Shown: positions 1 through 64,000 of the stretch, one piece after another
Layout of the letters: each line of letters begins with the position of its first letter
How positions within the stretch are numbered: position 1 is the stretch's first letter
Translations under genes and position numbers: made by a program
Origin: Candidatus Bathyarchaeia archaeon
GTDB taxonomy: Archaea > Thermoproteota > Bathyarchaeia > 40CM-2-53-6
Length of the DNA stretch: 64,000 nt
Direction: 5' to 3'
NCBI GenBank assembly: GCA_035935655.1
Contig: DASYWW010000037.1
Location: forward strand, 62,001-126,000
Notes under the pieces: model-generated
Seen by the model: the letters and a program-made list of their open reading frames with translations, nothing else
Told to the model about the DNA's origin: nothing
The model's database searches: none

Positions 1-114
1 GTCAATTCAATCAAGATAGGAGTGAAGGGACCCACAGCATCTGCCAGGTTGGATTATGTTGCAAAACACGGGGCGCGCCATCCAAACGAATACGTGGGAA
101 ACGAGAGGTCGTAG
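1..114 (+). CDS. HTH-LAGLIDADG-type protein, C-terminal end only (copy 1)
   Basis: The window opens inside a reading frame (frame 1) that ends at TAG 112-114 and gives 37 residues. They match the C-terminus of the complete HTH-LAGLIDADG protein at 2329-3249: both begin VNSIK and share AR, Y, KHG and HP.E at the same spacing, about 16 of 30 positions identical. The gene is therefore a paralogue whose main part lies left of the window. Like copy 2, it is followed at once by a YHS domain: the copper ATPase starts 2 bases after this stop. The homology is seen directly; a role as regulator of the downstream metal gene is inference. Confidence 0.75.
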
Positions 115-116
115 CT

Positions 117-2264
117 TTGCCGAAGGATCCAACCTGTGGCATGTATGTGGAAGAGGGAGGAAATGCCCTCAAAACCGCCCGTTACGGGACAACGTACTAC
201 TTTTGCAGCGAAACCTGCCTAGTGGAGTTTCAAGCTCCAGAGAAGGCCATTGCCCGCCTAAAGCGGCTCGTGGCCCTAGGGGCATTCCTCACGGTTCCTA
301 TCGCCGCCCTAACCTACCTCCCGATAATTTCCGACAGAGCTACCAACAACCTCGTCATGTTCTTCCTTTCTCTTCCAGTTCAGTTCGTTGTCGGATTCCG
401 TTTCTATCGCGGAAGCTACGACGCGCTAAGATCGAGAATCGGCAACATGGACCTGTTGATCGGCCTGGGAACTTCAGCAGCCTGGATATACAGCATAATC
501 GTAACTTTCATCCCTGGATTCTTTCCGGGTAGCGCGACTTACTTCGAGACCTCAGCTATCATTATCACACTGATCCAGACAGGGAACTTACTTGAGTACA
601 TTACAAAGGGTAAGGCTTCGGAGGCGGTTCACAAACTGTTGAATCTGCAACCTACACTGGCCCACGTAATAAGAGATGGAGTCGAGACCCGCATACCCAT
701 CGAAAAGGTCGAGGTCAGTGATGTTCTCGTTGTACGTCCAGGCGAAAGAGTCCCAGTTGACGGTAGGGTGGTTGACGGAAGCTCGGTCGTTGACGAGTCG
801 ATGATTACGGGGGAGAGTCTGCCAAATGAGAAGCGAATCGGTGACGAAGTAATAGGAGCAACGATCAACAAATCCGGTCTACTGAAAATTCAGGTGACAA
901 AGGTCGGACAAGATACTGTTCTGTCCCAGATAGCCAAGCTGGTCGAAGAGGCACAGGTTGGAAAGGCCCCGCTCCAGGGATTGGCAGACAGGGTTTCAGC
1001 ATTCTTCGTTCCCGTGGTCATACTAATCGCGGTGTCATCTTTCATGTTCTGGTATTTTCTAGCGAGAATAGGACTCGCGTTCTCACTTCTCGCGTTCGTC
1101 TCTGTAGTTATCATCGCCTGCCCCTGCGCGCTAGGAATTGCAACCCCCGCGGCTTTGCTCGTGGGGACAGGAAAGGGGGCGGAGAACGGAATCCTGATCA
1201 AGGGAGGAGACCAGCTGGAGATGGCTCACAAAGCGAACACGGTCATCTTCGACAAGACTGGAACCCTGACCAAGGGTAAGCCTGCCGTGACAGATGTTGT
1301 TCCGATCGGAAAACTTTCGGAGGCGCAGATCCTCCGCTACGCCGGGTCCGTGGAAAAGGGTAGCGAACATCCCCTAGCCCAAGCAGTTGTCGATGCCGCC
1401 CAGAAGATGAGTGTCGCCCTGTCCGATCCTTCAGATTTTGAGGCCTTGGCTGGACTCGGGGTCAGGGCTAGTGTGCAAGGACGAGAAGTATTGCTGGGCA
1501 ACACTGATCTGATGAACAAGTTTTCCGTTCCGGTAGATGGCTATGCCGGGAAGCTGACAACTCTCCAGCTTCAAGGAAAAACAGCCACTATCCTTGCCGT
1601 GGACCGGGATCCTGTTGCGATCATCGGCCTTGCTGACACGGTTAAGGAAACGGCTGCCATAGCCGTCAAGGCGTTGAAATCGATGGGGCTGGAAGTAGTG
1701 ATGCTCACGGGCGACAATGAACGAACCGCGAAAGCCATCGCCCATGACCTTGGAATTGACAATGTCATCTCCAGTGTCCGCCCAGACCAAAAGGAGGCGC
1801 GCGTCCGGAACTTCCAGGCAGAGGGCAAGAAGGTCGTAATGGTTGGAGACGGGATAAACGATGCCCCAGCGCTGGCCGCAGCGGACGTTGGGATAGCAAT
1901 CGGTAGCGGGACCGACGTGGCAAAAGAGACTGGTGGAATAATCCTCATCAAAGACGACCTGACAGATGTTCCTAAAGCCCTACTCTTGAGCAAGGCAACT
2001 GTGAGCAAGATAAAACAAAACCTTCTCTGGGCCTTCGTCTACAACGTCGCCCTCATCCCAATTGCCGCCGGGATTCTGGTCCCGTTCCTAGGACCAGGAA
2101 TCTACCAGGTCCTACCACTCCTAGCAGGAGGGGCAATGGCAATCAGCTCAGTAACAGTTGTCTCCAACTCGCTCCTGCTTCGAAGATTCAACCCAAAAAA
2201 TCTAGGGATGGGAGCCAGCGCAAAAAGACCTAGCATAGCAGAGCTCCCGGTAGTTTCGCACTAG
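117..2264 (+). CDS. Heavy-metal (copper-type) P1B ATPase with N-terminal YHS/TRASH domain
   Basis: A P1B ATPase of 715 residues, expected to use ATP to move Cu(I) or a similar soft metal across the cell membrane. The N-terminus (about residues 4-45) is a YHS/TRASH metal site (TCGM, then FCSETC) instead of the usual HMA domain. Visible landmarks are the actuator TGES near 231, the CPC metal site in a membrane helix near 335-337, phosphorylation motif DKTGTLT near 379, the SEHPLA nucleotide-domain motif, and GDGINDAP near 577. Several hydrophobic helices precede TGES, one pair surrounds CPC and a final pair is at the C-terminus. The start is TTG, with GAGGT about 10 bases upstream, just behind the stop of an HTH-LAGLIDADG gene, which suggests one transcript. 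CPC supports Cu/Ag, but the metal is not proven. Confidence 0.93.
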
Positions 2265-2328
2265 AGTCTCCCATAACTAACTGTCAAGAGTCGCACTGTA
2301 TCAAAGACAATCTGGTAGGCCCGAGGAC

Positions 2329-3249
2329 TTGAGGCATGTCAAAGTGGGAAGTCAGGCTGTTCGTGAATGGATTTCGCTCTACACAAACGGATCATCGACC
2401 ACCAAGATAGCCAAACAGTATGGCGTGCATAGCTCCACGGTTAGCCGTAACCTAGGATGCTATATCACGCTGAGAGATCGATTGGCAGCCTTAGTAACTG
2501 CGTCAACAAAGTATCCTAAAACTCCTTTCACCGGCGACGAGGGCGAAGGAGCCTTTCTAGCCGGGCTAGTTGAGGATCTTAATGTGAGGATAGCCGGGAG
2601 ACTCATTGAACTCAATTCCACGACAACACATCCAGCTATGGGGCAACTATTTCGCAAGATCTTCACGCGTTTTGGACATCCTACGTTGAGGCCGGGTTAC
2701 AACCCTCGTGGGTACTATCAATACCACCTCGCCGTGTCTCTGCATCGGAGCTTCGAGCCGTTCCTAAGAAAGTTGGAAAACATGCCCGTGTGGGTGCCTC
2801 AATCAAGTGATGACCCGATATTCCAAGCATATCTGGCGGGCCTCATTGCTGCGGAAGGATGCATCAGATTGTATTGCGGGAATCGTCGCGCACATGCAGT
2901 CTTGCATATAACCCTAAACAAGCCTTCACTATTAGTTCAGTTGTCAAGGATTGTCGGAGGGAATCTGTACGAAGTTCAACGCGCTTGGCGACTTGTCATC
3001 TATGGAAAGGCGGCTGTAGAATTATTGCGTCGCCTCGATATTCGACATCAAGAAAAGGTGGATAAGGCGAAATTGGTGATGGATCATGCTGGTGAAAAAT
3101 GGCCGACAGTGGAGCCCCTGTGGTTAGGGCTGGTCAATAGTATCAAGGTTCAAGTGAACAAATACAAGGCCCAAGCAAGATTCGAGTACATAGAGAAACA
3201 TGGCAGTCCTCACCCGGCGGAAACTAGAATAGCAGAGGTCGCCTTATGA
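2329..3249 (+). CDS. HTH-LAGLIDADG DNA-binding protein (copy 2), probable regulator or homing-endonuclease relative
   Basis: 306 residues, TTG start with GAGG upstream. The N-terminus (about 8-45) is a resolvase/Hin-like helix-turn-helix (TTKIAKQYGVHSSTVSRN). Two LAGLIDADG helices follow: AFLAGLVEDLN near 75 and AYLAGLIAAEG near 167. The residue that is normally the catalytic Asp is Leu in the first motif and Glu in the second, so double-strand cleavage looks doubtful. Known LAGLIDADG proteins that kept DNA binding but lost cleavage include WhiA. The gene sits between the copper ATPase and a YHS protein, overlapping the latter by ATGA, and a second copy precedes the ATPase. A metal-linked transcription regulator fits better than a free homing enzyme, but this is inference. 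Confidence 0.7.
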   Translation: MRHVKVGSQAVREWISLYTNGSSTTKIAKQYGVHSSTVSRNLGCYITLRDRLAALVTASTKYPKTPFTGDEGEGAFLAGLVEDLNVRIAGRLIELNSTTTHPAMGQLFRKIFTRFGHPTLRPGYNPRGYYQYHLAVSLHRSFEPFLRKLENMPVWVPQSSDDPIFQAYLAGLIAAEGCIRLYCGNRRAHAVLHITLNKPSLLVQLSRIVGGNLYEVQRAWRLVIYGKAAVELLRRLDIRHQEKVDKAKLVMDHAGEKWPTVEPLWLGLVNSIKVQVNKYKAQARFEYIEKHGSPHPAETRIAEVAL

Positions 3250-3392
3250 CAAAAGATCCAGTCTGTGGAATGATGGTGGACGAGAGAAAGACCAAGTTTC
3301 AATCAATCTATGAAGGGAGGAACTACTACTTCTGTTCTAGTGCTTGCAAGACAACTTTCGACAGATCTCCACAAAAATACGCGGGCAAGTAG
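3246..3392 (+). CDS. Small YHS/TRASH metal-binding protein, 48 aa
   Basis: A 48-residue protein that begins MTKDPVCGM and has the YHS/TRASH layout: one Cys near residue 7, then YYFCSSAC with two Cys three residues apart. Its ATG overlaps the stop of the HTH-LAGLIDADG gene (ATGA), so translation is probably coupled. The same domain forms the N-terminus of the copper ATPase 1 kb upstream. Known archaeal copper clusters (copT-copM-copA type) pair an ATPase with a small TRASH chaperone, so this is probably the copper carrier of the module. Function is inferred from the domain and neighbours. Confidence 0.8.
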   Translation: MTKDPVCGMMVDERKTKFQSIYEGRNYYFCSSACKTTFDRSPQKYAGK

Positions 3393-3470
3393 CCCGGATT
3401 CCATGAGCGGATGGGCTGTATGTCCAGAACAGAATTCGCCGACACCGGTCGAGGCTTCAAGTCTTTATTG

Positions 3471-4217
3471 TCAGCTTCTTACTTCGTATTGAAATGCTCT
3501 CCATGAAACATAAGCCAACAGGAAAGCGAACGGAAAACCCGAAAGCATGAGGATTGTCGTTCTCAGTGTCGGAGCTGAGGGGGGCAACAATCCAAAGATG
3601 TCAGGTAAAGTTGTCCCGAAGCTGATGATGCTAATTATTATTCCAAGAATGTAACCGCCCGGTCTTTTGGTAGAAATAAGGATGAAGGAGCTTACTCCAA
3701 TAGCCATGGCGTAGAAGTACCATACCGGCCCAAGAAATAACGTGGAGAACTGGCTCAAAGCGTACTGTCTGTCTTCACCTATCCCTGGAAGCAACAGAAT
3801 CGCCTGGACAAGAATCACGAGCAGACTTACCATGGCGTAAATCCGATACTTTGGATTAATTGGACTCCCATTCAAGCGGTGGTTACCCATACTCGGTCTC
3901 AACCGTCCTAACCAACGAATCCATCTCTCCGCCCCAACACGGTCTTTCGACCCAAACGTTCCCAGACTGGACACGAAGAATAAGACGCCCACCAGAAAGA
4001 ACAATACACCTGTTACGACTTGGGCGAAAAGGCTCAGGGACATGACCGTCACAAACGCTACCGTTGGGAAACACGAGAGACAGGCGTTTCCCGTAAAACG
4101 AAGACCTGGAAAAATCAGCCACAATCCAAAAGCCCCCGACAAAGGTGCAAGAAGCAGAAGAAGAGTAGCTATCTTGTACTGTCTTGGCGTTCCAGAAGCG
4201 GGCGAGGGTAAAACCAA
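3471..4217 (-). CDS. Polytopic membrane protein, unknown function
   Basis: 248 residues with about six hydrophobic segments separated by short loops, and one larger basic loop in the middle (about residues 90-125). No family motif is recognised. It lies on the strand opposite to the copper module, ends about 80 bases from the YHS gene, and appears to be transcribed alone. A short loop with CLSC between the first two helices might bind metal or form a disulfide, which is only a guess. It is called as real because the long open frame has a clean transmembrane pattern. Confidence 0.7.
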   Translation of the reverse strand: MVLPSPASGTPRQYKIATLLLLLAPLSGAFGLWLIFPGLRFTGNACLSCFPTVAFVTVMSLSLFAQVVTGVLFFLVGVLFFVSSLGTFGSKDRVGAERWIRWLGRLRPSMGNHRLNGSPINPKYRIYAMVSLLVILVQAILLLPGIGEDRQYALSQFSTLFLGPVWYFYAMAIGVSSFILISTKRPGGYILGIIISIISFGTTLPDIFGLLPPSAPTLRTTILMLSGFPFAFLLAYVSWRAFQYEVRS

Positions 4218-4621
4218 ACTTTCTTCCCTAGAAATAGGGCTACCCGATTATTTACGAACATAGGCCATAGAACTTCCATTAAGTCTTGGTAGGCTTTCTC
4301 TGGCGAGTACAGTATAGCTCAGGTATAGCTTACAAATAACCAAATCAAATACTATTACTGGAACCGCCTCGATTGTCTCAAGTTGCATAGAATGAGAAGA
4401 CTGCAAGACCGATTAGCTGGGTACAGATTCGGTCTGGTCTACGCCCGTATGCTTCTTGTCCGCTTCGAATTGATTGCATTGTCAAGAAAAAAAGATTGCT
4501 GGCGACCATGACTAAGCTCCGGAGTAGAAAGCCGCTATGGCGGCGATAACAAAAACCGCCAACGAAATTGCCAGCCCGGCTTGGACGCGATTCTTATAGG
4601 GCCCGCGGATGACGCGGCAGG
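4218..4621. other. Intergenic region, no gene seen
   Basis: About 400 bases between two divergent transporter-type genes. It must hold both promoters. AT-rich stretches lie at 4310-4370, including a short direct repeat of the form AGTATAGCT/GGTATAGCT. No convincing small ORF, tRNA or hairpin was found. Confidence 0.5.
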
Positions 4622-5524
4622 GTGCGGCTAGCCCACGTCTCGCTCCTCGGGACGATTATTGGAGCAGGTTTCTGGGGCCTCTCGGGAACTGCTGCTCAAG
4701 CTCTGTTCCAAACCTACCAATTTCCTGTGATAGCGCTTGTTACAATCCGAACGCTCGTATCAGGGATGGTCCTCTTCATCATCGTGCGCCCCAGTACGCC
4801 TAGACGGCCTCTCGGCCCGCTTCTCGGTCTCTCGGTTTTCGGTTTCGCGGGTTCTCAGTTGGCCTATCTTGGCGCGATCCAGTTCTCGAACGCGGCTACC
4901 GCAACCCTGCTGCAATTTCTGTTCTTGCCGATTGTCGCTGGCTATGAAGCGGTGAAAGGGGCATTGCGCTGGTCGGTTCAATGGACTGTTTCGCTGCTAT
5001 TGGCTATGGTCGGGACCCTGTTCTTGGTTGGAGGAGTGCCTGGTTGGAACTTTCGGATATTGGTAACTACTAACGGGGTGTTGTTCGGGTTGTTGGCGGC
5101 TGTCTCGGGAGCATACTACACATTGGCCTCGCGTCCTCTTGTCCAGGCTCACGGGTCTTGGTGGGTTACGACCTGGGGATTTGCGATTGGCGGATTGGTG
5201 ACAGTGCCTTTTGGTGTGGAGTCAATTCTGAACTATCAAATGCCGTCGACTGCGTATGGTTTCGGAGGATTGGTCGGGCTTGTTGCTTTCGTTACTATCT
5301 TCGGGACAATTCTGGCTTACGGTCTCTATTTGGCCGGTTTGCGTCGGCTCTCGGCCACCGAGATCGGTTTAGCCTCCTCCTCTGAACCCATCGTGGCAGC
5401 TCTTGCAGCGTTCGTTTTCCTCGGCGTAATCTTGACTGGTACACAGTATCTAGGTGGGGCGTTGATCATTCTGGCAGTGGTCCTTCATGCTTCTCGAAAG
5501 GTTGACGAAGTCACTATTTCCTAA
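4622..5524 (+). CDS. EamA/DMT-superfamily transporter
   Basis: 300 residues with ten predicted membrane helices in two EamA repeats, the usual size for the drug/metabolite transporter superfamily. The first repeat starts at once (LLGTIIGAGFWGLSG); the second ends with the typical SSEPIVAALAAFVFLGE-like signature near residue 260, followed by a last helix. These proteins usually export amino acids or small metabolites, and the substrate cannot be told from sequence. GTG is chosen as start because the first helix begins just after it. It appears to stand alone. Confidence 0.88.
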   Translation: MRLAHVSLLGTIIGAGFWGLSGTAAQALFQTYQFPVIALVTIRTLVSGMVLFIIVRPSTPRRPLGPLLGLSVFGFAGSQLAYLGAIQFSNAATATLLQFLFLPIVAGYEAVKGALRWSVQWTVSLLLAMVGTLFLVGGVPGWNFRILVTTNGVLFGLLAAVSGAYYTLASRPLVQAHGSWWVTTWGFAIGGLVTVPFGVESILNYQMPSTAYGFGGLVGLVAFVTIFGTILAYGLYLAGLRRLSATEIGLASSSEPIVAALAAFVFLGVILTGTQYLGGALIILAVVLHASRKVDEVTIS

Positions 5525-5646
5525 TCCAGGTTGAGGAGAACTAGACCGGGGAATGCGAGCTTGGGTCCTCGCGGTTATAGGACCAAGAGATTTAGCGAGG
5601 CTAAGGGCTCTTTGATCTAGAAATCTTCGGCAGGGCAATCTGGACA

Positions 5647-6663
5647 ATGCGTTCGGGAAGACACACCGGCTTTGTAACAGGAAAGATCCCACCCGAAACA
5701 TTGTTGCGCGCAGTCTACACTAATCTGGGAAGAAGGGACAAGCGAGTTCTCGTGGGTCCGGGAATCGGTCGTGACTCGGCCGCGGTCAAGCAAGATGGCA
5801 CCATCCTTGTCTTTACTGCTGATCCAATTACTGGGACGCCGAGTCATATTGGACAACATTCAGTCGAAATTAATGCAAACGACATTGCGACGACTGGAGC
5901 GAGGCCAAAATGGTACCTTTGCACAATCTTGCTTCCGGTTGGTACTAGAGAAGATTCTCTGAGAGAGATCGCAAGAGAGATCCACGAAACGGCGAAGAGA
6001 CTTGGGATCACCGTTGTCGGAGGACACACCGAGGCAACTCCAGGACTCGACCGACCGATAATTTCAGGTTTCATGGTTGGCGAGACACATGGTAGAGTTC
6101 TGAGTTCAGAAGGCGGGAGACCGGGAGACAGGATACTCCTAACTAAGACAGCTGGACTCGAGGGTACTGCGATTCTGGCGCGAGACAGAGCTACCCTCTT
6201 GAAGAAGAAGGGAGTTCCAGAGAGGCTGTTGAAACTGGCCAGAAGCTATCAGGACCAGATTAGCGTCGTTGATGAGGCGCTTCTGACGGCCAAGCTGAGT
6301 GGCGTCCACGCTTTGCATGATCCCACTGAAGGCGGGGTCTTGAATGGTCTGTGGGAGCTGGCCGAAGCTTCCAATCTTGGTGTGGAGGTTTGGGGGGAGA
6401 GAATTCCTGTAGCCCCTGCAACGCAGGTCATTTGCCTCACGCTGGGGCTTGACCCGTTGAAACTGATGAGTTCTGGAACACTCCTGTTGGCAGTCGAACG
6501 ATCGAAGCGCGGGACCGTTCAGAAGGCTCTGCTGAACACCTCGAGCAGGCTCACCGAAGTTGGAAAACTGACCTCTCGAAATAAGGGAAGGGTCCTGGTG
6601 AAACAAGGAAAGAGACAGGCTTTGAGAGCCGTTTCCCAAGATGAGCTCTACAAGCTATCATGA
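5647..6663 (+). CDS. AIR synthase-related protein (HypE/ThiL-like ATP-binding enzyme)
   Basis: 338 residues with the AIR synthase fold: an N-terminal ATP-binding half (GIGRDSAAV near 40, DPITG near 59, NDIATTGARP near 80, GGHTEATPG near 120) and a C-terminal half (HDPTEGGVLNGLWE near 220). The order is closest to HypE, the hydrogenase maturation enzyme, but the C-terminal Pro-Arg-Ile-Cys tail that HypE needs to carry the thiocarbamoyl group is absent, and no hydrogenase gene is near. It is probably one of the archaeal HypE-like enzymes of unknown substrate. The gene overlaps the convergent MFS gene by 6 bases. Confidence 0.85.
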   Translation: MRSGRHTGFVTGKIPPETLLRAVYTNLGRRDKRVLVGPGIGRDSAAVKQDGTILVFTADPITGTPSHIGQHSVEINANDIATTGARPKWYLCTILLPVGTREDSLREIAREIHETAKRLGITVVGGHTEATPGLDRPIISGFMVGETHGRVLSSEGGRPGDRILLTKTAGLEGTAILARDRATLLKKKGVPERLLKLARSYQDQISVVDEALLTAKLSGVHALHDPTEGGVLNGLWELAEASNLGVEVWGERIPVAPATQVICLTLGLDPLKLMSSGTLLLAVERSKRGTVQKALLNTSSRLTEVGKLTSRNKGRVLVKQGKRQALRAVSQDELYKLS

Positions 6664-7827
6664 TTGCCGGGAGTTTGCCTTGAATGGCTCTTGAAGAAAG
6701 AAGATGAAGAGCATCATTGCAACAGCCAACCCGCCAATAAAGAACCATCCCGTGGGAAAGCCGTAGGCTGCTGCGAAGAGACTGAACCCTATTGTCACAC
6801 CGAAGCTTCCTAGAATCTGGACAGAGTTGATTATGCTGATCCCGAGAGGAGCGTATTCATGACCCACTTCTGGATATTGGCTGACGCTAGCGTACATTGT
6901 CGAGAAGACCATGGCGTCTAGGAAGCCAACTGCTGGAATGAGGAACCATAATCCGTTTGCTGGAGAGGCTCCGAACAGGGCTATTCCGATTGAGGTGAGG
7001 AGTCCGGGGACTAGGATGAAGATCTTTCGCTGCCGAAACCGGTCGGAGAGATACCCGCCTACAGGTCCTCCGAATATGCTCGCGAACATGATCAACGAGG
7101 CAAGCAACCCTGCTATGTCTGCCCGAAACGGTAATGTCGTATGGAGGTAGTATTCTAGGAATTGTGACGCGGTGAAGATGCCGCCCCATAGTCCAAGGAC
7201 TCCGAACCCGATAATCCAGACATCGCGGCTCTCGAAGGCACGCCGCATCGGTTTACGTTCTTTCTTCACGCTGGTATCTCGTGGTATGACGACCTGGCCG
7301 ATTCCGACCGAGACTAAGCCGAGCACTCCACCGAATATCAAACCTAGGTGCCAGTTGAGCAGGTCGATAACCATAACCCAAACGAATAGTCCTAAGCCCC
7401 CTCCTATGTTGAAGCAGCTGTTGTAGAGGCCTAGGACTAGTCCCTCTTCTTCCGGCTTAAACAGAGGCGTCAAGATGCCGATCGCCGGGGCGAAGAAAAG
7501 TGCAGCACCAACGCCTAGGAGGAACCTTGAAACAAGCAGAACCGGAAAGTTAGGTGATAGTCCCTCTCCTACTCCCGACAGCGAGAGAACGAGCATTCCA
7601 AGTTGGGAGGTGTTTTTGGGACCCCATCGTGCAGAGGCGATCCCTGCAGGAACTTGAAAGACTCCGGCGCCGATGAGGAAAGAGGCTGTTAAAATTCCAA
7701 GGTCGACGGGGCCAAGGTGGAGATCATTACTGATGAGAATGAGTGCGGGTGCTATATTGAACCAGTTGATGGTGTAGATGACTCGAGATGTTAGGACTGA
7801 CGATAGGACGAGCCATCTTCTCTCCAA
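6658..7827 (-). CDS. Major facilitator superfamily transporter
   Basis: 389 residues with twelve hydrophobic helices in two halves of six and a basic central loop (about 185-200, KKERKP). The helix 2-3 loop carries the MFS-like stretch around ARWGPKNTS, and the equivalent SDRFRQRK loop appears in the second half. The substrate is unknown. The start is TTG; the first helix follows within ten residues. The 3' end overlaps the convergent AIR-synthase-like gene by 6 bases. Confidence 0.88.
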   Translation of the reverse strand: MERRWLVLSSVLTSRVIYTINWFNIAPALILISNDLHLGPVDLGILTASFLIGAGVFQVPAGIASARWGPKNTSQLGMLVLSLSGVGEGLSPNFPVLLVSRFLLGVGAALFFAPAIGILTPLFKPEEEGLVLGLYNSCFNIGGGLGLFVWVMVIDLLNWHLGLIFGGVLGLVSVGIGQVVIPRDTSVKKERKPMRRAFESRDVWIIGFGVLGLWGGIFTASQFLEYYLHTTLPFRADIAGLLASLIMFASIFGGPVGGYLSDRFRQRKIFILVPGLLTSIGIALFGASPANGLWFLIPAVGFLDAMVFSTMYASVSQYPEVGHEYAPLGISIINSVQILGSFGVTIGFSLFAAAYGFPTGWFFIGGLAVAMMLFIFFLQEPFKANSRQS

Positions 7828-8408
7828 GGGAATCGTTGGTCCGTTTCGAACGCTTTGTTCGGGATTATTTGAGGGTCCGGGTACATTGTTGCATGGATAT
7901 CGAAGGGTCCTCTCTCATTCTCGCCCGGCTACCGCCGAGTCTCAAGATCCACTTCATCTAGTCCCAAAGGACATGTCCGTTGGGCCAGAGCTTTCATCCA
8001 CGACATCCGAAGATGACTTTGGTATCGGGTCAACATTCTTGCCCGGCTTCTAGGGGAGTAGAAAGAGGACGCGGGGGTTATGTTGTTCGTTATTACTTAT
8101 GGATTTCGGAAAAGGGTACTGTTTCAGCCAGGCCATTCAACCGTCAACCGCGGGCTGCAAATTTCCGACGGCATATATTCAGATCTCCACTTTCGTTGAA
8201 TGTCCTTCCGAGCTGTCTTATTGGGTCAGAAATTTTGCACTGGAAGCCGCATGATAAACTCTTAACTCGCCAAACTCGCCAAGCCATCCCTCGACCAGTA
8301 CACGGGGTAGCCGACTTAGCAAAGTCACGATACGAACAGAGTCGACCGTAGAGTCCTACTCGGGATCGGGATTAAGTAGAGGTTCCAGAGGCGGCGGTCA
8401 AGCTCCGG
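7828..8408. other. Intergenic region, no gene seen
   Basis: About 580 bases between the MFS gene and the recombinase gene. A 123-codon open frame runs through it on the plus strand, but its composition (Arg, Pro and His rich, no hydrophobic core pattern) looks like chance. No tRNA or obvious attachment site for the neighbouring recombinase was recognised. Confidence 0.5.
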
Positions 8409-9842
8409 TTAGGGAGTCGGCATGGGGAGTGACCTAGCGGCGTTTGCTTCTTCACGGATTCTGTCGATTAGCTTCTGTTTACCGGGGTCCGCAGATTCAG
8501 TAAATTGGCGTGCGAGGAAGGCTAGTATGAGCTTCTGTTGCTCTCTGAGTTGCATTATTTCGAGGCCCTTCTTGTTCAACTTGTCTTCCAGGTCAGCGAC
8601 CCTTGTCGGGCTCGTCGCCAGGTCGCCTGCTTGGTTCCAAAGATTCAGATATGGTAACGCTCTCGACCACTTCTCCTGTATGTTCTTCATCAGCCCGTAC
8701 TTTTCGGCGTCTCTCAGCTTCTCATAGTCGAGCGGGTCGATCTGGTGCCCGGAAAAGAAGGCCACGAGAGTACGATCTACCCCGGCCATGTTTGGAATCA
8801 TTGTCTTAACCGTGTCTCGCATCTCGTGTAAGTTCTTGCCGGATCGGTACTTCCTGAACTGGTCTAGGTATTGTGAGGCCGGTTCAATGTTGCCGCAGAC
8901 GCATTCGTATCGCTTTTCTCCCCCTGCCTTAGCACTCAGATACCTTCGCATCTTTCGCATCCGTAGCCCGCACTTGTTGCAGATCGGTCGAGGACGCTCA
9001 ACCACCCCGGCCCGAGTCCCAGCCGTGATCCACGCATGTTTCAGATTGTCCTTGTTAAAGGGCTGTTTTTGTCGGTTGAGAAATATAGCCTCGTATATCG
9101 GGTACCCGCTAGAATCGGTTCCGACCAGCTTGGGGGTTCCACGCTCCTTCAGATACCCTTTCAAGAACCGGATGGCGTCGCCATCCCGGTGCCACATGGT
9201 AAAGTAGGGGTGCTCGTTCTTCTTGCGGTATTCGAAGCGGAACGTGATCCATTCCCGCCCGTCTTTCAATTGGGGCTCCAGGACGCGCCATCGGTGATTG
9301 ATTATCGTAAATCTCTCTTGGTCCATGATTCCCTGAAATATGAGACTGAAGATAGCCTTCTCCCGGAGGTTACAAGCATCTACTACTCGTCGAATTTCGT
9401 CCATCGAGAGGTTAGCCTCCACAGGGGGAGTGTCCGCCTTGATCTCCGAAATGTCAGAGTTGGGCAACTGAACCTTGTGATACTGCATCAGCCCATGAAG
9501 CACGTTGTAAAACTTCAGCTTGTAGTTCTTGGTTCCTTGAATCTCCTGGTTGCAAAAATCCAACAGAAGGTTTTCCAGTTCCGCCCGTTTGTGGTCTGTC
9601 GACATTGACCCCTGCTTCCATAATACATACTCAACCTCGCCCATGGCGTTGTCCGAGGACCACCCGGGCTGATTCACCAACCACTTGAAAACGCGAAATA
9701 ACGCTCTGGGGGCCGCGTAATTGGCATCCCCACTGAGATGCTGAACATAGAGAGCTACGCGTGGGTTCTTCTTCACCCATGTCATAACAGCAAACTTAGC
9801 CGCAGCTACGCCTGAAGACTCGGAGTAGTAGGCAGACCTCAC
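8409..9842 (-). CDS. Tyrosine recombinase/integrase-like protein with inserted zinc ribbon
   Basis: 477 residues. The C-terminal catalytic part shows a box II-like HEMRDT (about 345), a downstream GHQ, and DYEKL with the likely nucleophilic Tyr near 384, the order H-x-x-R, H, Y seen in tyrosine recombinases. The box I arginine region (around GIMDQERF) is not canonical. A zinc ribbon (CNKC, then CVC) is inserted between box I and box II, near 290-320. A coiled-coil tail (about 420-460) follows the Tyr. GTG start. It may be a leftover of an integrated element, though no other element genes adjoin it. The family call is fairly sure; activity is uncertain. Confidence 0.7.
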   Translation of the reverse strand: MRSAYYSESSGVAAAKFAVMTWVKKNPRVALYVQHLSGDANYAAPRALFRVFKWLVNQPGWSSDNAMGEVEYVLWKQGSMSTDHKRAELENLLLDFCNQEIQGTKNYKLKFYNVLHGLMQYHKVQLPNSDISEIKADTPPVEANLSMDEIRRVVDACNLREKAIFSLIFQGIMDQERFTIINHRWRVLEPQLKDGREWITFRFEYRKKNEHPYFTMWHRDGDAIRFLKGYLKERGTPKLVGTDSSGYPIYEAIFLNRQKQPFNKDNLKHAWITAGTRAGVVERPRPICNKCGLRMRKMRRYLSAKAGGEKRYECVCGNIEPASQYLDQFRKYRSGKNLHEMRDTVKTMIPNMAGVDRTLVAFFSGHQIDPLDYEKLRDAEKYGLMKNIQEKWSRALPYLNLWNQAGDLATSPTRVADLEDKLNKKGLEIMQLREQQKLILAFLARQFTESADPGKQKLIDRIREEANAARSLPMPTP

Positions 9843-10329
9843 GCGTCTGCCCCCGCCGATGGAGCGCCAAATCTCAGATTTACCAATTTCATCTACAAAT
9901 CTACCTCAGCGATCTGGAAGAATACCCGTCGTCTGGACTAAAGGGTAGAGAGGAAGAGCAAAGTCATCGGACCCAAGACTGATCGAAGAAACGCGAACGG
10001 ATAAAGCCTTATGCACAAAGAAAGGCTGGCGAGTAAAGCCCGAGTTAACCCAGAATTAGCGTTAGGTTCCGCATGAAGGGCAGATAACAGGGACAGGATT
10101 CTTCAGAATGAAGATTCTCAGTTGCAGGGTTCTAGGCGGTGGCTTTGTTGCTGAACCACCGAGTAGGTCATTGTCATAGCTAATCTGAATTTGAGACGAA
10201 CGACGAATGAGAATTCATCGTACAGCACTGTCTAAAGTGGTAGACTCATTAGTCATGTCCTCTTCTCTTAGGGCCAAAATGATTAAGCCAAAATACTAGG
10301 CCGTTCATAGCTACCCAATCCCTGAGAAC
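9843..10329. other. Intergenic region, no gene seen
   Basis: About 490 bases between divergent genes, the recombinase and the large repeat protein. It is richer in A+T than the flanks near 10150-10320 and should hold both promoters. No RNA gene or repeat was recognised. Confidence 0.5.
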
Positions 10330-13300
10330 TTGTCGACTCTAGTGCCAAAGACACCTCTAGAACACTTACTTGAGTCAGCAGGTGAAAAAGCGCGCAAGTA
10401 TGAATGGATGCGTGCCGCCGAACTGTACACCCAAGTCTTAGACAGATTACCAGACAGCTACGGCCTGTTTGAGAAGGGAAAAATTGTCGAGCAAATCGCA
10501 AACTCGTATTCACGGGCCGCAAATCAGGCGCCTGAACGTGACGAGTTCGTACGTAGGATGAAGCTTGCTGAGTCATATTATCGAGAAGCAGGCAGAATCC
10601 TCGAGGCGGCCGGAGATATTGCGTTGTCTAAACTGTCCATGGGTCGAGGCATGTTTGCCACATTCTACCTGAAGGAGAGTGCTAGAGAACGAAGAGAGGT
10701 CGTGGAAGGCAGCGCCAAATTCTGTGAGCAAGCCTGTCAATTACTGGAATCGCCAGCGAACATTCACGTGCTAGCGGAAGCTCACATGGACATGATCAAT
10801 TATCTCAGCGAAGACTTAGGGTTGTCAACAAGTCTCCAGTCGACCAAGGAAATGTTCGCGAGAGCGGTTCAGGTCGGCGACAGCATAGTTGTCCAGCTTG
10901 ACAACCTATTGAAAAACGAGCAGCTCCTAGAGGCTTTGCAATCATTTGTGACAATCCTCACCAACACGGCAACGGAGCCCGACCAGTACGAAGCACTAGC
11001 AGAGAAAAGGCAACGGCTCGTCCAGCTAGCTGGAGACATAGCCACAAAAATTGGCACTGTTGGAGCACTGGCCAGGAAGAGCGCGTTGGAGTTGTCGCTA
11101 GCAGAGTCTGAGAACAACGTGGGGAAAATGTTGGAGCTGTCCCAGTCTGCAACTGAATATGCCAGAGGCACCAGTGATTCAAGCTTCATCGGCGACCTAT
11201 TGGCGAGGTCGGCACAGGCCGCGCATTTCCAAGGAGGGCTATTGGAAGACACTGGACAAGCGAGGAGTTTCTATGAGAAGACTTTGGCCTATGCTAAGGA
11301 GGCGATCAAATGGCTGAAGATTCCACTGTGGGGAATGTCCCTCGACTACGTGCACCACCTGTACGCGGAAACGTACACTTACCTAGCCTTGGACATTGAG
11401 ACCAACAGGGCCGAGAAGATTAGGCTTCTTCAACAAGCCGTCGAAATCGCCAAGACTGGACAAGCATACAGTCAATACACAGAAACCTCGTCGTCAGACC
11501 ACGCGCTAAGTAAAGCGCTCTATTTTCAGTCCTTACTGATTGACGACGACCAGGTAAAGCAGGGGCTTCTGCTTGAAGCACTATCTGTGAGAGCAGAATT
11601 GGTGAAGGCTCAGGACCGTGTAGCGCCAAACTCATGGTATGGCGGCGTAATCAAGAACTACCTTGCATTAATCCAGGCCGAACTTGCGAAGACTCAATCC
11701 AGCTCGGAAGCTAGGACCAAATTGTTACGAGAGGCGACCGTTACTATGCGCGACTGCATAGGCATCTGTGGCAAATGGGTAAGTAAAATGGAAAGTCCAT
11801 CTACCTACAGAACGGTTGCCACTTACAATGAATTGTTCGGAGACACACTCCTCGACCTCTACGCATTGACGAGCGAGAAATCGCTCGTCGAAGAGGCCCT
11901 AAAGGCATATTCTGATGCTAGATCACAATTGGAGAAAGCAAAAGTCATAGGCCCGATCGGTGTTGTTAGTTGGAAGATTGCAAGAGCCCATGCGAACATT
12001 GGAGACCATAAGCATGCGTCGACAGCATTTGAAAATGCTGCCGAAAATTATCAACAAACACTAGCAAAAATTCCTGGTTCCGCCTCTCTACTGAACGGAC
12101 TATGTTCCTACATGCGGGCAATGTCATTTGTAGAACTAGCCCGTCTATACCATGCTGATGAAAACTATTCTATGGCCATGGACAGGTATGCGGCAGCAGC
12201 CGAACTCCTCGTTTCGGCTCATGATTGGAGCTTCCTGTCCCCCCATTATTCTGCATGTAACACAATGGAAAAGGCAGAAATGCTCAGCAGGCAAGACAAT
12301 CAAGAATCAGCAATTGACACATTTAAAACTGCTCTAAAGACGCTGAAACAAGCAGAAATCGTTATCGCACAGAGGATCAACGAGAAGCCCAGTGAACGAC
12401 TCGAACTCAAGAATCTTCTCGTCATCAACCAAGCCCAAGACAAATACTGCGAGGCCCGGATACAACTTGAAGAAGCAAAAGTCCTAGACCAGAACGGCAA
12501 TGAAGCCGAGAGCGCTACTCGTTATGATTCAGCCGCTGAAACATTCAGAAAACTCACAGTAGACACCGCACAGAAAGATATGCATACAGAGTTTGAAGTT
12601 CTCGCCCTATTCTGTGACGCTTGGGCAAAGATGAATCGTGCCGAATTGGAAGCGTCCAGCGATCACTACCTGGAAGCCGCAGAACATTTCAGGTCCGCCG
12701 CTGGAAAACTAAGCAAGGGAAAAAATAGGATTCTGGCATTGGCGAACGTTTCTATCTGTGAAGCGCTTCGCACTGGCATCCAGTTTCAGTTTAGCCATGA
12801 TTCCAATCTCTACTCCGAATTGAAAAGACATCTTGAAGTTGCAGCGTCCAACTATGAAAAAATTGGATCTGAGAGAATGGCATCTTGGACAAGGGCTACT
12901 CAGAGACTCTATGACGCAGCAGTATGTTCCTCCGATGCAGAATCCGAGAGGGACTCTAAGAAGAAGAAGGAGTATTACCATCTGGCAGAAAAAAACTTGG
13001 AAATGGCTGCGAGACTTTACGGTGATGCTGGATACAAACAGAAACAGGAAGAGGCGTTGAAGCAGATGAAGAGGGCCTATGACCAGAAAGAGTTGTTGCT
13101 CACACCTGGGCAGACGCTTGCTGAAACCACTTCACTCTTACAAGTGCCCGTTGCAAATATTACAATGGCCCGTGACCAGACGCTAGGTCTGGAAAGGTTA
13201 CAGTCAGCACATGTCGTTGGAAGGATGATCATTGGGAATCATCAAGTGGCCGCCGGTTCCCAGGTTGACTGCGAACTGGAAATGACTAATTGTGGAAAAA

Positions 13301-13593
13301 CCGTGGCCACACTGTTGCAGGTTGAAAACCTAGAAGGACTCACCGTTGACAAGGAAAAGAGTCATCACATGGTCCGGAACGGGTTTGTGGATCTGAAAAA
13401 GAAGAGGGTTGCCTCATTCGAGAGCTTCAAAATGACAATTCCACTGAAAATGTTGCATAAGGGTACTGTCAAGTTGTCTCCTAGGATCTCGTACACTGAC
13501 GATATGGGACACGCAATGAACTATGAATTTGAGCCAGAGGTTCTCACGGTCAGCGAGCTTGGGATATCTGGCTGGCTGAAGGGTCCCAAATGA
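10330..13593 (+). CDS. Very large TPR-like helical-repeat protein with C-terminal beta domain
   Basis: 1087 residues. About 920 residues are almost entirely amphipathic helices in TPR-like pairs (repeated forms such as A..Y..A...L and EAA..Y). Residues from about 955 on form a beta-rich domain that starts near MARDQTLGLERL and resembles CARDB-type domains found after archaeal helical-repeat arrays. No signal peptide or membrane helix is seen, so it should be cytosolic. Such proteins usually act as scaffolds; no partner is apparent here. TTG start at the head of a single-gene unit. Specific function unknown. Confidence 0.85.
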   Translation: MSTLVPKTPLEHLLESAGEKARKYEWMRAAELYTQVLDRLPDSYGLFEKGKIVEQIANSYSRAANQAPERDEFVRRMKLAESYYREAGRILEAAGDIALSKLSMGRGMFATFYLKESARERREVVEGSAKFCEQACQLLESPANIHVLAEAHMDMINYLSEDLGLSTSLQSTKEMFARAVQVGDSIVVQLDNLLKNEQLLEALQSFVTILTNTATEPDQYEALAEKRQRLVQLAGDIATKIGTVGALARKSALELSLAESENNVGKMLELSQSATEYARGTSDSSFIGDLLARSAQAAHFQGGLLEDTGQARSFYEKTLAYAKEAIKWLKIPLWGMSLDYVHHLYAETYTYLALDIETNRAEKIRLLQQAVEIAKTGQAYSQYTETSSSDHALSKALYFQSLLIDDDQVKQGLLLEALSVRAELVKAQDRVAPNSWYGGVIKNYLALIQAELAKTQSSSEARTKLLREATVTMRDCIGICGKWVSKMESPSTYRTVATYNELFGDTLLDLYALTSEKSLVEEALKAYSDARSQLEKAKVIGPIGVVSWKIARAHANIGDHKHASTAFENAAENYQQTLAKIPGSASLLNGLCSYMRAMSFVELARLYHADENYSMAMDRYAAAAELLVSAHDWSFLSPHYSACNTMEKAEMLSRQDNQESAIDTFKTALKTLKQAEIVIAQRINEKPSERLELKNLLVINQAQDKYCEARIQLEEAKVLDQNGNEAESATRYDSAAETFRKLTVDTAQKDMHTEFEVLALFCDAWAKMNRAELEASSDHYLEAAEHFRSAAGKLSKGKNRILALANVSICEALRTGIQFQFSHDSNLYSELKRHLEVAASNYEKIGSERMASWTRATQRLYDAAVCSSDAESERDSKKKKEYYHLAEKNLEMAARLYGDAGYKQKQEEALKQMKRAYDQKELLLTPGQTLAETTSLLQVPVANITMARDQTLGLERLQSAHVVGRMIIGNHQVAAGSQVDCELEMTNCGKTVATLLQVENLEGLTVDKEKSHHMVRNGFVDLKKKRVASFESFKMTIPLKMLHKGTVKLSPRISYTDDMGHAMNYEFEPEVLTVSELGISGWLKGPK

Positions 13594-13684
13594 AACCAAT
13601 TATTCAGTAGAAGAAGATAAGACAAATTCTGTTCTGATTCATTCTGCTGCCGTTATACATAAGGGAGATTCAATTGCCGAAAGC

Positions 13685-14716
13685 TTGCGACAAAAGCCTT
13701 ACTCCCAGGACGGACGATTAGAGTCTGCTAGAGGCTTGGCCGGGATCAAAGTAACACCTCTTGCCTTCGAGAGCTTGGGGGTCCGTTCAATGTGCACTCT
13801 AGTCGAGACCAAAGACGTGACGGTCTTGTTGGACGCTGGAGTTGCGTTGGGACCCAGGTTCAGGTTGATGCCTCATCCGAGAGAATTCCGGGCACGGGAT
13901 GAGGCCCGAAAAAGGATCGAGGACGCGGCAGACAAAGCAACAGTCGTGACGATTTCCCACTACCACCATGATCACCACACGCCGAATTTCGTGGATCCGG
14001 TGTGGCTTGGAAGTAGTCTAGAATCCTTCGAGCGAATCTACAAGGGAAAAATCATACTCGCGAAAGATAGTCGTAGAAAGATCAACACAGCGCAGAGAAG
14101 GCGTGGATGGATGTTTCGGCAAGCTACGGAAAAGTTGGCGGAAAAATTCGAGGCAGCGGATGAAAAGAGCTTCGAGTTCGGCAGAACCAAGCTTAGGTTT
14201 CCAGCCCCAGTCCCCCATGGAGAGGGCGAATCCGAGCTAGGCTGGATCCTGCCTTGCATCGTAGAGAAGGCGAAAGAGAAGGTGTTTTTCGCGCCCGATG
14301 TTCAAGGACCCGTCGTGGAGGAAACTGTTGATCTGATTCTCGGAGAGAGACCTAGCTTGCTGGTAATGGGAGGACCGCCAACCTATCTGCAAGGATATCG
14401 TATTAGTGACGAGTTCTTTCGCACGGCCACCCGTAACATGGAGAAGATTCTCAGCAGTATTCCAAAGGTGGTAATAGACCACCATCTACTACGAGATGAA
14501 GGATGGAACAAATTCCTCGAACCAGTGAGAAAATCCGCTGAGAAGGCCGGCCACCAGCTTCTAACTGCGTCCGAGCTGGTCCACCAGACGCCTGAACCTC
14601 TAGAGTGTAAGCGTCAAAGCCTCTACGAAGATGAAAAGCCTAGCAAAGAATTCTTGGAGTGGGCTAAGCTTCCAGACGAGAAGCGGAGTGACAAGCCTCC
14701 TCCTCTAGCATCATAG
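13685..14716 (+). CDS. UPF0282 family metallo-beta-lactamase-fold protein
   Basis: 343 residues. The metal motif SHYHHDHHTP near residue 95 and the early KVTPLAFESLGVRSM identify the archaeal UPF0282 family, a metallo-beta-lactamase-fold group with no assigned reaction. A second His-rich stretch, VIDHHLL near 262, would complete the two-metal site. The first TTG at 13685 gives about 17 residues before the family begins; another in-frame TTG at 13736 has AGAGG just upstream and may be the true start. The C-terminus has a short charged tail. It stands alone. Confidence 0.85.
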   Translation: MRQKPYSQDGRLESARGLAGIKVTPLAFESLGVRSMCTLVETKDVTVLLDAGVALGPRFRLMPHPREFRARDEARKRIEDAADKATVVTISHYHHDHHTPNFVDPVWLGSSLESFERIYKGKIILAKDSRRKINTAQRRRGWMFRQATEKLAEKFEAADEKSFEFGRTKLRFPAPVPHGEGESELGWILPCIVEKAKEKVFFAPDVQGPVVEETVDLILGERPSLLVMGGPPTYLQGYRISDEFFRTATRNMEKILSSIPKVVIDHHLLRDEGWNKFLEPVRKSAEKAGHQLLTASELVHQTPEPLECKRQSLYEDEKPSKEFLEWAKLPDEKRSDKPPPLAS

Positions 14717-14799
14717 ATGACGCGATTCGATTCCTACGAAGAAAAGTCGACGATTCTAGCTGCGTCTACCATAGTTACTCACTACGATCTGCCTCGTTT

Positions 14800-14988
14800 C
14801 TATGCCCGGAGCAATCTTGTGATCTGTCTCTTTGCCTGTTCCAAGGCCTCGTTGACCTTGTCAAGCTCAACCACAACTTCCTCTTGGATAGTTAGCTCCC
14901 TGATCTTCTTCGCTTCCTTGAGGGCTTCGCTTATGTCATCAGAAATCTGCTTCAGTCTAGGCGGAAGCGTCTTCCTACGCTCTTTCAC
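14800..14988 (-). CDS. Small coiled-coil protein, 62 aa
   Basis: 62 residues with a clear heptad pattern (LKQISDDISEALKEAKKI, then ELDKVNEALEQAKRQITRL), rich in Lys and Glu. GTG start. No known family is recognised, but the regular helix pattern and lack of rare composition make chance unlikely. It could be a small scaffold or nucleoid-associated helix protein; no function is claimed. Confidence 0.5.
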   Translation of the reverse strand: MKERRKTLPPRLKQISDDISEALKEAKKIRELTIQEEVVVELDKVNEALEQAKRQITRLLRA

Positions 14989-15257
14989 AGTAACCTAGCC
15001 CGGACATCTCCGCTAATATTCTCTCTGGCTGTCATAATATCAATAGAGGATCTTGCAGGGCCAATCTCAGGGCCAACGGACACAAGTCGGAATTCAGACA
15101 CCGATCTCCCCATCGAACAAAGTTCTGGTCACACCGTGGACACCGCCCTCAAGCAGAGGCCAGGTTCTGTTCGCACTGTGCCCACGCAGCCCCCAGTTAG
15201 TGGGGTCGTATTGAAGGAGCAGAAAAGAAGCCGAGTCAAGGGACCTCTATCGCGAAT
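14989..15257. other. Intergenic region upstream of repeat copy A
   Basis: Noncoding stretch between the small coiled-coil gene and the repeat element near 15258-15380. Several short palindromic pieces occur (for example GGGCCAATCTCAGGGCC near 15058-15074). No known RNA family was recognised. Confidence 0.4.
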
Positions 15258-15380
15258 CTCTCTTTCTGTACCTAGTTTTCTTCTGTAACTTTTCTTTTCG
15301 CTAACTATTGTCTAAGCATTCTTTTTCTAGCCACCGCCCGGGGGGGGTCGATTCTCGCGCGTCCCGCCCTTCGTGAAACC
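15258..15380 (+). repeat. Dispersed intergenic element, copy A
   Basis: One of three copies in the window (others at 19563-19656 and, inverted, 39949-40070). Each has pyrimidine-rich tandem units ending in GTAAC/GCTAAC, then a GC hairpin region (here CCACCGCCCGGGGGGGGTC), then a conserved tail; copies A and B share TCGCGCGTCCCGCCCTTCG followed by TGAAA. Copy A sits directly upstream of the proteasome beta gene. It could be a structured RNA, a small mobile repeat or a regulatory element. The sequence match is direct; its role is unknown. Confidence 0.7.
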
Positions 15381-15414
15381 GTGCTAGAACCAGCCCGGTT
15401 TGCGTGTTCGCTAG

Positions 15415-15423
15415 CTTTAAACC
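15415..15423 (+). promoter_or_regulatory. TATA-like box of the proteasome beta gene
   Basis: CTTTAAACC lies about 40 bases before ATG 15456. Archaeal transcription starts about 25-30 bases after the TATA box, giving an mRNA with a leader of about 10 bases. This supports the ATG at 15456 over the longer upstream open frame. Confidence 0.5.
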
Positions 15424-15455
15424 GAGAGGAGTCTAGGCGGCGGCCGTCCTTTCTT

Positions 15456-16061
15456 ATGAGTAGAGAGCCCTACATTCCAGGTGCGACTACCATTGGCATG
15501 GTTTGCAAAGATGGAGTTCTACTGGCATCTGAACGTCGGTACGCATATGGAAGCTTCGTAATGAGCAAATCCGCGAAGAAGTTGTTCCGCATTACGGACA
15601 AGATAGGCGTCGCGTGCGCGGGCATCGTTGGTGATATGCAGGTCCTGACCAGGGAAGCTCGGGCCTGGATGAGCATCTACCAGTACGAGAGGGGTAGACA
15701 GGCGACGGTGAAGAACACGGCCAAGCTTATCTCCAATCTTCTCTCCAGCCGTCGCATGTTTCCCTACCTTGCAGAGACGATCATCGCTGGCTTCAGCGAT
15801 GGAAAACCCGAACTCTACGTGTTAGACCCCATAGGATCTCTTCTCCCCGACAAGTTCTCGGTAGTGGGAACGGGCGCTCAAATCGCAATAGGAGTTCTCG
15901 AACTAGATTACAATGAGGAACTGTCCGTTGACGAGGGAGAGGCTCTGCTCCTTAGAGCTGTAAAATCGGCGATAGCCAGAGACATATCCAGCGGGGACGG
16001 TGTGGACTTGATGGTCATAACTGAACAAGGAATCAGAGAAGGATCCCCGCGATTCTCCTGA
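15456..16061 (+). CDS. psmB: 20S proteasome beta subunit paralogue, probably inactive
   Basis: 201 residues with the full beta-subunit fold signature. Aligned on the well-known archaeal motif Gly-Thr-Thr-Thr-Val-Gly, this protein reads Gly-Ala-Thr-Thr-Ile-Gly, so the catalytic Thr1 is Ala. Glu at position 17 and Lys33 (SKSAKK) are kept. Thermoproteota often carry two beta subunits, one active and one not, and the PGAT form fits the non-catalytic one. It would assemble with an alpha subunit and an active beta encoded elsewhere. An upstream in-frame GTG at 15381 is rejected because the TATA box lies downstream of it. The convergent neighbour is a small winged-helix gene. Confidence 0.88.
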   Translation: MSREPYIPGATTIGMVCKDGVLLASERRYAYGSFVMSKSAKKLFRITDKIGVACAGIVGDMQVLTREARAWMSIYQYERGRQATVKNTAKLISNLLSSRRMFPYLAETIIAGFSDGKPELYVLDPIGSLLPDKFSVVGTGAQIAIGVLELDYNEELSVDEGEALLLRAVKSAIARDISSGDGVDLMVITEQGIREGSPRFS

Positions 16062-16141
16062 GAGCGACCCGCGGCACTCTACCGCTTCATTAACAGTTTG
16101 TTCTGGGTCGTCTTACTCAGGGTTGCCATTCAGATTGGTCT

Positions 16142-16393
16142 CTAGCCGATTCTGGATCTTCCTGTCAGCTCGACTTGTCTCTTACCCTTCGTAAGCCTTG
16201 AGACCCGCAGAATCCCCGCCAGCTCAAGTTTCATCAGTTCCCGGTTGAGCTCTCTAAAACTGACGTCTCCGAGATCTGACTTGAGCTGCTTTAGCAAATC
16301 AATGTCTGTCATTGAACCCTTCCTTTCCAGAATTTCCACTATGGATAGGGACATGGGCCTAGGACTCCATATCTTGCTCAACGCCAGTGTCAC
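16142..16393 (-). CDS. Small winged-helix-like protein
   Basis: 83 residues from GTG, or 70 from an internal ATG at 16354 (MSLSIVEILER). The pattern of three helices and a beta hairpin (IVEILERKGSMTDIDLLKQL, FRELNRELMKLELAGILRVSR) fits a winged helix-turn-helix DNA-binding protein. It lies 26 bases downstream of the CDC48-type gene on the same strand and is probably cotranscribed. No target is known. Confidence 0.6.
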   Translation of the reverse strand: MTLALSKIWSPRPMSLSIVEILERKGSMTDIDLLKQLKSDLGDVSFRELNRELMKLELAGILRVSRLTKGKRQVELTGRSRIG

Positions 16394-16418
16394 TAGGAAA
16401 GATTCTGTCCGAAGCCGT

Positions 16419-18593
16419 CTACGTTACGGCGAGCGCGGCTCTTTCCTTCTTGGACCTCTTGCGGAAGCCCTGGTACCAGTTCTCCATGTCCGGAGTCACT
16501 GAAGGCTTGACGCGGTAAAACGCATCACGAAAGTCCTCTATGGTCACGCTCTTGGTTTCGAAGTCCCGCCTTAATGCGATAAGACCTGCCTCTCTGCAAA
16601 CAGCCTCTAGATCTGCCCCCGAGTAGCCTGCGGCTTGACTGGCGATCTGGTCCAGGTCAACATCCTGGGCCAATGGCATGTTTCGAGCATGGATCTTGAG
16701 GGTCTGCAGGCGGGTGGCGCGGTCTGGTGTTGGGACGTAGATGAGCCTGTCGAACCTGCCAGGTCGTAGAATCGCGGGATCGATCATGTCCGGCCGGTTG
16801 CTTGCGCCTATAACGACCACATTCACAAGGGACTCGATGCCATCCATCTCAGTGAGCAACTGACTTATCACGCGTTCTGAGGCGTCGCCGTCGCCAGAGC
16901 CCGTTCCTCTCCTTGAGGCAACCGAGTCCAGTTCGTCGAAGAAGATAATGGAAGGGGCCGCGGTACGGCCTCTCCTGAAGACCTCGCGTATGGCCTTCTC
17001 TGATTCCCCGACCCACTTGCTGAAGACCTCAGGACCTTTGATGGAGATGAAGTTAGCTTCACTCTCAGTAGCAACAGCTCTTGCCAGCATGGTCTTACCG
17101 CACCCAGGCGGCCCGAAGAGCAAAATGCCCTTTGGAGGCCTGATCCCAACTCTCGTGAAGACCTCGGGCTTCTTGATGGGCCATTCGACGGCTTCCTGAA
17201 GCTCCTGCTTGACATCCGTCAGTCCGCCGACGTCGGCCCAGTTGACCGTGGGCACTTCGATGTAGACCTCCCGCATGGCAGTGGCCGTTATTTCCCGGTA
17301 GGCGTCCATGAAGTCCCCCAAGTTCACTTCCATCTTCTCAAGCATCGCACTCGGGATTCTCTCCTCCGCCAGGTTGATCCCTGGAAGGTAGCGTCGCAGT
17401 GCCTTCATCGCGGCCTCTCTGCAGAGTGCTGATATGTCCGCGCCAGTGTAGCCGTGACAAATGTCCGACAACCGGTGAAGGTTCACGTCCGAGGTCAGTG
17501 GCATCGCTCGCGTGTGAATCTGCAGAACTTCGTGCCTGCCCAACTTGTCCGGGATTCCGATCTCTATTTCCCGGTCGAAGCGTCCAGGGCGTCGAAGCGC
17601 AGGGTCGATGGCGTTGGGCCTGTTGGTAGCGCCTATCACGATGACGTTTCCCCTGGCGCCCATGCCGTCCATTAGGGAGAGCAGTTGCGCCACAACTCTA
17701 CGCTCCACTTCGCCTGTCACTTCTTCTCTCTTGGGGGCGATGGCGTCCAGCTCGTCGATGAAGATGATGCTGGGAGCCGTTTCTTGAGCTTTCTGAAAAA
17801 TCTCCCTCAACCGGGCTTCCGAGTCTCCGTAGAACTTGGAGATGATTTCCGGTCCGGAGATGACGTAGAAGTTGGCGTCTGATTCGCTGGCAACGGCCTT
17901 CGCCACTAGTGTTTTGCCGCAGCCCGGCGGTCCGTATATGAAGACCCCTCTAGGGGGCTCGATGCCCAGCCGTTGGAAAAGCTCTGGGTGTCGAAGTGGA
18001 AGTTCCACCATTTCTCTGATTCTTTGAATCTCAACGTGGAGCCCGCCTATGTCCTCATAGGTGACGATGGGTAAGCCTTTCTTGTCAGGGACAGGCTCGC
18101 TCATCACTTGTACGAGGGTAGAGTCTGTGATCTTGACCGGACCGCGGGGCCGGGTTCGTGTCGTTATGAGCGGTACCGCACTTCCGAATATGTTGAGGAG
18201 GGTCATGTCTCCTTCGACGAAGGGCATGTCCATGAATCGACGCTTGACAAAGCCAAGGAACTCGTCGTCCACGCTCAGGCGGACGTCTGAGGGTGCAAAG
18301 ACAATTGTCTGGGAGTCTTTTACCTCCGCCTTCTTGATACTGACAAACTCGTTTATTGCTACCCCTGCGTTCTTCCGAAGAACCCCATCAATCAGGATGA
18401 TCTCCTGATCCTGGTCCTCGGCATAAGCGGGCCAGGCAATGGCGACCGTGGTCCGTTTTCCGCGAACATCTATGAAGTCGCCGGCCGTTATAGCGAGTTT
18501 CTGCATGGTCTCATTATCGATGCGGGCTTTACCATGCCCCACGTCTCGCTGCTTAGCATCAGCTACCTTCAACTGTACTTCTTTGACCATCAT
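16419..18593 (-). CDS. CDC48/VAT-type AAA+ ATPase
   Basis: 724 residues: an N-terminal substrate-binding domain (about 1-170), then two AAA modules. Walker A GPPGCGKT occurs at 221-228 and again near 495; Walker B/DELD motifs are [10 protein letters not shown] and [11 protein letters not shown]. This is the archaeal VCP/p97 homologue, a hexameric unfoldase that feeds the proteasome, whose beta subunit gene lies just beyond the next gene. Start: ATG at 18593, with a second ATG right behind it. The C-terminus (RAALAVT) lacks a clear HbYX motif. Closely followed by the small winged-helix gene. Confidence 0.96.
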
Positions 18594-18781
18594 TATTGAT
18601 TCAACTCGCTAATTGTGATGCGAAGCCAGGGTTCAGGAGAAGGCTGTCGATTAATGTTCCAGATGCTCCCCACCTTATGGTTCATCCGTCCTATTTCATC
18701 CCAGCGTTCAGGAAGCGGCTTGCTGATCAGCGGAGCGGATCCTCCGTAACTCCGACTTCCTCTAGAATCGACATTGACCAT
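18593..18781 (-). CDS. Possible small protein upstream of CDC48, 62 aa
   Basis: An open frame of 62 codons from ATG 18781 whose TAA stop overlaps the ATG of the CDC48-type gene (TAATG), the arrangement of a coupled gene. The protein is rich in Pro, Ser and Arg and matches nothing known. It could equally be the CDS-free promoter region of CDC48. Low confidence. Confidence 0.3.
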   Translation of the reverse strand: MVNVDSRGSRSYGGSAPLISKPLPERWDEIGRMNHKVGSIWNINRQPSPEPWLRITISELNQ

Positions 18782-19005
18782 TTCCAGTACGGAGGCATCT
18801 TAAGCAACGTTGGGAGAGTTCGATTGGGTGAAAGAAGTAGATGCCGGCGAAGAAGAAGAGTAAGAAGAAATCCTCAAAGTAAAGCGGCATGTAGCCAGAG
18901 ATTTCGAGCAGGACCGGGTAGAGAGGCCGGGCGGGAATACGGGTCTTTGGGAATAAATCTGGCCAAGGTATCTGAAAACCGGAGGGGGATTCAAACTTGC
19001 CAACG

Positions 19006-19170
19006 ATGATTAATATGGATGCGTGGGCAAGGGGATCGGACGAGACGGCGCGTTTGGAATGGCTCACTAGGCGAGGGGTCGAAAAAGGCCCATTTCCCCT
19101 CTATCTTACTTGTGAAGCAAACGAAATCTTTGACATGATATCGGCATACTTGTCGAGGGTTCCAGACTGA
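19006..19170 (+). CDS. Possible small protein, 54 aa
   Basis: An ATG-started frame in an otherwise gene-poor stretch. It begins MINMDAW, contains ARLEWLTRRGVEKGPFPLYL and a helix-like EIFDMISAYLS, and ends at TGA. The mix of helix and beta-type segments looks protein-like. It may be an intact small gene or a fragment left in this accessory region. No family recognised. Confidence 0.3.
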   Translation: MINMDAWARGSDETARLEWLTRRGVEKGPFPLYLTCEANEIFDMISAYLSRVPD

Positions 19171-19214
19171 CTTTGCAGCATACTTCCGAATAATAGTCCC
19201 ACATAGCCAGTTAC

Positions 19215-19439
19215 TCAAGATGGCACCCTCAATTCTGTGGTCCTCGCTATTGAGAGCAACGGGCTCAGTTGCTTCGATGAGATCCTCCTGCCAGAGAATC
19301 GTTTCTTCTTAGTAGCACACCATTTACAGTCACATGTACAACGTTCATTGTGACCCGCAATTGTAATGGCAACACGACTCGTGCCTCGACCAACCTTTAT
19401 CCCAATACTCATGTCATGCTCAAAGGGACACTTCGACAT
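19215..19439 (-). CDS. Possible small Cys-rich protein, 74 aa
   Basis: A 74-codon frame starting MSKCPFEHDMSIGIKVGRG, followed by a beta-like TSRVAITIAG and a Cys cluster CTCDCKWC that could bind zinc; the last third is basic and less regular. It is the only coherent frame between 19200 and 19560. It may be a real small gene or a decayed fragment. No function can be named. Confidence 0.3.
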   Translation of the reverse strand: MSKCPFEHDMSIGIKVGRGTSRVAITIAGHNERCTCDCKWCATKKKRFSGRRISSKQLSPLLSIARTTELRVPS

Positions 19440-19562
19440 TCGCGTTTCCCCTATCCCTTGCTAGATTTTGGACTCACAAAGCAACTCTATGTTCGAGGCT
19501 AATGATTTGTCCAGAAGGTTGAATTCCCAACTACGCAACTAACCCCCGTTTCTCCTATACAA
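19440..19562. other. Noncoding stretch in gene-poor region
   Basis: Together with 18782-19005 and 19657-19825 this forms the empty part of a roughly 1 kb region without a firm gene, ahead of the SRP RNA. Apart from the repeat copy B nothing recognisable was seen. Confidence 0.4.
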
Positions 19563-19656
19563 GGGTCTTCTTTTCTGTAACTGTTTTTTCTGCTAACTAT
19601 TAAGTGACCCCCCCCCGGGTGGTCGATTTTCGCGCGTCCCGCCCTTCGTGAAACGC
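19563..19656 (+). repeat. Dispersed intergenic element, copy B
   Basis: Second copy of the element. It has GTAACTGTTTTTTCTGCTAAC, then GACCCCCCCCCGGGTGGTC, which can fold as a hairpin with one mismatch, then the conserved tail ending CCCTTCGTGAAA. It lies about 200 bases before the SRP RNA gene in the same orientation as copy A. It is the shortest copy, with only two of the pyrimidine-rich units. Confidence 0.7.
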
Positions 19657-19826
19657 TGTCAAAGCTACGTTCAGCCGCCAGAGCTGGGCCTTTCTTCCTT
19701 CGTGGCCGCAAGACCAAACGCTCCAGTTCTCCGCACGATAACCGTGCTCTCGTTCAGGTTGTCGCATAGAGTGGGACTATTGCTGCAATCGTTCTTCGTT
19801 GATTTGACGCGGTGAAGCCACCATTC

Positions 19827-19832
19827 TTATAT
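19827..19832 (+). promoter_or_regulatory. TATA-like box of the SRP RNA gene
   Basis: TTATAT about 25 bases before the predicted 5' end of the SRP RNA (about 19853), the standard archaeal distance. Confidence 0.5.
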
Positions 19833-19852
19833 CGAGTGTTCGCGGCTGGCGG

Positions 19853-20185
19853 GTTTGGGCGGTGGTGGGGGGCTGGGAAGCCGGTCGTTTCCTGTTACCC
19901 GAAATCGACCTATGCGGGAGCCCGTTAACTTTGGCGAGCGGCAACCTCGACCAGGCAGAAGACCCAGTTGTCTACTGTGACATCCTGCCCCACCAGGTCG
20001 GCGGCGTGGGAGCGCTCTCTGAAGGGAGGGTTGCTACCTGCTCACGGTCGAATCCGGCGAGGCCCGGAAGGGAGCAGTCGTAAGGTCGACGTTCGACGCA
20101 GGTGGGATCCCAGGGTGGAGAAAACAGCTAGGACACCGTGCCTGGAAGAGATGCCCATCACCAGAGGACGCCATCACCGCCTTTG
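19853..20185 (+). ncRNA. ffs: Signal recognition particle RNA (7S), approximate ends
   Basis: The helix 8 hallmark GGCCCGGAAGGGAGCAG is at 20061-20077, next to GTCGTAAGGTCGAC, as in archaeal SRP RNAs. Upstream, CTGTTACCCGAAATCGACC resembles the helix 3/4 domain that binds SRP19 with helix 8. The 5' part GGCGGTGGTGG (19858-19868) can pair with CCATCACCGCC (20171-20181), closing the molecule as archaeal helix 1 does; an inner CCCATCACC at 20153-20161 is an alternative partner, so the 3' end is uncertain by about 20 bases. Length about 330 fits the family. The last 40 bases are duplicated at 21101. Confidence 0.88.
20142..20178 (+). repeat. Direct repeat, left copy, inside the SRP RNA 3' end
   Basis: 37 bases beginning CTGGAAGAGATGCCCATCAC, repeated at 21101-21137 with two differences. 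The left copy is part of the SRP RNA 3' strand. An integrase N-terminal remnant starts right behind it. This is the picture left by site-specific integration into the 3' end of an RNA gene. Confidence 0.75.
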
Positions 20186-20186
20186 G

Positions 20187-20401
20187 GGATTCTACGACTA
20201 GCCCCAGAACTCCAATCTGAAGTGGTCAACCTGCATCTCTGGATGAAGAGAGAAGGCTACAGCCTGGCAACAATCAAAGATCGCACCAAGACAGTCAAAC
20301 GGCTCTTTCTTCACTTAGGGAGTTTGCTAGATGGAGAGGCAGTAGCAAGACCAGATGGAACATGGTTGCAGTTTGAAAAGCTGCCATCAGTTGTGGTATA
20401 G
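20187..20401 (+). pseudogene. Tyrosine integrase, N-terminal remnant
   Basis: An open frame (which runs back into the SRP RNA 3' end, where an ATG lies at 20138) encodes about 55 residues like the N-terminal core-binding domain of archaeal XerA/SSV-type integrases: LWMKREGYSLATIKDRTKTV, then KRLFLHLGSLLDGEAV. The similarity stops near 20355 and the frame ends at 20401; no catalytic domain follows. The 3' part overlaps the end of the opposite-strand cohesin-like gene. Integrases of this group insert at RNA gene 3' ends and are often left as N-terminal fragments. Recognised by pattern, not by a search. Confidence 0.6.
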
Positions 20402-20934
20402 GGCTGGATTTGGAATCTGTCGTCTAGTAGCACAGTGAGAAAATTGCCATTCTCGGACACTATATGGAGATCCGTGTATGCAAACCTACTGAGGACCTTC
20501 CAGGTAATGTTCAGCAAAGTTGTGGGTTCTGCAGTCGTCAGAGTGTGATCGGAGAAGTATGCGAAACCGACTATGAAGTCGCCATGATTGGTAACAATGA
20601 AAGTGCAGTTGGAGGGGTCGTAGCCACACCGATAGTAGCCATTAGAGTTCCTTGTTCTGTTGGCGATAAAATAGGGAGAGGTTGTCCAATCACTGCCGAG
20701 GGAATAATCAACAACGGCGACTGCTTGGGCATTAAATGTTATGTGGAATTGCCAAGCCATTATTCCCGGAACATAGCTAGCATTCAGGGCCGTTGTGAAC
20801 AGATCGCCTTCCCTTAGGTGGATGTCCTTCATGCTAGGTAGGCTCAGGTTGGGGGGAGAAGTGGTGGCATGTACAGGAAAAACTGGCAAGAGAATCAAAA
20901 CCAAAGTGGCCAGAGCAAGAATTGCAGCTTTCAT
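20311..20934 (-). CDS. Secreted cohesin-like protein
   Basis: 207 residues with a clear signal peptide (MKAAILALATLVLILLPVFPVHA). The rest is beta-rich and begins like a cohesin-type domain: LREGDLFTTALNAS, then IMAWQFHITFNAQAVAVVD, the usual pattern of an AWQF strand after a short lead. Several N-x-T/S sites occur. Such domains mediate cell-surface or extracellular binding; no dockerin is visible. It is the only intact gene between the two SRP-end repeats, so it may be cargo of the small element. A TTAAATAATT promoter-like box lies about 40 bases before the ATG. Confidence 0.7.
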   Translation of the reverse strand: MKAAILALATLVLILLPVFPVHATTSPPNLSLPSMKDIHLREGDLFTTALNASYVPGIMAWQFHITFNAQAVAVVDYSLGSDWTTSPYFIANRTRNSNGYYRCGYDPSNCTFIVTNHGDFIVGFAYFSDHTLTTAEPTTLLNITWKVLSRFAYTDLHIVSENGNFLTVLLDDRFQIQPYTTTDGSFSNCNHVPSGLATASPSSKLPK

Positions 20935-21100
20935 GGAAGATTAGCCAAAGCGAACCAACAGAGGTTCAATTATTTAACAATGGCAACATCAGGGTTCAGT
21001 TTACTCTTCCAAAGAGGACCTGGGTTACGTGTCTACATCGAGGAATGTGTGGCCTGATGACTTGTGACTAAACAATTGTCCATGACTCCTACCAACCTGT

Positions 21101-21137
21101 CTGGAAGAGATACCCATCACCAGAGGACGCCACCACC
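21101..21137 (+). repeat. Direct repeat, right copy of the SRP RNA 3' end
   Basis: 35 of 37 bases match the SRP RNA 3' segment at 20142-20178; a shorter match (GCCTTT) follows after a 3-base insertion. It is not attached to the rest of an SRP RNA. It could be the right attachment site of a 960 bp integrated element. Confidence 0.75.
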
Positions 21138-21200
21138 ACGGCCTTTTACGGTCTGATCAAAGCCGTCGGCGTAGATCGGCTACCTACCTAGGGGCTGAGC

Positions 21201-21563
21201 CTAGACCACTATCACGGTCGTAGAGCCCATCGCGGATGAGCCAACCAGATCCATTACGGTGCAGGTCGCGACCTTTGTGCCAACGGAAGTGTAGGCGTGA
21301 GTCGGGTTCGGTCCCGTGCCAGTACCTCCGTCACCAAATGTCCAAGAATAAGAATACGGTTGAATTCCCCCCGTTGCCATACATGAGAATGAGACCTGTT
21401 GACCTACAATTGCAGTCATAGGATTTGCGCTAGCTGAAGCGGCGAGAGGAGCGGGAGGGCTAACCCTGCTAGTGTTCTGGAAGGAGACAGAGCTTGCACC
21501 AAGTACATTCGTTATCAATAGAAGAAAAAGAAAAGGGGAAATTAGGGCGATCGATAGACGCAT
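21201..21563 (-). CDS. Secreted PKD-domain protein
   Basis: 120 residues from the ATG at 21563 (MRLSIALISPFLFLLLIT is the signal peptide); the longer frame to 21635 overlaps the upstream gene and is less likely. After the signal come a short SFQNTSRV segment, a Pro/Ala/Ser linker and one PKD domain (SYSWTFGDGG, then HAYTSVGTKVATCTVMD). PKD domains are beta sandwiches common in archaeal surface proteins. It follows the next upstream gene by 8 bases in the same operon, and both share the QNTSR motif. Confidence 0.72.
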   Translation of the reverse strand: MRLSIALISPFLFLLLITNVLGASSVSFQNTSRVSPPAPLAASASANPMTAIVGQQVSFSCMATGGIQPYSYSWTFGDGGTGTGPNPTHAYTSVGTKVATCTVMDLVGSSAMGSTTVIVV

Positions 21564-21571
21564 CTTCCGCA

Positions 21572-22057
21572 CTACGTGACCGAAACGGTAAACGTAGGTC
21601 CCGGATTTGCTAGGGGAGCAAATGCCCCGGCGCACACGCCGATAGAAACTGGCGAGGTCGTTGCTGTGTTAGCTGCGAGGGTCGGTGGAACGCCGGAGGG
21701 GGACTGGAAAACCAAGCCGCTGCCCGTCGAGGGACAAGCGCCGGCTCCCCCAAGACTACTGGTAACAGTAGGGTTGTCAGACGTCGACCCTTGGTTGTCG
21801 ATGCAGAAGTACTCGATCTGCGGAGCTCCTCCCTGCGTTAGGTTCCAGAATACGGAAGAGGGGGCGTTTGTGTAAGCTCCGTTGAGATGCGCGGGACAAC
21901 TTCCAGGATTGGTGTTGGAGAGCTGCGTGATGAATATGTTCAAGCCAGTGTTTATCCTTGAAGTGTTTTGGATGGTGACTTGGGTCGCCGCAAAGCCGGC
22001 GGCCACGATTATTACTGGGATCACGAAGGCGAGTAGTTTCAGGTGTCGAGTGTTCAT
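21572..22057 (-). CDS. Secreted protein of unknown family
   Basis: 161 residues with an N-terminal hydrophobic signal (LLAFVIPVIIVAAGFAATQ) followed at once by VTIQNTSRINTG. The mature part is beta-rich, rich in Ser, Thr, Asn, Gly and Pro, with four Cys that may form disulfides (for example GSCPAH, YFCID, GACPS, GVCAGAF). It leads a two-gene operon with the PKD protein; both mature N-termini carry QNTSR. It may be a pilin-like or surface structural protein, which is only a suggestion. Confidence 0.65.
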   Translation of the reverse strand: MNTRHLKLLAFVIPVIIVAAGFAATQVTIQNTSRINTGLNIFITQLSNTNPGSCPAHLNGAYTNAPSSVFWNLTQGGAPQIEYFCIDNQGSTSDNPTVTSSLGGAGACPSTGSGLVFQSPSGVPPTLAANTATTSPVSIGVCAGAFAPLANPGPTFTVSVT

Positions 22058-22162
22058 TGTTGAAGAAAGGGGTTACATTCGGTCTATTTAGACTGTGCAT
22101 AGAGAAGTACTCCTAACGATATCTAATTATGACTAAGGATAAACTGATATGCAATTTAGCCA

Positions 22163-22906
22163 TTAACCCTGGTCGCCAGTTTCCACGCGGGGCCTTTCGA
22201 CGCTCGAATCTGCCCATGGGTCTATTTCGAAGGGTCGGACATCCATCCCGGAGATGGAGTACCCGTAGCTTCGAAGCTTCTTCAGGAAAGCGTTGCCTCT
22301 TCCTCTGAGTTCTGACAGGTTCGTTGCGAAATTCTTGAAGATCTCTCTCGCTTTCGTAGAATGGACTAGTTCTTGCTTACTGACGAGGCTCAAGGTCCCT
22401 TCAGCGATCTTGTCGAGGTAGCCGTTGTAGAACTCGACAAAATCATTGGCTAGCTCGACCAGATCGTAGTCGAGCAGAACCCCTGCCTTCCGCATCATTA
22501 TCCTGACCTTATCTCGCATTGAGAAATACCAGAACTGGAATACAAGAAATAAGTCCTTGACTCCAGGGATCTTTGCCGACGCGATCTCAGGTCTCAGCGC
22601 GTCTGACTCAGGAGGGACGATCTCCAACAGCCTGACTATCCTCTTGTCCTCCCCTTCACCACCCTGCTCAAAATTTATCCGGCCAAAGTCTTCCAGCAAT
22701 ACTTCGAACTGTGACAGAAGCTCTAGGGCGGTGCGGTGCGTTTTCTTTGTGTAATCAAACCATCCCCAAATTGCCCCAAGAACAACGATGATTGGAGCAA
22801 TGTAAAGAATCGATACATATCGAAGAAAAGTCAAGGCAAGCAAGACTAGTTGGGGAGCAAACAGCCAGACTTGCCCTTTCGAAAGACTTCCGAAATACTC
22901 CCTCAT
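22163..22906 (-). CDS. Membrane-anchored protein of unknown function
   Basis: 247 residues. Two hydrophobic helices near the N-terminus (about 13-52) are followed by a soluble, mostly helical domain with many charged residues. No known motif. The gene starts 12 bases after the small two-helix gene at 22919-23110, so the two are probably one transcript. Confidence 0.65.
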   Translation of the reverse strand: MREYFGSLSKGQVWLFAPQLVLLALTFLRYVSILYIAPIIVVLGAIWGWFDYTKKTHRTALELLSQFEVLLEDFGRINFEQGGEGEDKRIVRLLEIVPPESDALRPEIASAKIPGVKDLFLVFQFWYFSMRDKVRIMMRKAGVLLDYDLVELANDFVEFYNGYLDKIAEGTLSLVSKQELVHSTKAREIFKNFATNLSELRGRGNAFLKKLRSYGYSISGMDVRPFEIDPWADSSVERPRVETGDQG

Positions 22907-22918
22907 AGCGGGTCTCTT

Positions 22919-23110
22919 CTACCTGAGTCTTCTCGCAATTGGGAGGGCAACCTCGACAATCAACCCAATGGTAACGAAGCTCCAGCCGCTTTGAGTGAAA
23001 TCGATCCCTTCCCCGAAGCTTCCTAGGATGACAAGAATGAATCCTAGGAGCAGAGCCAGAGCTGGTGATGCGGACGTCAGGACTCGGGTGCGTGACCCCA
23101 ATGATTTCAC
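22919..23110 (-). CDS. Small two-helix membrane protein, 63 aa
   Basis: 63 residues, GTG start, with two hydrophobic helices (ALALLLGFILVILGSF and FVTIGLIVEVALPIA) and a basic C-terminus. Twelve bases upstream of the membrane-anchored protein gene; probably a partner of it. Function unknown. Confidence 0.55.
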   Translation of the reverse strand: MKSLGSRTRVLTSASPALALLLGFILVILGSFGEGIDFTQSGWSFVTIGLIVEVALPIARRLR

Positions 23111-23320
23111 TCAGGAGTGTCGGTGGGACCCGTCTGTATTCCCGAGGTATTCTCGGCTCAGCGGTAGAAAACGGCTTAGTAACCCATCTTGAGAGATGCG
23201 CGGTGAAAGCTCGCGCGCTTGCCGGGGCTATGAAGCACTCTCACTTGTCAAGTGTTCATGGCCTGGACTAATTCTCAATTACGCAAAAAAAGTGGGCGGG
23301 AGGCTTGATCCCTCCCATGG

Positions 23321-23869
23321 TTAGTCTCTGCCTTTCGCCTTGGCCTTGGTCTGATCGTTGACTTCGGTGTCATGCGTGCCAGTCGCGACATGCCATCTCA
23401 GAGAATAGTTCAGCGGAGTGGGTGGAAAAGTAGCCTTTCCTTCGAACGCCCCGTGTCCTCGCACTCCCGCGAGCTGGCCAGTACCGCCGAAGATCTCAAA
23501 GTGGCCACGTATGAAGGTGCCATTGTTTCGACCTTCATAACGGATCACAAGAGTCCCTGACTTATCGCCTAGTGTACCCGTGAAGTTTGCTAGTCCACGG
23601 TCTATTGATACACCGGTTTGGTTGTGAATCAAGTCTCTTTCGATAGCCACTGCCTTTCCTGCAAGAGCTCCCGAGGTGACAAAGGTGTTTTTGAACACGA
23701 CCAGGGTATTATGGCCGATGACCTGATGGGACAGTCTCACGCTGTCGGTTAGGGATACATGACCGGTTCCGAAATTGGGTTGAGTCGCATTCACTGTGGA
23801 TACGCTAAGCAGTAAGAAAAGTGGGACCAGTAGCAGCCCGACGATTGTTTTTTTCAAGTCTTTTTCCAT
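23321..23869 (-). CDS. Secreted DUF3224/allene-oxide-cyclase-like barrel protein
   Basis: 182 residues with a signal peptide (IVGLLLVPLFLLLSVSTVNA). The mature part has the repeated beta pattern ending in GTGQLAGVRGHGAFEG, a signature seen in DUF3224 and related allene-oxide-cyclase-like barrels. Role unknown. The ATG at 23869 follows GGAG by only one base; a TTG four codons in, spaced better from GGAG, would give MKKTIVG, a typical signal start, and may be the real one. It appears to be transcribed alone. Confidence 0.68.
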   Translation of the reverse strand: MEKDLKKTIVGLLLVPLFLLLSVSTVNATQPNFGTGHVSLTDSVRLSHQVIGHNTLVVFKNTFVTSGALAGKAVAIERDLIHNQTGVSIDRGLANFTGTLGDKSGTLVIRYEGRNNGTFIRGHFEIFGGTGQLAGVRGHGAFEGKATFPPTPLNYSLRWHVATGTHDTEVNDQTKAKAKGRD

Positions 23870-24160
23870 CTCCTAAATTGTTTGGGAATTTCTGTCACGG
23901 CGCCCCTCCTCGGCGCTCCTGGGTTCTTAGCGACACTGGTGTCCCTGGAATTGAAAAGTGGGACGCGATGTTTTACTGATACGAGTATTTGCCCGGCTCG
24001 TTTGGACTTGGTATTTTAGGCACTAGTGGCCCGAACCAACAATATTCAATCCACGTAATTCTCTGGATATGCACGGATATCGAAGCATTCGTTTGCTCAG
24101 ATGGGCTTATGAGATTCGTAACTTCTGAGGATCTCTGCCTTCAATTTCGGAGTCGAGTTA

Positions 24161-24766
24161 GTGATGCGTTTCCTACAACGAGCCGACCCCTTCGTCCTAC
24201 TTGGCTCAGCCGTCGCTCTGTTTCTAGCGGTTGCTAACGATCCGTGGTGGACGATTACTGGCGCACATTCAGACAATCTTCTAGCGATAAGGGTCTCGCC
24301 CTTCTACCTTCAGACGATTGCAACTGGAATAGTCTCTAGCAGTCCCTTTGCTACAACGCTAGGATCATTCACTCGGGTGCTGTCAGTCCTCGGTTTTGTC
24401 GCCTTGGCCGCGGCTAGCGTTCAGAAGACTGCGTGGTGGCGGCCTCTGATGATTTGTTTTGGATTGTGTGCACTCATCGAGCTCTACCTCAGTTTTCTTC
24501 TGTTACATATTGTAGCCGATGCCGCTTTCCTAGGAGCATACGGCATTCTACCGCCTTACATCGGTACGGGCTATCTTCCGGCCACCTTTCTTGGGCTCGA
24601 TCTCAACAACTATTCGAACCCCCTTGTGATTGCAAGTTTCAGGTATCCCTTCTATTCCGGCTTTGTTGGCATCGGACTAGTTGCCGGCAGTTTTATTTTC
24701 AGAGCTCTAAGAGAGAGACGAAAACGACTGGAGCAGAAGGGAGTCCAAGCAATATTCACCTCATAG
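24161..24766 (+). CDS. Four-helix membrane protein, unknown function
   Basis: 201 residues with about four to five hydrophobic segments and a basic C-terminal tail (RERRKRLEQKG). The first extracellular loop is Trp/Asp rich (NDPWWTITG). No family recognised. Starts are GTG 24161 or ATG 24164. It lies 70 bases before the aldo/keto reductase gene on the same strand. Confidence 0.62.
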   Translation: MMRFLQRADPFVLLGSAVALFLAVANDPWWTITGAHSDNLLAIRVSPFYLQTIATGIVSSSPFATTLGSFTRVLSVLGFVALAAASVQKTAWWRPLMICFGLCALIELYLSFLLLHIVADAAFLGAYGILPPYIGTGYLPATFLGLDLNNYSNPLVIASFRYPFYSGFVGIGLVAGSFIFRALRERRKRLEQKGVQAIFTS

Positions 24767-24835
24767 CCAAAACGCGCACTTCGAATTGTCGAACGCTTAA
24801 ACCGAAGTAAGAGATCCAGGCACCGTTGGGCTAGA

Positions 24836-25801
24836 ATGCAATACACTCGACTTGGTTCCACTGGTCTACAGGTCTCCCAGATCTGTCTTGGCACGATGTC
24901 GTTCGGTAACTTGGAAGAGTGGATGATCGAGATCGATAAGGCGAGACCTATCGTAAAGCGAGCGATCGACTTGGGAGTAAATTTCTTTGACACTGCAAAC
25001 CTGTATTCCAACGGACGCTCCGAAGAGATAGTCGGTGAGCTGCTGAAAGACTATCGCGATGATGTCGTTATCGCGACAAAGGTGAGATTGAAGGTCGGCG
25101 AGGGTCCGAACAAGGAGGGCCTCTCGCGATATCATATTCTGCAGCAGGTGAGAAAATCCCTCAAGAGACTTCAAACCGATAGGATCGACCTCTACCAGAC
25201 ACATCGGTGGGACTACGCGACACCAATCGAAGAGACGCTTCTTGCGCTGAATGATCTTGTCCGACAGGGAACCGTCGGATACATAGGCGCGTCTAGCATG
25301 TGGGCCTGGCAGTTCGCCAAGGCGCTCTTCATCAGTGACCAATTCGGGATCGCGCGGTTTGTCTCGATGCAGAACCACTACAACCTCTGCTACCGAGAAG
25401 AAGAACGCGAAATGATCCCATTATGCAACGATCAGGGAATAGGCTTGATCCCATGGAGCCCTTTAGCAAGAGGATTCCTGACGGGAAGATACAAGCGGGG
25501 AAAGACCCCCAGCACTTCGAGATACAAGACTGACAAGTATTTCGCGGAGAGGTTCTTCCGTCCCGAAGACTTTGACGTGGTGGAACGAGCAGAAGAGGTT
25601 GCAAAGGAGAAGGGAGCGACGACAGCCCAGATCGCACTTGCATGGCTGCGGTACAAGGGAGTAAACGCCCCAATCATCGGCGCTACCAGGGTCGAGCACA
25701 TTGACGAGGCGATTGGGTCGCTTGACATTCAGTTGTCAAGTGATGAATTGAATCGGCTAGAGGAACCATACAAGACCCACAGGATCCTTGGTCATTCATA
25801 G
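24836..25801 (+). CDS. Aldo/keto reductase
   Basis: 321 residues, the standard size of the family. It begins MQYTRLGSTGLQVSQICLG and shows the catalytic set: Asp in FFDTANLYSNGRSEE, the Tyr of NLYS, Lys in IATKVRLKVG and His in YQTHRWD. The C-terminal NADPH-binding region includes GATRVEHIDEA. It should reduce or oxidise a carbonyl or alcohol with NADPH; the substrate is unknown. A TATA-like GCTTAAACC about 40 bases upstream suggests a nearly leaderless mRNA. Confidence 0.93.
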   Translation: MQYTRLGSTGLQVSQICLGTMSFGNLEEWMIEIDKARPIVKRAIDLGVNFFDTANLYSNGRSEEIVGELLKDYRDDVVIATKVRLKVGEGPNKEGLSRYHILQQVRKSLKRLQTDRIDLYQTHRWDYATPIEETLLALNDLVRQGTVGYIGASSMWAWQFAKALFISDQFGIARFVSMQNHYNLCYREEEREMIPLCNDQGIGLIPWSPLARGFLTGRYKRGKTPSTSRYKTDKYFAERFFRPEDFDVVERAEEVAKEKGATTAQIALAWLRYKGVNAPIIGATRVEHIDEAIGSLDIQLSSDELNRLEEPYKTHRILGHS

Positions 25802-25875
25802 CCAACCCTTCAGTCCCAACTCCTTTCTCATCAGCCACCAATGCCATCTCTCATCCAAGCACTTAGTCTCTACCC
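25801..25875 (-). pseudogene. Remnant of a second TolB/TPR gene (N-terminal fragment)
   Basis: About 65 bases on the minus strand match the 5' coding part of the neighbouring gene (around 27345-27410): the codons for ADEKGVG and KGW are recognisable, with small insertions that break the frame. The segment lies just downstream of that gene's stop and against the aldo/keto reductase 3' end. It looks like what remains of a tandem duplicate. Confidence 0.55.
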
Positions 25876-25898
25876 GCTCAACAACGAGGGAATGGGGC

Positions 25899-27425
25899 TC
25901 AACGATCTAGGCCTACTTTCTTCAGCAGTGCCCTATATCGAGGCTCTCCATGTAGCCTCGAAAAGGCTGGCCATGACTTGAGATGAGTCATGGCGGGGGA
26001 ATGCTCATCGAAGACTTTCTCCAGCAAGTCAAGTGCAAGCTGATTATTGCCAAGTCCAATGTGGACAAGTGCGATACGAAGCCAGCGACGATCTGGGGGG
26101 TCTGTCGGGCGCTGGTCTCGGTCGTTCTTGAGCTGTTCCAGAATCCCGCTTGCTTCCGATGTCCTCCCTGAGATTGCGAGCACGTATCCAATATTACCCA
26201 GGAGTACTGGGAAACCCACCAGTTTGTCCGCCTCTCGAAAATCAGCGATGGCCTGCTCGTACATTCCCTTCTCAACCTCAGCATCTCCGCGCCATCCGTA
26301 TCCAGCTGGGAAGGAAGAGTCGATTTCGATCGCCCTTTCAGCGGCCTCTATCGCCAGGTCGTACTGGTGAGCGAACAAGTACTCCTCGGAAGCATTCGTA
26401 TGTATTCTCGGGGAGAAAGGGTCAAGTTCCTGTGCGCGTTTAGTCGACTCAATGGCTTCGTCGTACCTTCCTACATGCCCTAGGAACAGACCGTACCCGC
26501 TGTGTGCCCACGCGTAGCTAGGGTTCAACTCTCTTGCCTGCTTGAACTCTCTCTCGGCTTCTTCCCACTTCCATTCGTATTCCTGGCGGGCCGCGGCGAG
26601 TGTGGCGTGAGGCTCAGCGATTGACGCGTCGATGGCAATTGCCTTCGCGGCGATCTCTATCGCTTTCGGATAGAGAAGTTTTGGCAAATCAGTGCCAATT
26701 CGGCCCAGCAAGAGGTAAGTGTCCGCGAGACCAGAATATCCGAGAGCGAAGTTAGGGTCCTTCTTGACGGCCAGCTCGAACTGGACTAGGGCCTTCTTCA
26801 GAGAGTCAGCTGTTCCTCTATTCCAGAAATATCTTCCTTTGAGGTAGATCGAATATGCTTCTGTGTTCTTTGTCGGTTCGTTCTGAAACCTTGTTCCGTG
26901 GCTCGCGTGAAGCTGAACTTTGAGACCTTCAGCCACGTTTCGAGCTATGTCGCTCTGGATGTTGAATACATCGCCCAATTTCCTATCATACGTTTGCGAC
27001 CAGAGGTTTTCCTCGCTTTCCGGGTCGACTAGTTGCGCTGTGACTCGTAGTCTGTTCCCAGCTTTTCTTACGGTTCCTTCAAGAACACTGCCTGTCCGCA
27101 ACTCTTGGCTGATCTCTGAAACTCCCTTACCTGAGCCTTTGTACCTCATTGAGGAAGTACGCGCGACTACGCGTAGACCCTGAATCCTTGAAATTGTGGA
27201 GATTAATTCGTCCGTCATTCCTTCAGCGAAATAGTCATCCTGAGGGTCGGGGCTGATGTTTGTCATTGGGAGCACTGCAATCCGATGCTTGTTCAAGGGT
27301 ACAAGCTTCTCGACGTTGACCGGATCAATCGGAGTCTTGGGTCTCGGCCCTGATAGCCAGCCCTTGAGTCCGACCCCTTTTTCATCTGCCACCGAAGCTA
27401 TCTCATCTAGGACTGAAGATCCCAC
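25899..27425 (-). CDS. TolB-like (FlgO-type) domain plus TPR repeat protein
   Basis: 508 residues. Residues about 45-185 form the domain seen in bacterial adenylate-cyclase and CadC-type signalling proteins: RIAVLPMTNISPDPQDDYFAEG at its start, then GLRVVARTSSM, GSVLEGTVRK and LVDPESEENLWSQTYDR. The rest is an array of TPR repeats (about eight). It has no signal peptide or membrane helix. Such proteins are frequent in bacteria and may have arrived by transfer. GTG start; a TTTAAATTT box directly before it means the true start may be one of the next GTG codons (residue 12). A broken partial copy lies downstream. Confidence 0.82.
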   Translation of the reverse strand: MGSSVLDEIASVADEKGVGLKGWLSGPRPKTPIDPVNVEKLVPLNKHRIAVLPMTNISPDPQDDYFAEGMTDELISTISRIQGLRVVARTSSMRYKGSGKGVSEISQELRTGSVLEGTVRKAGNRLRVTAQLVDPESEENLWSQTYDRKLGDVFNIQSDIARNVAEGLKVQLHASHGTRFQNEPTKNTEAYSIYLKGRYFWNRGTADSLKKALVQFELAVKKDPNFALGYSGLADTYLLLGRIGTDLPKLLYPKAIEIAAKAIAIDASIAEPHATLAAARQEYEWKWEEAEREFKQARELNPSYAWAHSGYGLFLGHVGRYDEAIESTKRAQELDPFSPRIHTNASEEYLFAHQYDLAIEAAERAIEIDSSFPAGYGWRGDAEVEKGMYEQAIADFREADKLVGFPVLLGNIGYVLAISGRTSEASGILEQLKNDRDQRPTDPPDRRWLRIALVHIGLGNNQLALDLLEKVFDEHSPAMTHLKSWPAFSRLHGEPRYRALLKKVGLDR

Positions 27426-27772
27426 AAATTTAAAGAAAAATATGATGGAGTGTCGCCGTCAAGGGTAAGTTTGGTTCCCTGCTTGGGCGGAAGAACCCAC
27501 GTAGGGAGCCTACCGGGACGCCCATCAAGTATGGCTCGAGGAACCTATCGATTCTATCGTTTTGATGTGCGTCGAGAAAAAAATTCAACTAGTAAACAGA
27601 GGGGTCGGGTCCATGAGCCTTTCTCCCCTTCAAGAGTGAGTCGCCGAACACTTCGTCGTCTGACCGATGACCATTCATAGACTGCGAAGCGACAAAATCT
27701 CTAGCGAGACGAAGAACTCTGGCTCCCTTGCCACGCGTCAATCGGTGATAAGACTCGTTGAGTTTTTTGGCT
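27426..27772. other. Intergenic region, no gene seen
   Basis: About 350 bases upstream of the TolB/TPR gene and downstream of the thioredoxin-like gene. No protein-like frame, RNA gene or repeat was recognised. Confidence 0.4.
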
Positions 27773-28750
27773 CTAGCCGAAGGTGTACGTGTAAAGACGC
27801 AGGTCGTCAGCATTCGTAATGAGCTTCAACTCATGAGTCTCGAAGGCCTTCGTTCGAACGATGTCGTAAAGTCTGTTCTCCGTAACCAAGAGGAAACTAC
27901 CCGTCGAATCCCACCGGACATCAGCGCCTGCCTTTCCTTTTTCTATCGGCTTCCCATCAAGCTCAACGTCGACCCTCACCGGTTTCGCGTCTGACGCTCC
28001 GAGAACCGCGTTCGCGTTGCGAGCACCATACTTCAGGAGGGCATAGCCAGCCTCAGAGGATGCGTGTATCACATACTCCGGGAGCTGAGCCCAATCTCCG
28101 CTCAAGTACGGGATGTCTCGCGAGTGTTTCCCAGGGTCCGTGTACCGCGTGCGGCTTCCAGACGCCTTAACTTGTCCGTTTCCGAAACCCTGAGACCTCA
28201 ATGCCCCGGCGTAGATTTCGGGAGTCGTGTTCGGCATAAACCCGAACTTTTCCATCTTAACCCCGGCATCATTCTTGCCTCCCATAGGCTTCCCTGTTTC
28301 TTTTAGCAAATCTCGAATTCTCTCTTCCATCTTGTCGTAATCGCCTTCGCCCGCGTGTTCCCATCGAATTGTTCCCTTGGAATCTACTAGGGTCTGGCGT
28401 GGCCAGTACTGGTTTCCGTACAGTTTCCACGTGGTGTTTTCACTGTCGATTGCGACGGGGTATTCTATTCCAAACCTTTTCACTGCACTTGCGACATTTT
28501 CCGGTAGTTTTTCGAACTCGAACTCTGGAGTATGGACCCCTACCAAGACGAATGGAGCTCCTGCAAATTCGTTGTGGAGTAATTTCATGTGAGGCAGGGA
28601 TCTGACACAATTCACACAGCTGTAGGTCCAGAAATCAAGAAGAACGACCTTTCCCTTCAAACCGGCCATTGTCAGTGGAGAGGTGTTTAGCCACCCGCGG
28701 AGACCCGAGAACTCCGGCGCCGACTTTCCCGTAAGAGACTCTGCAAGCAT
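27773..28750 (-). CDS. Thioredoxin-fold protein with DipZ-like C-terminal domain
   Basis: 325 residues. The N-terminal half is a TlpA/AhpC-type thioredoxin fold with a redox pair in TYSCVNCVRSLP (near 45) and the cis-Pro region near WPRQTLVD. The C-terminal half (from about 165, TPEIYAGALRSQGF) resembles the beta-sandwich domain at the end of bacterial DipZ. The membrane (CcdA-like) part of DipZ and any signal peptide are absent, so this form should be cytosolic. The substrate is unknown. It appears to be alone on its strand. Confidence 0.85.
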   Translation of the reverse strand: MLAESLTGKSAPEFSGLRGWLNTSPLTMAGLKGKVVLLDFWTYSCVNCVRSLPHMKLLHNEFAGAPFVLVGVHTPEFEFEKLPENVASAVKRFGIEYPVAIDSENTTWKLYGNQYWPRQTLVDSKGTIRWEHAGEGDYDKMEERIRDLLKETGKPMGGKNDAGVKMEKFGFMPNTTPEIYAGALRSQGFGNGQVKASGSRTRYTDPGKHSRDIPYLSGDWAQLPEYVIHASSEAGYALLKYGARNANAVLGASDAKPVRVDVELDGKPIEKGKAGADVRWDSTGSFLLVTENRLYDIVRTKAFETHELKLITNADDLRLYTYTFG

Positions 28751-28933
28751 ACAATCTATCCTCGTGTTCCCGGCTATAACCTCATCAGCAAATCGAGGAG
28801 GCTTCCCCCGAGTCGCTAGATCAGTGATTTCTTGACACGTCGGGTTGTTACGGGTTTCATGTCAGAATTACGGAATTGGTCTATTCAATTCTAGGTCCTA
28901 TTTTCTCGGGTCCAAACCAGTTAGTTCAGCCCT

Positions 28934-29434
28934 GTGACAATTGACGGTGGGAGATGCCAGCAAGCGTTGAGAGCAGCAGAACATGGAACCCCAGAACATT
29001 CGAGCAGAATAATACAAACCGTTCTGATTCCCACACTTCTCGTATCGGGTCTAATCGGAGTGTGGATTGCCGCAAACGACGGATGGCTTCGAGCCGTCGC
29101 CCCAAGCCACGCCTACGGTCTCCTCGCGTTTGCAGTTATCGACATACTCCTCGCCCTTGTCGTCCTAGTTGCACCGAAACCGGCATACTTAGGAGCCCTT
29201 CTTGTCTCAATGATTCAGATCTTCGCGATGGCCGAGGATGCTTTGACGTTCACCCCCGCGGGGACTCTGCAAGCGGTGTTCAGAGCGTATCTGTTGAGTG
29301 ACGTAGCATTTGTAGCGCTACTAGGAATCCAGCTCGCTGTCGCAGGAATCACTGCGACTGTCATCACTCTGCCTCACGGAACAGGGCACCGATTCCATTC
29401 CAATCAATCAAAACATCACAAGATGTTGCGATAA
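28934..29434 (+). CDS. Small membrane protein, about four helices
   Basis: 166 residues with about four hydrophobic segments between residues 25 and 145 and a His/Lys-rich C-terminus (HGTGHRFHSNQSKHHK), which might bind metal. GTG start. No family recognised. Confidence 0.55.
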   Translation: MTIDGGRCQQALRAAEHGTPEHSSRIIQTVLIPTLLVSGLIGVWIAANDGWLRAVAPSHAYGLLAFAVIDILLALVVLVAPKPAYLGALLVSMIQIFAMAEDALTFTPAGTLQAVFRAYLLSDVAFVALLGIQLAVAGITATVITLPHGTGHRFHSNQSKHHKMLR

Positions 29435-29751
29435 GGCAAGACTGGAGAATAGAGAAGATGTTGGCGACATCCTGACCTAATCAGGCAGCCTCGACCTCGC
29501 CCTGACGAAACAGCGGTCCTCTACGACTTCGTCAACGCGAGCCATACAATCGAAGGATTCCGCGCACACCCCGACAGAAGCCTTTACTCTGATCGATACA
29601 ATAACCGGAATTCCAGCGGGAGCTTTGGGCAAGTAGTCAACCAAGACTCCCCTCTTTCTTTCCACTATTCGTTATCGGTAGCAAGAAATCGCCGCGCCAA
29701 TAGAATCGCTTCGCTCGGACTACAACTTGACAATTCTGCAACGTCAAGATA
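29435..29751. other. Gap with one doubtful 62-codon frame
   Basis: About 320 bases. A minus-strand frame at 29477-29665 (GTG start, beginning MERKRGVLVDYLPK) has alternating hydrophobic residues like a small beta protein and could be real, but nothing else supports it. No RNA gene seen. Confidence 0.3.
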
Positions 29752-29832
29752 GTGACGTCGTTCAGGAGCCAAAGCGAAAATAGGACCGAGAACTTATTCT
29801 CTGTATACCATCAAGGGCCAGGTGCGGTTGCG

Positions 29833-30048
29833 ATGAGTATGGAAGAAGATGACATGAGCGAAGATCGGGACTTGGAGGAAGAAACCGATGAAGAATCGGA
29901 GGAACATGTCTCTGAGGAAGTTGAGGAGCGGGAGGAAGAAAGGGAGTCAGAGACAAAACGAGAATCCGTACTCCAAGCTAGCGAGCGGGATAAGAAGAGA
30001 TCTCAGAAGACTCCGCGTGGAAGAAAGCCTGTGCGGACGAGAAAATAG
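29833..30048 (+). CDS. Small, highly acidic protein with basic tail
   Basis: From ATG 29833 the protein has 71 residues; an upstream frame start at 29752 is less likely. The first two thirds are dominated by Glu and Asp (stretches such as EEETDEESEEHVSEEVEE), the last 20 residues by Lys and Arg (RGRKPVRTRK). It is surely disordered or helical. Acidic-basic proteins like this can bind basic partners and nucleic acid at the two ends; no function is claimed. It faces the 3' end of the Pro-rich membrane gene cluster. Confidence 0.5.
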   Translation: MSMEEDDMSEDRDLEEETDEESEEHVSEEVEEREEERESETKRESVLQASERDKKRSQKTPRGRKPVRTRK

Positions 30049-30083
30049 GCATCCGGGGGTTTCATTCGGAAAGGAGGATTCGG

Positions 30084-31217
30084 TTAATCCTCTTCGCGAG
30101 CCGGTTTCTTTTTGTAACCTTCAACCGGCTTTTCAGTTGTCTTCTCCTTCATCTCCTCCACCTGTGAAACAGCAGGCGTGGTAGTTTCAGAGGGTTTCGT
30201 ATCCGGGATTGAACCGTCGGGCTTGTCGATGATAATCGGTGTACTAACGGGCTTCGGATCCAGAGCACTAGAAGCTGGAGGCTGTTCTTTGATTGAGGGT
30301 TTGCTCGGAAACGTTGGACGAACGATTGGACGTGGTGCTTGTCTGCCTGGGGACGATGGCTTCTGGTTCATCGGGCCAACGATCACGCTTGGAGGAGGCA
30401 TCCTTGGTGCTGGGACTGGAATGTATGGCTGCTTGAGCCCTTGATCAGGAGAAATGCGGGCAGTCTTCTTCGAACCTGATGACGGATTTAGAATACCCGT
30501 GGATTCTCCAACATACTTTGGACTATCCTCCCAAGAGGAAGCGGAGGAAACAATGGTTGGTTTCTCAGAGAACTTGTCATCAGTATCCGAGCTGGACACA
30601 GGTGATCTTTCTGAGATTACTAATGGCTGGTTAACAGGCGCTGGCATCGGAGTCTTAGCTTCTATTCTCAGCGGTGGAATGCCTGTTTCACTCCGGAATG
30701 GAGCTTCGGAGACGGTCCTACTCCGAATCTTCGGCGCTGGCGGTCCCGCCTCTAGCGGCGTTCTGAACGCTTTCTCCCATGACCCAGGATTAGGATCTCC
30801 AGGCGGTGCAGCCATAGCGGCTGAGAAACTGGGCGATGGAAGACCAGGAACCGAGACGCTAGATGTGGAAGATGATCTCGGCATAGGAATTTTATCCACT
30901 CTTAATTCCGCGACTTGTGCTTCGAGAACCAGGTTTCGTTTCATCAAGTTCTCCAGCATCTGCAACGCTCTCTCAAGCCTGATGCCAGGTCTCAGGCCAC
31001 GATGGAACTTGAAGGCGAGAGTGATCGCGAACGCCGCGATAATTACCATGACCGCGATGTCCACGGTGGTGAAAGCAAGTTGTGGAAACCTAGTCAGTGA
31101 TTCGCCAAGCCCTGCGCTCACAGCTGGGTTGTTGGCGTAGAGGAGGAAGATCCAGTAGGAAAGCCAGCCGACCAGCATTGTCTCGATCGCGACGAGCTTG
31201 ATGAGTAACCTTCTCAT
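30084..31217 (-). CDS. Two-helix membrane protein with long Pro/Ser-rich tail (A)
   Basis: 377 residues. Two hydrophobic helices (about 5-30 and 50-70) are followed by about 300 residues rich in Pro, Ser, Lys and Thr without predicted fold, with many short Pro motifs (PPAPK, PVPAPRMPPP). It is third in a minus-strand cluster with two similar proteins. The tail should be cytoplasmic if the first helix enters from inside. Possible roles are scaffolding or binding of domains that recognise Pro motifs; unknown. Confidence 0.7.
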   Translation of the reverse strand: MRRLLIKLVAIETMLVGWLSYWIFLLYANNPAVSAGLGESLTRFPQLAFTTVDIAVMVIIAAFAITLAFKFHRGLRPGIRLERALQMLENLMKRNLVLEAQVAELRVDKIPMPRSSSTSSVSVPGLPSPSFSAAMAAPPGDPNPGSWEKAFRTPLEAGPPAPKIRSRTVSEAPFRSETGIPPLRIEAKTPMPAPVNQPLVISERSPVSSSDTDDKFSEKPTIVSSASSWEDSPKYVGESTGILNPSSGSKKTARISPDQGLKQPYIPVPAPRMPPPSVIVGPMNQKPSSPGRQAPRPIVRPTFPSKPSIKEQPPASSALDPKPVSTPIIIDKPDGSIPDTKPSETTTPAVSQVEEMKEKTTEKPVEGYKKKPAREED

Positions 31218-31310
31218 CTAGACACTTCCCATGCCCGAGACGATTGGGATACCCGTATTCTCGAACAGCCTAATCCTTGCTGTAACTTCCCCGATACTCC
31301 TCAAGGGTCT

Positions 31311-32729
31311 CTACGTCCTTTCTCCGACTCCCCGATCTTTCTTCAGAGTCTTCAGTATCGTATCAAGTGCAGTGTCCCAATCCATCTCTCCACCAGAGCC
31401 TTCCTCAGCAGGTTTGTTGTCCGCCTGTCGCGATCCTTCCGAGGGCCCCGCCTGAGACGAGCGAGGCGGCGGAGACCCAAAGAGATCCCTGTCAGAGGAA
31501 CCACTACCAACATCACCCTTCTCAGCTGGCTTCGGCGGACTCCAAGGCTGAGGCAACGGCCCACCTGGAGATTGCGATGGCCTGGGCGGAAGAGGCGGAG
31601 CAGCAGGACGAGGCTGATCTGATCTGAATGGAGGTGCAACACCAACAGGACCCGGCTGTCCAGGTCGACCCGGAGGGTAGCCAAGGGGCCGTGGACCACC
31701 TTGCCCGGGCGGAAACGGTGGACGCTGCCCTGCAGGCCCGGGAACGGGACCGGAGCCAGGTCGAGGCGGGCCTCCTTGAGGAATAGGACGAGGCGCAACA
31801 CCTTGACCTGGCGGAGGACCCCACTTCTGAGGAGCGGCAAGCCCCGGCTTCGGAACTGGATCGGTCCACTGGCCGCCTCCTCTCTGCTCTGGCGGCACCC
31901 ACTTCGAAACGGGGAACGGAGTCTGCGATGCCTGGGGAGGTTTCGGAACCTGACCAACGGGGCCACCGAACCCGGGGGGTTCAGGCTTCTGTTCGATAGG
32001 GCTGGGTCTTGAAAAAACATTTCCGGAATCCGGACGCCTATCGCTTAGCTGGCCAGTTTCAGGCTTCCATTGCGCTGGGAAACTCAACCGCGACGGTTCG
32101 GAAGGAATCCGGTTTATCGGAGCACTGCTCTCTCCGCGAGCAGGCGCCGGTGGCGGAGGAGCGGGGGGCGCGGGCCTTGCAGTTTGCTCCGGCCTGTATT
32201 CGCCCCTGAGGGTTGAGTTTAAGATGGAAGTCGATGGCTGAGTCAACTGTTCGAGCCTTTGGGAGACTGAAGGCGAAGGAGGAGCACTCTTTGAAGCGCC
32301 GATGGTCGCGGACGGGATTGAACCACGCGAACCGCCGCCTGTAGATGGCGTGCTCTTAGGTAGAGGTGGAACAGCGTAAGCCGTGTGACGAGAAACCTGA
32401 CCTGGAGGCGGTCCAGTTGGCATGATCTTTCCTTGTGGAGAAGCAAGGCTTCCAGGGGTCTGAACTGGTCCACCTGACTTGAACAGTTTAGCCTTCTCTA
32501 GTCTTCCGGTCTGGTCGCCTCCGTGTCTTCTCTTCAGGAGAAGATATCCAAGGCTTGAACCGCCGCCGAGCCCGGCCGTCAAAACTATGAACGGATAGAC
32601 CGGTCCAAGAGTAGCGTCAACGTACGCGTGGAAATAGGCATCGTAGAAGTACTGGTTGACGAGCCAGAGACTCAAGATAACGTTTAGCGCAAACGACGCG
32701 ATCGTGGTTACGCTTAGCTTCCTCATCAA
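31311..32729 (-). CDS. Two-helix membrane protein with very long Pro/Gly-rich tail (B)
   Basis: 472 residues. Helix 1 (about 8-27) runs into LWLVNQYFYDAYFHAY, helix 2 is about 45-65, then KRRH and nearly 400 residues dominated by Pro, Gly, Ser and Gln (PPRPGSGPVPG, GGPRPLGYPPG). The tail ends in an acidic-amphipathic segment (EMDWDTALDTILKTLKKD) that could be a binding helix. Start TTG 32729 or ATG 32726, overlapping the stop of the preceding gene, so the two are coupled. Confidence 0.72.
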   Translation of the reverse strand: MMRKLSVTTIASFALNVILSLWLVNQYFYDAYFHAYVDATLGPVYPFIVLTAGLGGGSSLGYLLLKRRHGGDQTGRLEKAKLFKSGGPVQTPGSLASPQGKIMPTGPPPGQVSRHTAYAVPPLPKSTPSTGGGSRGSIPSATIGASKSAPPSPSVSQRLEQLTQPSTSILNSTLRGEYRPEQTARPAPPAPPPPAPARGESSAPINRIPSEPSRLSFPAQWKPETGQLSDRRPDSGNVFSRPSPIEQKPEPPGFGGPVGQVPKPPQASQTPFPVSKWVPPEQRGGGQWTDPVPKPGLAAPQKWGPPPGQGVAPRPIPQGGPPRPGSGPVPGPAGQRPPFPPGQGGPRPLGYPPGRPGQPGPVGVAPPFRSDQPRPAAPPLPPRPSQSPGGPLPQPWSPPKPAEKGDVGSGSSDRDLFGSPPPRSSQAGPSEGSRQADNKPAEEGSGGEMDWDTALDTILKTLKKDRGVGERT

Positions 32730-33076
32730 TAATCATCCTCGATCTTCTTTTTCTTCACATACCTTGGCCTCAAACCGGTCCTCACGCTGGAGACCAGTCT
32801 CATGAACCCGTACGCTGACGCCGCCATCAGTACAGCCACTAAGAAGACTGGGTTGAACGAGCCAAAGTATTGCTGCTCGTAGACATTGTAGAAGTACTCC
32901 ACTATCAGCCATGTACCGAAGAAGAGCACGATGAAGTACTCGAGCAGAGAGGTGAGGAGAGCGGTCTCGTATATCCCAACTCCACTAGACTCCTCGCTAG
33001 GCCAGCCCAACAAATTTTCTATGTACCTCCTGCTATTGCTCTTCCTGGGTTGGGCCTCCTCTCCCTCAACCCCCAA
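32726..33076 (-). CDS. Small two-helix membrane protein (C)
   Basis: 116 residues: a charged N-terminal segment, helix 1 (LLEYFIVLFFGTWLIV) directly followed by EYFYNVYEQQYF, helix 2 (FLVAVLMAASAYGFM) and a short basic tail. The EYFYxxY motif after helix 1 matches proteins B and the one at 53935. First gene of the minus-strand cluster, divergent from radA with about 190 bases between. TTG start. Confidence 0.68.
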   Translation of the reverse strand: MGVEGEEAQPRKSNSRRYIENLLGWPSEESSGVGIYETALLTSLLEYFIVLFFGTWLIVEYFYNVYEQQYFGSFNPVFLVAVLMAASAYGFMRLVSSVRTGLRPRYVKKKKIEDDY

Positions 33077-33222
33077 TAATCCTCAACGCAACAGCACAAC
33101 CAACAGGACTCACATTAAGGGTGTTGTAACCTGCGAAACCAGAAACCAAGTACATTCGACCCTCCGATCATGATTAGCTTCGGAACCATCTCAGCGCTAA
33201 ATCAGGCGCGTCAGAATTGCAG

Positions 33223-33230
33223 TTTAAATA
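33223..33230 (+). promoter_or_regulatory. TATA-like box of radA
   Basis: TTTAAATA lies about 38 bases before the GTG of radA, so transcription should start within about ten bases of the start codon. Confidence 0.5.
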
Positions 33231-33264
33231 ATCTCGAAACAGATTCCAAGATCATCCGAATCAA

Positions 33265-34266
33265 GTGAGACATAAAGTGACTCAGGAAGCCGTCCGAAAA
33301 TACGAGGTCGTAGAAGACCTACCGGGCGTCGGACCCTCGACATCGGAAAAACTGAAAGAACTCGGCTTCCACACAATCGAGAGCCTCGCAACAGCCACCG
33401 TTAGAGAACTCGTACCCGCTGGAATAGGAGAGAAGCAAGCCGCAAAGATCATCGCAGAAGCCAGAGACAGCATCTCACTCTCCTTCATCAGAGCCGACGA
33501 GCTCATGAAGATGAAAGCTAGCGTACGCCGTCTTACGACCGGAAGCAAAGCCTTCGACGGACTAATCGGCGGAGGACTCGAGTCACAGACCATCACAGAA
33601 TTCTATGGAGAATATGGCGTCGGCAAGTCAATCCTCTGCCACCAGCTCGCGATCAACGTCCAGCTACCAGTCGACAAAGGCGGGCTGGACGGAGGAGCAT
33701 TGTACCTTGACACAGAACAAACCTTCCGTCCAGAATGGATCGTCCGGATGGCAAAGACAGCAGGGCTAGAGCCCACAAACGTCGCTCAGAGGATTATCTA
33801 TTCGGAAGCGTACAACTCCGACCATCAGATTCTCCTCTTGGAGAAGGCGGACCAGATAATCAAAGAAAACAACATCCGCCTAATCATCATCGACTCCCTA
33901 ACATCACACTTCCGAAGCGAATACATCGGCAGAGAAATGCTCGCCGAGAGACAACAACGCCTCAACAACCACATGCACCGTCTGATCCGGCTCGCACGAG
34001 GCTTCAACGCCGTCGCCATGGTCACCAACCAGGTCATGGCGAAACCCGACCAGTTCTTCGCCAACACCGTTGACGCTGTCGGCGGACACATAGTAGCCCA
34101 TACGAGCCATACGCGAGTGTTCCTCCGCAGAGCCGCCAACGGCCCCATACGTATAGCCCGACTCGTCTCAAGCCCGTACCTGCCAGAGGGCGAGAGAATA
34201 TTCAAGGTCACAGAGGGAGGAATAGTTGATGTCGCGGAAGAAGACGAGGTCAAACGACGTCGATAA
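33265..34266 (+). CDS. radA: DNA repair and recombination protein RadA
   Basis: 333 residues, the archaeal RecA/Rad51 recombinase that forms filaments on single-stranded DNA. An N-terminal helix-hairpin-helix domain (LPGVGPSTSEKLKELGF near 19) precedes the RecA core with Walker A GEYGVGKS at 115-122 and Walker B RLIIIDSL near 207. The L2 region is visible around TNQVMAKPD. The most common Walker A in the family is GEFGSGKT; the small differences keep Lys and the hydroxyl residue. GTG start, supported by the TATA position. The last 41 bases overlap the next gene. Confidence 0.97.
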   Translation: MRHKVTQEAVRKYEVVEDLPGVGPSTSEKLKELGFHTIESLATATVRELVPAGIGEKQAAKIIAEARDSISLSFIRADELMKMKASVRRLTTGSKAFDGLIGGGLESQTITEFYGEYGVGKSILCHQLAINVQLPVDKGGLDGGALYLDTEQTFRPEWIVRMAKTAGLEPTNVAQRIIYSEAYNSDHQILLLEKADQIIKENNIRLIIIDSLTSHFRSEYIGREMLAERQQRLNNHMHRLIRLARGFNAVAMVTNQVMAKPDQFFANTVDAVGGHIVAHTSHTRVFLRRAANGPIRIARLVSSPYLPEGERIFKVTEGGIVDVAEEDEVKRRR

Positions 34267-34702
34267 AGGAGACCGGAAAGTGATCCCGCAAATCCCAGTA
34301 AACAAGTTCCTGGAACATGTAGAAGCTAGGGCCTGGACGGATGCTGAGAAAGAACTCGATGTCATACGACAGAAATCAGACAACTCTCAGTGGTCAAGAG
34401 GTTACGTGAAAGCTCTTGAAGGATTGATGCTGACCTACCGGAACAACGATGACAAGTACATATTCCTACCAAAAATCCTAGCAAACAGAACACAAGAAAC
34501 GATCAACAATCTCAAGAAAGAATTCTCCGAATTCACCTCAAACGAGCTGCACGGCGAATATGATCGAGGATACTTCAAAGCCCTCGACGACTACTTCGCA
34601 CTGCTAAGCAGCATGAAAAACCAGCAGAGCCCAGCCGAAACGCCCCCGCCAGAACAGGCGACTCTTGACCAACCGGCAGCTAGTACGGACCCGGGTAAAT
34701 GA
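34226..34702 (+). CDS. Conserved-looking helical protein downstream of radA
   Basis: 158 residues, overlapping the radA 3' end by up to 41 bases (TTG 34226 or ATG 34229). After a basic start, two similar helical segments occur (KALEGLMLTYRNN and KALDDYFALLSS, each after a R/DGY motif), and the tail is Pro/Gln rich. No family recognised. Coupling with radA suggests a role near recombination, by context only. Confidence 0.65.
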   Translation: MMSRKKTRSNDVDKGDRKVIPQIPVNKFLEHVEARAWTDAEKELDVIRQKSDNSQWSRGYVKALEGLMLTYRNNDDKYIFLPKILANRTQETINNLKKEFSEFTSNELHGEYDRGYFKALDDYFALLSSMKNQQSPAETPPPEQATLDQPAASTDPGK

Positions 34703-35063
34703 TCGTGTTGATCAGTATCGTTGTAAACAAGAACCAGATAATGTAACTACCGATTCCCAACGTAATGTGTTTGTTTGGACCCTTCAACTCTGCTGGGCCG
34801 TAGCCGAAGACGTACTTGACGAGGAAGACGGAGATTGCGTAGATTCCGACCGCCATACTGATCGCCGAGGCTGTTCCCTGGTAAACATCTGGTCCATGTA
34901 GACCCAGTAGATTGTACAGCACGCCGGCGAGTACGGCAAAGCCCAGACGGGTCCAGTAGACTAGCGTCGTCGGCGCGATGAGGCGAGTTTTCGGAGGCTC
35001 AGAAGGTTCAAGAGTCAAGTTTGACCCTGGACCCGCAACCAACAACGATCGAGCACAAGTCAA
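34680..35063 (-). CDS. Small membrane protein, possibly EMC6-like
   Basis: 127 residues with three or four hydrophobic helices. The first, in TRLGFAVLAGVLYNLLGL, and the general size recall the EMC6/Rab5-interacting family that archaea also have, but the match is by eye only. TTG start at 35063 gives a 35-residue polar lead; a TTG codon closer to the first helix is possible. The 3' end overlaps the convergent gene by 23 bases. Confidence 0.6.
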   Translation of the reverse strand: MTCARSLLVAGPGSNLTLEPSEPPKTRLIAPTTLVYWTRLGFAVLAGVLYNLLGLHGPDVYQGTASAISMAVGIYAISVFLVKYVFGYGPAELKGPNKHITLGIGSYIIWFLFTTILINTIIYPGPY

Positions 35064-35111
35064 TCGCGCCGCAGATAATGTTTGCTAGGCTCGCTCACCA
35101 TTGCATGAAGA

Positions 35112-35119
35112 TTTTATAG
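35112..35119 (+). promoter_or_regulatory. TATA-like box of the 35-40 kb operon
   Basis: TTTTATAG about 30 bases before the TTG at 35144, giving a practically leaderless transcript. It is the only good promoter found in front of the overlapping gene chain that runs to 39886. Confidence 0.5.
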
Positions 35120-35143
35120 AAGGCGAAGCGAGACAATCTTGCA

Positions 35144-35719
35144 TTGTCGGTTCACGAGACAGAGCCAGACATTCTAGTACGCGACATAATGTCACGGCCA
35201 CCCATCACGGCCAAAGAGAACGAGACCGTGGCGGGAGTATCCAAGATTATGGGCAAACACGACATCGGCTGCGTTATCATAGTTGACAAATCCGGAAACC
35301 CGACCGGAATAATCACCGAACGAGACATCGTCCAAAGAGTCGCCGCGAGAAATGTTCTCCCGTCAGAATTGAAGGTCGGCGAGACAATGTCGAAGCCTGT
35401 GGCCACCATCAAACCGGGGGCCACTGTTAACGAAGCCGCAAAGGTCATGAATAGTCGAAAGATTCGGCGACTCGCAGTAATGGATGACGGAAAACTTGTA
35501 GGAATTGTGACTATGAAAGACATCCTGCAGGTAACCCCGGCCATAATCGACTTGGCCTCCGAAAAGAGTCGCGCTGGACTCACGAGCCCGCGGACTCGAG
35601 CGACACTCGGCGGATACTGCGATGAGTGCGAGACGTGGTCGGAGAATCTCGTCCAGAAAGATGGGACGTTCCTATGCGCAGATTGCTCAAGGGAATTTGA
35701 ACCACCTGAAGAGCCCTAA
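35144..35719 (+). CDS. CBS-domain pair protein with C-terminal zinc ribbon
   Basis: 191 residues. Two CBS motifs (about 15-70 and 80-135; PPITAKENETVAGVSKIM and PVATIKPGATVNEAAKVM) form one Bateman module, which usually senses adenosine nucleotides. The last 40 residues hold CDEC and CADC, a zinc ribbon. Such proteins often regulate an enzyme or bind DNA or RNA. It is first in the operon with dihydroorotase, whose start lies inside its 3' end, so a link to nucleotide supply is plausible but inferred. Confidence 0.9.
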   Translation: MSVHETEPDILVRDIMSRPPITAKENETVAGVSKIMGKHDIGCVIIVDKSGNPTGIITERDIVQRVAARNVLPSELKVGETMSKPVATIKPGATVNEAAKVMNSRKIRRLAVMDDGKLVGIVTMKDILQVTPAIIDLASEKSRAGLTSPRTRATLGGYCDECETWSENLVQKDGTFLCADCSREFEPPEEP

Positions 35720-37055
35720 AACCGAAAAGACATCAGGTCCGCCTAGCCTACTCATTCGAGACGCGCACATCTGGACTAACAATGAGACCACTAGAGGCTC
35801 AATCCTCATAGAAGACGGCAGGATTCAGAGGATAGCACGAAAGATTACGGAACCAGTTGAAGAAAGGATTCTAGCCAACAGGTTGCTCGTACTACCTGGA
35901 CTAGTTGACGCGCACGTCCACCTGCGAGACATGAAGCTATCGTACAAAGAAGATTTCACAACCGGAACCGCCGCCGCTGCCGCAGGTGGATTTACCACTG
36001 TCTTAGACATGCCAAATTCTCAGCCGCCAACAGACTCTGTCGAACATCTCAAAGAGAGAGCAGCAAGGGCTTCGCGAAGAATATTTGTGAACGTAGGTTT
36101 CCACGCAGCCGCACTCGACGACCAGCAAGCAGCGAAAGCGATGAAGTCTGCTGGAGCTTTCTCGATGAAACTCTACATGCCCAGCCCTATCGCCCCCTTA
36201 GACGTCAACGATGACGCCGTAGTTGTCCGGGTCATGAGGGCCGCGAAGCAAGCCTCGCTCCCCCTAACAGTACACGCTGAGGACGCGACCATACTTCCAA
36301 GCACTGGAGAGATCAATAGTTTCAGAGAACTGGTCCGATCGAGACGAGGGAATGCGGAAACAAGCGCTGTGAGAAGGATCTTGAGACTGCAGCAACGAAT
36401 TGGTTGTCGCGTACATTTCTGCCATGTTAGTCTCCCGTCTAGCTTGTCTGCAATCGCGAATCGATCTTCAAGCCGATTATCTTCTGAAGTCACTCCTCAT
36501 CACACTCTTCTCTCAGAGAACAATGTGAAGACATTGGGCTGGAAGGCGTGGATGGTACCACCGTTAAGATCTCGCAAAGACATGGGAAGTCTGTTTCGAG
36601 CGATGGCCACGGGCACTTCGACGATCATCGCCACGGATCATGCACCCCACACTATCAAAGAAAAGACCCGGACGCCTCGAAAAAGCCCGCCTGGAATACC
36701 AGGTCTTGAGACTGCTTTGCCTTTGATGTTGACCATGGTCAATAAGGGAAAGCTGTCCCTCGGACGATTAGTCTCGCTACTCTCCACTAATCCTGTAAAG
36801 GTCTTCGGTCTTGGTTCCAAGGAAAGGCTCGAAAATGGAGCAGATGCCGACCTAGTTTTGGTCGATCTGAAAAAGAGAGGAAAGATTGATCCAGGGAAGT
36901 TCTTCTCTAAGGCTCGTTACTCTCCATTTGAGGACTGGAAGACGCAGGGTGCCGTCCATACCACCGTTGTGAACGGGTCGATTATCTACAGTAATGAAGA
37001 GATCATAGGAAAAGCTGGCGCCGGGAAGGTTCTGAGAAGCGGAAGGCACGAATGA
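35697..37055 (+). CDS. pyrC: Dihydroorotase
   Basis: 452 residues from the TTG at 35697, which has AAGGGA just upstream and overlaps the CBS gene by 23 bases; the frame is open further up to 35622. It closes carbamoyl-aspartate to dihydroorotate in pyrimidine synthesis. All zinc and catalytic motifs are present: DAHVHLRD, the carboxylated Lys in FSMKLYMPS, VHAED, HFCHVS and the Asp of IATDHAPH. CTP synthase of the same pathway is elsewhere in the window (46277). It overlaps the next gene by ATGA. Confidence 0.93.
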   Translation: MNHLKSPKTEKTSGPPSLLIRDAHIWTNNETTRGSILIEDGRIQRIARKITEPVEERILANRLLVLPGLVDAHVHLRDMKLSYKEDFTTGTAAAAAGGFTTVLDMPNSQPPTDSVEHLKERAARASRRIFVNVGFHAAALDDQQAAKAMKSAGAFSMKLYMPSPIAPLDVNDDAVVVRVMRAAKQASLPLTVHAEDATILPSTGEINSFRELVRSRRGNAETSAVRRILRLQQRIGCRVHFCHVSLPSSLSAIANRSSSRLSSEVTPHHTLLSENNVKTLGWKAWMVPPLRSRKDMGSLFRAMATGTSTIIATDHAPHTIKEKTRTPRKSPPGIPGLETALPLMLTMVNKGKLSLGRLVSLLSTNPVKVFGLGSKERLENGADADLVLVDLKKRGKIDPGKFFSKARYSPFEDWKTQGAVHTTVVNGSIIYSNEEIIGKAGAGKVLRSGRHE

Positions 37056-37537
37056 GATTTCTTGTTGATGGAATGCTTGGCGGGCTTGCCAGATGGTTGC
37101 GAATACTAGGCCACGACGTACGATACGGTACGACAGCGATAGACAACGATTTGCTCAAAATTGCCCGTGAAGAGAACATGATCCTCCTCACTCGAGACAA
37201 GGAACTGTACCAGCGAGCCATCGCAAAGGAAATTGTGTCCTTGCTTGTGCTAGGAGAAACCGAGGAAGAGAGGCTAGCTCAGATGAGAAAGACTTTCGGA
37301 ATAAGCTTGGATCCCATCACGGCCAATACGAAATGTCCGGAATGCGGAACCAACCTAGTAGAAGCATCGAAGAGTGATGTAGCCGATAGGGTCCCTCAGG
37401 CGAGCCTCAAGTTATACGACCAATTCTGGAAATGCGCCAGCCAGAATTGCAGAAAAGTGTATTGGATCGGAAGCCACTGGAAACAAATACGCCAGACTCT
37501 CGGAGAGGCCGAGAAGCTGTCAGAGCTGGAACAGTGA
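37052..37537 (+). CDS. Mut7-C family PIN-like nuclease with zinc ribbon
   Basis: 161 residues. The N-terminal part (MRFLVDGMLGGLARWLRILG, then DNDLLKIAREE and LLTRDKEL) is the Mut7-C RNase domain, a PIN-like fold whose acidic residues (D6, the DND pair and the RD) would bind metal. A zinc ribbon (CPECGTNL, then CASQNC) follows. It probably cuts RNA, and the target is unknown. Its ATG overlaps the pyrC stop, and its stop overlaps the start of AMMECR1 (TGATG). Confidence 0.9.
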   Translation: MRFLVDGMLGGLARWLRILGHDVRYGTTAIDNDLLKIAREENMILLTRDKELYQRAIAKEIVSLLVLGETEEERLAQMRKTFGISLDPITANTKCPECGTNLVEASKSDVADRVPQASLKLYDQFWKCASQNCRKVYWIGSHWKQIRQTLGEAEKLSELEQ

Positions 37538-38169
37538 TGAACGGGTTATCGCTGGAAGACGGGAGGAAGATAGTAGAGACTGCACGGCAGGCAATTCTAG
37601 GTCATTTGGAAGGAAGAGATTTCAAGCCCAAGTCGAATACAAGTTCGGACCTCAGTCTCCCGCGAGGAGTGTTCGTTACGCTACTTGACGAGAGAACGAG
37701 CAAAGCACTGCGAGGATGCATTGGCAACCCATTCCCGAAGGCGAGTTTGCTTGTTGAGACGGCTCGTTGTGCGGTCGAAGCGGCCACAATGGATGCTAGA
37801 TTTGACCCCGTATCTCCAAACGAGTTCCAGGAGAGGACTGTCTTGGAGGTGACAATTCTTTCGCCGCTCGAACATGTCGTGGTCAGGAGCCCGCTGGACT
37901 TACCTCTCAACATCGAAGTCGGACGCGACGGTTTGCTGGTAGAAGGGGTTGGAACAAGAGGGCTTCTATTGCCGCAGGTCGCCGTTGACGAGGGCTTCGA
38001 CGAAGAAGAATTTCTCAACCAGTGTTGTATGAAGGCGGGGCTTACGCCTGATGCATGGATAACTCGTGCTGTGAAGGTTGCTCGGTTTCAAGGGCAGATC
38101 TTTTCAGAGGAAAGACCGGGAGGGCAAGTGTTCGAGAGGAAGCTGAGAGGGAAAGGACGCAAAGGTTGA
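37537..38169 (+). CDS. AMMECR1 family protein
   Basis: 210 residues from ATG 37537. The family hallmark LRGCIG is present (KALRGCIGNPFP near 65), as is the C-terminal LLLPQVAVDEGFDEEEFL region. AMMECR1 proteins occur in archaea and eukaryotes, and their reaction is unknown, though radical-SAM and Memo-type partners are common. The longer frame back to 37432 overlaps the Mut7-C gene and is rejected. Its last codons overlap the next gene's TTG (TTGA). Confidence 0.92.
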   Translation: MNGLSLEDGRKIVETARQAILGHLEGRDFKPKSNTSSDLSLPRGVFVTLLDERTSKALRGCIGNPFPKASLLVETARCAVEAATMDARFDPVSPNEFQERTVLEVTILSPLEHVVVRSPLDLPLNIEVGRDGLLVEGVGTRGLLLPQVAVDEGFDEEEFLNQCCMKAGLTPDAWITRAVKVARFQGQIFSEERPGGQVFERKLRGKGRKG

Positions 38170-39353
38170 GACTGTACATCGGCCCTTGCGGGCTCGGCCT
38201 CGGACACATTACCCGTTGCGACGCGATAGCGCGAGAGTTCTCAAGCGAAGGCGTGGACGTATTGTTCTCCTCCTATCTTGACGCCCTTGATTATCTCAAG
38301 CGATCCGGTTTCACATACTTTAGCGCAATTCCTCTCTCGTTTCGAACCAGGGAAGATGGTACGATTGACCCTAAGATGACGATGAGCCAGAACGGCGTGA
38401 CCGTCGGACTCTGGGGATTCATACGCCAACTGATAGGAGAAGTCCGGCAGATCACCGCGTTCAAGCCTGACGTGGTGATATCAGACACAAGGATCTCAAC
38501 TCTCATAGCCGCCTTCATTCTGAGAAAACCCAGAATTCTGATCCTCAACCAATACTCTGTCCAAATGCCGAAGGATAATAGAAAACATAGGCTGGCGGAC
38601 AGACCGATCCTTTTCGCGGGAAAGATCATCTGGAGATACATTTCCGCAATGCTTGAGCTAGCATGGGGTGTAAGCGACCTGATCATTGTTCCGGATCTGG
38701 AAGCGCCTCATACTATCTCAAGATACAATCTGGCAATCCCATCAGGGATCAGAAGAAAGGTCAGGCTGGTCGGGCCCTTAGCACCACCAAAGTCCAACCA
38801 TCCGAACGGCAAGCGACCTACCGGTTCAGTTAGGCCTCTGGTCTTTGCATGCGTCAGCGGACCTGCGACCGACCGGAAGTATCTTGTGAACAAGCTAACA
38901 GAAATCCTTAGAGAGTTTCCCAGAGACTACGAGATGATTTTGAGTTGTGGTGATCCAAACGGATCGTTCGGCGAAAAGAAAATTGGGAACCTCACAGTTC
39001 ACGAGTGGATGACTGAACAGTCGTATTGGAAGACGTTCGAGCGCGCAGACGTGATTGTCTCAAGAGCAGGACATGAAACGATCATGAAAGCCGTATCGGA
39101 GGGAAAGCCTCTGGTGCTGATTCCTCCCCCAAACCACACTGAACAGGCGAACAATGCAAAGCGGGCAGAGGAACTGGGGGTAGCAGTCGTAGTGGAGCAA
39201 TCTAGGCTGGATACTGATGAGCTGGCTGAAGCGATCTCGAGGAGTCTGAAGGATAACAGGGAGAATGCTCGAAGATTGAGCGAGACGTTAGGCGCTGAAA
39301 GCGGGATTCGAGCCGTGGTTGAGGCTGTTTCCCAGCTTGTGTCATTCAAGTAG
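38166..39353 (+). CDS. GT-B glycosyltransferase (MurG/MJ1255-like)
   Basis: 395 residues from the TTG at 38166, which overlaps the AMMECR1 stop by 4 bases and starts exactly at the family's first strand (LRLYIGPCGLGLGHITRC). The glycine loop GLGLGH and the C-terminal nucleotide-sugar site (SRAGHETIMKAVSEGKPLVLIPPP, then HTEQANNAKRAEELG) mark a MurG-like GT-B enzyme, close to the MJ1255 group. It may add a sugar to a lipid or surface glycan. It is the fifth gene of the operon. Confidence 0.88.
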   Translation: MRLYIGPCGLGLGHITRCDAIAREFSSEGVDVLFSSYLDALDYLKRSGFTYFSAIPLSFRTREDGTIDPKMTMSQNGVTVGLWGFIRQLIGEVRQITAFKPDVVISDTRISTLIAAFILRKPRILILNQYSVQMPKDNRKHRLADRPILFAGKIIWRYISAMLELAWGVSDLIIVPDLEAPHTISRYNLAIPSGIRRKVRLVGPLAPPKSNHPNGKRPTGSVRPLVFACVSGPATDRKYLVNKLTEILREFPRDYEMILSCGDPNGSFGEKKIGNLTVHEWMTEQSYWKTFERADVIVSRAGHETIMKAVSEGKPLVLIPPPNHTEQANNAKRAEELGVAVVVEQSRLDTDELAEAISRSLKDNRENARRLSETLGAESGIRAVVEAVSQLVSFK

Positions 39354-39370
39354 GGCCGTTCGTAATCCTT

Positions 39371-39886
39371 TTGCCGCGGGGGCGGGTTACAATACGGGTA
39401 AGAGAGATTTTCGTGTCTCAACAGGAGGATTTGAGCAACCTCAGGAACCTGGTCGGAGCGGAGAGCGTTCTGGCTGAGTGTGCAGGGGTCAACTATACGG
39501 TCTACGTGACGGACTCGAGGTTGCTGGTGGGAAAGAGGTTCTCGATTGGCGAGAAATACGTGAACGTTCCGCATGCTGAGGTCAGCACGCTTGAGCTGAT
39601 AACTAAGAGTCTGATTCCACCGTTAACCTATGCGGTTCTGGGGGCAATAGCAGTCTTTCTTGTTTGGTGGTTTCCAGGCCAAGCCAGGCTAGGTCTGCCT
39701 CAGGCTCCGTTCGACCTGTTGCTTATCGGTACTTTTCTGGTGTTCATGGCTGCGGTCGTGGCGACCTGGTGGAGGAGAAGGGTGGCAGTTCTGAAGATCG
39801 GGATCTCAGGCAACAAAGATCCGATCACCGTGAAGCTTGTGGCTGCCTCGAAGGCCGAGAACGTGTTCAAGGCCTTGAAAGGGTAA
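39371..39886 (+). CDS. Membrane protein with PH-like domain
   Basis: 171 residues. The N-terminal part (GAESVLAECAGVNYTVYVTDSRLLVGKRF) resembles a bacterial PH domain that is split by two hydrophobic helices (about 75-130); the last strands follow after RRRVAVLKIGI. Cytoplasmic ends are expected. Start: TTG 39371, or GTG 39413 which gives MSQQEDLSN. Last gene of the operon; function unknown. Confidence 0.65.
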   Translation: MPRGRVTIRVREIFVSQQEDLSNLRNLVGAESVLAECAGVNYTVYVTDSRLLVGKRFSIGEKYVNVPHAEVSTLELITKSLIPPLTYAVLGAIAVFLVWWFPGQARLGLPQAPFDLLLIGTFLVFMAAVVATWWRRRVAVLKIGISGNKDPITVKLVAASKAENVFKALKG

Positions 39887-39948
39887 CACACCGGCGTCAC
39901 AAAGGAAGAAGGGTCCGGCAACAGCGGCTGAACGTGAGATCCTATGCA

Positions 39949-40070
39949 TTTCACGAAGGGTGCGGCGCGGGAAGAACAGACCCCCAGGGGGGTCACACTT
40001 TAGTTAACAAGAAAAAATAGTTAGCAGAAAAGAAAAGTCAGCGAAAAGAACAGTTACCAAGAAAGAACCC
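39949..40070 (-). repeat. Dispersed intergenic element, copy C (inverted)
   Basis: Third copy, on the minus strand. Read in that direction it has three pyrimidine-rich units (GTAAC TGTTCTTTTC, GCTGAC TTTTCTTTTCT, GCTAAC TATTTTTTCTT, then GTTAAC), a perfect hairpin GACCCCC/GGGGGTC, and the tail CCCTTCGTGAAA; the part just before the tail differs from copies A and B. It fills most of the gap between the PH-like gene and trmI. Confidence 0.7.
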
Positions 40071-40146
40071 TTGAAGACACGGGGGCTTTCCTAAGAAAAG
40101 GACAAAGAATGCTTAATGGCTCTCGATCTCGGAACCGTCCGGTGTC

Positions 40147-40929
40147 TTGACCCGGGAGATCAAGCTAGGTGACAGAGTCCTGCTTTACCAGGACGCGAGG
40201 CGCAAGTGGATTGCAAAAGTGGAGCCGGGAAGGTTTCACACCCACCGAGGCTACTTCGAGCTAGCAGAGCTCGTGGGCAAGGAGTACGGCGGATCTGTTC
40301 GGACAAGCATGGGACAAAACCTCGCTGTTTTCAGGCCGCGAGCACTCGATATCGTCGAATCATTTGATCGCCCAACCCAGATCCTTTATCCAAAAGACAT
40401 CGGGTACGCGCTCTTTCAGCTCGGAATCGGAAACGGAGATAGAGTCCTAGAGGTTGGGACCGGGAGCGGAGCTCTAACGTCGGCTCTAGCGAGAGGTGTC
40501 GCGCCCGATGGCCAAGTGTTCACCTATGAATTGAGGCCCGAGTTCCTCCGAGCCGCAAAAGCGAACGTCGACAAAGCCGGATTCGGCTCGCTCGTTACCT
40601 TTCACAACAAAGACCCGACCGAGGGATTCGAAGAGACCAATGCGGACGCGGTTGTCGTTGACCTCGGAGATCCATGGAGAATGGTGGGAGCAGCGTGGAA
40701 ATCGCTCCTTGGAGGTGGAATCCTCGCAGGGTTCACTCCCACAATAAACCAGCTAGAGAAGCTTGCAGTAGCACTCCGTGATGGAGGCTTCGCCATCCTT
40801 GAGGCTGTGGAACTGCTCATGCGCGAGTTCAAGACAGAGGCAGGAAAAGTGAGGCCCGAGACGAGGATGATAGGGCACACAGCATATGTGACGATTGCCC
40901 GGAAACTTCTTCCGGCCCATAACGTGTGA
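40147..40929 (+). CDS. trmI: tRNA (adenine-N1)-methyltransferase, TrmI family
   Basis: 260 residues. The N-terminal beta domain (GDRVLLYQDARRKWIAKV) and the SAM site VLEVGTGSGALTSALA near 101, together with YPKDIGYAL before it and VVDLGDPW near 176, match archaeal TrmI, which methylates A57/A58 in the T-loop of tRNA. TTG start directly after GGTGTC, with no long leader. The downstream small membrane gene begins just behind it. Confidence 0.92.
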   Translation: MTREIKLGDRVLLYQDARRKWIAKVEPGRFHTHRGYFELAELVGKEYGGSVRTSMGQNLAVFRPRALDIVESFDRPTQILYPKDIGYALFQLGIGNGDRVLEVGTGSGALTSALARGVAPDGQVFTYELRPEFLRAAKANVDKAGFGSLVTFHNKDPTEGFEETNADAVVVDLGDPWRMVGAAWKSLLGGGILAGFTPTINQLEKLAVALRDGGFAILEAVELLMREFKTEAGKVRPETRMIGHTAYVTIARKLLPAHNV

Positions 40930-41041
40930 ATCATCTATATACGGGACCGTTCCAGGATGTAACCCAGTAGCCGGTGCAATATCAACGGGCACTAAGACAA
41001 CGATAGCGGGAACAGAAATACACGACATTCTAAGGGGAATA

Positions 41042-41224
41042 GTGGTAGTGATAGCAGGCGCTTTGATGATCCTACCGGCCTACATCAACTACGAGCTGTA
41101 CCACCGTTTCTATTTCGAGCTAACCGTCTCAATGGCTCTCAGCCTCGTGTCGTTCGCCCTTGGAATACTCATCTTCATACTCGTCGTGGGCAAGGAAAGA
41201 ATCGAAGGAACAAAGAAACCATAG
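41042..41224 (+). CDS. Small two-helix membrane protein
   Basis: 60 residues from the GTG at 41042, which has AAGGGG five bases upstream; the frame is open back to a TTG inside trmI at 40895. Two hydrophobic helices (MVVIAGALMILPAY and SLVSFALGILIFILVVG) and a basic tail. A TATA-like CTATATACG at 40933-40941 may drive a separate transcript. Unknown function. Confidence 0.5.
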   Translation: MVVIAGALMILPAYINYELYHRFYFELTVSMALSLVSFALGILIFILVVGKERIEGTKKP

Positions 41225-41299
41225 TCGCACCCGCAAAACTCGAAACATCAATTCTCGCTCAAATATCCTTATCTTAGCTCCGAACTCGGGACGCTCATC

Positions 41300-42733
41300 A
41301 TGAAACAGTACGACCTGATCACGATCGGTACGGGATCGGTGATGAACATTGTCGACGCGATGATCCAGGAGAATCCCAACATTCGAATCGCGGTCATAGA
41401 CAAGGACGAACCCGGGGGCATCTGCCTCACCCGCGGTTGCATTCCTTCCAAAATACTGTTGTACCCTGCGGAACTGGTCAGAACGATTGAGAAAGCACGG
41501 GAGCTTGGCGTTGACGCGACCATCGCCCGGATCAACTTCCAGATGGTGATGGAGCGGATGCGGACTCTAATCAACCGGGATATTGACCAGATACGAGAGG
41601 GCTTGTCAAGTTCAAAGAATATTGACTACTACCATGCTCAAGCGGAGTTCGTCGCGCCCTACACGCTAAAGGTCAACGGAACCGAGATAACATCCAAGAT
41701 GATATTTCTTGGCATAGGATCCAAGATCATTATCCCACCTATCAAGGGTCTTGACAAGATCAAGTACCACACAAGCGACACCGTTTTCAAGCTGACAAAG
41801 CTTCCGGAGAGCCTAGCAATAATCGGGGGCGGCTACATCGCTGCGGAGTTTGGCCACTTCTTCGCCAGCATGGGATCGAAAGTCACAATCGTTGGAAGAA
41901 ACCCGCAATTCTTGCCTGACGAGGAGCCCGAAGTCTCGACGTTGGCGAAAAAGGATCTGGGACGACATATGACAATTCTAACAGACCAGGAAGTTAGAGA
42001 AGTCAGAGAAATTGGAGATAGGAGGGAGCTAGTTGCCGTGGATCGGAAGTCAGGAAAAACCACCGTCATCACAGCCAAAGAGATCATGGTAGCGACAGGA
42101 AGGGGACCTCTCACGGACATTCTCCACCCAGAGAAGGCAGACATACGGCTCACCAAGGAAGGATGGGTCGACGTGAACGAGTACCTCGAAACGTCTCAAC
42201 CGAACATATGGGCACTCGGAGATGCGGATGGAAAATATCCATTCAAGCACGTTGCAAATTATGAGTCAAAAATAGTCTATTACAACGCGATACTGAAAAA
42301 ACAGGTCAAAGTAGACTATCACGCGATTCCACACGCGGTATTCACCTACCCAGAGATCGCAAGCGTTGGGATGGGAGAGAAAGAAGCGATAGAGAAGCTA
42401 GGGCAAGATAAGGTCCAGATCGGATTCCAGAAGTACGAAGATACCGCCAAGGGCGAGGCGATGAACGTGAAAGACTACTTCGTCAAAGTCATAGTTGAAG
42501 CAGAGACCACGAAGATTCTCGGAGCTCACGTCATTGGACCATACGCATCAATCCTCATACACGAGATCATACCGATGATGTATGCCGGTAATGGCTCTTA
42601 CGAACCGATTAATGATTCGATTCATATCCACCCGGCACTTAGCGAGGTAGTGGATAGAGCGTTCCAATCCCTCGTGCCAGCAGAACACTACCAGCACATG
42701 AAACAGCACTCACAGGAACTCGTCGCAGCATAG
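41300..42733 (+). CDS. Dihydrolipoamide dehydrogenase-like flavoprotein
   Basis: 477 residues of the pyridine-nucleotide disulfide oxidoreductase class. The redox pair is in CLTRGCIPSK (Cys42 and Cys47), the NAD site in AIIGGGYIAAEFG near 176, the FAD motif around NIWALGDADG near 303, and the C-terminal partner His in HIHPALSE. The usual N-terminal FAD loop GxGxxG is altered (IGTGSVMN). No E1/E2 dehydrogenase gene is near, so the partner may be another disulfide or a metal, as in mercuric reductases. It appears to be a single-gene unit. Confidence 0.88.
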   Translation: MKQYDLITIGTGSVMNIVDAMIQENPNIRIAVIDKDEPGGICLTRGCIPSKILLYPAELVRTIEKARELGVDATIARINFQMVMERMRTLINRDIDQIREGLSSSKNIDYYHAQAEFVAPYTLKVNGTEITSKMIFLGIGSKIIIPPIKGLDKIKYHTSDTVFKLTKLPESLAIIGGGYIAAEFGHFFASMGSKVTIVGRNPQFLPDEEPEVSTLAKKDLGRHMTILTDQEVREVREIGDRRELVAVDRKSGKTTVITAKEIMVATGRGPLTDILHPEKADIRLTKEGWVDVNEYLETSQPNIWALGDADGKYPFKHVANYESKIVYYNAILKKQVKVDYHAIPHAVFTYPEIASVGMGEKEAIEKLGQDKVQIGFQKYEDTAKGEAMNVKDYFVKVIVEAETTKILGAHVIGPYASILIHEIIPMMYAGNGSYEPINDSIHIHPALSEVVDRAFQSLVPAEHYQHMKQHSQELVAA

Positions 42734-42897
42734 CTCTCTGATTCTACAAACTTGGACTTGCCGCTCAGGCAAGACAAGATGGTCCAAACGTCCTCCCTTT
42801 CGTCCCGAAAGCTTGCGAATTCCTTGATTGAATATGACTTAGAAGCGCGGCCACAAACCAGAATATACCTGTCCAGGGCTCGTCTCGTGAGACATAC

Positions 42898-43596
42898 TTG
42901 CGAATAAGCGCGGTAGTACCGGTCTACAACGAGGCCGAAGTCATAGACGAATTCTCCTCCAGACTGGTCTCCGCCCTCGAAAAAATCGACCCCGACTATG
43001 AGGCAATATTCATCGTAGAGGGAACAGACGCAACTCTTGAGAAGTTGACCGCGCTTTCAAAAGAAAACCCCCGGATAAAGGTCCACTACAGCCAAGAAAG
43101 ACTCGGGCTGGGAAAAGCTATGAAAAAAGGCTTCGGACTGATCGACGAGGACGCCGAATATGTGGTCACGATGGACGCGGACCTAAACCACCAACCGGAA
43201 GAAATACAGAACTTGATGACTGCAACCAAAAACGCAGATATCGTGGTAGGAAGCCGGAACACTAACAAGGGAATGGTCGAAGAACTACCATTAATCAAGA
43301 GGATGATAAGCGCCACTACCAACTGGACTATGAGGAAGATCTTCCATATCCCATCAAACGATGTCACTTCAGGATTCAGAATCTACTCATGCAAAGCAGT
43401 CGAAACGTTGCGGGACCAGATCGTAGCCAAGAACTTTGAGATACAACCTGAACTACTTATTCGAGCCAGAAAGGAAGGCCTGCCAATCACCGATGTTCCT
43501 ATCACATTCCTGCCGAGACCACGAGGAACTAGCAAGCTCAGCTTTGTCAAGAGCGGAATCGGATACGCGATGCTGATCGTAAGGCTCGGATTCTAG
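42898..43596 (+). CDS. Family 2 glycosyltransferase, dolichol-phosphate sugar synthase-like
   Basis: 232 residues of GT-A fold: AVVPVYNEAEVIDEF at the start, the metal-binding MDADLNHQPEEI near 82, GSRNTNKG near 118 and a basic SGFRIYSCKA further on. This matches dolichyl-phosphate mannose or glucose synthase without the C-terminal membrane domain. It would load a sugar on a lipid carrier for glycosylation. TTG start. It overlaps the convergent nucS by 4 bases. Confidence 0.88.
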   Translation: MRISAVVPVYNEAEVIDEFSSRLVSALEKIDPDYEAIFIVEGTDATLEKLTALSKENPRIKVHYSQERLGLGKAMKKGFGLIDEDAEYVVTMDADLNHQPEEIQNLMTATKNADIVVGSRNTNKGMVEELPLIKRMISATTNWTMRKIFHIPSNDVTSGFRIYSCKAVETLRDQIVAKNFEIQPELLIRARKEGLPITDVPITFLPRPRGTSKLSFVKSGIGYAMLIVRLGF

Positions 43597-44315
43597 AGCC
43601 AACTCTTCAACGCCTGCTGATCAGACCTCGCATGCTTTTGCAATATCTCAACAGCCTTCTGAAGAGTCAGCTGCTTGAACTCAATCCCTGACTTTGCGAG
43701 CGTAGACTGAGACCCCTTCGCGACACTGGGTGCAACTATGATTGGACGTAGCCTCTTGCCCAGGGGTGCTTGAAGATATTTGAGATACTCCAACAACTGC
43801 TTGATTGCAGGAAAGCCCGCGGGGTCTTTCTTGATCTCGATTACAATCGTATTGCCATCAGCATCAATTCCATAGACGTCCACAAATCCTGGGGGTACCT
43901 TCTTTTCGTGATCCAGGATCTTGAAACCTTGCTCAATTATGTCAGGCTGGAGAATGATCGCTCGCTGCATCTCCTCCTCGCTGGCATGCAAGACGAATTC
44001 CGCCTCGTCGTGAAGGAGAAACGTGCCGAGAAACTGGATCGTTCTCACGACCAGAGTTAGACTTTCAAGCGGGTTCGGACGAACTGCCTTCAGAACCAGA
44101 GTCTCATTGTTGAGATGGGCCTGAATGATGCACCCTGACGGTTGCCAGTTAACAGGTTGATAGTCGCGTCCGCGGTGGACCAATATGCAACCATCTCCTT
44201 TCACAATTACCAACCGTTCGCCCTCCCCCAGATGACTACCGGTCCGACCCGAGTACTCAACGCAGCAAGATGCGACCATAACCACCAGTTGCCGAGCCTC
44301 AAGACCGCTGACCAT
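43593..44315 (-). CDS. nucS: Mismatch-specific endonuclease NucS/EndoMS
   Basis: 240 residues. The N-terminal beta domain and the C-terminal RecB-like nuclease (GFVDVYGIDADGNTIVIEIKK, with the Asp and Glu-x-Lys of the active site near 150-165) identify NucS, which cuts both strands at mismatches in many archaea and some bacteria. QLLEYLKYLQ behind it is the usual helix. The gene is divergent from the methyltransferase at 44391. Confidence 0.93.
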   Translation of the reverse strand: MVSGLEARQLVVMVASCCVEYSGRTGSHLGEGERLVIVKGDGCILVHRGRDYQPVNWQPSGCIIQAHLNNETLVLKAVRPNPLESLTLVVRTIQFLGTFLLHDEAEFVLHASEEEMQRAIILQPDIIEQGFKILDHEKKVPPGFVDVYGIDADGNTIVIEIKKDPAGFPAIKQLLEYLKYLQAPLGKRLRPIIVAPSVAKGSQSTLAKSGIEFKQLTLQKAVEILQKHARSDQQALKSWL

Positions 44316-44390
44316 TTCGGCTCGAGCCTCATCGAGACTTGGCGATATCAGGATTGGCAGGTTGAACGACCCGAAAGGTTCAATGCATCA

Positions 44391-44993
44391 ATGGAGCAAT
44401 ATATCGACATAGCTTTGCCTGCGAAGGACGCCGAAACTATTGCGAAATGGTACGATGCCCTATCCAAGAATTATGACGAGCTATATGGCGAAGAACAGAA
44501 CAAGAAGCATGCACAAGTGTTGCAACTCCTGGGAAACAGAGAGTTCAAGATAATCGTCGACGTTGGATGCGGAACGGGTAAGCTCCTCGGACTCATTTCT
44601 TCAAAAGGCCAAATTTCCTTAGGAATCGACCTTTCCATTCAAATGCTAAAATTGGCAAAGCCTAGAACAACAGACACTAGCATCCAGTTCGTCCGAGCCG
44701 ACGCCTCGCATCTCCCCCTGCAAGATCGTGTTGCAGACGGAGTTACATCTGTCTCAATGACAGAGTCGGGTCCCCTGTCTGAAGAACACCTCAATGAACT
44801 CTCAAGAATCGCAACCAAAGACGCCACGCTAATTATGACGATTTTTGACGACAAGCACCAGACACCTTGGAGACAACTGAACGAAACGAATATTGAACTT
44901 ATTACTTCTTTCGCAAACAGAGAACGACTTTACTTGTTGGACAGGGCCAAACATCCGGCCAGGGCATCGCCCGAATCCTCGGCTCTAGTTTAA
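44391..44993 (+). CDS. SAM-dependent methyltransferase (class I)
   Basis: 200 residues from ATG 44391. The SAM loop IVDVGCGTGKLLGLI is near 51, followed by LGIDLSIQML, DASHLPLQD and a short, unusual end. The frame is open back to 44142 but that part is antisense to nucS and is rejected. The substrate is unknown. The motif order is that of small-molecule or quinone methyltransferases. Confidence 0.82.
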   Translation: MEQYIDIALPAKDAETIAKWYDALSKNYDELYGEEQNKKHAQVLQLLGNREFKIIVDVGCGTGKLLGLISSKGQISLGIDLSIQMLKLAKPRTTDTSIQFVRADASHLPLQDRVADGVTSVSMTESGPLSEEHLNELSRIATKDATLIMTIFDDKHQTPWRQLNETNIELITSFANRERLYLLDRAKHPARASPESSALV

Positions 44994-45017
44994 GAATAAC
45001 CTGCACCCTCTTTCCTG

Positions 45018-45167
45018 ATGACAATAATGGCAGGATGTTCCCACCAATGGCGGGGAAGAGGCCCGATGACTCGTTGTATCAGATGTGGAAAGCTCAAGTC
45101 TGATTTTCGGAAAGAACAACACACTCAAAAGATGATGGCTAGAGAGAACTCCGAATCAGAAGAATAA
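45018..45167 (+). CDS. Very small zinc-finger protein, 49 aa
   Basis: 49 residues from ATG 45018 (46 from ATG 45027). It has C-x-H near the start (AGCSHQWRG) and CIRCGK about 13 residues later, a C/H-C/C zinc site like those in small phage or archaeal zinc proteins, and a charged tail with Glu at the end. An AT-rich box (TTTAAGAATAA) lies about 25 bases upstream. Function unknown. Confidence 0.5.
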   Translation: MTIMAGCSHQWRGRGPMTRCIRCGKLKSDFRKEQHTQKMMARENSESEE

Positions 45168-45264
45168 GGCAACCAAAGCGCAATCTCTTCTAATCTGTCC
45201 TGATCATCTATCTTTATCCAAGAGTTTTTATGCCCTGCAATGACTCGTCTGCATAAGGCGCCAA

Positions 45265-45504
45265 TTGGAACCTTCAAGAAAGCCTCTGAACCTGCTCGTT
45301 CGAAAGCTACAAGCCGACGTCTCAGTCAGGCTGAAAAATGACGCGGAGTACCGAGGCAAAATGATCGACTGCGACAGCCACATGAACATCATCCTCGACG
45401 GAGCTCGAGAATACCGAGGAGGAGACCCATCCACGAACTTTGGCAGCTTGATTGTTCGAGGCAGCAACGTCCTTTACATCTGCGTGAGCGAGCCTACACA
45501 GTAG
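45265..45504 (+). CDS. Sm-like archaeal protein (LSm)
   Basis: 79 residues, typical for archaeal Sm proteins that form seven-membered rings and bind U-rich RNA. Sm1 is visible in VSVRLKNDAEYRGKMIDCDSHMNIILD and Sm2 in SLIVRGSNVLYICV. TTG start; TTTTTATG at 45226-45233 lies at TATA distance, so the transcript should be nearly leaderless. No partner gene follows; in many archaea ribosomal protein L37e is next, but it is not seen here. Confidence 0.92.
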   Translation: MEPSRKPLNLLVRKLQADVSVRLKNDAEYRGKMIDCDSHMNIILDGAREYRGGDPSTNFGSLIVRGSNVLYICVSEPTQ

Positions 45505-45654
45505 AGCCATCAGACCCCGAGTCGCTAGGAAGTTTCAGACGCTTCAGATCGCGTCTCCGGTCTTAGGCATCGGTGTGAGGATGAGAAGCACTACGCTACT
45601 TTATTGAAGATCCGGCAGATTTTCATTCTACCTCCGTTGTTAACATTGGATACT

Positions 45655-46272
45655 TCAGTTGTGAACGGACCCGGTCTTCGATGGGACATTGCCAATCCCT
45701 GAATAAGGGAGCGCGTTCCTGAGATATCGAGAAATCGGCCTCGCTATGACGCCCCCTGCAAGGACTTGAGCCAGATCGAATGGAACCTCCAAAAGAGCTC
45801 CAAATGGCCCTGGGTTGAGATCGGAGTTGACCCCGACCAACAGTCCAATGAACAGCGCGTTGGTCAAAAAGTACCCGCCGACCATAACAGAACTCGCAAA
45901 TAGCCAGGACAGCTTCAGCCCCCAGCGTTGACCTCGTTGAAGTACGAGCCCTGCAATGTACCCTTCCAGACCTTTGATGACTAAAGTAAACGGCCAATAA
46001 GGAGCACCTCCCACCAGCGCGTCGGAAAGCGAGGATCCGACTCCCCCAGCGAAACCGCCGATTTCTGGACCGAACGTCCAGGCAGAGATGAATATGATAA
46101 TGTCTCCGGCGTCGAATCTTTGACCCGGCACGGCCGAGATTGGAACCCAAAAGTATTGGGTGACTACGAAGACGAGAGCAGTAAACACCGCCATGATCGC
46201 GATCGTTCGGACAGGCGTTGTTTTTCCTTTCTCGGCCCATTCATCCTTTTCCGATATTGAGAATGTCGACAT
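45655..46272 (-). CDS. ECF transporter S component
   Basis: 205 residues with about six hydrophobic helices; after a polar start (MSTFSISEKDEW) come AIMAVFTALVFVVTQ, then the loop VPGQRFDAGDIIIFISAW, GGFAGGVGSSLSDAL and a C-terminal helix pair, the pattern of S components (RibU/HmpT-type) of energy-coupling factor transporters for vitamins. The ATPase and T subunits are not in the window. Four bases behind the CTP synthase gene on the same strand. The ligand is unknown. Confidence 0.85.
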   Translation of the reverse strand: MSTFSISEKDEWAEKGKTTPVRTIAIMAVFTALVFVVTQYFWVPISAVPGQRFDAGDIIIFISAWTFGPEIGGFAGGVGSSLSDALVGGAPYWPFTLVIKGLEGYIAGLVLQRGQRWGLKLSWLFASSVMVGGYFLTNALFIGLLVGVNSDLNPGPFGALLEVPFDLAQVLAGGVIARPISRYLRNALPYSGIGNVPSKTGSVHN

Positions 46273-46276
46273 GCCC

Positions 46277-47923
46277 CTACTCCGAACGGTGGGTGATTAC
46301 CTGCTGTGGCATCTTCAACGCCGGAACATTCCGACCTAGCGTTGCCCGTATAAATCCAAAATAGGGTGGAGATGGTCTTCCGGGTCGAGATTTGAATTCT
46401 GCATGGAACTGTGTTGCAAAGTGGAATCTGTTAGATGGAACTTCAAGAATCTCCATCCTTCGATTGGCATCGCTTCTTCCAGAGAATTTCAACCCTTTAG
46501 ATGTCAACTCAGGAATGTACTTCGGATTCACCTCGTATCTATGACGATGACGTTCCCAAACTTTCCCCTTCCCGTAAAGGGAATAAGCCGCGGTTCCTGC
46601 CTCCACGGCGACTTCATGAGCTCCTAACCTCATCGTGCCACCCTTTTCCAACACTCCATTCTGCTCCGGCATGAGATCAATGACAGGATTCTTTGATTTC
46701 GGGTTGAGCTCGGAGCTTCCGGCGTCTACAATGCCGATATGTCTCGCATACTCAACGACAGCTAGCTGGAACCCGTAGCATATTCCAAGGAATGGAATGT
46801 CATGAGATCGAGAGTATTCAATGGCCAGAATCTTCCCTTCTGCACCTCTTTGACCGAATCCCCCCGGCACTAAGACTCCGTCGAACCGAGAAAGGAGCCG
46901 GACCTTTTCTGGCTGTTTCTCAAACTCATCAGTCTCAATCCATTCAAGGTTGACCTTTGCACCCGCGGATGCTCCTGCATCCTTCAATGCGTCATTGACG
47001 CTTACGTAACAGTCAGCGAGTTCTGCGTACTTCCCGCAAATTGCTATGTTTACCGGTTTGGCCTGCGTTAGATGATCTTCAAGCATCTTCTTCCACAAGC
47101 CCCATTGGGTCGGATTCTCAGGTAGTCTAAGACGGCGTGTGATGAAAGCGCCGAGCCCTTGCTGATCTAGGAGAAGAGGGGATTGATAGATACTGTCCAT
47201 GTCTTGCGACGTGAATACGGCGGATTCCTCTACGTTGCAGAATAGGGCGATCTTTCGCCTCGGTTCCTCTTTGAGAGGTGCTTTGCTTCTCGCGACGATG
47301 ATGTCAGGCTGCACTCCGATTCTGCGGAGCTCTTGAACACTGTGTTGAGTCGGTTTGGTCTTCTGCTCCCCCACTACATCTAATACAGGAACAAGGGTAA
47401 CGTGGACATTGAGAACGTTCTCGCTACCCTCTTCAAGGCGCAGCTGACGTGCAGCTTCGAGATAAGGCAGAGATTCGATGTCACCAACAGTTCCGCCTAT
47501 TTCTACCAACACTAAGTCTACTCCCTCTTCCTGAGGAATCCGACGAAGTCTATCCTTGATCTCATCAGTTATGTGCGGTATGATTTGAACGCATTTTCCG
47601 AGAAAGTCGCCCTTCCGTTCTCTCTCGATGACCGAGAAGTACACCTGGCCAGTGGTTATGTTGTGATTCTTTGGGATATTGATATCCAGGAACCTTTCGT
47701 ATGTCCCTACATCCATGTCTGTCTCTCCTCCGTCTTCTGTGACGAAAACCTCGCCGTGAATGTAGGGATTCATTGTACCTGCGTCGTAGTTGAGATAAGG
47801 ATCAATCTTAACAGCGGTGACTTTCAGACCGCGGACCTGAAGTATTTTCCCGATAGAAGCGGCGATAACCCCCTTGCCTATTCCGGACATTACGCCGCCC
47901 GTGACAAAAACGAACTTGGTCAA
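46277..47923 (-). CDS. pyrG: CTP synthase
   Basis: 548 residues. It makes CTP from UTP, ATP and glutamine. The N-terminal synthase half begins [15 protein letters not shown] and includes [20 protein letters not shown] and [15 protein letters not shown]. The C-terminal glutaminase has the Cys of GICYGFQ near 380 and the HAEF near 515. Start is TTG 47923. It is followed by an ECF S component gene with a gap of 4 bases. Confidence 0.97.
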
Positions 47924-48024
47924 AGGGTAACAGTGAGAGCAATCACCGGTTCCTCAAAAGGCTAACGCTGACCGCCATTCTCGAAATTGTGCGTAAGGAT
48001 TGGCGGACGGAAGTATTGAGGCCC

Positions 48025-48729
48025 TTATGCGCGCTGAACTATGGGTCTCGTCTTAGCAGCGAGAGTTCCTCGTTCAGGGAGTTTCAAGCCAGCCTTCTGC
48101 CAGTCATCAAGAAAACGCTTGAGACCGATGTCTGTCAGTGGATGTTTCACCATTTTTTCCAAGACATCAGGTGGCATTGTCGCAACATGAGCTCCCAGCT
48201 TCGCGGCATCAACTACATGAACAGGGTGACGAATACTTGCTACTAGAACCTGGGTTTCGATCTCGTAATTTCGGTATATCTGCAACGTATCCTCAATCAC
48301 CTTCATCCCCTCATGTCCCGCATCGTCCAAACGACCAATGAACGGGCTGACGTAGGTCGCTCCTGCCTTTGCAGCAAGCAGAGCTTGATTTGGAGAGAAG
48401 ACGAGCGTGACGTTCGTATTGATTCCCTCTTTGCTCAAGCCCTTGACGGCGACCAAACCATCACTGGTCATCGGACACTTGACAACGACGTTCGGGCTCA
48501 GTGACGCTAGGTTGTGAGCCTCCCGGAGCATGCCGTCCGTGTTCTGGCTCACCACCTCAAGGTTTACGGGGCCCTGTACGATCTGGAGAATTTCTGACAC
48601 AAGTTCCAGAAAATCTCTGTTCTCCTTGGCGATGAGGGTTGGATTGGTGGTGATTCCGTCAAGAACTCCCATATCCACGAAGGTTTTGATCGAAGAGATA
48701 TTGGCAGTATCAAGGAATATCTTCAACAT
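48025..48729 (-). CDS. Transaldolase / fructose-6-phosphate aldolase family
   Basis: 234 residues, the short TalC/MipB type. It begins MLKIFLDTANISSIK, has the Schiff-base Lys in VVVKCPMTSDG near 87, and TYVSPFIGRLDD further on. Short members act as transaldolase or as fructose-6-phosphate aldolase. Last gene of the pentose-phosphate operon, where transaldolase makes sense: it would exchange C3 units between sedoheptulose-7-P and glyceraldehyde-3-P. Confidence 0.92.
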   Translation of the reverse strand: MLKIFLDTANISSIKTFVDMGVLDGITTNPTLIAKENRDFLELVSEILQIVQGPVNLEVVSQNTDGMLREAHNLASLSPNVVVKCPMTSDGLVAVKGLSKEGINTNVTLVFSPNQALLAAKAGATYVSPFIGRLDDAGHEGMKVIEDTLQIYRNYEIETQVLVASIRHPVHVVDAAKLGAHVATMPPDVLEKMVKHPLTDIGLKRFLDDWQKAGLKLPERGTLAAKTRPIVQRA

Positions 48730-48732
48730 CGA

Positions 48733-49674
48733 TTACCTAGACTTGATCAGCTGTTTCGCGGCCCGCGCAATTTCCTTTGACGTCAGACCGTACTTAACCA
48801 TAAGTTCTTGATGCTCACCTGACTCTCCAAATGTATCCCTAACCCCAACTCTAGAGATATGAACTGGGTATGATTCAGTGATGGCTTCTGCGACCGCTCC
48901 CCCCAAGCCACCGATCACATTCTGCTCTTCAGCGGTCACGAGGGCGCCAGTCTTCCTGGCAACTCGAACAATCGTTTCAGAATCCAGGGGCTTCACCGTG
49001 TGAGAGTCAACGACCTCCGCTGAGAGCCCCGTCCTGGAGAGTGCCTCAGCAGCCTCCATTGCCTCATGGACCATTATTCCACAGGCTACGATCCCGATGT
49101 CAGAGCCCTCTCTCAGTATCTTGGCCTTCCCAACCTCCAAGCCCTTCGACACCGAATAGATCGTGGGGACACTGGGTCTGCTAAGACGAATGTAAAAAGG
49201 ACCCAAGGTTCTGCAAGCTTGAGCAACCAGGGACTTAGTGGATGGAGCGTCAGCCGGGACGATAACATGCATCTTGGGTACCGCTCTCATTGCGGCAACA
49301 TCTTCAATCGTCTGATGCGATGCGCCGTCTGGTCCCACTGTCAATCCGCCATGTGAGGAGACGATCTTCACATTGAGATTGGGATAGGCGATCGCATTGC
49401 GAATCTGATCGAGGCACTTGCCAGGAACGAAGGCTGAGTAAGTGCTAACAAAGGGAATTTTCCCAGCGAGTGCGAGTCCCGCCGCTATGCCCATCATGTT
49501 GGCCTCCGCGATCCCGACATTGAAAAACCGATCCGGGTAGCGGTCTCCAAACATGCTCGTCTTGATAGATACTGATGTGTCAGCGCCGAGTACGACAACT
49601 CTCGGGTCTTCCTGACCCAGCTCCAAAAGAACCTCAGCGTAGGCGTCCCGCATCGACGCTACCTGGACGAGCAC
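48733..49674 (-). CDS. Transketolase, C-terminal section
   Basis: 313 residues covering the pyrimidine-binding and C-terminal domains of transketolase (MRDAYAEVLLELGQEDPRVV, GIAEANMMGIAAGLALAGKIPF with the catalytic Glu, then SHGGLTVGPDGASHQTIEDVA). In archaea the enzyme is commonly split in two genes. GTG start, overlapping the rpe stop by one base; an ATG seven codons in (49653) also fits. Together with the N-terminal half (50357) it forms the active enzyme. Confidence 0.95.
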   Translation of the reverse strand: MLVQVASMRDAYAEVLLELGQEDPRVVVLGADTSVSIKTSMFGDRYPDRFFNVGIAEANMMGIAAGLALAGKIPFVSTYSAFVPGKCLDQIRNAIAYPNLNVKIVSSHGGLTVGPDGASHQTIEDVAAMRAVPKMHVIVPADAPSTKSLVAQACRTLGPFYIRLSRPSVPTIYSVSKGLEVGKAKILREGSDIGIVACGIMVHEAMEAAEALSRTGLSAEVVDSHTVKPLDSETIVRVARKTGALVTAEEQNVIGGLGGAVAEAITESYPVHISRVGVRDTFGESGEHQELMVKYGLTSKEIARAAKQLIKSR

Positions 49675-50360
49675 TAGACCGGAAGCTCCCGCGTACTTCT
49701 TTGAACGATGGCCCTGATGTTTTGGAGAGCAGATTTAACATCACCTCTCCGAAAGATAGAGGCTCCCGCGACCAACACTGAAGCCCCTGCCTCTACGATC
49801 CTCGATGCATTCTCCTGGTCCACTCCTCCGTCAACCTCAACATCCATAGCTTCAGAGCGACCAAGCTTTGCAACCTTCTCAATTTTGGGCAGAACTGTTG
49901 GCATGAAAGCTTGACCTGGGAATCCGGGGTTGACTGAGAGAACAAGAATGACGTCAAAAGGATTCGTTTCCCTCTTTAGCCAAGATGGAACGGGAGTAGT
50001 AGGCTTCAGAGCAAGGCCTAGCCTCTTTTCTTTTTGATGAAGCTCTCTTGTCAAACTGTTGAGCAACGACCGACTGGCAACCTCTGCATGCACTGTTATG
50101 ATATCGCCTCCTGCAGAGAGAAAGGGCTCGTAGAATTTCTCAGGGTTTGTTATCATCAGATGTATATCGAGCGGGAGTCGTGTCACTTTGCGAATCGCTC
50201 TGACGGTGTCAGGTCCTAGACTTATGTTGGGAGCGAAGTGTCCGTCCGCTACGTCCACGTGAATCATATCGGCACCAGCTTCCTCAACTCTGCTGATCTC
50301 TCCCCTCAGGTCAGCATGGTCAGCCGCAAGAATGGACGGCGCAATCTTGACCCCTCTCAT
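49674..50360 (-). CDS. rpe: Ribulose-phosphate 3-epimerase
   Basis: 228 residues, a TIM barrel with IAPSILAADHADL at the start, MIHVDVADGHFAPNISLGP, LPLDIHLMI, VLVLSVNPGFPGQAF and VEVDGGVDQENA, all the metal-binding and catalytic signatures. It interconverts ribulose-5-P and xylulose-5-P. Rpe is missing from many archaea, where pentoses come from the RuMP route. It lies between the two transketolase halves with overlapping ends (ATGA at its start). Confidence 0.95.
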   Translation of the reverse strand: MRGVKIAPSILAADHADLRGEISRVEEAGADMIHVDVADGHFAPNISLGPDTVRAIRKVTRLPLDIHLMITNPEKFYEPFLSAGGDIITVHAEVASRSLLNSLTRELHQKEKRLGLALKPTTPVPSWLKRETNPFDVILVLSVNPGFPGQAFMPTVLPKIEKVAKLGRSEAMDVEVDGGVDQENASRIVEAGASVLVAGASIFRRGDVKSALQNIRAIVQRSTRELPV

Positions 50361-51184
50361 TCTTCCAGCATCGTCTTTACGAGCTTGCGGACGGTGTCCT
50401 TGTCAGGTGCCTTGCCGTGGTATGCGGGATCCCATTCCATGAATGAAACGCCCTTTCCTTTCACGGTGTGGGCTATGATTACTGTCGGTCTGTTTCTCAT
50501 GCTCTCCGCCTTTTCTAAAGCATCGATTACCTGACGAAAGTCAAAGCCGTCAACTTCCAAGACATGCCAATTGAACGCCTTCCATTTGTATCCCACAGGC
50601 TCCATCGGCATGATTTGTTCGGTTAGCCCATCTTGCTGAATCCCGTTCCTGTCAACGATCGCTGTCAGATTGTCAAGCTTGAATTTGGGAGCAGCCATCG
50701 CAGCCTCCCATGTCTCCCCCTCATCGAGCTCACCGTCGCCGAGAAGCGCGTATACTCGAAAGTCCTTCTTGTCCACCTTGCCGGCAAGGGCCATACCAAT
50801 GGCGGCCGAAAGACCGATTCCTAGAGAACCGCCAGGAAACTCTACGCCCGGGACCCTATGGTCGGGGTGGCCTTGCAGCCGACTGTTGATCTTCCGTAGA
50901 GTCTTGAGTTCGCTCGTTGGAAGATAGCCCGCTTCTGCGAGGGTCGAAAACAAAACTGGCGCAGCGTGCCCCTTGGACAGAACAAATCTGTCCCGGTCTG
51001 GCCAATCTGGACGCTTAGGATCGTGCCGCATTTTGTAAAAGAAAAGGGAAACAAGTATCTCAACAGCTGAGAGGCTTCCGCCTGGATGACCTGACTTTGC
51101 TTCGGCCACCATTTCAAGAATGTGGGCTCGGATCTTAGCTGCTTTCTGGAGAAGCATCCCGATAGGAATGGATTGCTCTTCCAT
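50357..51184 (-). CDS. Transketolase, N-terminal section
   Basis: 275 residues, the thiamine-diphosphate binding half: ILEMVAEAKSGHPGGSLSAVE, LSKGHAAPVLFSTLAEAG, GSLGIGLSAAIGMALAG and GDGELDEGETWEAA (the diphosphate/Mg motif), then DRNGIQQDG. Ends 2 bases behind the kinase gene and overlaps rpe. Transfers C2 units between ketoses and aldoses. Confidence 0.95.
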   Translation of the reverse strand: MEEQSIPIGMLLQKAAKIRAHILEMVAEAKSGHPGGSLSAVEILVSLFFYKMRHDPKRPDWPDRDRFVLSKGHAAPVLFSTLAEAGYLPTSELKTLRKINSRLQGHPDHRVPGVEFPGGSLGIGLSAAIGMALAGKVDKKDFRVYALLGDGELDEGETWEAAMAAPKFKLDNLTAIVDRNGIQQDGLTEQIMPMEPVGYKWKAFNWHVLEVDGFDFRQVIDALEKAESMRNRPTVIIAHTVKGKGVSFMEWDPAYHGKAPDKDTVRKLVKTMLEE

Positions 51185-51186
51185 GG

Positions 51187-52212
51187 TCAGTGGACCGGAA
51201 CCTGAACTATCTGCTCTGCAAGCTCAAGTGTTGTGCTAGCTTGAGATCGAAGATCGTTCAGGTCTACAACGACAGTGCCAAGGTTGTCTGCGTGCTGTGA
51301 CGCCGCAAGTCCAGCGAGCAAGACGGCCTCTCCTATAGGAGCCTCGCTGACAATGGACATGGCTAGAACTGCTGTCATGCAGTCTCTTACGCCGACTGCG
51401 TTGAATCCGGGCTTGGGGCCCTTAAACGGCGGAAAACTCGTGATGTTCTTCTTCTCGAAGAGAATCATGCCCTGTTCGCTTCGAGTTAGGAGGAGGCTCT
51501 CACATTCCAACCGCGTCATGAGGTTGTGCCCCATATTCCTGAGCGAGGTATCGTTGACCATAGAGACACCAGTTGCGATTGTTGCTTCGCGCACGTTTGA
51601 CTTCACCATAGAAACCCCCACGTAGTCCAAGTAGTGCCTGACCTTCGGCTGAGCAACGACTCTCTTCTCTTGAACACGGGACTCTTCGACGACATTGCTT
51701 ATGAGCTCGGGGGTGATAACGCCCTTGTCGTAGTCAGAGAATACTACCCCGTCCGCGTCCTCAAGAAGATCATCCAAGGAGTAGAGAAATTGCTTTGTGA
51801 CGTGGGACTCCACGTCTTTCCGCGACTCTTTGTCAATCCTGAGGTATTGGCGGTGGTTTAGTATGAATCGGGTTTTCAGACTTGTGGGGCGACTATTCAC
51901 CACAGTGGCTGAGATGTCTACCCCTTTCTTCTCAAGCTCCTCTTGAATCCATTTTCCCGGCTCATCGTTTCCTACGACACCTAATACGCGGACTTTCGCC
52001 CCAAGTGCGACCAAGTTGTTGGCGAGGTTTGCCGCTCCTCCGAGAACGAGCTCCTCGGAAATGAAATCCGCCACAGGGACGGGTGCTTCTCTTGACAGTT
52101 TTCGGCCTTGAGAGCGAACGTATCGGTCGACCATCAAGTCTCCTATGACCAAGATTGTTTTATCCTGAAAGCCGTCGATTATCCTCGTAGGATCGGAGAC
52201 GGCCAGTGTCAA
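51187..52212 (-). CDS. PfkB-family sugar kinase, HldE/RfaE N-domain-like, altered active site
   Basis: 341 residues. GDLMVDRYVRSQGRKLSREAPVPV and LGGAANLANNLVALGAKV match the heptose-7-phosphate kinase domain of HldE. The C-terminal catalytic loop, normally GAGD, reads GVRD here: the base Asp stays, but two anion-hole positions change. The upstream KPN.E motif is KSNVRE. So the phosphoryl site may be impaired or specialised. It heads an operon with transketolase, epimerase and transaldolase, which make the sedoheptulose-7-P from which heptose is built. TTG start. Confidence 0.82.
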   Translation of the reverse strand: MTLAVSDPTRIIDGFQDKTILVIGDLMVDRYVRSQGRKLSREAPVPVADFISEELVLGGAANLANNLVALGAKVRVLGVVGNDEPGKWIQEELEKKGVDISATVVNSRPTSLKTRFILNHRQYLRIDKESRKDVESHVTKQFLYSLDDLLEDADGVVFSDYDKGVITPELISNVVEESRVQEKRVVAQPKVRHYLDYVGVSMVKSNVREATIATGVSMVNDTSLRNMGHNLMTRLECESLLLTRSEQGMILFEKKNITSFPPFKGPKPGFNAVGVRDCMTAVLAMSIVSEAPIGEAVLLAGLAASQHADNLGTVVVDLNDLRSQASTTLELAEQIVQVPVH

Positions 52213-52307
52213 CTAGGGCTCTAAGAAGAGCGGAGCCTATCGATGTTATTTAAGATTGTCAGAAATGGGAATCCACGCAAGAGCCCACGTGGAGCTGATC
52301 AAAAGCG

Positions 52308-52532
52308 TTACTTGACGTCTTCGGCCCGCTTTACGAGTCGCACTCTACACATGACGTGGTCTCCGTCTTTCACCCCGAAGATTTTCCGAATCTCCTCAGG
52401 GATCGTTATCCTTCCGCCGGCTATGACTTCAGCAAAGAAGGGGATGTCCTCTTCATCAACTTGAATTGGCAAAGCGATGGTCGCGGTCACGAATGCAATT
52501 GGCGAGTCATATAACGTTTTGACAAAACTCAC
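52308..52532 (-). CDS. AbrB/SpoVT-type DNA-binding protein
   Basis: 74 residues. The second half is an AbrB swapped-hairpin (AEVIAGGRITIPEEIRKIFGVKDGDHV). It would bind DNA as a dimer. The gene is divergent from the acyl-CoA dehydrogenase gene with only 24 bases between annotated starts, so it may control that gene or itself; this is by context. Confidence 0.8.
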   Translation of the reverse strand: MSFVKTLYDSPIAFVTATIALPIQVDEEDIPFFAEVIAGGRITIPEEIRKIFGVKDGDHVMCRVRLVKRAEDVK

Positions 52533-52556
52533 ATTAAGGACAAGAGTAATGAGAGA

Positions 52557-53792
52557 TTGTTTCGATTGAAAACTGTAGTGGATTCAGGTAGCGAAGACCT
52601 CTCCAAGATGAATTTTGACGTTTCAGACGAACAGAAGCTTGTTCTGGACGAGGTTGACCGGGCTTGCAGAGAGCTTCGGCCCTTAGAGGACCAATCTTAC
52701 TTGGCTGGAAAGTTTAACGATCATCTTGTCCCGATCTTCAGGAAGGCTCAACTCCTGGGTCTTCCCATTTCGAGACGGTATGGCGAGGGTCAAGGCGCCG
52801 ACATTCTCACATACGCCCTAGCCTTGGAGAGGATCGGCCGAGAAGGAACGGGGGTCCGAACATTTCTCTCTGGACACGTTTCACTGGGCCAATTGACGGT
52901 GCAAAAGTGGGGCAATGAGGATCAGAGACAACGCTATCTTCCACAAGCGACAAGAGGGGAAAAGGTAATGTGTTTTGGGCTTACCGAGCCCACCGCGGGT
53001 AGCGATCCCACTTCGCTCCGAACCTCCTTCGAAGACAAGGGGACACACTACTTGCTTAATGGAAGTAAGGCGTGGATTTCTAATGGTAGCATAGCAGATA
53101 CGTCTGTGATATTCGCTTACCCGAAAGGCAGACATGATGGAATGTGCGCCTTCATTGTTGAGAAGGAATTCGAGGGCTACTCAGCACAACAACAGAAGCA
53201 CAAGCTGGGGATGCCAACTTCGGACACTGGATCAATCTTTCTAGATAATTGTCGAGTCCCGAAGGACAATTTGCTCGGTCCGGTCGGGAAGGGACTAGGC
53301 GTCGCCTACTCGGGACTAATGAGTGGCAGACTTAGTGTCGCTGCAGGATGTTTGGGTGTCATTGACGACTGTATCACGGAAGCGGTTAGCTACTCGAAGC
53401 AACGGATACAACACGGAAAACCGATCGGAAAGCACCAACTCGTCCAACGGCACGTTGGAATCATGTCGACAAATCTGGAAGCCGCCAAGAACCTCGTCTA
53501 CAAAGCGGCGCTACTAAAACAACATAGTGATGAACGACCAGAAAACAAAGAGCTTCGCGACCATGCAGACATCACGATTGCCCAGGCGAAATACTTCGCC
53601 TCTAACGCATCTTTTGACGCCGCGGATCGAACTATTCAGGTATTCGGTTCTAGTGGTTATAGCTTCGAAACGCGCGCCCCTAGACACCTAGTTGACACTA
53701 GAGTGTGTCGAATCTACGAAGGGACAGACGAGATCATAGTGCAGAAAATCGCAGTAAGCCTACTCGGGCCGGACTTCGAAGCATATCGCTAG
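52557..53792 (+). CDS. Acyl-CoA dehydrogenase
   Basis: 411 residues from TTG 52557, or 394 from ATG 52608 (MNFDVSDEQKLV, where the family normally begins). FAD motifs CFGLTEPTAGSD near 143 and NGSKAWISNGSIAD near 170, and the catalytic Glu in RIYEGTDEI near 388 are present. It oxidises an acyl-CoA to the enoyl-CoA. FixA/FixB and FixC/FixX, which would take its electrons, are 2-6 kb downstream. Confidence 0.93.
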   Translation: MFRLKTVVDSGSEDLSKMNFDVSDEQKLVLDEVDRACRELRPLEDQSYLAGKFNDHLVPIFRKAQLLGLPISRRYGEGQGADILTYALALERIGREGTGVRTFLSGHVSLGQLTVQKWGNEDQRQRYLPQATRGEKVMCFGLTEPTAGSDPTSLRTSFEDKGTHYLLNGSKAWISNGSIADTSVIFAYPKGRHDGMCAFIVEKEFEGYSAQQQKHKLGMPTSDTGSIFLDNCRVPKDNLLGPVGKGLGVAYSGLMSGRLSVAAGCLGVIDDCITEAVSYSKQRIQHGKPIGKHQLVQRHVGIMSTNLEAAKNLVYKAALLKQHSDERPENKELRDHADITIAQAKYFASNASFDAADRTIQVFGSSGYSFETRAPRHLVDTRVCRIYEGTDEIIVQKIAVSLLGPDFEAYR

Positions 53793-53934
53793 TCCCCCGC
53801 TGCGGACTGCAGCAGTAACGCTAGTCCCATGTGGACACTCCACTTTTGGGCAGGCTTATTTTCGAGGACCGCCTATGCTACGTTCAGAACCGAGAAGGCG
53901 CAGTTACTCCGAGAGCTGATCAACCACGATCCAA

Positions 53935-54309
53935 ATGTCCAGAAAAGCCTTAGTGATAGGAGCTCAATCGGTTCTGAACATTTTCTTGGCCGGCTGGCTT
54001 TACAATGAGTACGTTCACAACAGGTTCATGCAGGACTATCTATCCAGCACATTCTCTCCTACGAGTCTCGCATTGCCGGTGGGATTGGTGGCAGTTGCCG
54101 CAGTCGCGGGAGGCTCACTTACTGCTTACTCAAGAAGACACCACATCTCAACAGGTCGTATATCACTTGGTCTCAAGACAGAGATGCTCGCTGGCACCGA
54201 AGAGAAATTGGCGCTTCTAGATACGTGTCCGTTCTGTAGTGTACCGCTCAAGAATATCTCAGAGAATCGTTTTCAATGCAGGAAATGCCGTAGATACTTC
54301 AAGAAATAG
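53935..54309 (+). CDS. Two-helix membrane protein with C-terminal zinc ribbon (D)
   Basis: 124 residues. Helix 1 (VLNIFLAGWLYNEYVHNRFMQ) carries the same W-L-x-x-E/Q-Y pattern as proteins B and C of the 31-33 kb cluster; helix 2 (LPVGLVAVAAVAGGSLTA) follows after about 25 residues. The tail ends in a zinc ribbon (CPFC, then CRKC). It shows that this two-helix module is reused with different tails. It is followed on the same strand by a PIN-like gene; function unknown. Confidence 0.68.
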   Translation: MSRKALVIGAQSVLNIFLAGWLYNEYVHNRFMQDYLSSTFSPTSLALPVGLVAVAAVAGGSLTAYSRRHHISTGRISLGLKTEMLAGTEEKLALLDTCPFCSVPLKNISENRFQCRKCRRYFKK

Positions 54310-54398
54310 AAAACTCCGGTCTCCTCAGAACCATCACTGGGAAAGCTTCTAAGGAAGCGCCCGTCGAAACTCCTGCCAAACCGAAGCGCGTCCAGAAT

Positions 54399-54680
54399 AT
54401 GCAACGACCTACAGTCCTCCTTGACGAACAGTTGTTTGGGCTAGATGAATATCTTAGAGATCTCGGCTGGACAACAACAAAGGTACGACCGGGAATTACG
54501 GATGATGCAGTCGTCAATCTCGCGAAGGATAACAAATACATCGTGGTAAGCCTTGACAAGAAGCTCCTCAGCAGGTGTCGGGTAATGGGAATCCCCTCAG
54601 TTGACCTTGGACTCGAGGTACAAGCCAAGATCGTACATGAGTCACTCCAGAGAATCGTCGCCAGCAAGGCGCGTCCTTGA
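54399..54680 (+). CDS. PIN-like (DUF5615/Mut7-C-related) protein
   Basis: 93 residues. VLLDEQLFGLDEYLRDLGW, DDAVVNLAKDNKYIVVSLDKKLLSRC has the conserved acidic pairs of small PIN-like nucleases of the DUF5615/Mut7-C type. No antitoxin-like gene is obvious next to it, though the following gene is a candidate. Probably acts on RNA. Confidence 0.75.
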   Translation: MQRPTVLLDEQLFGLDEYLRDLGWTTTKVRPGITDDAVVNLAKDNKYIVVSLDKKLLSRCRVMGIPSVDLGLEVQAKIVHESLQRIVASKARP

Positions 54681-54714
54681 ACGATTTGTTAGTCTCTAGG
54701 AGAGAGTTCTCACG

Positions 54715-55230
54715 TTGAACAGTGAAAAGGTGGCCGACGATGTCTCTCAGTATCTTCAGGAAGCGAGTTACTATCTACGGAAGAGAGGTCTCAGCATGGA
54801 ACAGGTATCCAAGGCACTTGAAATTTCGGAACAGGAGGCGACCCGACTTTGTCAAGAATTCGAATCAAGGATAGCCTCTGGTGATGCAGTAGAAAATGAA
54901 GTCGACAGGAACCTCTGGGAAGATGTTTACAATGACTCTGTTGGCAACGAGAAGATAACCTTCGTGAGAGACAACGGGTTCTATCATTGTAGACGAGCCG
55001 ACCTAGACAAGATGGAATCCCCGGCGCTCATGGCGATTTTTGAGACGAGCAAGAAATTCCTCGATTTTGATATGTACAGAAGATATCTGGACAGCAAGCC
55101 ACCAGTGGGCTACGATCCAATGGCGATGCAGAGACAGATTAAGCGAGCTGTTGACTTGATCGAGCAAGTCTTGAAACGTAGATGGGAGAACGGAGGGTCA
55201 AAAGGGAATGACAGCACGTCTTCAGGCTGA
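54715..55230 (+). CDS. Helical protein with N-terminal HTH-like segment
   Basis: 171 residues. The N-terminus (LRKRGLSMEQVSKALEISEQEATRLCQEF) looks like a helix-turn-helix; the rest is helical with many Arg, Asp and Tyr. TTG start, 34 bases behind the PIN-like gene, in the same direction. It may regulate or inhibit it, a guess from position. No family recognised. Confidence 0.6.
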   Translation: MNSEKVADDVSQYLQEASYYLRKRGLSMEQVSKALEISEQEATRLCQEFESRIASGDAVENEVDRNLWEDVYNDSVGNEKITFVRDNGFYHCRRADLDKMESPALMAIFETSKKFLDFDMYRRYLDSKPPVGYDPMAMQRQIKRAVDLIEQVLKRRWENGGSKGNDSTSSG

Positions 55231-55292
55231 CGCTCGACCCCTCCACGCCTTGGCCTAGAGCTAAACCCGATAAACCCCAGAATTGGTTCAAG

Positions 55293-56582
55293 GTGAGAGA
55301 TTTGTCGCTAGAAGGATTCGAAGTCGCAATTGTCGGCGCAGGTCCGGCAGGGAGCGCCGCCGCAATAACACTCGCGCGAGAAGGCGTCCAAGTTCTGCTT
55401 GTTGAGCGCGGCACCTTTCCAGGTTCGAAGAACGTCTTTGGTGGAAGGATCTATAGTTACGCGGTCAAACGTCTGCTTGGAGATCTATGGAAGGATGCGC
55501 CTGTTGAAAGATTTGTGAGAAAAGAGGGGATCACGTTTATGACGGCGGAAAGCTCGTTCGGCGTCGAATTCGAATCGAAGGATCCGACTGGAAGCTTCAC
55601 ATCTATCCGAGCCAAGTTTGACAAGTGGCTGGCCGAGCAAGCCGAGAAAGCAGGCGCCTCTCTAATAACAGATTCAAGAGTTGACGATCTAATAATCGAT
55701 GGCGGTCGAGTTAGGGGAATAGTCGCCGGTCAAGATAAGATCCCAACAGACGCCGTGATCGCCTGCGATGGAACCACTACAAACCTCGCGCGCAAGGCCG
55801 GACTGACAGCCATGCTTGAGCCTTACGAGATGTCGATTGGCATGAAAGACGTCATCGAACTCCCTCCAAACAAGATTGAAGAACGCCTTGGTCTTGAGCC
55901 AGAAGAAGGAGCAGCCCACGTATTTGTTGGAGAATGCTCTGGCGGACTTCGAGGCGGAGGCTTTCTCTACACTAACAAAGATAGCCTGGCCTTAGGAATG
56001 GTTGTTGGGGCGGACGATACGTCGACGAGGGCAGTCCCGTCCCACACAGTGATGGACAAGCTGCGAAACCACCGCAAGGTTCGGCGACTCATAAGAGACG
56101 GGAAGACAATCGAATACGAGGCTCACATGATCCCCGAAGCAGGGCCAAAGATGCTAACCAGGCCCTACACGGGAGGCATGCTCGTGGCAGGAGACGCGGC
56201 TGGACATCTGCTCAACAATGGCTACACGTTCAGAGGCGTCGACATGGCAATTGTCTCAGGCATTGCTGCGGCCCAAACAATTCTTGAGGCTCGCAAGAGA
56301 AAGGACTTTTCAGCTCAATCACTCCACACTTACGAAAGAAAGCTGAGGGAGGAGCCGGCCCTCAAAGACATGTATACTTTCAGCAAAGTGCCAAGATACC
56401 TACGCAACGACAGACTGTACAATGTGTACCCTGAGCTAGTTTGCAATGCTGCAGAGGCAGTCTATCGCGTTGATGGAAATGGAAAGCGAAAAATCTACAA
56501 GGAAGTGAGGGCACAGACGAAAGGTAAGGTCTCCACAATGAGTTTGATACGGGACCTTCTTGCAGGAGCGAGGACATTCTAG
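55293..56582 (+). CDS. fixC: FixC-type electron-transfer flavoprotein dehydrogenase
   Basis: 429 residues with an N-terminal FAD motif (AIVGAGPAGSAAAITLAREG near 10) and the GDAAGHLLNNGYTFRGVDMA region near 302 typical of FixC and ETF:quinone oxidoreductase. It takes electrons from the FixAB flavoprotein and hands them on through FixX, in a chain linked to a quinone. The start GTG is shortly before the first strand. It is followed by fixX after 2 bases. Confidence 0.93.
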   Translation: MRDLSLEGFEVAIVGAGPAGSAAAITLAREGVQVLLVERGTFPGSKNVFGGRIYSYAVKRLLGDLWKDAPVERFVRKEGITFMTAESSFGVEFESKDPTGSFTSIRAKFDKWLAEQAEKAGASLITDSRVDDLIIDGGRVRGIVAGQDKIPTDAVIACDGTTTNLARKAGLTAMLEPYEMSIGMKDVIELPPNKIEERLGLEPEEGAAHVFVGECSGGLRGGGFLYTNKDSLALGMVVGADDTSTRAVPSHTVMDKLRNHRKVRRLIRDGKTIEYEAHMIPEAGPKMLTRPYTGGMLVAGDAAGHLLNNGYTFRGVDMAIVSGIAAAQTILEARKRKDFSAQSLHTYERKLREEPALKDMYTFSKVPRYLRNDRLYNVYPELVCNAAEAVYRVDGNGKRKIYKEVRAQTKGKVSTMSLIRDLLAGARTF

Positions 56583-56584
56583 AC

Positions 56585-56881
56585 ATGTCTGAGAAACAAG
56601 AGGAGATGAGTCTCGACAAACGATTAGCCCTAGTTAGCTTCAGCAAGGACCCCGAACCGTTTATTGTGGTGGACACTAAGCTCTGTCAACAATGCGAAAA
56701 GAAGCCATGCCTCTACATCTGTCCAGCCCAGGTGTACTCATGGCAGGACCAGCTGAATTACAACACCGAGGGTTGTATGGAAACTGGCGCCTGTCTAATC
56801 GTTTGTCACAAGATCGGTGCCAAAGCCATTAGCTGGAAATACCCCTCTGGCGGAAAGGGAGTAAGCTTCAAGCTAGGCTGA
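56585..56881 (+). CDS. fixX: FixX-type ferredoxin
   Basis: 98 residues. The first cluster motif is complete (CQQCEKKPCLYICPA). The second reads CMETGACLIVC, where the Cys normally at the third-after position is Thr, so only seven of eight Cys are present. The C-terminal SWKYPSGGKGVSFKLG is typical of FixX. One cluster may be [3Fe-4S] or missing. Placed 2 bases after fixC. Confidence 0.92.
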   Translation: MSEKQEEMSLDKRLALVSFSKDPEPFIVVDTKLCQQCEKKPCLYICPAQVYSWQDQLNYNTEGCMETGACLIVCHKIGAKAISWKYPSGGKGVSFKLG

Positions 56882-56936
56882 GCCTGGAAACCCTCTTAAC
56901 CAGCAACGTATCGTCTTCGCAGACAGGAAATCAGGA

Positions 56937-57305
56937 ATGAGCAGCCAAATGGTCGAGATAGCTCACGAACCACTGAAACGGATCGTCATCCGAGAACTCG
57001 TCAAATACGATAACCCGCAACAGCTAGTCAGTGCGTTATCGTTCATCATGAAAATGGGACAGCCCGTGCTACTGACATGGGCTGAAAGCATGGTGTTTGT
57101 ATCACAGCCAATCCCTCCCTCAGACATGCCTGAGGAATATGCTCGCGGGGAACTCTACATAGCGTCAATAAGCTATGCACCCATGGCCGAATTTGTCCAC
57201 AACGTTAAGTCGGGAAACATTGAGATGCCCGTGATAGACGTGTCTCGAAGCCCGCTTAGTCAAGAACTTGCAAGATTCCTAAAGTCAAAGCTGGACGACG
57301 CCTAA
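56937..57305 (+). CDS. Conserved-looking small protein linked to fix genes
   Basis: 122 residues, soluble alpha/beta (RIVIRELVKYDNPQQLVSALSF, GQPVLLTWAESMVFVS, YIASISYAPMAEFVHN). Starts 55 bases after fixX on the same strand and ends 8 bases before the end of fixB, which runs the other way. No family recognised; the position suggests a link to the Fix chain. ATG start with a long AT-poor leader. Confidence 0.65.
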   Translation: MSSQMVEIAHEPLKRIVIRELVKYDNPQQLVSALSFIMKMGQPVLLTWAESMVFVSQPIPPSDMPEEYARGELYIASISYAPMAEFVHNVKSGNIEMPVIDVSRSPLSQELARFLKSKLDDA

Positions 57306-57313
57306 CAAACCCG

Positions 57314-58297
57314 TTAGTTCTTACCATAGTACTTTTTCATCTCCTGAGTGAGAGCAGGGACAACTTCGAAAACATCTCCGACAATCCCGTAGTCCGCGAA
57401 CCCGAAAATTGGGGCCTCAGGGTCCTTGTTGATAGCGACTATCACCTTCGAGTTTATCATGCCAACTCTATGTTGAATGGCTCCAGAGATGCCGCATGCG
57501 ATGTAGAGGGTTGGGGAAACGGTTCTACCCGTTTGTCCAACCTGGTCTGAGTGCGGCCTCCAGCCGGCATCGACAGAGGCTCTCGAAGCTCCTACAACCC
57601 CGCCCATTACGCTTGCAAGGTCTTCCAGAATCTTGTAGTTCTCAGGCCCGCCCATCCCTCTTCCCCCTGACACGATAATTCCTGCCTCAGTTAGGTCCTG
57701 TTTCTTTGCCCCGTGTGTGGCGAATTCCTTTACGGTCATTCTCGTCGTAGGCTTGTGGAATGGGGGATACTCGATCGACGGACTGGTTGGAGGGACTCTT
57801 TCCTTCGCGGTGAATACATTTGGACGAAGGGTTGCAACCTTGGGATTCCCCCTCATCTTGACCTTTAGCAACACTTTGCCTGCGTAGGCAGGGCGAGTTG
57901 CAATGAGCTCATCGTTTCTGAGCTCCAGATCGGTGCACTCGGTTGCGACAACCGTGTTGAGATGGATCGCGAGACGCGGTGCTAGGTCCTTGCCGGTTGA
58001 AGTGGCTGGAATGAGGATGATGCTAGGGTTAATCTTCTTCGCCAAGTCTAGGGCGATTTGTCGATAGAAATCTGGCTGGAAGAGACTCAAAGACTCGTCG
58101 TCTACTACGGAAACCTTGTCCGCGCCGAACTTACCGAGAGAATGTGCCTGATCCCGTATTCTATGTCCTATTGACAATGTGTGAACTTCGCTCTTTGAGA
58201 GGTCGGCCAGCCGTCTCGCCTCTGTTACAGCTTCAAATGCAGATTTTCGGAATTCGCTTCCGGAGGATTCCGCGAAGACAAGTATTGGGCCTGGCAT
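57314..58297 (-). CDS. fixB: Electron transfer flavoprotein alpha subunit (FixB)
   Basis: 327 residues. The N-terminal part ILVFAESSGSEFRKS and the C-terminal FAD domain (GGRGMGGPENYKILEDLASVMGG near 210, ASRASVDAGWRPHSDQVGQTGRTVSPTLY, AINKDPEAPIFGFADYGIVGD) match EtfA/FixB. It pairs with the beta subunit just upstream (gap 3 bases) and accepts electrons from acyl-CoA dehydrogenase or NADH. Confidence 0.95.
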   Translation of the reverse strand: MPGPILVFAESSGSEFRKSAFEAVTEARRLADLSKSEVHTLSIGHRIRDQAHSLGKFGADKVSVVDDESLSLFQPDFYRQIALDLAKKINPSIILIPATSTGKDLAPRLAIHLNTVVATECTDLELRNDELIATRPAYAGKVLLKVKMRGNPKVATLRPNVFTAKERVPPTSPSIEYPPFHKPTTRMTVKEFATHGAKKQDLTEAGIIVSGGRGMGGPENYKILEDLASVMGGVVGASRASVDAGWRPHSDQVGQTGRTVSPTLYIACGISGAIQHRVGMINSKVIVAINKDPEAPIFGFADYGIVGDVFEVVPALTQEMKKYYGKN

Positions 58298-58300
58298 GTG

Positions 58301-59110
58301 CTAGATCACTTTAGCTTCTTCGTGCAGAACCTTGACCAACAGTGGGACGGCCTCGACGCCCTTTCCTAGAACTCTGCCGGGAGGGCGGGGTGCAGGGTAT
58401 TGGACCGAGACCGTCTCTAGCACGCCGGGGAACTGTTGAGGCTCTTTCATGAGAATAGCCTTCTTTCTAGCGGCGACTAACTCTCGAAGGGAAGCATACC
58501 GAGGAACCGTCAAGTCTTTCTCGGCGGTAAATGCAGATGGAAGCGTAGCTTCGACGATGATTACTCCTCCCTCAACCTCTCGATGAGCTACGGCTTTGCC
58601 GGAGGAGATGTCGAGTTTGACGATTTGAGTGACGCATGGGATTCCAAGAAGCTCGGCAACCATCAGGCCTACTTGTTGATTGTCATCGTCAACACCTTTC
58701 TTGCCAAATAGTAGAACATCAAATTCGACAGCCTTCAATTCAGCCGCAATTGCTCGAGCAACCGCGCTTGGGTCATCCGGAAAATTTTCGCTCTTGAGAT
58801 GGATGGCCCTGTCTGCGCCAAGCGCAAGGGCTTTGAGAATTACGCTGGTTGACTTCTCTGGTCCGAGCGTGAGAATCGTGACCTCTCCGCCATGTTTTTC
58901 CTTCAGCTGGACGCCTTGTTCCAAGGCGTATTCCTCGTAAGGGTTGATCACGAACTCCGCATCGGTAGTAACGATTGACTTCCCATCTGGCGCTATCTTG
59001 ATGCGAGTTGCTGTGTCCGGAACGCGCCGCACGCACACGACTATTTTCAGTTCTCGCCCGCCTTTGGTGAACGCAAGTTGGGCCGAAGAATAAGGTTTCC
59101 TCGAAAGCAA
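58301..59110 (-). CDS. fixA: Electron transfer flavoprotein beta subunit (FixA)
   Basis: 269 residues from TTG 59110; the family begins about 21 residues in (KIVVCVRRVPDTAT), where a CTG lies, so the true start may be later. DAEFVINPYEEYALEQGVQLK and VDDDNQQVGLMVAELLGIPCVTQ are the EtfB/FixA marks. With FixB, FixC and FixX it makes a complete set; such sets can perform electron bifurcation. Divergent from tatA with about 70 bases between. Confidence 0.95.
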   Translation of the reverse strand: MLSRKPYSSAQLAFTKGGRELKIVVCVRRVPDTATRIKIAPDGKSIVTTDAEFVINPYEEYALEQGVQLKEKHGGEVTILTLGPEKSTSVILKALALGADRAIHLKSENFPDDPSAVARAIAAELKAVEFDVLLFGKKGVDDDNQQVGLMVAELLGIPCVTQIVKLDISSGKAVAHREVEGGVIIVEATLPSAFTAEKDLTVPRYASLRELVAARKKAILMKEPQQFPGVLETVSVQYPAPRPPGRVLGKGVEAVPLLVKVLHEEAKVI

Positions 59111-59179
59111 TGGGTTTCTGTACTAATTATGGTAAACAGTTAAAGCCCGGAACTCATTGACACTTGAGACGAGAAAAGT

Positions 59180-59467
59180 ATGGCTTTAGGAGACCCGTTC
59201 CAGATCCTACTGATACTGGGCGTACTTGCCGTAATACTGATCTGGGGCCCACAAAAGATACCGGAGCTAGCGAGGTCCATCGGAAGGGCACGCAAAGAAT
59301 TCGACGACGCTTCGAAGGGACTTACGAATCCCATCTCTTCCTCTCAGCCGAGCCTCTCTGCGTCTGACCCACTGACCGATACCGCCCATAAGTTGGGAAT
59401 CAATACCCAAGGCAAGACTCGACAAGAGATATCTGACGAGATCGTCAAAGCAGCCCAGACAAAGTAG
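59180..59467 (+). CDS. tatA: Twin-arginine translocase subunit TatA
   Basis: 95 residues. One N-terminal helix (ILLILGVLAVILIWG) then the amphipathic PQKIPELARSIGRARKEFDD and a polar tail with a second helix near the end. Typical TatA/E. Together with tatC 100 bases downstream it forms the minimal Tat system; a Tat-signal protein is 2 kb further on. Confidence 0.92.
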   Translation: MALGDPFQILLILGVLAVILIWGPQKIPELARSIGRARKEFDDASKGLTNPISSSQPSLSASDPLTDTAHKLGINTQGKTRQEISDEIVKAAQTK

Positions 59468-59573
59468 TCGAACAAGTTCCCGCCTTCACGGTTAGCCGCT
59501 ACCTACTTGTTATGAGGCCAGTTGAAGACGGTCGGAGAATCATATTGGGCATCGATTGGAACAGTAAGGGAGA

Positions 59574-60473
59574 GTGAAGCTTTCGGAAGAAGAACGATCT
59601 CGGGATAAAGTTCTCCCCCTGTGGGATCATATCTCAGAGCTTTCCAAACGAGTCAAGGTTTGGATCTATTCCTTTGTTATTGCAACGCTCTTCTACCTTG
59701 CATTCCCATCTGACTTATCGTTCTTACAGAACCCCTTCCAAGTGTACCATCCAATAATCACGACCATTCTCGGTGGCATTAGGACTAGACTGTTGCCCTC
59801 GCAGTACATACTGATCGGGGGAACAGTCACCACGCCTCTGGAACTAATCGTCGTAGGATCGGCGGTGTTCGGATTCGCCACAAGTGTCCCTGTACTCGCG
59901 TACGAAGTGTACAAGTTTGTAGACCCGGCAATCAAGCCGAGCGAAAAACAGTCGGTGTACCCGTTCGTCGCTGCGTTTTCCATCTTGTTTTTGGTGGGGG
60001 CGTCGTTCGCGTTTTTCGTTCTGCTTCCGTTCATATTCTTATTCTCTCTGCCCTTCTTCCAGGCTGTCGGAATATCGACCTTCATTTACGCGGACCAATT
60101 CTACAACCTCGTTTTCTTCGTCATGGTTCTCGCAGGCTTTGCCTTCACGATCCCTGTCTTCTTCGTGCTGTTGGTCAAATTGCATGTTCTCGGGACCAAG
60201 ATGCTAACCAAGAATCGGAAGTATGTCTGGGCCTCAATCTTGGTTTTGACGGCGATAGCATCACCAGACGGTGGACCTTTGGCCGACGTCGCACTGTTTG
60301 TTCCGATAATCGTCCTTCTGGAAGGTGCAATCTGGTATGCCAAGCGGTACGAAAAGGGACGAGCGGAAAACGAATTGAGTACACCGCCTGTCGAAATCAC
60401 ATGCAACTATTGTGGGGGAGACATGGACGCAAGCGGAGTCTTCTGCGGTCGTTGTGGAAAATCAAGGTTCTAG
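59574..60473 (+). CDS. tatC: Twin-arginine translocase subunit TatC with C-terminal zinc ribbon
   Basis: 299 residues. The N-terminal cytoplasmic Pro-Leu-Trp-Asp-His-Ile-Ser-Glu-Leu motif (near 17) and six helices match TatC, which recognises the twin-arginine signal. The C-terminus, about 40 residues after the last helix, has CNYCGGDMDASGVFCGRCG, a zinc ribbon not usual in TatC. GTG start. The zinc part could bind a cargo chaperone or only stabilise the tail. Confidence 0.92.
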   Translation: MKLSEEERSRDKVLPLWDHISELSKRVKVWIYSFVIATLFYLAFPSDLSFLQNPFQVYHPIITTILGGIRTRLLPSQYILIGGTVTTPLELIVVGSAVFGFATSVPVLAYEVYKFVDPAIKPSEKQSVYPFVAAFSILFLVGASFAFFVLLPFIFLFSLPFFQAVGISTFIYADQFYNLVFFVMVLAGFAFTIPVFFVLLVKLHVLGTKMLTKNRKYVWASILVLTAIASPDGGPLADVALFVPIIVLLEGAIWYAKRYEKGRAENELSTPPVEITCNYCGGDMDASGVFCGRCGKSRF

Positions 60474-60797
60474 CCTTGATGCTATTCTCTCGCCGGAGAC
60501 TCCGGATCGGTTAATAGAGCCTGATTCGAGGTTCGCAGTAGATGATGAATTTCCGCAAAACACGCGGACGGAGCGTTCTCAGCCGACGCAATGACGAACG
60601 ACATCGGGCGGGCTGATGATAGAACACTGTCCGCCCGAATCTCATCCTTCCGAATTTCCTTACGACCATGGTCTTTTATGACTGAGTCAGGAAGGTCGTG
60701 ACGAAAGTCCGACCTCACTGAGACATTCGGAGAAATATTATGACGAGACCAAAGAAGGAATTCAACTGGACCCGCCTGACAATCTCAGGGTAGACTC
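60474..60797. other. Intergenic region with hairpins
   Basis: About 320 bases after tatC. Stem AGGTCG/CGACCT at 60694-60716 closes a loop with TGACGAAAGTC, and GCGGACGG...CCGTC-like pieces occur near 60580-60640. A C/D-box-like pattern (TGATGA, TGACGA, CTGA) was noticed near 60540-60616 but spacing is poor. It may hold a small RNA; no gene is called. Confidence 0.35.
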
Positions 60798-61223
60798 ATG
60801 ATAATGATAAAGTCGCAACCGCTTTCTGAACTTGGTCAACTCCTTCATAAGATCCCATTTTTACAAACCACGTCAAGAGAAGACCCAAGGGTCTCTCTCT
60901 ACGGCGAGAAATACCTCAAACGACTCCTGTGGTATCTGTTCGCCGGAACGCGTGGAGGACCTAGCAGGGCTGAGATCATTAAGGCACTGCAGAATCGTCC
61001 TTGCAACGCAAATCAACTCGCGCAGATCCTCCGCGTTGACTACAAAACCATCCAGCACCATGTTGGGGTTCTAGAAGAGAATGGGCTGATCATTCCCTCG
61101 AACAAGGGATCGTATGGTGCTGTTCTCTTTCTTACCCCCAAGATGGAGGAAGCTCTTCCAATCCTCGACGAGATTTGGAGTAAAATTGGAAGAAGAAAGA
61201 TAAACGAAACAAATGTGGAGTAA
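60798..61223 (+). CDS. Winged-helix transcription regulator
   Basis: 141 residues. The central winged helix (RAEIIKALQNRPCNANQLAQIL, DYKTIQHHVGVLEENGLII, then GAVLFLTP) is ArsR-type and very common in Thermoproteota. The N-terminal 50 residues are extra, the C-terminal ones helical. It is followed after 10 bases by a three-helix membrane protein; such HTH-membrane pairs occur often in these archaea. ATG 60798, with a second ATG two codons on. Confidence 0.8.
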   Translation: MIMIKSQPLSELGQLLHKIPFLQTTSREDPRVSLYGEKYLKRLLWYLFAGTRGGPSRAEIIKALQNRPCNANQLAQILRVDYKTIQHHVGVLEENGLIIPSNKGSYGAVLFLTPKMEEALPILDEIWSKIGRRKINETNVE

Positions 61224-61233
61224 GTGAGCGAGC

Positions 61234-61536
61234 TTGGGTTTTGCACTATGGGCTAGCGCCATAGCCGCTTTTGCGAACATAGCAATGACCCTTGCGTTGC
61301 TGGCGATTTATCTGGGGACATATAGAAAGGTCAAGTCTTCTTTCACAATGGGTCTAGTTCTCTTTGGGAGTTTTTTTGTAGTCTTAAACCTGGCAATTCT
61401 GGTCTTCTGGCTCTTTCTCTTCGAAAACGTGAGTTCAGCCGGCACTCTTGTGGATCAAGCCTCGACCTACATGCTCCTCGTGAACGTGGGGGAAGCCCTA
61501 GCCTTGGCAAATCTACTAAGAGTGACGTGGAAATAG
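61234..61536 (+). CDS. Three-helix membrane protein paired with the regulator
   Basis: 100 residues with three hydrophobic segments (LWASAIAAFANIAMTLALLAIYLG, MGLVLFGSFFVVLNLAILVFWLF, MLLVNVGEALALANLL). TTG start just behind the winged-helix gene. The two are likely cotranscribed, and the membrane protein may pass a signal to the regulator. No substrate known. Confidence 0.7.
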   Translation: MGFALWASAIAAFANIAMTLALLAIYLGTYRKVKSSFTMGLVLFGSFFVVLNLAILVFWLFLFENVSSAGTLVDQASTYMLLVNVGEALALANLLRVTWK

Positions 61537-61700
61537 AGCGCGGGAGTACCTCTCCTCTCACTACCACCCTTCCAGAAATCGTCGGATCGTGCAGAAGCTT
61601 CGCGCTGTTGGCCAGCGGCATAGCGGGCTATACCCGCATTTGTCCGCCAAGCATGGCTAAGCTATCGATTACTCTGGAAGCACGTCCTTGATAGCTATCT

Positions 61701-62093
61701 TTGGATAGAATATGGGCTAGATTCCGGGCAGATTTGGAAAAACCGTTAAAAATCAATCGGAGCCATGTCGACCAGAAATCCTTGAAAGATAACAAGAAGA
61801 CTGACGAGAAAGTTCAGTCCGAAGCGGACTACAGCAACAAGATATCCCGAAGAGATTTCCTGAAATTCGGTGTCGGCGCTGCCGCTGTGGCTGCAGGTGC
61901 CACAGCCCTCATAGGCAAAATCCCGGTCCCAGCAGAGCAAGCGAAAACGCCTGCGGCTAACAATAGCCCGGAGCCCATTGTCGCTTCTGTAAGTGGTGAT
62001 CAGCTAACAGTCATGAACGGACTGGTTTCGGTGAAAGTGAAGGATGCAGGGTTAGCTGCTCAGATCGCAGAAAAGCTGCGAGAAGGGAACTAG
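61701..62093 (+). CDS. Tat-signal protein, small, probable carrier of the DUF4331 protein
   Basis: 130 residues, TTG start. A 45-residue polar lead is followed by a twin-arginine signal, ISRRDFLKFGVGAAAVAAG, with a hydrophobic stretch and an Ala/Pro region, then a short beta-alpha piece (GDQLTVMNGLVSVKVKDAGLAAQIAEKL). The stop is UAG, in the same frame as the next gene, 3 bases ahead of its TTG. It may be the exported partner that takes the DUF4331 protein through Tat, or the two were once one gene. Confidence 0.72.
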   Translation: MDRIWARFRADLEKPLKINRSHVDQKSLKDNKKTDEKVQSEADYSNKISRRDFLKFGVGAAAVAAGATALIGKIPVPAEQAKTPAANNSPEPIVASVSGDQLTVMNGLVSVKVKDAGLAAQIAEKLREGN

Positions 62094-62096
62094 AAC

Positions 62097-63524
62097 TTGA
62101 CCTCTCATAGAGAAGCACCTAAGATCTCCAAGGACCCGGTCGCAGACAACACCGACCTCTACGCCTTTATCAGCCCGGACAAGCCTGACACAGCAACCAT
62201 TCTAGCCAATTACATTCCATTGCAGGAACCCGCTGGTGGCCCCAACTTCAACACATTCGGGGACGACGTTCTCTACGAGATAGTGATAGACAACAATGGC
62301 GACGGAATAGAAGACATAACCTACCAGTTCAGATTCAAGACCAAGATCGGCAATCCGAACACTTTCCTTTACGCCACCGGACCGATCGGGTCCCTCACCG
62401 ATTCATCATGGAACGTCAAACAGTTCTATTCGGTCACAAAGGTAGTCGGACCCCGCAGGAAAGGCAGATCCACGATCCAGGGAACCGACCTCCCAACCCC
62501 ACCAGTCAACATTGGACCACGGTCGACACCGAAGTATACAGACCTAGCAAACGCGGCGATCAATACGTTAAGCGACGGTTCGACCGTATTCGCTGGTCAG
62601 AGAGACGAAGCATTCTTCGTAGACCTTGGATCAATATTCGACCTCGGAGCTCTTAGACCGGTCCAGAACTTCCACCTCATACCTACAACCGCGGCCCCAG
62701 GAGTCGACGCAACAAAGGGGTTCAACGTCCATACTATCGCGATACAAGTTGCTAGGAGCAAACTAACATCCGACGGATCGACCCCCACCGATCCGCTAGG
62801 AAAGAACTCAACGATTGGAATATGGGCATCAGCAAGTCGACGAAAGGCAGCCATCCTTCCAAACGATGGAGACAGCGCCAGATCGGGCGACGACGAACCT
62901 GATGGAGTCGTGACCGGACCCTTCACACAAGTGTCCCGGTTGGGAATGCCACTGATCAACGAAGTGATAATCCCACTAGGCAAGAAAGATTTCTGGAACA
63001 CGTCTCTTCCAAGGTTCGACTCCCAATTCCTCCAATATTACCAGACACCCGAACTCCAAAAGCTGCTCCCTGTGCTCTACCCAGGAGTGTTCCCGAACCT
63101 GGCAGCAGTTACTGAGGCCCGCGCAGATCTCATAGCAATACTTCTAACAGGAATACCCGCTGGCATCATTCCAGGGTTCCAAAACTTCACAGGACCCCTC
63201 CAAGCAGACTATCTCCGCCTGAACCTTGCAATACCTCCAAACAATACCAACCCCAACCGGCTAGGACTCGTCGGGGGAGACCCTGCAGGATTTCCCAACG
63301 GGAGAAGAGTCCTAGATGATGTAGTGGATGTAGAAGTCAAGGCAATAGCAGGCGCCACTCTGCCTCTAGTGGACAAGAACTTCACAACGGATGGTGCCGT
63401 AAGTCTCGTTTCACAAGGAATCACGGGGAATCCCGTCCAACCGCCCAACGGCACACCGTTTCTGTCAGTGTTTCCGTACCTACCGCACCCGGTCCCTGGC
63501 TACGAACACTCTCACGACCCGTAA
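62097..63524 (+). CDS. DUF4331 family protein without own signal peptide
   Basis: 475 residues. It begins at the family's first mature motif (TSHREAPKISKDPVADNTDLYAF) and runs through the usual beta-rich, Asn/Pro-rich domain to LPHPVPGYEHSHDP. DUF4331 proteins are normally secreted and have a signal; here there is none. Exactly in front lies a Tat-signal protein, in the same reading frame, with one UAG between. TTG start. Role unknown; extracellular or surface enzyme or binding protein is likely. Confidence 0.85.
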   Translation: MTSHREAPKISKDPVADNTDLYAFISPDKPDTATILANYIPLQEPAGGPNFNTFGDDVLYEIVIDNNGDGIEDITYQFRFKTKIGNPNTFLYATGPIGSLTDSSWNVKQFYSVTKVVGPRRKGRSTIQGTDLPTPPVNIGPRSTPKYTDLANAAINTLSDGSTVFAGQRDEAFFVDLGSIFDLGALRPVQNFHLIPTTAAPGVDATKGFNVHTIAIQVARSKLTSDGSTPTDPLGKNSTIGIWASASRRKAAILPNDGDSARSGDDEPDGVVTGPFTQVSRLGMPLINEVIIPLGKKDFWNTSLPRFDSQFLQYYQTPELQKLLPVLYPGVFPNLAAVTEARADLIAILLTGIPAGIIPGFQNFTGPLQADYLRLNLAIPPNNTNPNRLGLVGGDPAGFPNGRRVLDDVVDVEVKAIAGATLPLVDKNFTTDGAVSLVSQGITGNPVQPPNGTPFLSVFPYLPHPVPGYEHSHDP

Positions 63525-63679
63525 GCGAAACCATTGTGCGGCCGCTGCTGCCGCACTCTCTACCTTTTTCAGGGCACATTCACTTAGATTCGAAGCTCTA
63601 TCCTAGATCAGAAATTAGTTTTCAGAGAGTCATTTCAAAAGTCTTATTCTACCGCAGTTCTACGCTGCGTGGATACCTG

Positions 63680-64000
63680 TTGCCCTGCACGGTTATTGTT
63701 GGCGGATTCTTCGGGGACGAGGGAAAAGGGAAGATAGCCGCTTATCTGGCGATGAAGGATAAACCCCACATATGCGTTCGGGGCGGGAACGGCCCCAACG
63801 CGGGCCACACCGTAATCCACGGTGGTATCAAGTACTCGCTGAGGCTAATTCCGAGCGGGTTTGTCAACCCCTCGACCCGCCTTCTAGTCGGCCCCGGGGT
63901 CCCCGTCGACCCCAGCGTGCTCCTCGACGAACTCCGCCTGACCGACTCGGAGCGCAGGATCGAAGTCGACAACCAGTGCGCAATCGTTGAACCACGACAC
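63680..64000 (+). CDS. purA: Adenylosuccinate synthetase, N-terminal part
   Basis: 107 codons to the window edge, TTG start, no stop. The start TVIVGGFFGDEGKGKIAAYL has the GDEGKGK phosphate loop, followed by RGGNGPNAGHTV with the His, then LRLIPSGF. This is the archaeal short form, which turns IMP and aspartate to adenylosuccinate with GTP. In most PurA the motif starts GxQWGDEGKGK; here GGFFGDEGKGK. The gene continues to the right. Confidence 0.93.
   Translation, partial: MPCTVIVGGFFGDEGKGKIAAYLAMKDKPHICVRGGNGPNAGHTVIHGGIKYSLRLIPSGFVNPSTRLLVGPGVPVDPSVLLDELRLTDSERRIEVDNQCAIVEPRH

Follow-up and report, generated by a model that had tools for sequence, protein, structure and literature searches.

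The 3' ends of the SRP RNA and RNase P RNA genes as attachment sites of an integrase lineage in Bathyarchaeia

In Bathyarchaeia, a lineage of integrases that is tRNA-derived uses the 3' ends of two other RNA genes, those for SRP RNA and RNase P RNA, as attachment (att) sites. Our starting point was a 64,000-nt stretch of contig DASYWW010000037.1 (hereafter the window; contig C37 of a 2.5 Mb host genome that we label G000). The best explanation for what is found there, to which we assign a probability of roughly 0.9, is that a small tyrosine-integrase element integrated by recombination at the 3' end of the genome's only SRP RNA gene and subsequently decayed. This reading is carried by a direct repeat of the RNA 3' end, by empty sites in related genomes, by integrase homology at the place where it is expected and by intact parallel elements at RNase P RNA. 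The genes for SRP RNA and RNase P RNA are universal, essential and usually single-copy, and SRP RNA forms the core of SRP, which belongs to the protein-export machinery. An earlier note on this DNA had proposed that the SRP RNA gene served as an attachment site and that a small decayed element remains; the proposal is borne out by the repeat, the empty sites in two genus mates (G015 and G017), the integrase homology and the RNase P parallel, and neither of the two results that the note had named as speaking against it was obtained.

Results

The SRP RNA gene and its duplicated 3' end

The host's named relatives are soil Bathyarchaeia, e.g. Crenarchaeota archaeon 13_1_40CM_3_52_17 and Bathyarchaeota BA_19, and all of the genomes compared are metagenome-assembled. 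The relevant features of the window are:

19860..20178, plus strand: SRP (7S) RNA gene; RF01857 covariance-model match at 19860-20176, 161.2 bits, full length (1-317)
20134..20178, plus strand: attL, the left direct-repeat copy, 45 nt, within the SRP RNA 3' strand (from the repeat and the alignment with relatives)
20138..20401, plus strand: integrase N-terminal remnant ORF, 87 aa, with clear homology at about 20198-20345 (start of the core-binding domain)
20311..20934, minus strand: cargo gene for a 207-aa secreted protein with a cohesin-like domain (Cohesin Pfam match)
21093..21137, plus strand: attR, the displaced original SRP RNA 3' end, matching the left copy at 89% identity (from the alignment with relatives)
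21138..23207, no strand assigned: sequence that originally followed the gene; in G015 and G017 it directly adjoins the SRP RNA 3' end

The match at 19860-20176 is the only SRP RNA copy in the host genome, and the gene is complete after integration, its 161.2 bits comparing with 153-164 bits in genus mates that have a complete SRP RNA. The two repeat copies, 45 nt long and 89% identical, are spaced 959 nt apart; the 37-nt repeat with two substitutions originally reported (20142-20178 and 21101-21137) is exact and extends to this length. We screened for such duplicates in 127 SRP genes from Bathyarchaeia, aligning the terminal 51 nt of each locally against up to 20 kb of downstream sequence. Since the window's duplicate scored 31.5 and the maximum among 1270 shuffled or reversed controls was 15, the duplicate is not due to chance. 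A fold of the two alternative 3' ends, which the earlier note had suggested as a check, showed that the SRP 5' arm pairs as well with the left one as with the right (-34.4 vs -34.0 kcal/mol).

Empty sites in genus mates

The comparison with close relatives that had been suggested alongside the fold uncovered an insertion polymorphism. In G015 (L039) and G017 (L038) an intact SRP RNA 3' end joins the window's post-repeat flank directly, in a single BLAST alignment that extends from window position 21098 to 23207 (78% identity over 2.1 kb), and the 959 nt between the window's repeats are absent from both genomes. The right junction is the only clean comparison because the flank upstream of the SRP RNA gene has no synteny between the window and the empty-site genomes; in the other genus mates the flanks differ from the G015/G017 type. 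Immediately past the right repeat, at 21201-22057 on the minus strand, are two more short secreted-protein genes (one with a PKD domain), and these fall within the flank common to G015 and G017.

An integrase remnant and a single cargo gene

The open frame of the remnant behind the left copy reaches back into the SRP RNA gene, and the C-terminal catalytic part is missing. A Pfam search with the 87-aa ORF alone gave no match. The remnant is 46-61% identical to the N-termini of full-length tyrosine recombinases (PF00589 proteins), and a genus-wide tblastn search with it detected two full-length genes, in G010:C29 (321 aa) and G015:C11 (310 aa), at 52-61% identity over about 48 aa. Pfam Phage_integrase matches these two proteins with E = 3e-16 and 5e-21, respectively, Xer-like R, K, HxxR, H and Y residues are visible in their alignment, and the nearest solved structures are XerA-type recombinases. 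The integrase-like segment of the earlier note thus stands by its homology to intact tyrosine integrases and not by a profile search of the remnant itself. What the window retains is an N-terminal fragment of about 60 aa only, not a complete integrase with the catalytic R-K-HxxR-H-Y set, and for this reason we regard it as a remnant and not as a live element.

No intact SRP-type integrase was found by a search with the fragment in 257 genomes of the class, and there was no intact integrase at the SRP RNA 3' end among the 127 SRP loci. Neither the fragment nor the integrase family nor the two att cores led to anything useful in IMG/VR scans, which also revealed no intact SRP-type integrase, and phage records yielded distant integrases only, at 31% identity or less among the matches listed. 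Given these results, we infer the enzyme that acted at SRP RNA from its remnant.

As the earlier note had it, a single secreted cohesin-like gene lies between the repeats; the Cohesin match of its 207-aa product is barely above the cut-off (25.4 vs 24.1 bits). No counterpart was found in 17 genus mates, making the gene unique to the host within the genus. The 3' end of its ORF overlaps the int fragment antisense, as a deletion junction would, and the 959-bp insert looks like the leftover of a larger element after internal deletion and not like a natural 1-kb unit.

Parallel elements at the RNase P RNA gene

The integrase lineage to which the SRP remnant belongs also targets the 3' end of RNase P RNA, where repeats and empty sites occur as well. 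The intact integrases of G010 (L049, 321 aa) and G015 (L050, 310 aa) start inside the 3' end of RNase P RNA, the RF00373 matches overlapping the start of int. We screened 18 RNase P loci, namely those of the order together with contig QHSX01000026.1, which is labelled Rokubacteria AR20, carries an archaeal RNase P RNA and is a misbinned archaeal contig. At 3/18 loci the RNase P 3' end recurs downstream: in G010 (an element of 1.8 kb), in G015 (6.1 kb) and in AR20 (2.2 kb). It is also at these three that an integrase, or a fragment of one, lies at the RNA end, and the remaining 15/18 have neither. The two elements with an intact integrase are:

MNHO01000027.1 (G010:C29; L049, L229), 1.8 kb: intact integrase, RNase P 3'-end repeats
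MNGN01000024.1 (G015:C11; L050, L228), 6.1 kb: intact integrase, RNase P 3'-end repeats

An uninterrupted RNase P locus in G008 matches the flank to the right of the repeats in G010 and AR20. The AR20 copy (L139, 1-2400) is decayed and has the architecture of the window: the RNase P end, a truncated int N-terminus, a secreted PQQ-propeller gene on the other strand and the displaced RNase P end. The larger of the intact elements (G015) carries NosD-like and BNR-type secreted proteins.

In the integrase tree the SRP fragments are sister to the RNase P integrases with a support of 0.97, inside a tRNA-targeting lineage. Members at tRNA sites (G000:C39, G018 and G013) have tRNA 3' repeats of 32-44 nt that lie 2.9-5.6 kb away. 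The first of these, in the host genome itself (G000:C39:141989-142879; L087, L231), is an integrase pseudogene with one stop that overlaps a tRNA 3' end, a 44-nt copy of the tRNA being located about 5.6 kb further on. The integrase family is present in 180/257 genomes of the class, and at most of the sampled class loci a tRNA lies instead at the 3' side of int.

Other SRP RNA loci

Among the 127 SRP loci, the window provides the clear case of a link with an integrase. A second genome, G009 (L036), has the same int fragment directly behind its SRP RNA, with 81% protein identity over 48 aa, and because the fragment occupies the same position there, a chimeric contig is excluded as the source of the window's arrangement. 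G009 has neither a right repeat copy nor anything of the window's cargo; past the int fragment it joins sequence upstream of an aldo/keto reductase gene (window 24835 onward), a junction that is consistent with a later deletion. When the window and G009 fragments are compared, their differences at codon positions 1, 2 and 3 are in the ratio 5:6:16 (chi-square about 8.2, p about 0.02), and neither has a stop, which indicates that most of the divergence arose while the sequence was coding and that truncation came late in each line. The two fragments may go back to one insertion or to two; a short gene tree places G000 beside G009+(G012,G013), and one insertion plus a loss is also allowed by this tree.

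The SRP RNA 3' end was also struck by a separate insertion in another family (f11). In G094 (L216, G094:C36) 7.05 kb separate the SRP RNA end from a 23-nt partial copy (22/23 identical), and in the sister genome G093 (L220, G093:C102; about 90% identical), which represents the empty site, the SRP RNA is joined directly to the sequence right of G094's copy. At this site the right copy has lost 17 nt. The inserted 7.05 kb carry genes for two secreted PQQ-repeat proteins and for a regulator of the Lrp type, and contain no recognisable integrase that would point to the mechanism there.

We also considered G087 (L268, G087:C1) as a further att case. Its SRP gene (60-372) is repeated 1.66 kb downstream (1719-2011; 293/313 nt, 99.3%) around a radical-SAM gene, and sister genomes have one SRP copy; we rejected it because almost the whole gene is duplicated.

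Discussion

A model that accounts for these data begins with an element whose attP would hold a copy of the last ~40 nt of the SRP RNA gene. The lost integrase itself would have recognised the SRP RNA, and a conservative crossover, whose exact position we infer to lie within the shared 3' sequence, would have rebuilt a complete SRP RNA at the left (attL) and pushed the original 3' end 959 nt downstream (attR). The integrase gene begins inside att, its N-terminus being read from the 3' end of the RNA gene. In the order of decay that we consider likely, a later internal deletion would have cost the integrase its catalytic part and probably carried off further genes, leaving one secreted-protein gene and an immobile scar.

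An alternative, which we consider unlikely, is that the window holds a non-autonomous mini-element consisting of att, the first ~60 int codons and one cargo gene, which was moved in trans by a complete integrase and did not decay after arrival. Such a unit could account for the int fragments of like length, each with att, at SRP RNA (the window and G009) and at RNase P RNA (AR20), for the single secreted-protein gene in both the window and AR20, and for the stop-free codon pattern of the window and G009 fragments, most of whose divergence arose while coding. Against it we note that: (i) no identical copy was found at two sites or in two genomes; (ii) the fragments end differently, at about codon 48 in AR20 vs about 62-64 in the window and G009; (iii) the cargo of the window has left no trace in G009 and (iv) the antisense overlap of the cargo ORF with the int fragment resembles a deletion junction.

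Much less probable is a suicidal integration of the SSV1 type, in which int would have been split by its own att, leaving the fragment as int(N) after loss of int(C). The isolated N-terminal fragment does adjoin a regenerated RNA gene, as SSV-type int(N) does (PMC8371274), and all three truncated copies (the window, G009 and AR20) are N-terminus only. However, att lies inside int in SSV1-type systems, whereas here the att core precedes the N-terminal domain, with which it shares one reading frame; in addition, the nearest relatives have a single, unsplit integrase gene between their att copies, and the search beside the right copy yielded no C-terminal int fragment. A tandem or ectopic duplication that involved no site-specific recombination, with the integrase-like ORF present by coincidence, has a precedent in the SRP repeat of G087 but is scarcely credible, as only the 3' end is repeated in the window, the integrase starts exactly at the junction, the fragment recurs at that place in a second genome, and intact integrases are found in an identical arrangement at RNase P RNA. 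Both the elements at RNase P RNA and the empty sites contradict such an origin.

Decay of a site-specifically integrated element is, then, the reading that we favor. More tentatively, and with rather more doubt than belief, we suggest that a tRNA-derived integrase lineage may have switched repeatedly to RNase P and SRP RNA, giving rise to compact elements of 1-7 kb with mostly secreted or surface cargo. The host RNA gene would hold the int start codon, guide integration, encode the first residues and possibly supply the promoter, and some elements would depend on an integrase supplied in trans, being non-autonomous.

The usual targets of archaeal elements are tRNA genes, alongside some intergenic and protein-gene sites. 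In a thaumarchaeal survey 39 of the sites were tRNA genes, 14 were protein genes and 15 were intergenic, and neither SRP RNA nor RNase P RNA comes up there (Krupovic et al. 2019, PMC6563490); a review of archaeal recombinases mentions neither RNA as a target (PMC8371274). In the part of the literature covered, no previous description of either gene as attB turned up. Their use by integrases extends the range of att targets past tRNA, tmRNA and protein genes and offers a new place in which to seek hidden archaeal islands; the 15/68 'intergenic' thaumarchaeal sites (PMC6563490) could include unannotated RNA genes. With SRP, RNase P and tRNA users adjacent in one small clade, in which att sequence is translated into the integrase N-terminus, there is also a test case for how integrases change targets.

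Comparison with known systems

The window's element resembles the tRNA-targeting archaeal elements with XerC/D-type integrases (PMC6563490; PMC8371274) in having an integrase beside att, a repeat of the RNA 3' end, a restored gene and empty sites, and differs from them in its target, the SRP RNA (and RNase P RNA) gene. Its closest integrase relatives are in the RNase P elements of G010, G015 and AR20, where the int frame likewise starts inside the RNA 3' end; the AR20 copy shares the decayed layout, whereas the G010 and G015 elements keep a complete integrase, and the target RNA is a different one. With the SSV1-type suicidal integrases it has in common that att is translated as part of the integrase and that N-terminal fragments persist in genomes, but att is at the extreme 5' end of the window-type int, which permits integration without splitting the gene. 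Like the bacterial tRNA/tmRNA islands (Islander, PMC4383910; Williams 2002), it uses the 3' end of a conserved RNA gene as attB, although the host is archaeal and SRP and RNase P RNA take the place of tRNA and tmRNA. The element is ordinary for its class, and the target genes are the new part.
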